Made by a program: the position numbers and the translations under genes. Positions 1 through 20,482 of a stretch of DNA of 20,482 nucleotides are shown here, one piece after another. The notes under the pieces are model-generated. The model searched no databases. It saw nothing but the letters and a program-made list of their open reading frames with translations, and was not told the origin of the DNA. Each line of letters opens with the position of its first letter. Within the stretch, counting starts at the first letter, position 1. Source of the DNA: a virus; IMG/VR virus record IMGVR_UViG_3300042934_000271, positions 1 through 20,482 of that record; one strand, given 5' to 3'.

Positions 1-22
1 GGGTAAGAGTCCGCACAAACTT
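1..22. repeat. Left inverted terminal repeat
   Basis: The first 22 bases are the exact reverse complement of the last 22 bases, and the match breaks at base 23. The 5' end reads GGG. Short inverted terminal repeats with a terminal mono- or di-nucleotide repeat are typical of genomes replicated by protein priming, where the terminal protein is linked to the 5' nucleotide. A direct repeat CGCACAAA occurs at 12-19 and again at 32-39, so only the first copy lies inside the repeat. Together with the polymerase gene at 2174-3979 this marks the left replication origin. Confidence 0.95.
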
Positions 23-69
23 TGTAGGTTTCGCACAAAAACATCCGAAAATTTTGTCGCATTTCTACA

Positions 70-105
70 TAGACAGATTTCGCTTCGTGCGTTATAATGC
101 GGATC
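70..105 (+). promoter_or_regulatory. Left-end promoter, near consensus
   Basis: A -35 box TAGACA (70-75) is followed after 17 bp by a perfect -10 box TATAAT (93-98), which puts the start of transcription near 105. It reads rightward into the structured leader and the 744 gene. It is the best housekeeping-sigma match in the window and would serve expression immediately after infection. Confidence 0.75.
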
Positions 106-743
106 AATAAGTAATGTTACCGGTAACATACCGCCTGGTCGGTTTATTACTGACCGATCGTTCAGGTGGTTGGATAGTGCAGCTATCCAATTGGAGGTCT
201 GATACAGTGGATTTTGTAGCTCTCGGTAGTAGCGATGTTCGGCGGGGTTCTGTAGAGTTACATATGTAAGCGGGGCGAGAAACAAGCAGCCCGGCAATAA
301 TTCAATTAATGGTGTTGGCCTAGGACTAGGTAATAACTTCCGCCGCCGGTCAGAGAGTTCTGCGGGCGCTGTAGCCAACACCTAATAAAAGTTAATACTT
401 ACAATTGAATATCCCGATTTCGCTGTGAGAGAATTGCAAATCAGTGAAGGTGGTGCGACTCCACTAATCAGTGCTCGGGCAGTTTGACTCTCTGTGGAAC
501 GAGTTAAGGTTGAGCGGATGAAATAGTTCCACGCTGGCCGAAATGCTCAAATTAATGGCTGGTTCAAGGCTCCGTAGTGGTGTCGGATTAAAGTGGCGGT
601 GCAGGTTTAGCCCTGGGTTCGCGTTACACCTTGACAGTGCAGAAATGAGAGTGGGCAAACGTAACGGCATTCCCTCCCGAATAGGTGCATGTGCGTTGTG
701 GCTCACACAGAAAATCCGTAATCGGGCAAACAAAGGAAAACAA
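105..743 (+). ncRNA. Structured left-end leader RNA (pRNA-like candidate)
   Basis: About 640 bases without a convincing normal-size gene. Three hairpins abut directly. The first, 114-129, is a perfect 16-bp palindrome. In the second, 130-137 pairs with 163-170 and encloses 138-143 pairing with 149-154. In the third, 171-177 pairs with 183-189. A second domain has 300-307 pairing with 403-410 and 311-319 with 374-382. The latter pair encloses two smaller hairpins (319-330 and about 341-367), so it looks like a three-way junction. A further stem pairs 494-500 with 526-532. phi29 encodes its packaging RNA at the left genome end, and this genome has a gp16-type packaging ATPase, so one of these domains may be a pRNA analogue. 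That is inference; a long regulatory 5' UTR is the alternative. No terminator ends a short transcript here. Confidence 0.45.
207..269 (+). CDS. Possible 20-aa leader peptide
   Basis: A GTG codon at 207 lies 8 bases after a perfect Shine-Dalgarno GGAGGT (193-198) and opens a 20-codon frame ending in TAA at 267-269. The ribosome site follows the hairpin 171-189 by three bases. The peptide (VDFVALGSSD followed by VRRGSVELHM) has no recognisable family. It could be a leader peptide that couples translation to folding of the downstream RNA domain at 300-410. It could also be chance, but this is the strongest ribosome-binding site in the left non-coding region. Confidence 0.3.
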   Translation: MDFVALGSSDVRRGSVELHM

Positions 744-1169
744 ATGACTGATGCAGTCGCAACCGTTCAGAACTCGGGCCAGCAGCAGCTTGCCAACGTC
801 ACCGAGGGATCGGGTTTCTACTCGTCCCTGGCGATGAACACTTCGGCTGAAAAGCTGGCAGTCCTCCGGGCTGTCAACAACTCCACTCCGCTTCTGGATG
901 CCGTTGGCACTCAGATTGCTATCAAGGACGTGGTTCTTCAGACCGCCACGTTCGTCAACGAAGAGACTGGCGCGATTGAGGATGCCGTTCGCGCAACCCT
1001 CATCGACCCGGACGGCAACGCTTTCCACGCTGCGTCTAAGGGTGTTGCCCTGTCGCTCCGTCAGGCGTTCAACATTCTCGGCCAGCCGGGTACGTGGGAA
1101 GAGCCTCTTCTCGTCACGGTCCGTGAGGGTCGTGTCGGCAAGAACCGCTTCCTGACTCTCGACTTCTGA
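744..1169 (+). CDS. Probable phage ssDNA-binding protein
   Basis: 141 aa. The ATG at 744 is preceded by AAAGGA (734-739). The frame is open upstream to 543, but that part lies in the structured leader and has no ribosome site. The protein resembles small OB-fold ssDNA-binding proteins of phages. Hallmarks are a segment with NEETGAIEDAVRATLIDPDG (about residues 72-91), then an aliphatic SKGVALSLRQ stretch, and a basic, aromatic end VGKNRFLTLDF. Being first in the replication block, ahead of terminal protein and polymerase, matches the position of phi29 gp5 (SSB), which coats the strand displaced in protein-primed replication. It has its own promoter-leader and terminator, consistent with high-level expression. 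The family assignment is from remembered pattern similarity, not a search. Confidence 0.6.
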   Translation: MTDAVATVQNSGQQQLANVTEGSGFYSSLAMNTSAEKLAVLRAVNNSTPLLDAVGTQIAIKDVVLQTATFVNEETGAIEDAVRATLIDPDGNAFHAASKGVALSLRQAFNILGQPGTWEEPLLVTVREGRVGKNRFLTLDF

Positions 1170-1195
1170 GATTCAACATATAATTTAATACCCGG

Positions 1196-1230
1196 AAAAG
1201 GGCCAGTCATTAAATTGGCTGGCCCTTTTT
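1196..1230 (+). terminator. Rho-independent terminator after the SSB gene
   Basis: An 11-bp stem (1196-1206 with 1219-1229) closes a 12-nt loop and ends in a run of five T. It lies 26 bases after the 744-1169 stop. It separates the abundant SSB transcript from the terminal protein and polymerase genes, which would then be reached only by read-through. Confidence 0.85.
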
Positions 1231-1255
1231 GGGCTCTATAGAAAGGTTGCAGCCC

Positions 1256-1447
1256 GTGGATGAAATTTTCTTTGTCGTTACAGGCAAGATTAACACCGTA
1301 ACAATTGCTCGCAGATGTGGCGAGAAGAATTGTATTGCTCTACATCATTTTACAGAAGTTGATGATGCCGATGTTGCGAAGCAGGTTGTTGATGCACTAA
1401 ACGCATCAAATTACGCTCGCACAATTTCTGCTAGACTGTCAGCATGA
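1256..1447 (+). CDS. Small unknown protein, 63 aa
   Basis: I chose the GTG at 1256 because GAAAGG (1241-1246) stands 9 bases before it; upstream TTG codons in the same frame lie in or against the terminator. The product is a small soluble protein with an early beta-type stretch (EIFFVVTGKINTVTI), a Cys pair (R-R-C-G-E-K-N-C around residues 21-27) and a helical C-terminal half. No family recognised. Its stop overlaps the ATG of the terminal-protein candidate (ATGA at 1444), so the two are translationally coupled. The position suggests a replication accessory role, comparable to the small early genes near phi29 gp4/gp5, but nothing in the sequence proves this. Confidence 0.7.
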   Translation: MDEIFFVVTGKINTVTIARRCGEKNCIALHHFTEVDDADVAKQVVDALNASNYARTISARLSA

Positions 1448-2250
1448 GTGAGGCTGCACGGCTCAGAGCCGAACTAAAGAAAAAGCGTCAAGCCGTTTCC
1501 AACAAGATCAATCGCATCCAGAAAACAACAGGCGCAAAGGTGAGTGGATCGGAATTCGATCCCCGCCGAAAGTCTGGCGTAGAGAACACCTACAACGTTC
1601 GCCAGCTTCGCACACACATTGCACAGTTGAACGAATTCATGCAGCGCGGCAATCAGTTCGTAGCCGGTAGCAGGGGTGCACCCATCCCGCGCACACTGTT
1701 TGCCACGTATAAGCGCCTAGAGGGCTATTACGAGCAGGCTCGCGTGCAACATGATAAGAGTGTGTCTGACGTTGTGACGCCGAGTGGGTTGACGGTGGCA
1801 CAGAATAAGGCGATGGTTCCCCAGTCCTCGGGCAGTTCTGTGTATGGTCCGTACCGGGAGTTTGACAGGGAACCGTCAGACATTAAGAATGCCGGTGCTC
1901 TTAAGACTCTTATCGCAGATATGCGTAAGCGTTCAAAGGCCAACTACCTAGATCGTAAGATCAGTGAAGGTAGAGAGAACATTGAAAAGGTTCTCACCAT
2001 TCTCGGGGATCAGGAAAACCTAGAGCGCATCGATAAAATGTCAGACTATCAGTTTGACATTTTCTGGTTCGGTAATCCTGGCGTAGTAGAATCAATCTTT
2101 ATGCACTACGGTATTGAGAAGCAGCGCGCTGCCGGTACACGTAAAGAACAGTGGCAGGATAAGGTGGTTGAAAGTGCCGCAAACGAGCTTGGACCAGTTT
2201 TGGACGACATTGCCGCAAACGTTCCACGAGATCGTCCCGGCAAGAGGTAA
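1444..2250 (+). CDS. Terminal protein (replication primer) candidate
   Basis: 268 aa, against 266 aa for phi29 gp3, and directly upstream of the protein-primed DNA polymerase as in phi29. The N-terminus is strongly basic and helical (RAELKKKRQAVSNKINRIQK, residues 7-26), like the DNA-binding N-domain of terminal proteins. The C-terminal part is mixed and acidic, where the intermediate and priming domains would lie. The 5' GGG genome ends imply that the first nucleotide linked is dGMP. The priming residue would be a Ser, Thr or Tyr in the C-terminal half; I cannot name it. Sequence identity to known terminal proteins is low, as is usual, so the call rests on position, size and charge. It overlaps its upstream neighbour by 4 bases and the polymerase gene by about 77. 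Confidence 0.75.
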   Translation: MSEAARLRAELKKKRQAVSNKINRIQKTTGAKVSGSEFDPRRKSGVENTYNVRQLRTHIAQLNEFMQRGNQFVAGSRGAPIPRTLFATYKRLEGYYEQARVQHDKSVSDVVTPSGLTVAQNKAMVPQSSGSSVYGPYREFDREPSDIKNAGALKTLIADMRKRSKANYLDRKISEGRENIEKVLTILGDQENLERIDKMSDYQFDIFWFGNPGVVESIFMHYGIEKQRAAGTRKEQWQDKVVESAANELGPVLDDIAANVPRDRPGKR

Positions 2251-3979
2251 AAAGGCAAGGGTTAGAAACGGTGTCAAAGACGCGCGCGTCGATTTCTGTG
2301 CAGATTTCGAGACTACGACTGACCCGGCAGATTGTCGTGTATGGGCGTGGGGACTATCGGCGGTACAGAATCCTGGCTATGAATCCGTGGAAGTTGGCAC
2401 GGAGATATCGTCTTTCATTGAGCGTATTTCGAGACAGAACGGGACATGCTACTTCCACAATCTCAAATTCGATGGTCATTTTATTCTATATTGGCTTTTG
2501 ACTAATGGCTACACTCATATCGAAGACGACGATCTATTCGAGAATGGCACCTTTAAAACCCTTATCTCGGATATGGGCATGTTTTATTCAATTACAGTAC
2601 GGTGGAAAACTGGTCACAGTACAGAGTTTCGGGATTCGCTTAAGAAACTCCCTATGGGTGTTCGCAGAATTGCAACGAGTTTCAAGCTGGAAATGTCCAA
2701 AGGTGATATTGACTATGAAGCGTATCGCGCTCCCGGCCACAAGCTCACCCCAGATGAAGAGGACTATCTACGACGGGACGTAAGCATCATTGCTCAGGCA
2801 ATGAAAACCGTTATTGATAGCGGGATGAAGAAACTCACTGTTGCCAGTGACGCCATGAATGAGTTTAAGCAACTCAATGGTATGGACTACTTCTCAAAGA
2901 TGTTCCCAGTTCTCCATGACGATATGGACAGGGAAATCCGCAGGGCTTACCGTGGCGGTTTCACATATGCCGACCCTAGGTTCAGCGGCAAGGTTAACGG
3001 CTCGGGCGTTGTTCTCGATGTGAACAGTCTCTACCCATCGGTGATGAAGAATTATCCCATCCCCTACGGCATCCCACTCTTCAAAAAGGGTGAAGTGCTG
3101 CCCACCGATGATCGGCCTCTTACTATTTTTAGTATCACGTTTACTGCCAAGCTGAAGCCTGGGCACATTCCGTGCATTCAGATCAAGGGTAGTAATCGGT
3201 TTGTTGGTACCGAGTATCTACGTGAGATTACAGAGCCCACTACTCTTATGGTGAGTAACGTTGACTGGGATTTGTATAACGATCACTACGATATTGAAGT
3301 GTTGGCTTACGGTGGCGGGTGGCGCTTCCGAGCTATTAAAGGCATGTTTGATTCGTATATTGATAAGTGGTCCGAAATCAAGGCTAATGAAACGGGTGGT
3401 AAGCGTGAAATTGCAAAGCTACATCTTAATAGTCTGTATGGTAAGTTTGCAAGTAATCCCAATGTCACATCCAAGATTCCAATTCTCGAAGATGGAAAGG
3501 TACGGCTCAAGCGCGGCAACCCGGAGACTCGTCCTCCCGTTTACACGGCGGCGGGTGTTTTCATTACTGCTTACGCACGAGACATTACTATTAGAGCAGC
3601 GCAAGCCAACTACGAAAGCTTTGCGTATGCGGATACTGACTCACTGCATCTACTTCAAGATTCGGCTCCCGAATCGTTGGAAATCCATCCTAGTAAACTA
3701 GGTGCATGGAAATTTGAGTACGCCTTTCACAACGCTTATTACATTCGTCCTAAGGCGTATCTTGAATTGAAACATTATGAAATGAAGAACGATGAGCGTG
3801 ACTACTCATGTGACGGTGAGTATGAGAACCGGATTGCAGGTCTGCCTGTAGACGTTTCCAAACAACTCACTTTTGATGATCTTGTAGAGGGAAAGATTTT
3901 GCATGGCAAGCTCAACCCACAGATCGTCCCCGGTGGCGTGGTTCTGCGAGATGTGCCTTTCGAGTTGAAACTTTCTTAG
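2174..3979 (+). CDS. Protein-primed family B DNA polymerase
   Basis: Clear homologue of phi29 gp2 (575 aa). Numbered from the GTG at 2174 (601 aa), Exo I is DFETTTD at 44. Exo II YFHNLKFDG is near 93, and Exo III YLRRD is near 198. Motif A DVNSLYP is at 282, motif B KLHLNSLYGKF at 415, motif C YADTDS near 485 and the KAY form of KxY at 527. The C-terminus VPGGVV also matches. All catalytic Asp/Glu residues are present, so both exonuclease and polymerase should work. phi29-type polymerases prime from the terminal protein, displace strands and are highly processive. The start is uncertain: no ATG, GTG or TTG lies close to Exo I in this frame. GTG 2174 has the best ribosome site (AAGGTGG, 2161-2167), while TTG 2189 and TTG 2210 are weaker. 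Confidence 0.97.
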   Translation: MPQTSLDQFWTTLPQTFHEIVPARGKKARVRNGVKDARVDFCADFETTTDPADCRVWAWGLSAVQNPGYESVEVGTEISSFIERISRQNGTCYFHNLKFDGHFILYWLLTNGYTHIEDDDLFENGTFKTLISDMGMFYSITVRWKTGHSTEFRDSLKKLPMGVRRIATSFKLEMSKGDIDYEAYRAPGHKLTPDEEDYLRRDVSIIAQAMKTVIDSGMKKLTVASDAMNEFKQLNGMDYFSKMFPVLHDDMDREIRRAYRGGFTYADPRFSGKVNGSGVVLDVNSLYPSVMKNYPIPYGIPLFKKGEVLPTDDRPLTIFSITFTAKLKPGHIPCIQIKGSNRFVGTEYLREITEPTTLMVSNVDWDLYNDHYDIEVLAYGGGWRFRAIKGMFDSYIDKWSEIKANETGGKREIAKLHLNSLYGKFASNPNVTSKIPILEDGKVRLKRGNPETRPPVYTAAGVFITAYARDITIRAAQANYESFAYADTDSLHLLQDSAPESLEIHPSKLGAWKFEYAFHNAYYIRPKAYLELKHYEMKNDERDYSCDGEYENRIAGLPVDVSKQLTFDDLVEGKILHGKLNPQIVPGGVVLRDVPFELKLS

Positions 3980-3987
3980 ATTGGGTG

Positions 3988-4022
3988 TTGACACGGGTCT
4001 AACGTGTGGTAGTGTTCTATAC
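3988..4022 (+). promoter_or_regulatory. Promoter of the 4091 gene with internal inverted repeat
   Basis: TTGACA (3988-3993), a 16-bp spacer and TAGTGT (4010-4015) give a predicted start near 4022. An inverted repeat ACACG/CGTGT (3991-3995 and 4003-4007) overlaps the -35 box and the spacer and could be an operator. It lies between the polymerase stop and the 4091 gene, where no terminator is seen, so it probably supplies extra transcription of that gene. Confidence 0.65.
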
Positions 4023-4026
4023 ATAC

Positions 4027-4055
4027 GAGGGGAGCTACACAAGCTAGCTCCCCTC
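4027..4055 (+). ncRNA. 5' hairpin of the 4091 transcript
   Basis: A 10-bp perfect stem (4027-4036 with 4046-4055) and a 9-nt loop begin about five bases after the predicted start of transcription. No T run follows, so it is unlikely to be a terminator; a 5' stabilising hairpin is more plausible. Its GAGGGGAG arm is repeated in the terminator stem at 4642. Confidence 0.5.
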
Positions 4056-4090
4056 CCCCAATCCCTAATCGGGCAACGAAAGGCAAGATC

Positions 4091-4489
4091 ATGGCAAAGG
4101 CAGACGAGCAGGTTCAGGCAGCCGACGTGCAGGACGACGAAATCGTCTTTGGTACGTGGAAGAGTGCCGAGAAGGCAAACCCCTACACGGATATCGTCAA
4201 GCAGCTTGCAGAGGCACCCGCTGACGAGAACGGTGATGACCCGTCGGTGACGATCAAGGTCAACGCTAAGGAAGCTGCCAATCGTCAGCTTCTCTTCCAG
4301 AAGGCAGCGAACGCTATCGGCAAGACGGCTCGCCTGCGTCACACCGACGCGAGCGGTTCTGCCGTGATCGGCCAGACGGCGAAGGGTCGTGACATTCGTG
4401 AGGGTGTCATCAAGTTCACCTTCACGCTGTCGCAGAAGCACAGCCAGCGTCGCGGCAAGGGTGAGAACGAGACTCCCGCTGCCGAGTAA
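4091..4489 (+). CDS. Unknown 132-aa protein, probably abundant
   Basis: The ATG at 4091 follows GAAAGG (4078-4083) by 7 bases. I do not recognise the family. The N-terminal third is acidic (E/D-rich, with DDEIVFGTWKSAEKANPY). The middle is helical and Ala/Lys-rich (KEAANRQLLFQKAANAIGKT). The C-terminal part alternates basic and hydrophobic residues and ends in a Lys/Arg-rich tail before an acidic last segment. A small charged protein with its own promoter, a 5' hairpin and a strong terminator suggests a highly expressed nucleic-acid-binding protein. It could be functionally comparable to phi29 p6, but there is no sequence evidence for that. Its codons are more uniform and G/C-ending than those of the polymerase, as for the SSB gene, supporting high expression. 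Confidence 0.85.
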   Translation: MAKADEQVQAADVQDDEIVFGTWKSAEKANPYTDIVKQLAEAPADENGDDPSVTIKVNAKEAANRQLLFQKAANAIGKTARLRHTDASGSAVIGQTAKGRDIREGVIKFTFTLSQKHSQRRGKGENETPAAE

Positions 4490-4500
4490 TTCAATAAACC

Positions 4501-4640
4501 AATCGGGCAGTTCGGCCTCACGTATGTGTGTGCTGACCGGATTTGGGCAACGCAGACTACCCACCAATCGCACACGTTGGCTCGTGGGTGTGGTAGCCTG
4601 GGGCTGCAACCTGCTGAGTTAGCTCACCGGATGCCCGATT
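4501..4640 (+). ncRNA. Branched RNA element between the 4091 gene and its terminator
   Basis: The ends of this 140-base non-coding stretch are perfectly complementary over 9 bases (4501-4509 with 4632-4640). Inside, TTCGG/CCGGA forms a small stem near 4511-4541. A 9-bp stem with one bulged base closes at 4557-4596 (CTACC..GGTAG) and contains CACG/CGTG. TGAG/CTCA makes a short hairpin near 4614-4625. The result is a closed multi-branch junction directly stacked on the terminator hairpin. There is no T-loop or CCA-type end, so it is not a tRNA. It could be a stable phage RNA processed from the 3' end of the transcript, or a protein-binding site. Confidence 0.45.
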
Positions 4641-4641
4641 A

Positions 4642-4678
4642 GAGGGGAGGGTCTATCATGGCCCTCCCCTCGCTTTTT
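4642..4678 (+). terminator. Strong Rho-independent terminator
   Basis: A perfect 10-bp G/C-rich stem (4642-4651 with 4662-4671) is followed by GC and five T (4674-4678). It ends the 4091 transcript. No separate promoter is evident between it and the scaffold gene at 4704, so structural genes seem to depend on read-through or antitermination. Confidence 0.9.
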
Positions 4679-4703
4679 GTTAACACAGATCGGGAGAGTT
4701 CTC

Positions 4704-5030
4704 ATGAGCAAGTTTGATGATTTTATTAACAGTCTTGACGATCAGGCAGAGCTTGATGTCACCGAAGTTGTTGCCAATTTGGCAAAGCTTCACACCGAGG
4801 AAATCAGTACGAGCACCGCAAAGATCAACAGTATGCAGACAACCTTGTCTGAGCGTGATAAGGCCATTGCCGAAAGGGATGCCGAAATCAGTAGGGCTAA
4901 GGCTGCAAACTGGGATTTGGTGAATCAGATTCCTACCAATACGCCAGAGGCAGACGCTCAGGCAAGAAACGATGCAGACGGATTGCCTGACGCATCACGT
5001 ATTACCCTCGATGATGTATTTGAGAAGTAA
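4704..5030 (+). CDS. Scaffolding protein (phi29 gp7-like)
   Basis: 108 aa. The ATG at 4704 follows GGGAGAG (4691-4697); an upstream in-frame start near 4677 lies in the terminator and is rejected. The protein is acidic and helical with a coiled-coil centre (about residues 30-75, with heptad-like SERDKAIAERDAEISRAKAA). Its C-terminus SRITLDDVFEK resembles the end of phi29 gp7 (98 aa), which carries a similar T-I-T-I-E-D-L-E pattern. phi29 gp7 dimers guide prohead assembly around the connector and then leave the shell. Position directly upstream of the capsid gene, 8 bases apart, is the phi29 arrangement. The call is based on size, coiled coil, C-terminal pattern and position. Confidence 0.87.
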   Translation: MSKFDDFINSLDDQAELDVTEVVANLAKLHTEEISTSTAKINSMQTTLSERDKAIAERDAEISRAKAANWDLVNQIPTNTPEADAQARNDADGLPDASRITLDDVFEK

Positions 5031-5038
5031 GGAATAAA

Positions 5039-6688
5039 ATGGTAAAGAATCTTCGTCCACTTAGCGATAAGCTTACGTCTGTTGACTGGCTTAACGCGAT
5101 TCGCAATACCCTTGGAAGTGAGTATCAGTCTCGCATTCCTGAAGCCACACAGGCGAACGTCACTGAGACGATCAATCAGATTTTCGAGTATTCCGCTACT
5201 CGTAACCAGGTTGTGGAAGCTCTTGTCAATCGAATTGGCACGGTGCTTGTTCGCAATACGTCGTGGACCAACCCTCTTGCAGAGTTCAAGATCGGTATGC
5301 TTGAGCAGGGTGACACTATTGAGGAAGTGATGAATGGCCTTCTCGACGCCATTGATTACGACTTCGATCGTGATGAGCTTGAGAAAGAACTCTTTGGCAA
5401 CCATCCGTTCGAGACGCAGAGCCGTTTCCACAAGATCAACCGTCGTGACCGGTATGTGTTTACTATCAACACTATTGGTCTGCGTATGGCTCTGCTGAAT
5501 AACGAGCTTCCGCAGTTCCTCTCCACGGCAATGCAGATGCCGTTTACGTCGGACCAGAACGACGAATTTCTTCTGATGATGAATCTCTTCAAGGAATTCG
5601 ACACGGCGGCAGCGGGTGGCATTCACACTGTCCACGTTGATGATGTTGGCGATGAGGCTTCCGATTCGGCAGCTTCTCGCTTCATGCTTCGTCGTCTGCG
5701 GGAGTACAGCAACACTCTTCCGTTTATCTCTCGGCTCTACAACCCGGCAGGAATGCCGGTTGCCACTCGTCCAGAGGATCTTATGCTTCTGACGACGGCA
5801 AGCGCCGATGCTGCAATGGACGTGGAAGCTCTTGCCGGTGCGTTCAACATTTCCAAGGCTGAGTTTGGCTCGCGTAAGCTTGTCATTCCTGAGCGGTTCT
5901 TTGGCATTGATGGTGTTCAGGCGATTCTTACGACTCGTCAGTTCTTCGTTGTTGCCGACAGTCTGCTTGAGACGACTTCGCTTTTCAACCCGGCCAAGCT
6001 CACGACTAACTACTGGTTCCACCACCATCAGGTTATGAGTGCATCGCCGTTTGCACCGTTCGTGATGTTCAACTCTGAGCGTCCGTCCACGGTTATTAGT
6101 ACGGTGGAAACGCCTGTTACTGACATTGGTGCATTCACGTTCACCGACTCGGCTGGCACGGTTGAGGCTACGGCTCTCAAGCGCGGTACGCTGTATGACG
6201 TGCGCGTTGAGGGTGTTACCACCCCTGCCGGTGGCGTTGCTGCACTTGATCTTGACATCATTGGTGCAACGTCTCAGTTCACGTACATCACTAACAACGG
6301 CAGCCTTTTTGTTGCTCCGAATGAGGAAGCGGCTACGCTTACCATTCGCGCAACGGCTATCGACGGTAGTGGCTACTATGAAGAGACGACGCGGACGACT
6401 AAGGGAGACCTTGTTATTCCGTGGCCCGATCCGCAGGTCATCCCGGATAGCGATTCTGACGCGCTTGAGGAAGTCACGCCGGTTAAGCCTGACTTCACGG
6501 CGAACGTCATCACCATTCCGTCTGAGCGCGGTGTGCTTTACAAGGAAGGTGCGACTCCGCTTGTGAACGGTGCGAAGCTTACCGTTGCGAACGGTACTCC
6601 GCGCACCATTACGGCAGAGGCTCGTCCAACCTTCGAGCTTGCTACCGGTGTCACCACTTCGTGGGTGTTCACCTACGTAGCTCCGTAA
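5039..6688 (+). CDS. Major capsid protein (phi29 gp8-like) with added C-terminal domain
   Basis: 549 aa, against 448 aa in phi29 gp8. The ATG at 5039 follows TAAGGAA (5028-5034). The N-terminal region shows the gp8 pattern: DWLNAIRNTLGSEYQSRIP (residues 15-33), then LVNRIGTVLVRNTSWTNPL and the GDTIEEVM segment. Residues up to about 340 should form the HK97-like shell fold. About 345-450 looks like the Ig-like (BIG2) domain that decorates phi29 capsomers. After a Pro/Asp-rich linker, residues 489-549 form one more small beta domain (VITIPSERGVLYKEG ... TTSWVFTYV) of a type common on actinobacterial surface and phage proteins and absent from gp8. The gene lies after the scaffold and is closed by a terminator. 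Confidence 0.95.
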   Translation: MVKNLRPLSDKLTSVDWLNAIRNTLGSEYQSRIPEATQANVTETINQIFEYSATRNQVVEALVNRIGTVLVRNTSWTNPLAEFKIGMLEQGDTIEEVMNGLLDAIDYDFDRDELEKELFGNHPFETQSRFHKINRRDRYVFTINTIGLRMALLNNELPQFLSTAMQMPFTSDQNDEFLLMMNLFKEFDTAAAGGIHTVHVDDVGDEASDSAASRFMLRRLREYSNTLPFISRLYNPAGMPVATRPEDLMLLTTASADAAMDVEALAGAFNISKAEFGSRKLVIPERFFGIDGVQAILTTRQFFVVADSLLETTSLFNPAKLTTNYWFHHHQVMSASPFAPFVMFNSERPSTVISTVETPVTDIGAFTFTDSAGTVEATALKRGTLYDVRVEGVTTPAGGVAALDLDIIGATSQFTYITNNGSLFVAPNEEAATLTIRATAIDGSGYYEETTRTTKGDLVIPWPDPQVIPDSDSDALEEVTPVKPDFTANVITIPSERGVLYKEGATPLVNGAKLTVANGTPRTITAEARPTFELATGVTTSWVFTYVAP

Positions 6689-6702
6689 GCCACTTCGTTA
6701 AG

Positions 6703-6737
6703 TGTGGGCCGGGTGCCATTGGACCCGGCCCACATTT
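6703..6737 (+). terminator. Hairpin after the capsid gene
   Basis: A 12-bp G/C-rich perfect stem (6703-6714 with 6723-6734) with an 8-base loop is followed by only three T. It is probably a partial terminator or a 3' end stabiliser. It would leave scaffold and capsid mRNA more abundant than the tail genes, which have no promoter of their own that I can see. Confidence 0.75.
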
Positions 6738-6768
6738 GAATACCATGAGCCTTGAAAGGTCATGAAAA

Positions 6769-8988
6769 TTGCCTAAGTATATTACGGATAAAGCAAACGA
6801 TAACTATTCGTTTGGAACAGATTTTGACTATTCTGTTTGGACCCCCGGCACCCAGCTTGATCTAGTTAACGTGCCTTGGAACAATGACTACCGAGACGTT
6901 GTACGATTCGACAACAGTGTAGCACTTGATACATATATTGACGGATTGGCACCAGCCGGTATTCGTCTTACACAGACTTCGTATGTAAAGCCGGGTACTC
7001 CGGTTCGCATTAATATTCCGCATAACCGAGTTATTCGGTACAACTACTTGCGCGTTAGCAATCCGTTGCAGCCTATCGACGGTGGTGATCTTAAAAAGAA
7101 TTTCTACTATTTCATCCTCGATGCAACCTACATCGCGCCCAATACCACAGAGATTGTGGTGCAGCTTGACGTTTGGCAGACGTATGTTTATGACATTACT
7201 CTAGGAACCTGCTATGTTGAGCGTGGGCACATTGGCATTGCTAATGAAAACGCTTTTGATAACTACGGGCGAGACTATCTGACAGTTCCCGAGGGTCTTG
7301 ATATGGGCGGAGAGTATGTTGTTGCTGCAACTCGGCAAAAGTGGGTTATGTCGCCTACTCCATATGACGAAGGTATTCACAGTCGCTATCCAAGCTACGA
7401 TCTTCTAGTGTTTTCTACTACTGATCTTCTAGCCGATCCTGGAACATCTGCCGATCCTGACCTTGTTGCCGCTAGTGGCGGCGAATTTCAGGGTACGTTC
7501 CACGGTGCCAACGTCTATGTATTTGATCTTCAATCTTTTCAGGCTTATCTTTCTAGCGTGAAGAATACCCCGTGGGTGACTCAGGGTATTGTGTCAATTA
7601 CGATGATCCCTAAAGTGAACCGCTATCACCCTGGTTTCACTTATGCGAGTTTTCCACTACCGTCTGTTCCGCCTTCGCTTTATCCGCGCGATCTTAACTT
7701 TGACATGTTTGTCAATTGGCGGGATGATCCTGATTTCGCTGATAACATTCCGGCTCGTTATGCACATTTGCGTAAGTTCTGGACATACCCCTATACGGTG
7801 ATTCAGATGACCACTTTTAGTGGCTCATCCATTCTTATGAAGCCGGAAATGTGGAATGATGCCGATGCTCATATTGTTGAACGTGCCAATCTTGTTCCCC
7901 CGGCACAGCGCATTGTATTCACACCCTATAAGTACAATGCTAATCAGGCGAATCTTGAAAACGACGAGCAGCTTTGGCCACCGCCAATTGATAGTGGCAG
8001 CTATCTTGCAGGTGTCAATGGTGACGATAATGGTGAGTATCTTGACATGGCGACGCAGATTTCTAATCTGCCTCAAATGGCCATTGTCAACGACGGTGCC
8101 ATTAGCTACCTTGCGGCAAACCGTCATAGTATTACTGCACAGTTCCAAGGGGCTGACTGGGCTCAGAGCCGGGCACTAGGGCAAGCACAGGGTCAGTATG
8201 ACATTGCCACAGGTGCAATGCGCGCAGCAATGAGTCAGAGTGGTATCGGTGTCAATGCTGATATTGCTGAAACTGCTAATAGAAACCGGACTCAGGCAGC
8301 ACAGGCTATTGTGTCAGGCATCGCAGGTGTTGCGGGTGGTGCCGGTGCAGGTGCTGCATTTGGTCCGGCCGGTGCGGCAGCGGGTGCCATTGGGGGCGTT
8401 GTACAGGGTGCGGCAAACGGTGTTAACACCGGTATAAGCATTGCTGCGGCCGACGAATCTCTTGCCATTAGAAACACCGCTGCGGCCGACACTGTGATAA
8501 ATCAGAATAAGCAACAGCAGCTTATGAGGGATACCAATAAAGGTCTTGCAGACTGGGCAGCGCGCGGTGATTACGGTCAGCAGATTAACGCGCTTAATGC
8601 CCGTGTGCAGGATATTCAGATGATTCAGCCCTCACAGTCCGGTCAAACGGCAGGTGAAGCTTTCAACATTGTTAACGGTGGCCTGCGAGTTTCTCTCAGA
8701 TGGAAAATTCTCGACAATGCCGCTTTCCGAACTATTGGTGAAATTTGGCTGCGTTACGGCTATGCGATTAGGGCTTCTCTGAAACCGCCTAGCAATCTGC
8801 GGTGCATGTCCAAGTTCACTTATTGGAAGATGTCTGAAACTTACATTGTTTCTTCAACGGTGCCCGAGGGTTTCAAGCAGGCGATTAGGGGAATTCTGGA
8901 AAAGGGTGTTACAGTGTGGGTAAACCCTGTAGATATTGGCAACATTGACTGGGCGGATAACTCGCCACTTGAGGGGATCAGCTACTAA
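6769..8988 (+). CDS. Tail knob / distal tail tube protein (phi29 gp9-like)
   Basis: 739 aa, against 599 aa in phi29 gp9. The start is TTG 6769, 9 bases after GAAAGG (6754-6759); an ATG at 6762 in another frame reads only four codons. The N-terminal part carries the gp9 signature of the tail family (PWNNDYRDVVRFDN, then FYYFILDATYIAPNTTEIVV and LDVWQTYVYDI). Residues about 514-560 are a long Gly/Ala-rich hydrophobic stretch (GIAGVAGGAGAGAAFGPAGA and onward). It occupies the place of the phi29 gp9 pore-forming loop that exits the knob and perforates the membrane during ejection. The C-terminal domain after the loop returns to the tube wall pattern. The extra length is mainly in the middle of the protein. 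Confidence 0.93.
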   Translation: MPKYITDKANDNYSFGTDFDYSVWTPGTQLDLVNVPWNNDYRDVVRFDNSVALDTYIDGLAPAGIRLTQTSYVKPGTPVRINIPHNRVIRYNYLRVSNPLQPIDGGDLKKNFYYFILDATYIAPNTTEIVVQLDVWQTYVYDITLGTCYVERGHIGIANENAFDNYGRDYLTVPEGLDMGGEYVVAATRQKWVMSPTPYDEGIHSRYPSYDLLVFSTTDLLADPGTSADPDLVAASGGEFQGTFHGANVYVFDLQSFQAYLSSVKNTPWVTQGIVSITMIPKVNRYHPGFTYASFPLPSVPPSLYPRDLNFDMFVNWRDDPDFADNIPARYAHLRKFWTYPYTVIQMTTFSGSSILMKPEMWNDADAHIVERANLVPPAQRIVFTPYKYNANQANLENDEQLWPPPIDSGSYLAGVNGDDNGEYLDMATQISNLPQMAIVNDGAISYLAANRHSITAQFQGADWAQSRALGQAQGQYDIATGAMRAAMSQSGIGVNADIAETANRNRTQAAQAIVSGIAGVAGGAGAGAAFGPAGAAAGAIGGVVQGAANGVNTGISIAAADESLAIRNTAAADTVINQNKQQQLMRDTNKGLADWAARGDYGQQINALNARVQDIQMIQPSQSGQTAGEAFNIVNGGLRVSLRWKILDNAAFRTIGEIWLRYGYAIRASLKPPSNLRCMSKFTYWKMSETYIVSSTVPEGFKQAIRGILEKGVTVWVNPVDIGNIDWADNSPLEGISY

Positions 8989-10037
8989 TGCCTGGTGGAA
9001 ACAGTCCAATTTTCGACTACTACAATACAATCCTATTCGCACCTGATTCACGGTTTAAGCGCAACCCGGGAGCAGACCGCGAACGCCACATTGCAACAAT
9101 GTTGCATCGCAACATTTCCGAGCTTGCAGTGAACCGGTTCGCCTGGGAGAACCTGCCCGAAAGCGTTGACGCACGTTTCCTTGAAATGTGCCTCTTGCTT
9201 AACGGTTGTGTCGTGTGGTACTGGGATAATGATTACGAAAAGCTACTTGCGGTGCGCGGCAATGGTCAGGGATACACCAACTGGCTTGACAACCCGGTGA
9301 GCTTTCAAATCGTTGGACCCGGTAGTGTGATGAAGGCTAATGACACCGAAGGGTCTATGGCAGCTAAGGCATTCCGCTACAAGACTCTCAGCGCTTATCA
9401 GCCCACTATCGAATACACTGATGAGCAGGCAAAGCAAAAGGGCTTCGGTATGTGGCCCAACTATTACCGTCAGTCAGAGCTTGACATTATCGCTATTTAT
9501 GCGGGAGCTATTGCTTCAATTGACCGCACAATTGAAATCAACGCCAAGAATGCCCGACGCAATAAGATTCTTCGCACCACTCAAGACACCCAGCTTTCGG
9601 TTGTTAATATGAATCGTCAGATTGACGAAGGTGTAGAGGCGATTCAGGTTACCGGCCCGCTGGCCGATATGGATGCCATTGCAACTCTTGATTTGGGTGT
9701 TGATCCCACATCGTTCGATGCTCTCTCCGTTCTTCGCACGAGAAAGTGGAATGAGTGTATGAACCTGTTGGGTATTGACAATGCCAATCAGGATAAGAAA
9801 GAGCGACTTGTTGCGGCAGAAGTTGGTGCTAATGACTCTCAGACAGATTCGATGCGCTTTGTTAGCTTGAATGCGAGGCGGCAGGCAATCGAGCATGTTA
9901 ACCGAGTATTTGGAACTAACATCACAGTCGATTTCAATGTGGAAGTAGAAGCTCAGGCTAAGGCAGCGGAAGCTGAAAAGGACGAGGAAGGGGAAGATAA
10001 TGCCGACGTTCACGATGCAGCTAAAGAGCGTGATTGA
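8988..10037 (+). CDS. Portal / head-tail connector (phi29 gp10-like)
   Basis: 349 aa, against 309 aa in phi29 gp10. Its ATG overlaps the last base of the tail-knob stop (TAATG). Diagnostic matches are RFAWENLPESVDARFLE near residues 51-67 (phi29 LFEWENLPPTINPSFLE). The crown/clip segment WNECMNLLGIDNANQDKKER near residues 253-272 is followed by EVGANDSQTDS, almost identical to phi29. The last 30 residues are highly acidic. The protein forms the dodecameric ring at one capsid vertex through which the ATPase pumps DNA. The larger size comes from the N-terminus and the acidic tail. Confidence 0.96.
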   Translation: MPGGNSPIFDYYNTILFAPDSRFKRNPGADRERHIATMLHRNISELAVNRFAWENLPESVDARFLEMCLLLNGCVVWYWDNDYEKLLAVRGNGQGYTNWLDNPVSFQIVGPGSVMKANDTEGSMAAKAFRYKTLSAYQPTIEYTDEQAKQKGFGMWPNYYRQSELDIIAIYAGAIASIDRTIEINAKNARRNKILRTTQDTQLSVVNMNRQIDEGVEAIQVTGPLADMDAIATLDLGVDPTSFDALSVLRTRKWNECMNLLGIDNANQDKKERLVAAEVGANDSQTDSMRFVSLNARRQAIEHVNRVFGTNITVDFNVEVEAQAKAAEAEKDEEGEDNADVHDAAKERD

Positions 10038-10776
10038 ACAGCTTTACGGTACAAGCGACGATCCGTTCGACTACGAGCAGAGCTACGAGCCTGTAACGTT
10101 TGACGGTGTGACTTACGGGGAGTTGCCGACACTCCCTGACTCGGGCGAGAAGATCGGTCTTAAGAGCTATCCGCTTTTTGACGAGCTTTATCGCCCGGTG
10201 CTTAACGGTAAGATCATTGATCGTTACTTTAACCGTGAAATCGGCTCTGAGACTATTGGGGATTGGCGACTAATCCTTCGTCGTAAGATGAACGAGATTA
10301 TGCCGATTTACAATCAGCTTTACGAGAGTGCTCGCATTCCGTACACGGCTCTGGACACAATGGACATTCACAGTGTCAACGAATCCAGCATGTCGGCACA
10401 GGAAAACGGGACGGCTGTCAACGCTTCCAATACGGATACTGAATCCGATTCTCGGGCTGTGAATTCGGAAACTCCGCAGACTGTTCTGGCAGGGATGGGC
10501 GACTATGCCACAAGCGCTACAGACGTGAACAGTGGTTCTCATGTAGACTCGGGATCAACGTCTAACACAGAGGGAACGACTAACACCGACTCGGATTCTG
10601 ACACACGGGTTAAGGGCTATCAGGGTGCAGCGTCCGACCTTATTGTGAAGTACCGCAATAGCCTTATCAACATCGACACGATGATTCTTGAAGATATTCA
10701 CACATGCTTTATGCTTGTTCTCAATAATGGTGACGAATACACGAATCGTGCACCCTACTATCCCGGATGGTGGTAA
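10000..10776 (+). CDS. Lower collar / proximal tail tube protein (phi29 gp11-like)
   Basis: 258 aa, against 293 aa in phi29. The ATG at 10000 follows an A/G-rich ribosome site (GGAAGGGGAAG, about 9987) inside the end of the portal gene, overlapping it by 38 bases; ATG 10015 is an alternative. The N-terminal half has FDYEQSYEPVTFDGV and the helix LILRRKMNEIMPIYNQLYES. The middle is a Ser/Asn/Thr-rich low-complexity segment containing TPQTVLAGMGDYATSATD, the pattern seen in gp11 proteins. The C-terminus returns to helices. It links the portal to the tail knob. The Ser/Thr/Asp-rich repeat between about 138 and 205 is a loop region, not a separate gene. Confidence 0.9.
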   Translation: MPTFTMQLKSVIEQLYGTSDDPFDYEQSYEPVTFDGVTYGELPTLPDSGEKIGLKSYPLFDELYRPVLNGKIIDRYFNREIGSETIGDWRLILRRKMNEIMPIYNQLYESARIPYTALDTMDIHSVNESSMSAQENGTAVNASNTDTESDSRAVNSETPQTVLAGMGDYATSATDVNSGSHVDSGSTSNTEGTTNTDSDSDTRVKGYQGAASDLIVKYRNSLINIDTMILEDIHTCFMLVLNNGDEYTNRAPYYPGWW

Positions 10777-10782
10777 TAACAA

Positions 10783-11892
10783 ATGTCAACCCCTACTGTT
10801 CCTCCGTACACTCCCACCGGTCCAATGCTGGGAATGCCGAACATCACCCCGTTCACCTATCGGGATGGTTCCACCTACCTGAATGAGCTTGAGCTTTACA
10901 AGCGCTACTTGGAGCGGAATCTTATTCCCTGGGTGCAGACCAACTACGACGCACTTGCCGCAGACTTTATTGTTCAGGTTAATCTGCTTATCACGGCAGT
11001 TAATATGGCAATTGAAGCTGTCATTAATGACTCTATTACCGTGCAAGACCCGGTGGTAGAGGCACTTGTTGAGCAGGCGGATAGCCTTACTCGTGTGGCG
11101 CTTGATACTCTGATTGACAGTAAAGATGCCGTTATTTACGATCAGGTCACCAATGACATTGCAGCCTCGTATGCAAGTCTTGTGACGGTAATCAACACCG
11201 AGATTTCTAACCTTAAGGCGGTTTACACCACCTACCGGGTTTGGAACGGTGCAGCCTACCCTGCACGGATTCCAGGCTCCCTGAACATTTTCTTTGGCCC
11301 TACCGATCCTGGCCTTGCAATGGCAGAGAGTGACTACTGGGCAAACCCTAATGTCACCACTCTTGACACGGTGGTTGCCGAGGCTCTGGATAGCTCGTCC
11401 GAGCTTTATGCAGCAATTCAGGATGCCGCTGCCACAGTTCAGACTGTGCCTATCGAACTTTTCGATTCGGGATCGACAATCCTTAAGACAGTGATCGGTG
11501 CAGCACCGTCTAGGGTTGTCGGCTACGCGCTTCCCAATGCGGGGCTTCCGGCACTCTTCGGATTTGCCCGAATCCCTGACGGGTGGGATGCGGTTACCCT
11601 CGTATTTAGGTGGACTACGAGCACCGTGGAAGCGGCAGCATCTACTAACGTGCGATTCTTCGCTGACACGGTGGCTGTGCCCACTAACGGGGCTATCGGT
11701 GTTGGTAATCGCTACAGTGGAACGGTTGCAATCCCCATTAGCCAGACCAATAAGCTTTTCGTTGAGAACAACGCCACCACCGTTGTTGGTGGAAGCGGGT
11801 TTAGCATTGCAATCACACGGGATGCTGCAAATGCCGCTGACACTTATGTTGGCGATGCAATCATTCTCGATGCCTGGCTGGTGAAGGCATGA
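10783..11892 (+). CDS. Appendage / minor tail protein, receptor-binding candidate
   Basis: 369 aa, starting 6 bases after the lower collar stop. The N-terminus has TPFTYRDGSTYLNELELYKR followed by a helical segment ending VQVNLLITAVN (about residues 21-77). This N-terminal module recurs in minor tail proteins of actinobacteriophages and serves to attach them to the tail. The centre is a long helical, possibly trimeric coiled region (about 80-150). The C-terminal 200 residues are beta-rich and Thr/Ala/Val-rich, ending with AITRDAANAADTYVGDAIIL, like a receptor-binding or lectin-type head. It occupies the place of phi29 gp12 (preneck appendage), though with no clear sequence match to it. Next to the lyase-like gene, it probably helps host attachment. 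Confidence 0.7.
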   Translation: MSTPTVPPYTPTGPMLGMPNITPFTYRDGSTYLNELELYKRYLERNLIPWVQTNYDALAADFIVQVNLLITAVNMAIEAVINDSITVQDPVVEALVEQADSLTRVALDTLIDSKDAVIYDQVTNDIAASYASLVTVINTEISNLKAVYTTYRVWNGAAYPARIPGSLNIFFGPTDPGLAMAESDYWANPNVTTLDTVVAEALDSSSELYAAIQDAAATVQTVPIELFDSGSTILKTVIGAAPSRVVGYALPNAGLPALFGFARIPDGWDAVTLVFRWTTSTVEAAASTNVRFFADTVAVPTNGAIGVGNRYSGTVAIPISQTNKLFVENNATTVVGGSGFSIAITRDAANAADTYVGDAIILDAWLVKA

Positions 11893-12983
11893 GTTTTGCA
11901 GGGCCACTTGACATTCGGAAGCAGTCAATGCCGTTTAAGATGGGCGAAACCCCATTCTTTAACACTGGTCGTCTGGCAACACTTCCGCCTATCCTGGGCG
12001 ATTTTGACGCTGACGGTCTCGTCGATAGTGGCGACCCTAGAGTCGATTTTGACTGGAATAACCGAGTGATGGGAACTCCACTCAACTACCACATTAACGG
12101 GCCGGTTGATCCGTGGTATGTCCCTAGCTATTATGAAGATAGTGATGCCGTGGATCAGGTTGCCCTGATCGATGAGGATACCAATGCCGCAGTAGACCTT
12201 GCGGTGCGATATCTTGTCACCGGCAATCTCGATGCTCTGAACAGTGCAATTGAGATTATCTCGGCATGGTCGTATATTGAAGTTTTCACGGATGACGATG
12301 ATTCTGCTCTTGTTTGGGCATCCCGCTTCCCTAAGATTCTTCAAGCTGCAATGATGCTTAAGCACACTCCCAATTACACGACAGCGCTGCATGTGGCACT
12401 GTCTGACGTGGCTACTAGAGGGCTGGAAATCTCCCCTAGCTACCGAGTCAACAACTGGGGAAACTGGGGAGTGTGCCTTGAAATCGCATGCGCCACATTC
12501 CTAGAAGATCGGGCAATGCTTATCAACGCCATTGCTCGGTGGCGGCAGCTTTTCGACTATGCCATTCGTGACGATGTGCCGATCTATGAAGTTAACCGTC
12601 AAGAGAACATCCAAAATGGCGATGGACGTACCGGTCTTTGGTATTCAAACTATCTGCTAGAGGCCATGACTGTCGGCGCTGAATGGGCCCGTTTTGCTGG
12701 CGAATGGCTTTATGACTACGCTGGCATTGACGGTTCAACCTTTGTCGGCCTCTATAAGAATGTGCGTCACTGGACAAGATTCCCCGAGCTTTTCCCATAC
12801 AACACTTCTGGCACACCGTCTGTCACTATTCGGACTATGGCGCATGATGACATTCTGCATGCGCTTGATCCCGATGCCGAGTCGCAGTGGCTTCTGGATA
12901 ATTTTCCTAATGGGAGTTCTCGTGACGTGTACGGCATGCGACAGTATGTGTTGACGTACCGCCACCGTCCCCTGTACGGTTAA
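11889..12983 (+). CDS. Tail protein with alginate/polysaccharide-lyase-like fold
   Basis: 364 aa; ATG overlaps the preceding stop (ATGA at 11889). The N-terminal 60 residues are short motifs probably for tail attachment. From about residue 75 the protein is an all-helical repeat resembling alpha/alpha-toroid polysaccharide lyases of the alginate lyase group. Signs are a long DLAVRYLVTGN helix, RVNNWGNWGVCLEIACAT near 184-201, and GRTGLWYSNYLLEAMTVGAE near 247-266. Those lyases use a conserved Asn, His, Arg and Tyr set around the N-N-x-x-x-W segment. The Asn and Tyr are visible here, but the usual His after the tryptophan is not obvious. A role in cutting a host capsule or envelope glycan on entry is inferred. 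Inactive glycan binding is the alternative. Confidence 0.6.
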   Translation: MSFAGPLDIRKQSMPFKMGETPFFNTGRLATLPPILGDFDADGLVDSGDPRVDFDWNNRVMGTPLNYHINGPVDPWYVPSYYEDSDAVDQVALIDEDTNAAVDLAVRYLVTGNLDALNSAIEIISAWSYIEVFTDDDDSALVWASRFPKILQAAMMLKHTPNYTTALHVALSDVATRGLEISPSYRVNNWGNWGVCLEIACATFLEDRAMLINAIARWRQLFDYAIRDDVPIYEVNRQENIQNGDGRTGLWYSNYLLEAMTVGAEWARFAGEWLYDYAGIDGSTFVGLYKNVRHWTRFPELFPYNTSGTPSVTIRTMAHDDILHALDPDAESQWLLDNFPNGSSRDVYGMRQYVLTYRHRPLYG

Positions 12984-12986
12984 GTC

Positions 12987-13601
12987 ATGGTTAAAGCCAC
13001 ACATCTAGAATCCCTCGGTAGTCAAATAAAGATTCACTATGAGGACGGTTCTAAAGCGCTTGCGTACCCCACTCAGGGTGGTATATGGCTTATCAGTGGT
13101 AGTGGCTCAACTCCACCTGGCGATGGTGATTTCTCGCAGCCATACTCTGACGATTATGTAACGTCAGAGTATGGCCCGCGAGGGTCGCGCTTCCATGAGG
13201 GTAGGGACTGGTCCGGTGGCCCGGCAAGTCCCGGTCAACCAATCCCGTGCATCGGTGACGGCACAGTCCATAACGTTTTCTTTAGCTCCGGCTACGGCAA
13301 CTGTGCAGACGTTTTCCACGGCAATTTTGACGGCTGGGATTGGTACAGTCGATCAGCACATATGAACACCGCACCCATTGTTACCATTGGTGCAGCCGTC
13401 ACTAAAGGTCAGACGCTCGGGCCAATCGGCAACACCGGTAACAGCTTCGGTGCTCACCTACACTTGGAGATTCACCGGGTCACACCTGGCGGAAGCATGA
13501 CAAACGATCCCGCCAACCCCTCATGGGGAGCGGTCAGGACGACTATCAACCCTGTGGATTTCTTCAACACCTATGGGGATGGTACGGTGTTGATACCATG
13601 A
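12987..13601 (+). CDS. M23 (LytM-type) peptidoglycan endopeptidase, tail-associated
   Basis: 204 aa. The ATG at 12987 lies 3 bases past the lyase stop. After a beta-rich N-terminal 50 residues comes a complete M23 domain: SEYGPRGSRFHEGRD with zinc ligands His70 and Asp74, His125 in SAHM, and HLHLE with His157 and His159. All catalytic and ligand residues are present, so it should be an active zinc endopeptidase cutting peptide cross-links of the cell wall. phi29 gp13, at the tail tip, has an M23 domain fused to a lysozyme domain. Here the M23 part stands alone and no lysozyme domain is seen. Location between tail genes and the ATPase suggests a virion enzyme for entry and not the endolysin. 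Confidence 0.9.
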   Translation: MVKATHLESLGSQIKIHYEDGSKALAYPTQGGIWLISGSGSTPPGDGDFSQPYSDDYVTSEYGPRGSRFHEGRDWSGGPASPGQPIPCIGDGTVHNVFFSSGYGNCADVFHGNFDGWDWYSRSAHMNTAPIVTIGAAVTKGQTLGPIGNTGNSFGAHLHLEIHRVTPGGSMTNDPANPSWGAVRTTINPVDFFNTYGDGTVLIP

Positions 13602-14656
13602 GCCAACACAAACTGAAAAGCTTCTATAGCTACGCTAAGCTTCTCTCATTCAACGCGCGATACAACTTTGCCGTAGGTGGCCGAGGAATTGGTAAGACCT
13701 ACGGTGCGAAGAAAAAGGTTGTACGCGATGCGATTAAGACTCATAATGGCAACCCTGGCACGGCAGACCAGTTTATCTATTTGCGTCGCTACAAGGACGA
13801 GCTACGACTAGCCAGAGACACATTCTTTGCCGACTTCCAACACGAGTTTCCAGAATGGGATTTTCGCATTCAGGGCAGCGAAGCTCAAATGTCCCACGTC
13901 AGTGAGCGAGAGACTAAGAAACGCCAGTGGTACACCATTGGTTATTTCATTGCCCTGTCAATCGCTCAGAGCTACAAGTCTGTTGCGTTCCCTCGGGTAA
14001 AGGCGATCATCTACGATGAGTTCATCCTAGAGAAATCAGCCACCCACTACCTGCCTAACGAAGCAGAACTCTTCAACAACTTTTTCAGCACCGTAGACCG
14101 GTACAAGGATAAGACGCGCGTCTACTTCCTCGCCAACAGTGTCAGGATTGAAAACCCGTACTTTATTGAGTATAAGATTGATCCTGACGAAATGGATTCT
14201 GACGGATTCATTAAGCTTTACGGTGGCTTTATCATCGTTCATTTCATTGACTCGGAGCAATTCAGGAACGAAGTTTATAGCACCGAGTTTGGAAAGTTCA
14301 TTCAAGGCACTGAGTATGCCAAATATGCCGTGGGTAATCAGTTCAGCGATAATCACAAACATATGATTGCTCGTAAGACTCCCCGGTCCAGGTACCTACT
14401 CACCATCGAGATTGGCGAAATCCCGTACAGCGTGTGGCACGACCTGTCAACTAGAATGTATTACTTCCAAGAAAAGCGACCGAGTAGCGACGAAAAATTG
14501 TTCACCCTCGCCCCTGAAAATATGAAAGAGGGTTATACACTTCTGACGTTTAATGACAAGCCCCTACAAATGCTGCGTACAGCATTCCGGCACAACAGGG
14601 CGAGATTTGACCGGGCATCTACTCGTAACGCTTCAATGGAGATATTTGACAGATGA
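13598..14656 (+). CDS. DNA packaging ATPase (phi29 gp16-like)
   Basis: 352 aa, against 332 aa. The ATG at 13598 overlaps the M23 stop (ATGA); a longer in-frame reading from 13523 inside the M23 gene is rejected. Walker A is GGRGIGKT (residues 27-34) and Walker B AIIYDEF with Asp140 and Glu141. Also present are QFIYLRRYKDEL near 58-69 (phi29 QFIYVRRYKPEL), YLPNEAELFNNFFSTVDR near 151, IQGTEYAKYAVGNQF near 242 and a basic C-terminus, all aligning with gp16. It acts as a ring at the portal and hydrolyses ATP to drive DNA into the prohead. In phi29 this needs a pRNA ring, which makes the structured left-end RNA relevant. Confidence 0.96.
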   Translation: MSQHKLKSFYSYAKLLSFNARYNFAVGGRGIGKTYGAKKKVVRDAIKTHNGNPGTADQFIYLRRYKDELRLARDTFFADFQHEFPEWDFRIQGSEAQMSHVSERETKKRQWYTIGYFIALSIAQSYKSVAFPRVKAIIYDEFILEKSATHYLPNEAELFNNFFSTVDRYKDKTRVYFLANSVRIENPYFIEYKIDPDEMDSDGFIKLYGGFIIVHFIDSEQFRNEVYSTEFGKFIQGTEYAKYAVGNQFSDNHKHMIARKTPRSRYLLTIEIGEIPYSVWHDLSTRMYYFQEKRPSSDEKLFTLAPENMKEGYTLLTFNDKPLQMLRTAFRHNRARFDRASTRNASMEIFDR

Positions 14657-15015
14657 ATAAAACTCTCATCTTCATCACATTTATAATTCTGGTTGTACTA
14701 GCCCTAATCGGGACATTCCTACTACTCATTATCGCACCGCAGCAATTTGGAACATTTACAGGTTTTATCATCGTATTACTCGGAACCGCAGCATCGTTTG
14801 CAGCTACGGTTTCATCTCTGAAACAAACCAATAATGAAGTTCGGGACACTAGCGAGAAATTAGATGTTGTCCAGAAACAAACTAATGGTACACTTAGCAA
14901 GCTGATTGCAATGAACGCTCAAAAAGAGATCATCATTCAGCACAAGGATCGGCGAATTGCCGATCTTGAAGCAGCCCTCTTGAAGCAAGTAGAAAAGGAA
15001 GAAAGCAATGACTGA
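14653..15015 (+). CDS. Two-TM membrane protein with coiled-coil tail, holin-like candidate
   Basis: 120 aa; ATG overlaps the ATPase stop (ATGA at 14653). Two strongly hydrophobic segments at about residues 4-28 and 35-53 are separated by a short polar turn. They are followed by a long charged helix (55-115, with KLDVVQKQTNGTLSKLIAMN) predicted to be a coiled coil. This is a typical shape for a class II holin or for a small phage membrane scaffold. phi29 gp14 (holin) likewise lies beside the ATPase and lysis genes. The coiled-coil tail is longer than in most holins, so an inner-membrane anchor or antiholin remains possible. The next gene is also a holin candidate. Confidence 0.75.
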   Translation: MNKTLIFITFIILVVLALIGTFLLLIIAPQQFGTFTGFIIVLLGTAASFAATVSSLKQTNNEVRDTSEKLDVVQKQTNGTLSKLIAMNAQKEIIIQHKDRRIADLEAALLKQVEKEESND

Positions 15016-15295
15016 CTACAACGAGCCCACCCCTATTTACGACAGTGTAGACAAGCCTGACCTGATCCTCGGTCAGAGTGGTGACATTCCCACGATCAAG
15101 CCGAGTGCCAAGCCTCAGCCCAAGGTTGTTGCTGCAACCATCGGTGCAGGGGTCGGATACGCGGTAGGCGAAGTTCTCACCTACGTGATCGAGACAGCAG
15201 CAGCTATCGACATTCCCACAAATGTTGAGCAGGCTATCGGCCTCATTCTGACGGCTGGCCTGAGCTTCGTTGCCGGATATGTGAAGAAAAACTAA
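15008..15295 (+). CDS. Small membrane protein, holin candidate
   Basis: 95 aa, overlapping the preceding gene by 8 bases with a ribosome site (AAAGGAAG, about 14995). The N-terminal 38 residues are polar and Pro-rich. Two hydrophobic segments follow: about 40-60 (VVAATIGAGVGYAVGEVLTY) and 74-92 (AIGLILTAGLSFVAGYV), with a short Pro-containing linker and a KKN end. Small Gly/Ala-rich two-span proteins with this pattern are frequently the holin-like proteins of actinophages. With the endolysin three genes downstream, a lysis role is likely. Which of this protein and its upstream neighbour makes the hole cannot be told from sequence. Confidence 0.75.
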   Translation: MTDYNEPTPIYDSVDKPDLILGQSGDIPTIKPSAKPQPKVVAATIGAGVGYAVGEVLTYVIETAAAIDIPTNVEQAIGLILTAGLSFVAGYVKKN

Positions 15296-15594
15296 TGGCT
15301 ACCTTTGCGATCAAGCAGCCCCGTCGCATTGACCCGTCATTGGTGGAAATTGGCGATGACATTTCCATCACCCGCAAGCCGGAGCGAGGGGTTACGACAA
15401 CTCTTCGCGGTATTGTCGGCAAGCGTATTGACGTAGGCGCAACTCGATACATGATGACAGACGAGGGTGCAACACTCTTTGCTTGGGAAGCTATGCAAAC
15501 TGTTGGACTGACTATCACCCTTTATGGTCGTGAAGAAAAGCCACAGTCCACCCTGTTTGAACTTGATCCAGAGATTGAAAGGCGAATTGCATAA
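15295..15594 (+). CDS. Unknown small protein, 99 aa
   Basis: The ATG shares a base with the previous stop (TAATG at 15293-15297). The product is a mixed alpha/beta protein with alternating hydrophobic strands (IGDDISITRKPERGVTTTLR and GKRIDVGATRYMMTDEG), compatible with a small beta-barrel. There is no signal peptide or membrane segment and I recognise no family. It sits in a chain of TAATG/ATAATG overlaps with the neighbours, ahead of two fibre-type genes, so it could be a minor virion protein; that is only positional. Confidence 0.75.
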   Translation: MATFAIKQPRRIDPSLVEIGDDISITRKPERGVTTTLRGIVGKRIDVGATRYMMTDEGATLFAWEAMQTVGLTITLYGREEKPQSTLFELDPEIERRIA

Positions 15595-15905
15595 TGCCTA
15601 AGCTCGTCAAGTATGAGACTCCGCTAGAAATCATAACCGGGGACTACTGGCAGCAGACAGTAGACATTACTAGTGCCGCCAATTACACCAATTGGCGGGC
15701 ACAGTGGCGACCGGGATTTGACCACCCGGTAGCTATTGATCTTGACATTTCGGTGTCTGGAACAAAAATCACAATGTCTGCACAACCTGACAAAACCCGT
15801 AAGATGGGTGGAGAAGGTGTCATCGATCTTGAGGCGGAACCGGGACCGCGAACCTTTATCCGCTTTGAAACAATCGGTGAAAAGGATGTGACTCGTGTCG
15901 GATGA
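15594..15905 (+). CDS. Small beta-sandwich protein, fibre-associated candidate
   Basis: 103 aa; the ATG at 15594 overlaps the previous stop. The sequence alternates strands with the order ITGDYWQQTVDIT, WRAQWRPGFDHPVAIDLDI, and SGTKITMSAQPDKTRKM. This resembles the N-terminal fold of phage baseplate/fibre proteins of the BppU type, in which a D/G-containing opening strand is followed by a substitution strand and a KITxxx strand. It overlaps the collagen-like fibre by 11 bases, as a chaperone or adaptor of that fibre might. The fold resemblance is weak. Confidence 0.7.
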   Translation: MPKLVKYETPLEIITGDYWQQTVDITSAANYTNWRAQWRPGFDHPVAIDLDISVSGTKITMSAQPDKTRKMGGEGVIDLEAEPGPRTFIRFETIGEKDVTRVG

Positions 15906-16734
15906 CATTCTGATCGAAGATGAAGAGCCGGAAGTTATCACTGTCTATCTCGGGGAGCCGGGTGCTAAAGGTGACAAGGGTGATCCCGGTACACCAGGTG
16001 CTCCCGGTGCTCCCGGTCAGCCGGGCACACCTGGCACCAATGGCACCAACGGTACAAACGGCACTAATGGCGTTGACGGTGAAGACGGTGCTCAGGGTCC
16101 ACAGGGCATCCCCGGTGTAAAAGGTGACAAGGGTGATAAAGGCGATACCGGTGACACCGGTCCGGCTGGTCCGGCTGGTCCGGCAGGTGGTGGTGGCATT
16201 GGTATGCTGCCAAAATCGGGCGGGTTTCTACAGCCTCTAGCAGGGGCAGCGTGGGGAACAAGTGCGGGAGCATTTGCTAGTGGTCAAACATTCCTTGTGC
16301 CAATCATTGTTGCTAAGGAAATGACGATTGATAAGCTTTCCTGTCGCGTTGCCACGTCTGAAACGGGTATCGGTGTAAGACTGCTTCTCTACTCGTCCGA
16401 TGCCGACGGTTGGCCTCTCACTCTTGTTGCACACGGTGCGGCAACGTCAGGTGCAGCAGGGCAGCTTAACGTAACGTTCAGTAGTGTCACAATCCCTGCC
16501 GGATTGTATTGGGCAACCATTCGCAGCAATGCAGGATCAACACTGCGATTCTGGGCGCTCGCCTCTAACAGCATTGTGACTCTCAACACAGCGGGTAGTG
16601 GTGGGGATCAGCGAAACGCCATTGCTCGGGCAGATGTAGGCACTTACGCCACACCAACTACCCCGCTGACCGGTGTAACGTCTGTGGCAGCAACAAGCTC
16701 CGATGTGCCTTTCGTAGCGATAGGGAGAGTATAA
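15895..16734 (+). CDS. Collagen-like fibre protein
   Basis: 279 aa. The GTG at 15895 follows AAAGGA (about 15881-15886). Residues 20-97 are 26 uninterrupted Gly-X-Y triplets, with four GTN in a row and two KGD/TGD-rich blocks. They form a triple-helical stalk flanked by an acidic N-terminal peptide of about 19 residues. The C-terminal 180 residues are a beta-rich Ala/Thr/Ser domain with no Cys, suited to be the trimeric head. Such proteins act as head or tail fibres and often bind the host surface. phi29 has gp8.5 head fibres, made of a coiled coil instead of collagen; this could be a functional counterpart. It lies after the ATPase and the membrane genes, apart from the other structural genes. 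Confidence 0.9.
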   Translation: MSDDILIEDEEPEVITVYLGEPGAKGDKGDPGTPGAPGAPGQPGTPGTNGTNGTNGTNGVDGEDGAQGPQGIPGVKGDKGDKGDTGDTGPAGPAGPAGGGGIGMLPKSGGFLQPLAGAAWGTSAGAFASGQTFLVPIIVAKEMTIDKLSCRVATSETGIGVRLLLYSSDADGWPLTLVAHGAATSGAAGQLNVTFSSVTIPAGLYWATIRSNAGSTLRFWALASNSIVTLNTAGSGGDQRNAIARADVGTYATPTTPLTGVTSVAATSSDVPFVAIGRV

Positions 16735-16735
16735 A

Positions 16736-17404
16736 ATGGTGCTTGTAGACCTTGGTCATAAACGTGGAAAGCTGGCGTCAGAGCCTGCGGCATCGGTGTT
16801 CAGAATCGATGCTCAGCTTGGCAGACCCGCCGACATTAACGAAGCCTGGCGCTCACCGGAAAAAGCGGATGAAAACTACGCTAAATGGTTGGCGTATAAG
16901 AATGGTACCGGACCGTGGGCACCATACGCACTCCCTGCAAGACTCTCGGTTCACTGCAAAGGTTATGCTGCGGATTCTGACGACTGGTACCAAAGCGCAC
17001 CAGCGAAAGTCTGGTATGACAATGGCTGGCGTCAAACAGCCCGCTACTTTGACGCCAGTGGCAGGCCAACAGACCGAGATGAAGTTTGGCACGGCGAGTA
17101 TTTCAAGTGGCTTGATAAGAACTATGGCAAGCCAGCATACACAGAATCAAAACCACTACCAGTAGACGAGGACAATGATATGCCCGGCATTAGAGTTCAC
17201 CACCAGGTTTTCACTAACGGCAACCAGGCTTACGTCGTAGAGACAGAGACAGGATTCTTCATCCCAGACTCGGCACACCTTGCAGCACTTGTCAAGGCTT
17301 ACAGTATTAACCTTGACAAGCTTCCAGAACTCAACGAATACGACTGGAATGCTGTCCAGGCAGCTAAAACGTACAACAACTCCGGCTATCCAGACGCCAG
17401 TTGA
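16736..17404 (+). CDS. M15 (VanY-like) endolysin
   Basis: 222 aa. The ATG at 16736 follows AGGGAGAG (about 16722-16729). The N-terminal ~140 residues match M15 zinc peptidases (VanY and L-Ala-D-Glu or D-Ala-D-Ala endopeptidases). SVHCKGYAAD gives ligands His73 and Asp80, and DEVWHGEY gives Glu116 and the third ligand His119. EAWRSPEKADENY near 36-48 is the typical preceding helix. All needed residues are present. The C-terminal ~75 residues (NDMPGIRVHHQVFTNGNQAY onward) form a separate small domain, likely for cell-wall binding. Without a signal peptide it should need a holin. Placed after the fibre and before the small membrane ORFs, it is the probable lysis enzyme; the M23 gene is probably for entry. 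Confidence 0.88.
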   Translation: MVLVDLGHKRGKLASEPAASVFRIDAQLGRPADINEAWRSPEKADENYAKWLAYKNGTGPWAPYALPARLSVHCKGYAADSDDWYQSAPAKVWYDNGWRQTARYFDASGRPTDRDEVWHGEYFKWLDKNYGKPAYTESKPLPVDEDNDMPGIRVHHQVFTNGNQAYVVETETGFFIPDSAHLAALVKAYSINLDKLPELNEYDWNAVQAAKTYNNSGYPDAS

Positions 17405-17437
17405 CAGGAAGATGTGGCTCATGGTTTAATAAAATCA
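17401..17437 (+). promoter_or_regulatory. Promoter for a leaderless transcript
   Basis: TTGACA (17401-17406), an 18-bp spacer and TTTAAT (17425-17430) with TGG directly before the -10 box. The predicted start is at 17437, which is the A of the ATG of the next gene, so the mRNA would be leaderless. The -35 box overlaps the endolysin stop codon. Confidence 0.7.
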
Positions 17438-17703
17438 TGAGCCACATTGTCAGCTACATCGTATTCGTATTCAGCATCATCATTATCTTCACATCACTAC
17501 TCATCCTCATCACCGTTCATCACAAGAGGGAAAGGCGAGAACAATGCATGACGAATCACCCGGCGGGCAGGCATGTGCAGACCGCACCCTCGCATTCTGG
17601 ACCGATCAGCGACGATTTGGCAGACCGGTACAAGGGCGGAATGACCTACGTAGCGACTACAAGAAACTTGGAGTTGCGCGCCGATTCGGAGCAGGGTTTT
17701 TAA
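17437..17703 (+). CDS. Single-TM small protein, probably leaderless
   Basis: 88 aa from the ATG at 17437. There is no Shine-Dalgarno nearby, but the ATG coincides with the predicted start of transcription of the promoter at 17401. The N-terminus is one strong transmembrane segment (about residues 4-27, IVSYIVFVFSIIIIFTSLLI). A basic cluster HHKRERREQ follows and would keep the rest inside. The remainder is polar and His/Arg/Ser-rich with no domain recognised. The last 160 bases are overlapped in another frame by the 17544 gene. Position right after the endolysin suggests a lysis accessory such as an extra holin or antiholin; this is inference. Confidence 0.6.
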   Translation: MSHIVSYIVFVFSIIIIFTSLLILITVHHKRERREQCMTNHPAGRHVQTAPSHSGPISDDLADRYKGGMTYVATTRNLELRADSEQGF

Positions 17704-17738
17704 TCGGAACAATCTTCGCTGCAATGATCGGCGGCTAA
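17544..17738 (+). CDS. Small protein with C-terminal membrane segment, overlapping gene
   Basis: 64 aa. The ATG at 17544 follows GAAAGG (17530-17535) by 8 bases, a good ribosome site. The gene lies 160 bases inside the 17437 gene in another frame. The N-terminal 45 residues are charged (including FWTDQRRFGRPVQGRNDLR). The last ~17 are hydrophobic (GAGFLIGTIFAAMIGG), a tail anchor. The overlap of two small membrane proteins after an endolysin recalls nested lysis-gene pairs of other phages. It has no lipobox, so it is not an Rz1-type spanin. I do not know the family. The ribosome site makes translation likely even if the 17437 frame were untranslated. Confidence 0.6.
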   Translation: MHDESPGGQACADRTLAFWTDQRRFGRPVQGRNDLRSDYKKLGVARRFGAGFLIGTIFAAMIGG

Positions 17739-17765
17739 AGGGGAAATTGGCACAAGCCAAAATTT

Positions 17766-17805
17766 AACCGTGGGGGTCTATTTCAGACTCCCACGGTTAT
17801 TTTGT
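17766..17805 (+). terminator. Rho-independent terminator closing the late region
   Basis: A 14-bp stem with one G-T pair (17766-17779 with 17785-17798), a 5-base loop and ATTTTG after it. It stands about 30 bases after the 17544 gene stop and separates the late region from the DnaA-box region. An A/T-rich stretch on the left side allows weak function in the other direction. Confidence 0.87.
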
Positions 17806-18265
17806 GTTTACACAAAACGACATTTTTAAAAAGCTGAAATCGTAAATTCAACTTGAAATGTTTGGGTTGCGCGATACAGGGATTTTGGACGGCTTTGTGT
17901 TGGTACAAAGTTATCCACAGGCTGTGGATAACCCTGTGGATGACTCTCCACAGTTCATCCACAGACTGTGGATAACTCAAAAATCAAGCCGACACGCCGA
18001 TTTTGTAGGAAAACTCAAAAAGATTTTTCGTTACAAAACCGTTACCTAGCTCCCAGCTAAAACTCAGGTTCAAAACTGTGGACAACTGTGGATAACTCGA
18101 ATAAATCTGTGGATAACTACCCGTTTTCTGTGGATAAGTCAGAAAAACCTGTGGATAACTCGCCCCGCTAAATCCCCAAAGCCGCGTAAAATCAACGTTT
18201 TCCCTGTGGATAACCCTGTGGAGAGCTAGACTGAACCTGCACGACCCCGACAGATTGGAAACGAA
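17806..18265. other. oriC-like non-coding region with DnaA-box cluster
   Basis: 460 bases with no gene that I support. TTATCCACA or its complement TGTGGATAA occurs exactly eight times: 17911 (+), and in the complement orientation 17923, 17967, 18087, 18108, 18129, 18150 and 18205. One-mismatch forms lie at 17935, 17955 and 18077; the last is TTGTCCACA in complement, the streptomycete-type box. A/T-rich flanks lie at about 17806-17861 and 17976-18076. The left cluster makes two near-copies of an 11-bp head-to-head inverted repeat (17910-17932 and 17954-17976). This is what a bacterial DnaA-dependent origin looks like. Its role in a protein-primed genome is unknown: extra origin, DnaA titration, or regulation of the operon that starts at 18266. 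Confidence 0.85.
18077..18158 (-). repeat. Phased DnaA-box array, 21-bp period
   Basis: Four exact TGTGGATAA units start at 18087, 18108, 18129 and 18150, each exactly 21 bases apart, with one variant unit 10 bases before the first. All point the same way. Twenty-one bases equals two helical turns, so bound proteins would sit on one face of the DNA. The bases between units differ, so this is not simple tandem duplication of a longer unit. Confidence 0.9.
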
Positions 18266-18922
18266 ATGTTCACTCGCCCCACTCGCCCCGCCTACCGCGA
18301 ATACCGCGTAACCGTTGAAAACGAATACGGCGGGCGCACCAATAGCCGGAATAGCAACCCTGCTAACCCGTTCTATTCGTTCTCAGAAGCGCGCATGGAA
18401 CAACGACGCGCCAACAACAAAACCGCGCGCATCGAATACCGCGATAGCCCGGTGGCCGAATGGTTCCGCATTGACACCGTGCACAACGGCGAGTGTGGGG
18501 CAGCTTGCACCCCCGATTCATGCCCCTACCTCCGCGCCTACGTTCGCGGTGAAGGTGAGTATAACCACTATCTGTCATGGCTTGCAGCCGGTTGCCCGGA
18601 GCTTGACGAAAACGGCAACCCCGTAAGTGAGGCTGCAACCCCGATTGAAACCGCCGTTGACACGGCAGACAAAATCATTGCAGCGGACGGCGACATCCCC
18701 GCATTCCGGTATCGCCTCATGCCCTCATACGTGAAGCCGAACGGTGAGCGCTACGAATGGTCATTCGTAGGCGTATACGACGGTCAAACGGCAACCGACA
18801 TGATTTGGTCAACACTCGGCAGAGAGTCATACGCACCGAACGGTGAGCGAGTGACCATTACGCAAGTTCGGATGATTGACGAATCGGGCCGCGCGTCGAG
18901 TGTTTGGAAGAGTGGCGAGTAA
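18266..18922 (+). CDS. Unknown 218-aa protein, first gene of the right operon
   Basis: The ATG at 18266 follows GGAA (18257-18260). A possible -10 box TAGACT at 18227-18232 lies between it and the last DnaA-like boxes, without a good -35 box. The N-terminal 60 residues are basic and Arg/Asn-rich (TRPTRPAYREYRVTVENEYG, SEARMEQRRANNK). A Cys-containing stretch CGAACTPDSCPYLRAYV near 77-93 could bind metal or form a knuckle. The C-terminal 80 residues look like two strand-turn units with the repeated signature PNGER (about 173 and 204). No known family. The gene is more G/C-rich than its followers, suggesting a different history. As the first gene after the DnaA-box region it may be an early regulator. 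Confidence 0.8.
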   Translation: MFTRPTRPAYREYRVTVENEYGGRTNSRNSNPANPFYSFSEARMEQRRANNKTARIEYRDSPVAEWFRIDTVHNGECGAACTPDSCPYLRAYVRGEGEYNHYLSWLAAGCPELDENGNPVSEAATPIETAVDTADKIIAADGDIPAFRYRLMPSYVKPNGERYEWSFVGVYDGQTATDMIWSTLGRESYAPNGERVTITQVRMIDESGRASSVWKSGE

Positions 18923-19161
18923 TGGCAAACAAAATTACCGGAACCGTTGAATACGTTGAACGGCTCGGCACTTCAAAATACGGTAACCCGTATTTCAAGG
19001 TTGCAGTCATAGCCGTTGACGGTGAAGTTACCGTGCTACGAACACAAATTGACTCGTCAATCAACTATGCGATTAGCAACCCCGAATATCAGGAAAACGT
19101 ACATACTTTCAAGCTCACAGAAGCTTGCCGAATCTATGGAAGCGAAAAGCACAATGTCTAA
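18922..19161 (+). CDS. Small OB-fold-like protein, 79 aa
   Basis: The ATG at 18922 shares a base with the previous stop (TAATG). An upstream in-frame ATG at 18904 is less likely because it lies inside the previous gene. The protein starts KITGTVEYVERLGTSKYGNP and continues with alternating strands (YFKVAVIAVDGEVTVLRTQI) to a PEYQENVHTFKLT strand. This is a small beta-barrel pattern seen in many actinophage early proteins of unknown role; a nucleic-acid-binding OB fold is possible. It overlaps the next gene by 8 bases, typical of this operon. Confidence 0.8.
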   Translation: MANKITGTVEYVERLGTSKYGNPYFKVAVIAVDGEVTVLRTQIDSSINYAISNPEYQENVHTFKLTEACRIYGSEKHNV

Positions 19162-19501
19162 GACAATCAAAGTCAACGGAAACACATATCACATTTCGTG
19201 TAACTATCACCCGCGCGAATTGAGAACCTTTTACGACATTCCCCTAGACATTCGTAACACATGGTTTAACTATGTGACAGTGGATGATGACACACATTAC
19301 GACAATCGATTCTTTGAATACCGTGGCAGTTGGTACGACTCGCAGGAATTCGAGGCTGCAAGTCACGACATTAAGCGCATGGGTTTCGACGGCATCCAAA
19401 CGTCAAGCTATTTCGATGCTGTGATCCTGCAATATTTCGACCGGGACGGTAACCCCTATGACGATTACAATTCTGTCGTAGTCGCACATATTCATTGGTG
19501 A
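19154..19501 (+). CDS. Unknown 115-aa acidic, aromatic-rich protein
   Basis: I chose the ATG at 19154, with GGAAG (19139-19143) ten bases before it; the longer frame to 19016 lies inside the previous gene. The product is rich in Tyr, Asp, Phe and His (NYVTVDDDTHYDNRFFEYRG near 39-58) with short strands and a helix FEAASHDIKRMGFDG. It has no signal or membrane segment. The excess of acidic and aromatic residues in a small early protein recalls phage proteins that mimic DNA or block host enzymes, but there is no recognised match. Confidence 0.8.
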   Translation: MSKTIKVNGNTYHISCNYHPRELRTFYDIPLDIRNTWFNYVTVDDDTHYDNRFFEYRGSWYDSQEFEAASHDIKRMGFDGIQTSSYFDAVILQYFDRDGNPYDDYNSVVVAHIHW

Positions 19502-19504
19502 CAT

Positions 19505-19732
19505 ATGCTAATCACACTCAGACTCGAATACCAGACACGCACACATGATTATTGGGTCGTAGGCCATGGCAACAGTTTGCGCACGGTCCACACAAAACGC
19601 GGATCACTCAATGGAATGGATAGGCTACGCCACGCAATACAACGCGCTGTAGGACCGAATACAGCGACACTAAGTTTCCTCGGCAACCGTCGGATGAATG
19701 GCAAGTGGATTACAGAATGGATAATGCAATGA
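19505..19732 (+). CDS. Unknown basic 75-aa protein
   Basis: The ATG at 19505 lies 3 bases after the previous stop, with GGTGAC (19497-19502) as ribosome site. The protein is basic: LRLEYQTRTHDYWVVGHGNS, then a helix GMDRLRHAIQRAVGP, then a strand with NRRMNGKWITEWIMQ. A beta-alpha-beta arrangement with Arg-rich surface suggests nucleic-acid or nucleotide binding. I recognise no family. The stop overlaps the next ATG (ATGCAATGACA near 19724-19732). Confidence 0.75.
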   Translation: MLITLRLEYQTRTHDYWVVGHGNSLRTVHTKRGSLNGMDRLRHAIQRAVGPNTATLSFLGNRRMNGKWITEWIMQ

Positions 19733-19878
19733 CATTCCCTAAGCCGCAAGACATGCACGTTATGGAAATTGAAATAACACTCAAGAATTACGGCATCAAA
19801 GAATCAATGTTTTCTGAATGGTCAGATGAAGAGGCCAGGCGAATTGGTGAATTGCTAATTGAATGGAGCAAAAGATGA
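19729..19878 (+). CDS. Unknown 49-aa acidic protein
   Basis: Small frame missed by length-limited gene finding. ATG 19729 overlaps the previous stop and TGA 19876-19878 overlaps the next ATG, so it completes an unbroken chain of overlapping genes. GGA at 19719 is a weak ribosome site. The sequence (begins TFPKPQDMHVMEIEITLKNY) is followed by a helix with SEWSDEEARRIGELLIEWSK. It is probably a small helical early protein. Confidence 0.65.
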   Translation: MTFPKPQDMHVMEIEITLKNYGIKESMFSEWSDEEARRIGELLIEWSKR

Positions 19879-20159
19879 TACTTACTGCAATGATTGATCC
19901 GATTACAAAGAATTGGATTGATGACAATCCCTTTAATGCGGGTGAAGATTTTATGTGCCACTTTTATCACATGGTTTATCGCATGCCAGAAAACAAAAGT
20001 GTGTTGCGATGGTCACCAATTGAAATCCAATATCTACGTAGGGCACTATTCCGAATTCTAAAGGTGACCGGGTGGACACCTATGCACAGTTTCATTATTC
20101 GGGAAACTAGCGACTATGGAGTAAAGACAATCGGCAACCTATTGAAAGGAATTGACTAA
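19875..20159 (+). CDS. Unknown 94-aa protein
   Basis: I chose ATG 19875 with GGAG (19865-19868) six bases before it and ATGA overlap with the preceding stop; an in-frame ATG at 19863 gives four more residues. The protein has an N-terminal part LTAMIDPITKNWIDDNPFNA, aromatic/His segment MCHFYHMVYRMP, a helix IEIQYLRRALFRILKVTG and a C-terminal helix. The helix-turn-helix-like organisation of residues about 45-90 may mean DNA binding, but no motif is certain. Overlaps the next ATG by one base (TAATG). Confidence 0.75.
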   Translation: MILTAMIDPITKNWIDDNPFNAGEDFMCHFYHMVYRMPENKSVLRWSPIEIQYLRRALFRILKVTGWTPMHSFIIRETSDYGVKTIGNLLKGID

Positions 20160-20284
20160 TGAAAGCTCACCCTACTCACAACATGTATTACAACCCCATT
20201 ATTTTCGGCAAAGTATGCGTGCAATGTAACGCATGCGAATGTCACAATTCGGGCGCACTCATTGAAGAGTGTGAGAATAGCTAA
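20159..20284 (+). CDS. 41-aa Cys-rich miniprotein
   Basis: ATG 20159 shares a base with the previous stop (TAATG), and AAAGGA at about 20145-20150 is a very good ribosome site. The sequence contains CVQCNACECH, i.e. C-x2-C-x2-C-x-C-H, plus one more Cys near the end (EECENS). This looks like a small zinc-binding knuckle. It is the last gene of the right operon, directly before the terminator. Too short for most gene finders, but the coupling and ribosome site support it. Confidence 0.7.
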   Translation: MKAHPTHNMYYNPIIFGKVCVQCNACECHNSGALIEECENS

Positions 20285-20298
20285 ACACAAAAGCACAT

Positions 20299-20326
20299 AA
20301 CCGCCATATCACATATGGCGGTTTTT
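20299..20326 (+). terminator. Rho-independent terminator of the right operon
   Basis: An 11-bp perfect stem (20299-20309 with 20313-20323), a 3-base loop and five T (20322-20326). An outer pairing of ACACAAAA (about 20284-20291) with TTTTGTGT (about 20323-20330) makes the reverse strand a candidate terminator too. Confidence 0.9.
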
Positions 20327-20460
20327 GTGTGCCATATTACAGTTTTATTTATTAGTACATTGTTTCGTACGGGTATGCATTGTGATTAATAGAAGGGTTA
20401 AGTAATGCACATTATGATCATGTTTATAACTGTTAGTGACGGTTCAATGGGGAAATTAGT

Positions 20461-20482
20461 AAGTTTGTGCGGACTCTTACCC
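20461..20482. repeat. Right inverted terminal repeat
   Basis: Exact reverse complement of bases 1-22, ending in CCC on this strand (5' GGG on the other). It marks the right replication origin. The 150 bases between the terminator and the repeat hold no gene that I support. They lack the hairpins and promoter of the left end, so beyond 22 bases the two ends are not alike. Confidence 0.95.

Follow-up and report, generated by a model that had tools for sequence, protein, structure and literature searches.

The locus studied here raises the question of why a phage whose replication should not need DnaA carries a dense cluster of DnaA boxes resembling a bacterial oriC. The window, namely the whole stretch of DNA analysed in this study (20,482 bases), represents a complete-looking genome of a phi29-type phage, and the protein-primed character ascribed to it by an earlier note was borne out by inverted terminal repeats and by genes for SSB, terminal protein, and family-B polymerase. 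As in a linear phi29-like genome, GGGTAAGAGTCCGCACAAAC at the left end recurs as its reverse complement at the right end, with 20 bases shared by both ends. The protein-primed replication genes occupy 744..3979 on the plus strand, as revealed by profile and sequence matches, and comprise the phi29-like set of a phi29-type SSB (744-1169, plus strand; PF17427, 4.9e-11), a terminal protein (1444-2250, plus strand; PHROG terminal protein, 4.9e-6), and a family-B DNA polymerase (ending at 3979, plus strand; PF03175, 1.6e-70). The polymerase is 58% identical to those of Curtobacterium phages, and the closest named polymerases (50-58% identity) belong to phages of Curtobacterium, Microbacterium, Arthrobacter, Glutamicibacter, and Actinomyces and to one Rhizobium phage. 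A search of genome contigs for a host genome, using the packaging ATPase, gave no match.

The main genes of the window are transcribed rightward. A strong Rho-independent terminator with a 15-bp stem (17765..17799, plus strand) ends the late operon immediately to the left of the boxes, and such a terminator likewise stands before the cluster in relatives (L026 and L025 by scanning, the others from sequence). To the right, an operon of small genes (18266..20284, plus strand) was delimited by the ORF list and profile search, with ORFs at 18266-18922, 18922-19161, 19154-19501, 19505-19732, 19705-19878, 19863-20159, and 20159-20284, all on the plus strand. Four of these genes gave no convincing match against Pfam and PHROGs, and a search of viral contigs for homologues of the first gene found none. 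Elsewhere in the window, the late operon encodes a collagen-like protein with GXX repeats (15895-16734), and the small protein encoded after the polymerase (4091-4489) belongs to a family that is placed within the right operon in L006 and L127 and is also present in box-less relatives.

The exact box, TTATCCACA/TGTGGATAA on the two strands, occurs eight times between the late-operon terminator and the right operon, together with three one-mismatch boxes, all within 303 bases (17911-18213). This count agrees with the eight exact and at least three near boxes of the earlier note, whereas the range given there, 17806-18265, corresponds to the whole intergenic stretch holding the boxes, from just past the terminator up to the next ATG. 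At one mismatch or fewer, the window contains 15 matches, compared with an average of 4.33 and at most 10 after shuffling; order-2 simulations of the genome averaged 0.11 exact boxes and never exceeded 3, against 8 observed in the cluster and 0 outside it. Since multiple TTATCCACA boxes were thus found at counts far exceeding both the shuffles and the simulations, the cluster is real and not a product of chance. The G+C content is 0.42-0.44 across the cluster, compared with about 0.50 around it.

The boxes are arranged in two modules. Module A (17911..17975) consists of exact boxes at 17911(+), 17923(-), and 17967(-), one-mismatch boxes at 17935(-) and 17955(+), both reading TCATCCACA, and a degenerate copy with two mismatches at 17944(+); the steps are 9-12 bp, and this layout is largely common to 10 related phages. 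An inverted repeat, CTTTGT-N6-ACAAAG (17893..17910), abuts the first box; a TTGATACAAAG form of it occurs at the same place in L127, L104, and L153, and the box-less L002 has a similar motif. A linker of the form TTCGTTACA..ACCGTTACC..CAGCT.A..CTCAGGTTCAA (18027..18076), recognisable in L025 and partly in L104, leads to module B (18077..18158, minus strand), in which a one-mismatch box at 18077 (TTGTCCACA) is followed by exact boxes at 18087, 18108, 18129, and 18150, these last four at an exact 21-bp step. The last exact box (18205-18213, minus strand) is followed by the degenerate box TGTGGAGAG (18217-18225, minus strand). From seventy exact boxes, an extended consensus, CTGTGGATAACTC, was derived, which is longer than the 9-mer core.

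Comparison with IMG/VR relatives, gathered via the packaging ATPase or via the box pattern, revealed the cluster at the same place and in much the same layout in ten related contigs (L006, L023, L025, L026, L028, L038, L104, L127, L153, and L155), in all of which it lies just right of the late terminator. An assembly artefact or a captured host oriC was rejected as the source of the cluster, because the terminal repeats match and the cluster recurs in these ten other contigs. All of the ATPase-nearest relatives (>60% identity) that reach far enough right carry it (L023, L025, L026, and L028); several late genes of L127 are 81-87% identical to those of the window, and L080 has a looser form of the cluster with 21-bp steps. 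No cluster was found when fifteen named actinobacterial or Rhizobium relatives and B103 were scanned. The earlier note knew of no such cluster in phi29 relatives; its absence holds for the fifteen named relatives but fails for the ten uncultured ones. In the ATPase tree, the cluster-bearers included did not form one clade (7 changes); thus, gain, loss, or mosaicism must have been involved.

What is kept among the bearers is the geometry of the array. The offsets of module A are about 0, 12, 24, 44, 56, and 68 bases in most bearers, with partial departures in L006, L025, and L023, and the position of the offset-44 box is retained despite a change of strand (plus in the window and L038, minus in L104, L153, and L155). 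Pairwise mismatches amounted to 18/333 in boxes against 21/95 in spacers (Fisher p 5e-6), a contrast between non-independent pairs that comes mainly from those involving L153; within the L026/L028/L038 trio, spacers and boxes are equally conserved. In diverged pairs, the 60-bp flanks are still more variable than the spacers. Module B forms a 21-bp tandem array in both the window and L025, with differing lengths. The number of boxes varies, from small arrays of 5-6 boxes in L023 and L155 to 8-14 near-consensus boxes per genome in some of these small phages.

Concerning the protein that would recognise these boxes, their core is identical to the bacterial DnaA box, CTGTGGATAACTC is also found in an actinobacterial oriC, and actinobacterial oriC regions likewise show 12-bp steps and extended boxes. 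Furthermore, CTGTGGATAACTC-like boxes at about 21-bp steps are present in noncoding DNA of two unrelated phages, Klebsiella phage ZK1 (L396, 2447-2626) and Lactococcus phage 949 (L395, 2501-2875). These arrays suggest that the common binder is a host protein rather than a phage protein. Among the right-operon genes, with the relatives' left-end genes outside the comparison, no family was common to all bearers. Host DnaA is favoured because of the DnaA-box core, the likeness to oriC, the arrays in unrelated phages, and this lack of a common right-operon family. A scan of genome contigs for the module A pattern returned mostly matches with no recognisable dnaA adjacent, and so neither identifies the host nor proves mimicry of oriC.

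The same observations bear on the alternative that a DNA-binding protein encoded by the phage, and not DnaA, recognises the repeats and controls the right operon. Such a binder would be expected to change with the phage, and in the same intergenic slot L030 (13915-14040) and L032 (10690-10900) carry unrelated arrays, of GTGTATTACATA-like and TTCGATTTTTG-like repeats, respectively, in place of DnaA boxes; a consensus exceeding the 9-mer would also fit. We nevertheless regard this alternative as unlikely, given the exact DnaA-box core, the occurrence of CTGTGGATAACTC in an actinobacterial oriC, the similar arrays in the Klebsiella and Lactococcus phages, and the lack of a shared family in the part of the genomes compared. 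The repeats of L030 and L032 suggest that the slot's binding protein differs between related phages and that the slot can serve other regulators; since these two phages have other repeats and the named relatives lack the cluster, the group can do without DnaA control.

The relatives also suggested a link between the boxes and a promoter. In L026, L028, L038, and L153, TTGACA is located exactly 17 nt past the last box, and in L155 it lies 17 nt past a degenerate TGTGGAAAC box, so that three lineages, with five relatives in all, show this spacing. The 17 nt between box and TTGACA show no relatedness in sequence among L153, L155, and the L026/L028/L038 group, and the chance that three of eight lineages share one offset was estimated at about 8e-7, a rough, post hoc value that takes the lineages as independent. 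Weak -10 elements accompany TTGACA. The window, L127, L025, L023, L104, and L006 lack TTGACA at this distance, and a scan for consensus promoters from the terminator to the first right-operon gene of the window found none. The window contains TAGACT (18227..18232, plus strand) 13 nt after the last exact box, a weak, possible -10 element of the right operon with no consensus -35; TATGCT in L025 and TACACT in L080, both 11 nt after the last box, weakly resemble it. Because of the lack of a consensus promoter, the promoter link is made in the window by analogy, and a promoter at its cluster is putative.

Downstream of the promoter, L038 and L153 encode a strongly folded RNA (z -5.5 and -7.2, respectively). 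A conserved folded RNA, GTGAGCGACC.AGCACC...AGAGTGC.TTGCAACAAC, was observed in L006 (14334-14484), L038 (15108-15258), and L153 (13455-13605); its L038 and L153 versions are closed by a long stem. By its position and shape, it may be a packaging RNA (pRNA-like). The model built from it matched none but its three source phages and left the window unmatched. The left noncoding region of the window folds unremarkably, and a search for known RNA families (Rfam) and tRNAs in the window gave nothing credible.

Of the three roles that had been proposed for the cluster, DnaA-controlled transcription of the right operon ranks first, titration of DnaA, possibly simultaneous, second, and a secondary origin last. 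Control of a promoter is the best reading because the array keeps its position behind the late terminator and, in five relatives, its phasing to TTGACA, and we consider it moderately probable that the cluster is a control region of the right-operon promoter bound by host DnaA. DnaA binding, the sign of the regulation, and titration are all inferred. DnaA is known both to activate and to repress transcription, and it stimulates that of lambda (PMC8203912; PMC7466680); at the right operon, activation is favoured, with repression possible. DnaA would load cooperatively on the fixed 12-bp grid of module A and the 21-bp grid of module B and contact RNA polymerase at the downstream promoter, and right-operon expression would then follow the cellular level of free DnaA, probably in its ATP-bound form. 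In some relatives, expression of the pRNA-like RNA might also track free DnaA. Accumulating phage copies, with 8-11 boxes per genome, would probably titrate DnaA in addition, which could lower host initiation and reset the promoter.

Titration could also be the main function, in that the array would act as a sink for host DnaA as phage copies multiply, stopping new rounds of host replication and freeing nucleotides for the phage. It is established that plasmid-borne boxes titrate DnaA in E. coli (PMC5835720), and the 8-14 near-consensus boxes that some of the small genomes carry, the retention of boxes while flanks vary, and the differing length of the module B tandem array between the window and L025 are all consistent with a sink. 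A sink could lie anywhere and at any distance from TTGACA, whereas the array is invariably placed after the late terminator and 17 nt separate it from TTGACA in five phages; moreover, arrays of 5-6 boxes, as in L023 and L155, would be poor sinks. We therefore hold a predominant sink to be possible but rather improbable.

The last of the proposed roles, a secondary internal origin of the oriC type operating beside protein-primed replication from the ends, draws on the many boxes, the lower G+C content, and a layout reminiscent of actinobacterial oriC. A search for the DnaA-trio unwinding element beside the boxes revealed a longest run of 1 in both the window and L025; among the controls, five trios in a row were detected in the Rubrobacter oriC and none in a second actinobacterial oriC. 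The genome encodes its own terminal protein, TP-type polymerase, and SSB, and a partial scan of its proteins recognised neither a helicase nor a loader. Such an origin is thus very unlikely.

Returning to promoter control by DnaA, its broadest form would make host DnaA the main regulator of a group of phi29-like phages: the array would read the DnaA level for the right operon, and in some phages for the pRNA, while titration of DnaA by the growing number of phage genomes would turn the array into a switch that senses copy number and prevents host initiation as well. We offer this extension as a speculation, with the odds rather against it. If promoter control by DnaA is true, a virus whose replication should not need DnaA keeps a conserved DnaA array that couples its gene expression to the replication state of the host.

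Host-regulator sites in phages and the action of DnaA on phage promoters are already known; our search of the open-access literature turned up no conserved oriC-like DnaA array in phi29-like phages, and a 2024 review of phi29-like phages leaves DnaA unmentioned (PMC11476376). Bacterial oriC and datA clusters resemble the array in their many near-consensus boxes at short regular spacings, whereas the window lacks a DnaA-trio, its array sits between a terminator and a phage operon, and it is not an origin so far as tested. The arrays of ZK1 and 949 share the box type, the step, and the noncoding location but belong to unrelated phages (Autographiviridae and Audreyjarvisvirus, respectively); our literature search found no functional account of them, and their occurrence suggests that the strategy is more general. 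The pR/ori-lambda region carries few DnaA boxes. There, host DnaA serves as a transcription factor on a phage promoter (PMC8203912; PMC7466680), as is putatively the case here, but in an unrelated phage, tied to the origin that lambda itself uses, and with no regular 12/21-bp array. Alphaproteobacterial phages carry arrays of host CtrA sites, which are likewise dense and intergenic, serve a regulator of the host cell cycle, and lie near the promoters of small uncharacterised genes, but the motif is that of CtrA and not the DnaA box; the same authors sought an uneven distribution of DnaA sites in these phages and found none (PMC9437464). The closest parallel in phage type is phi29 itself, whose promoters, according to that article, carry sites for host Spo0A (Meijer et al. 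2005, cited in PMC9437464). Both cases concern a phi29-type phage with several promoter-associated sites for a host master regulator; the phi29 sites differ in that they bind Spo0A and not DnaA, in a Bacillus host, where binding suspends the lytic cycle during sporulation, and form no oriC-like array. If the reading given here is true, DnaA joins Spo0A, LexA, and CtrA among the host regulators that phages exploit.
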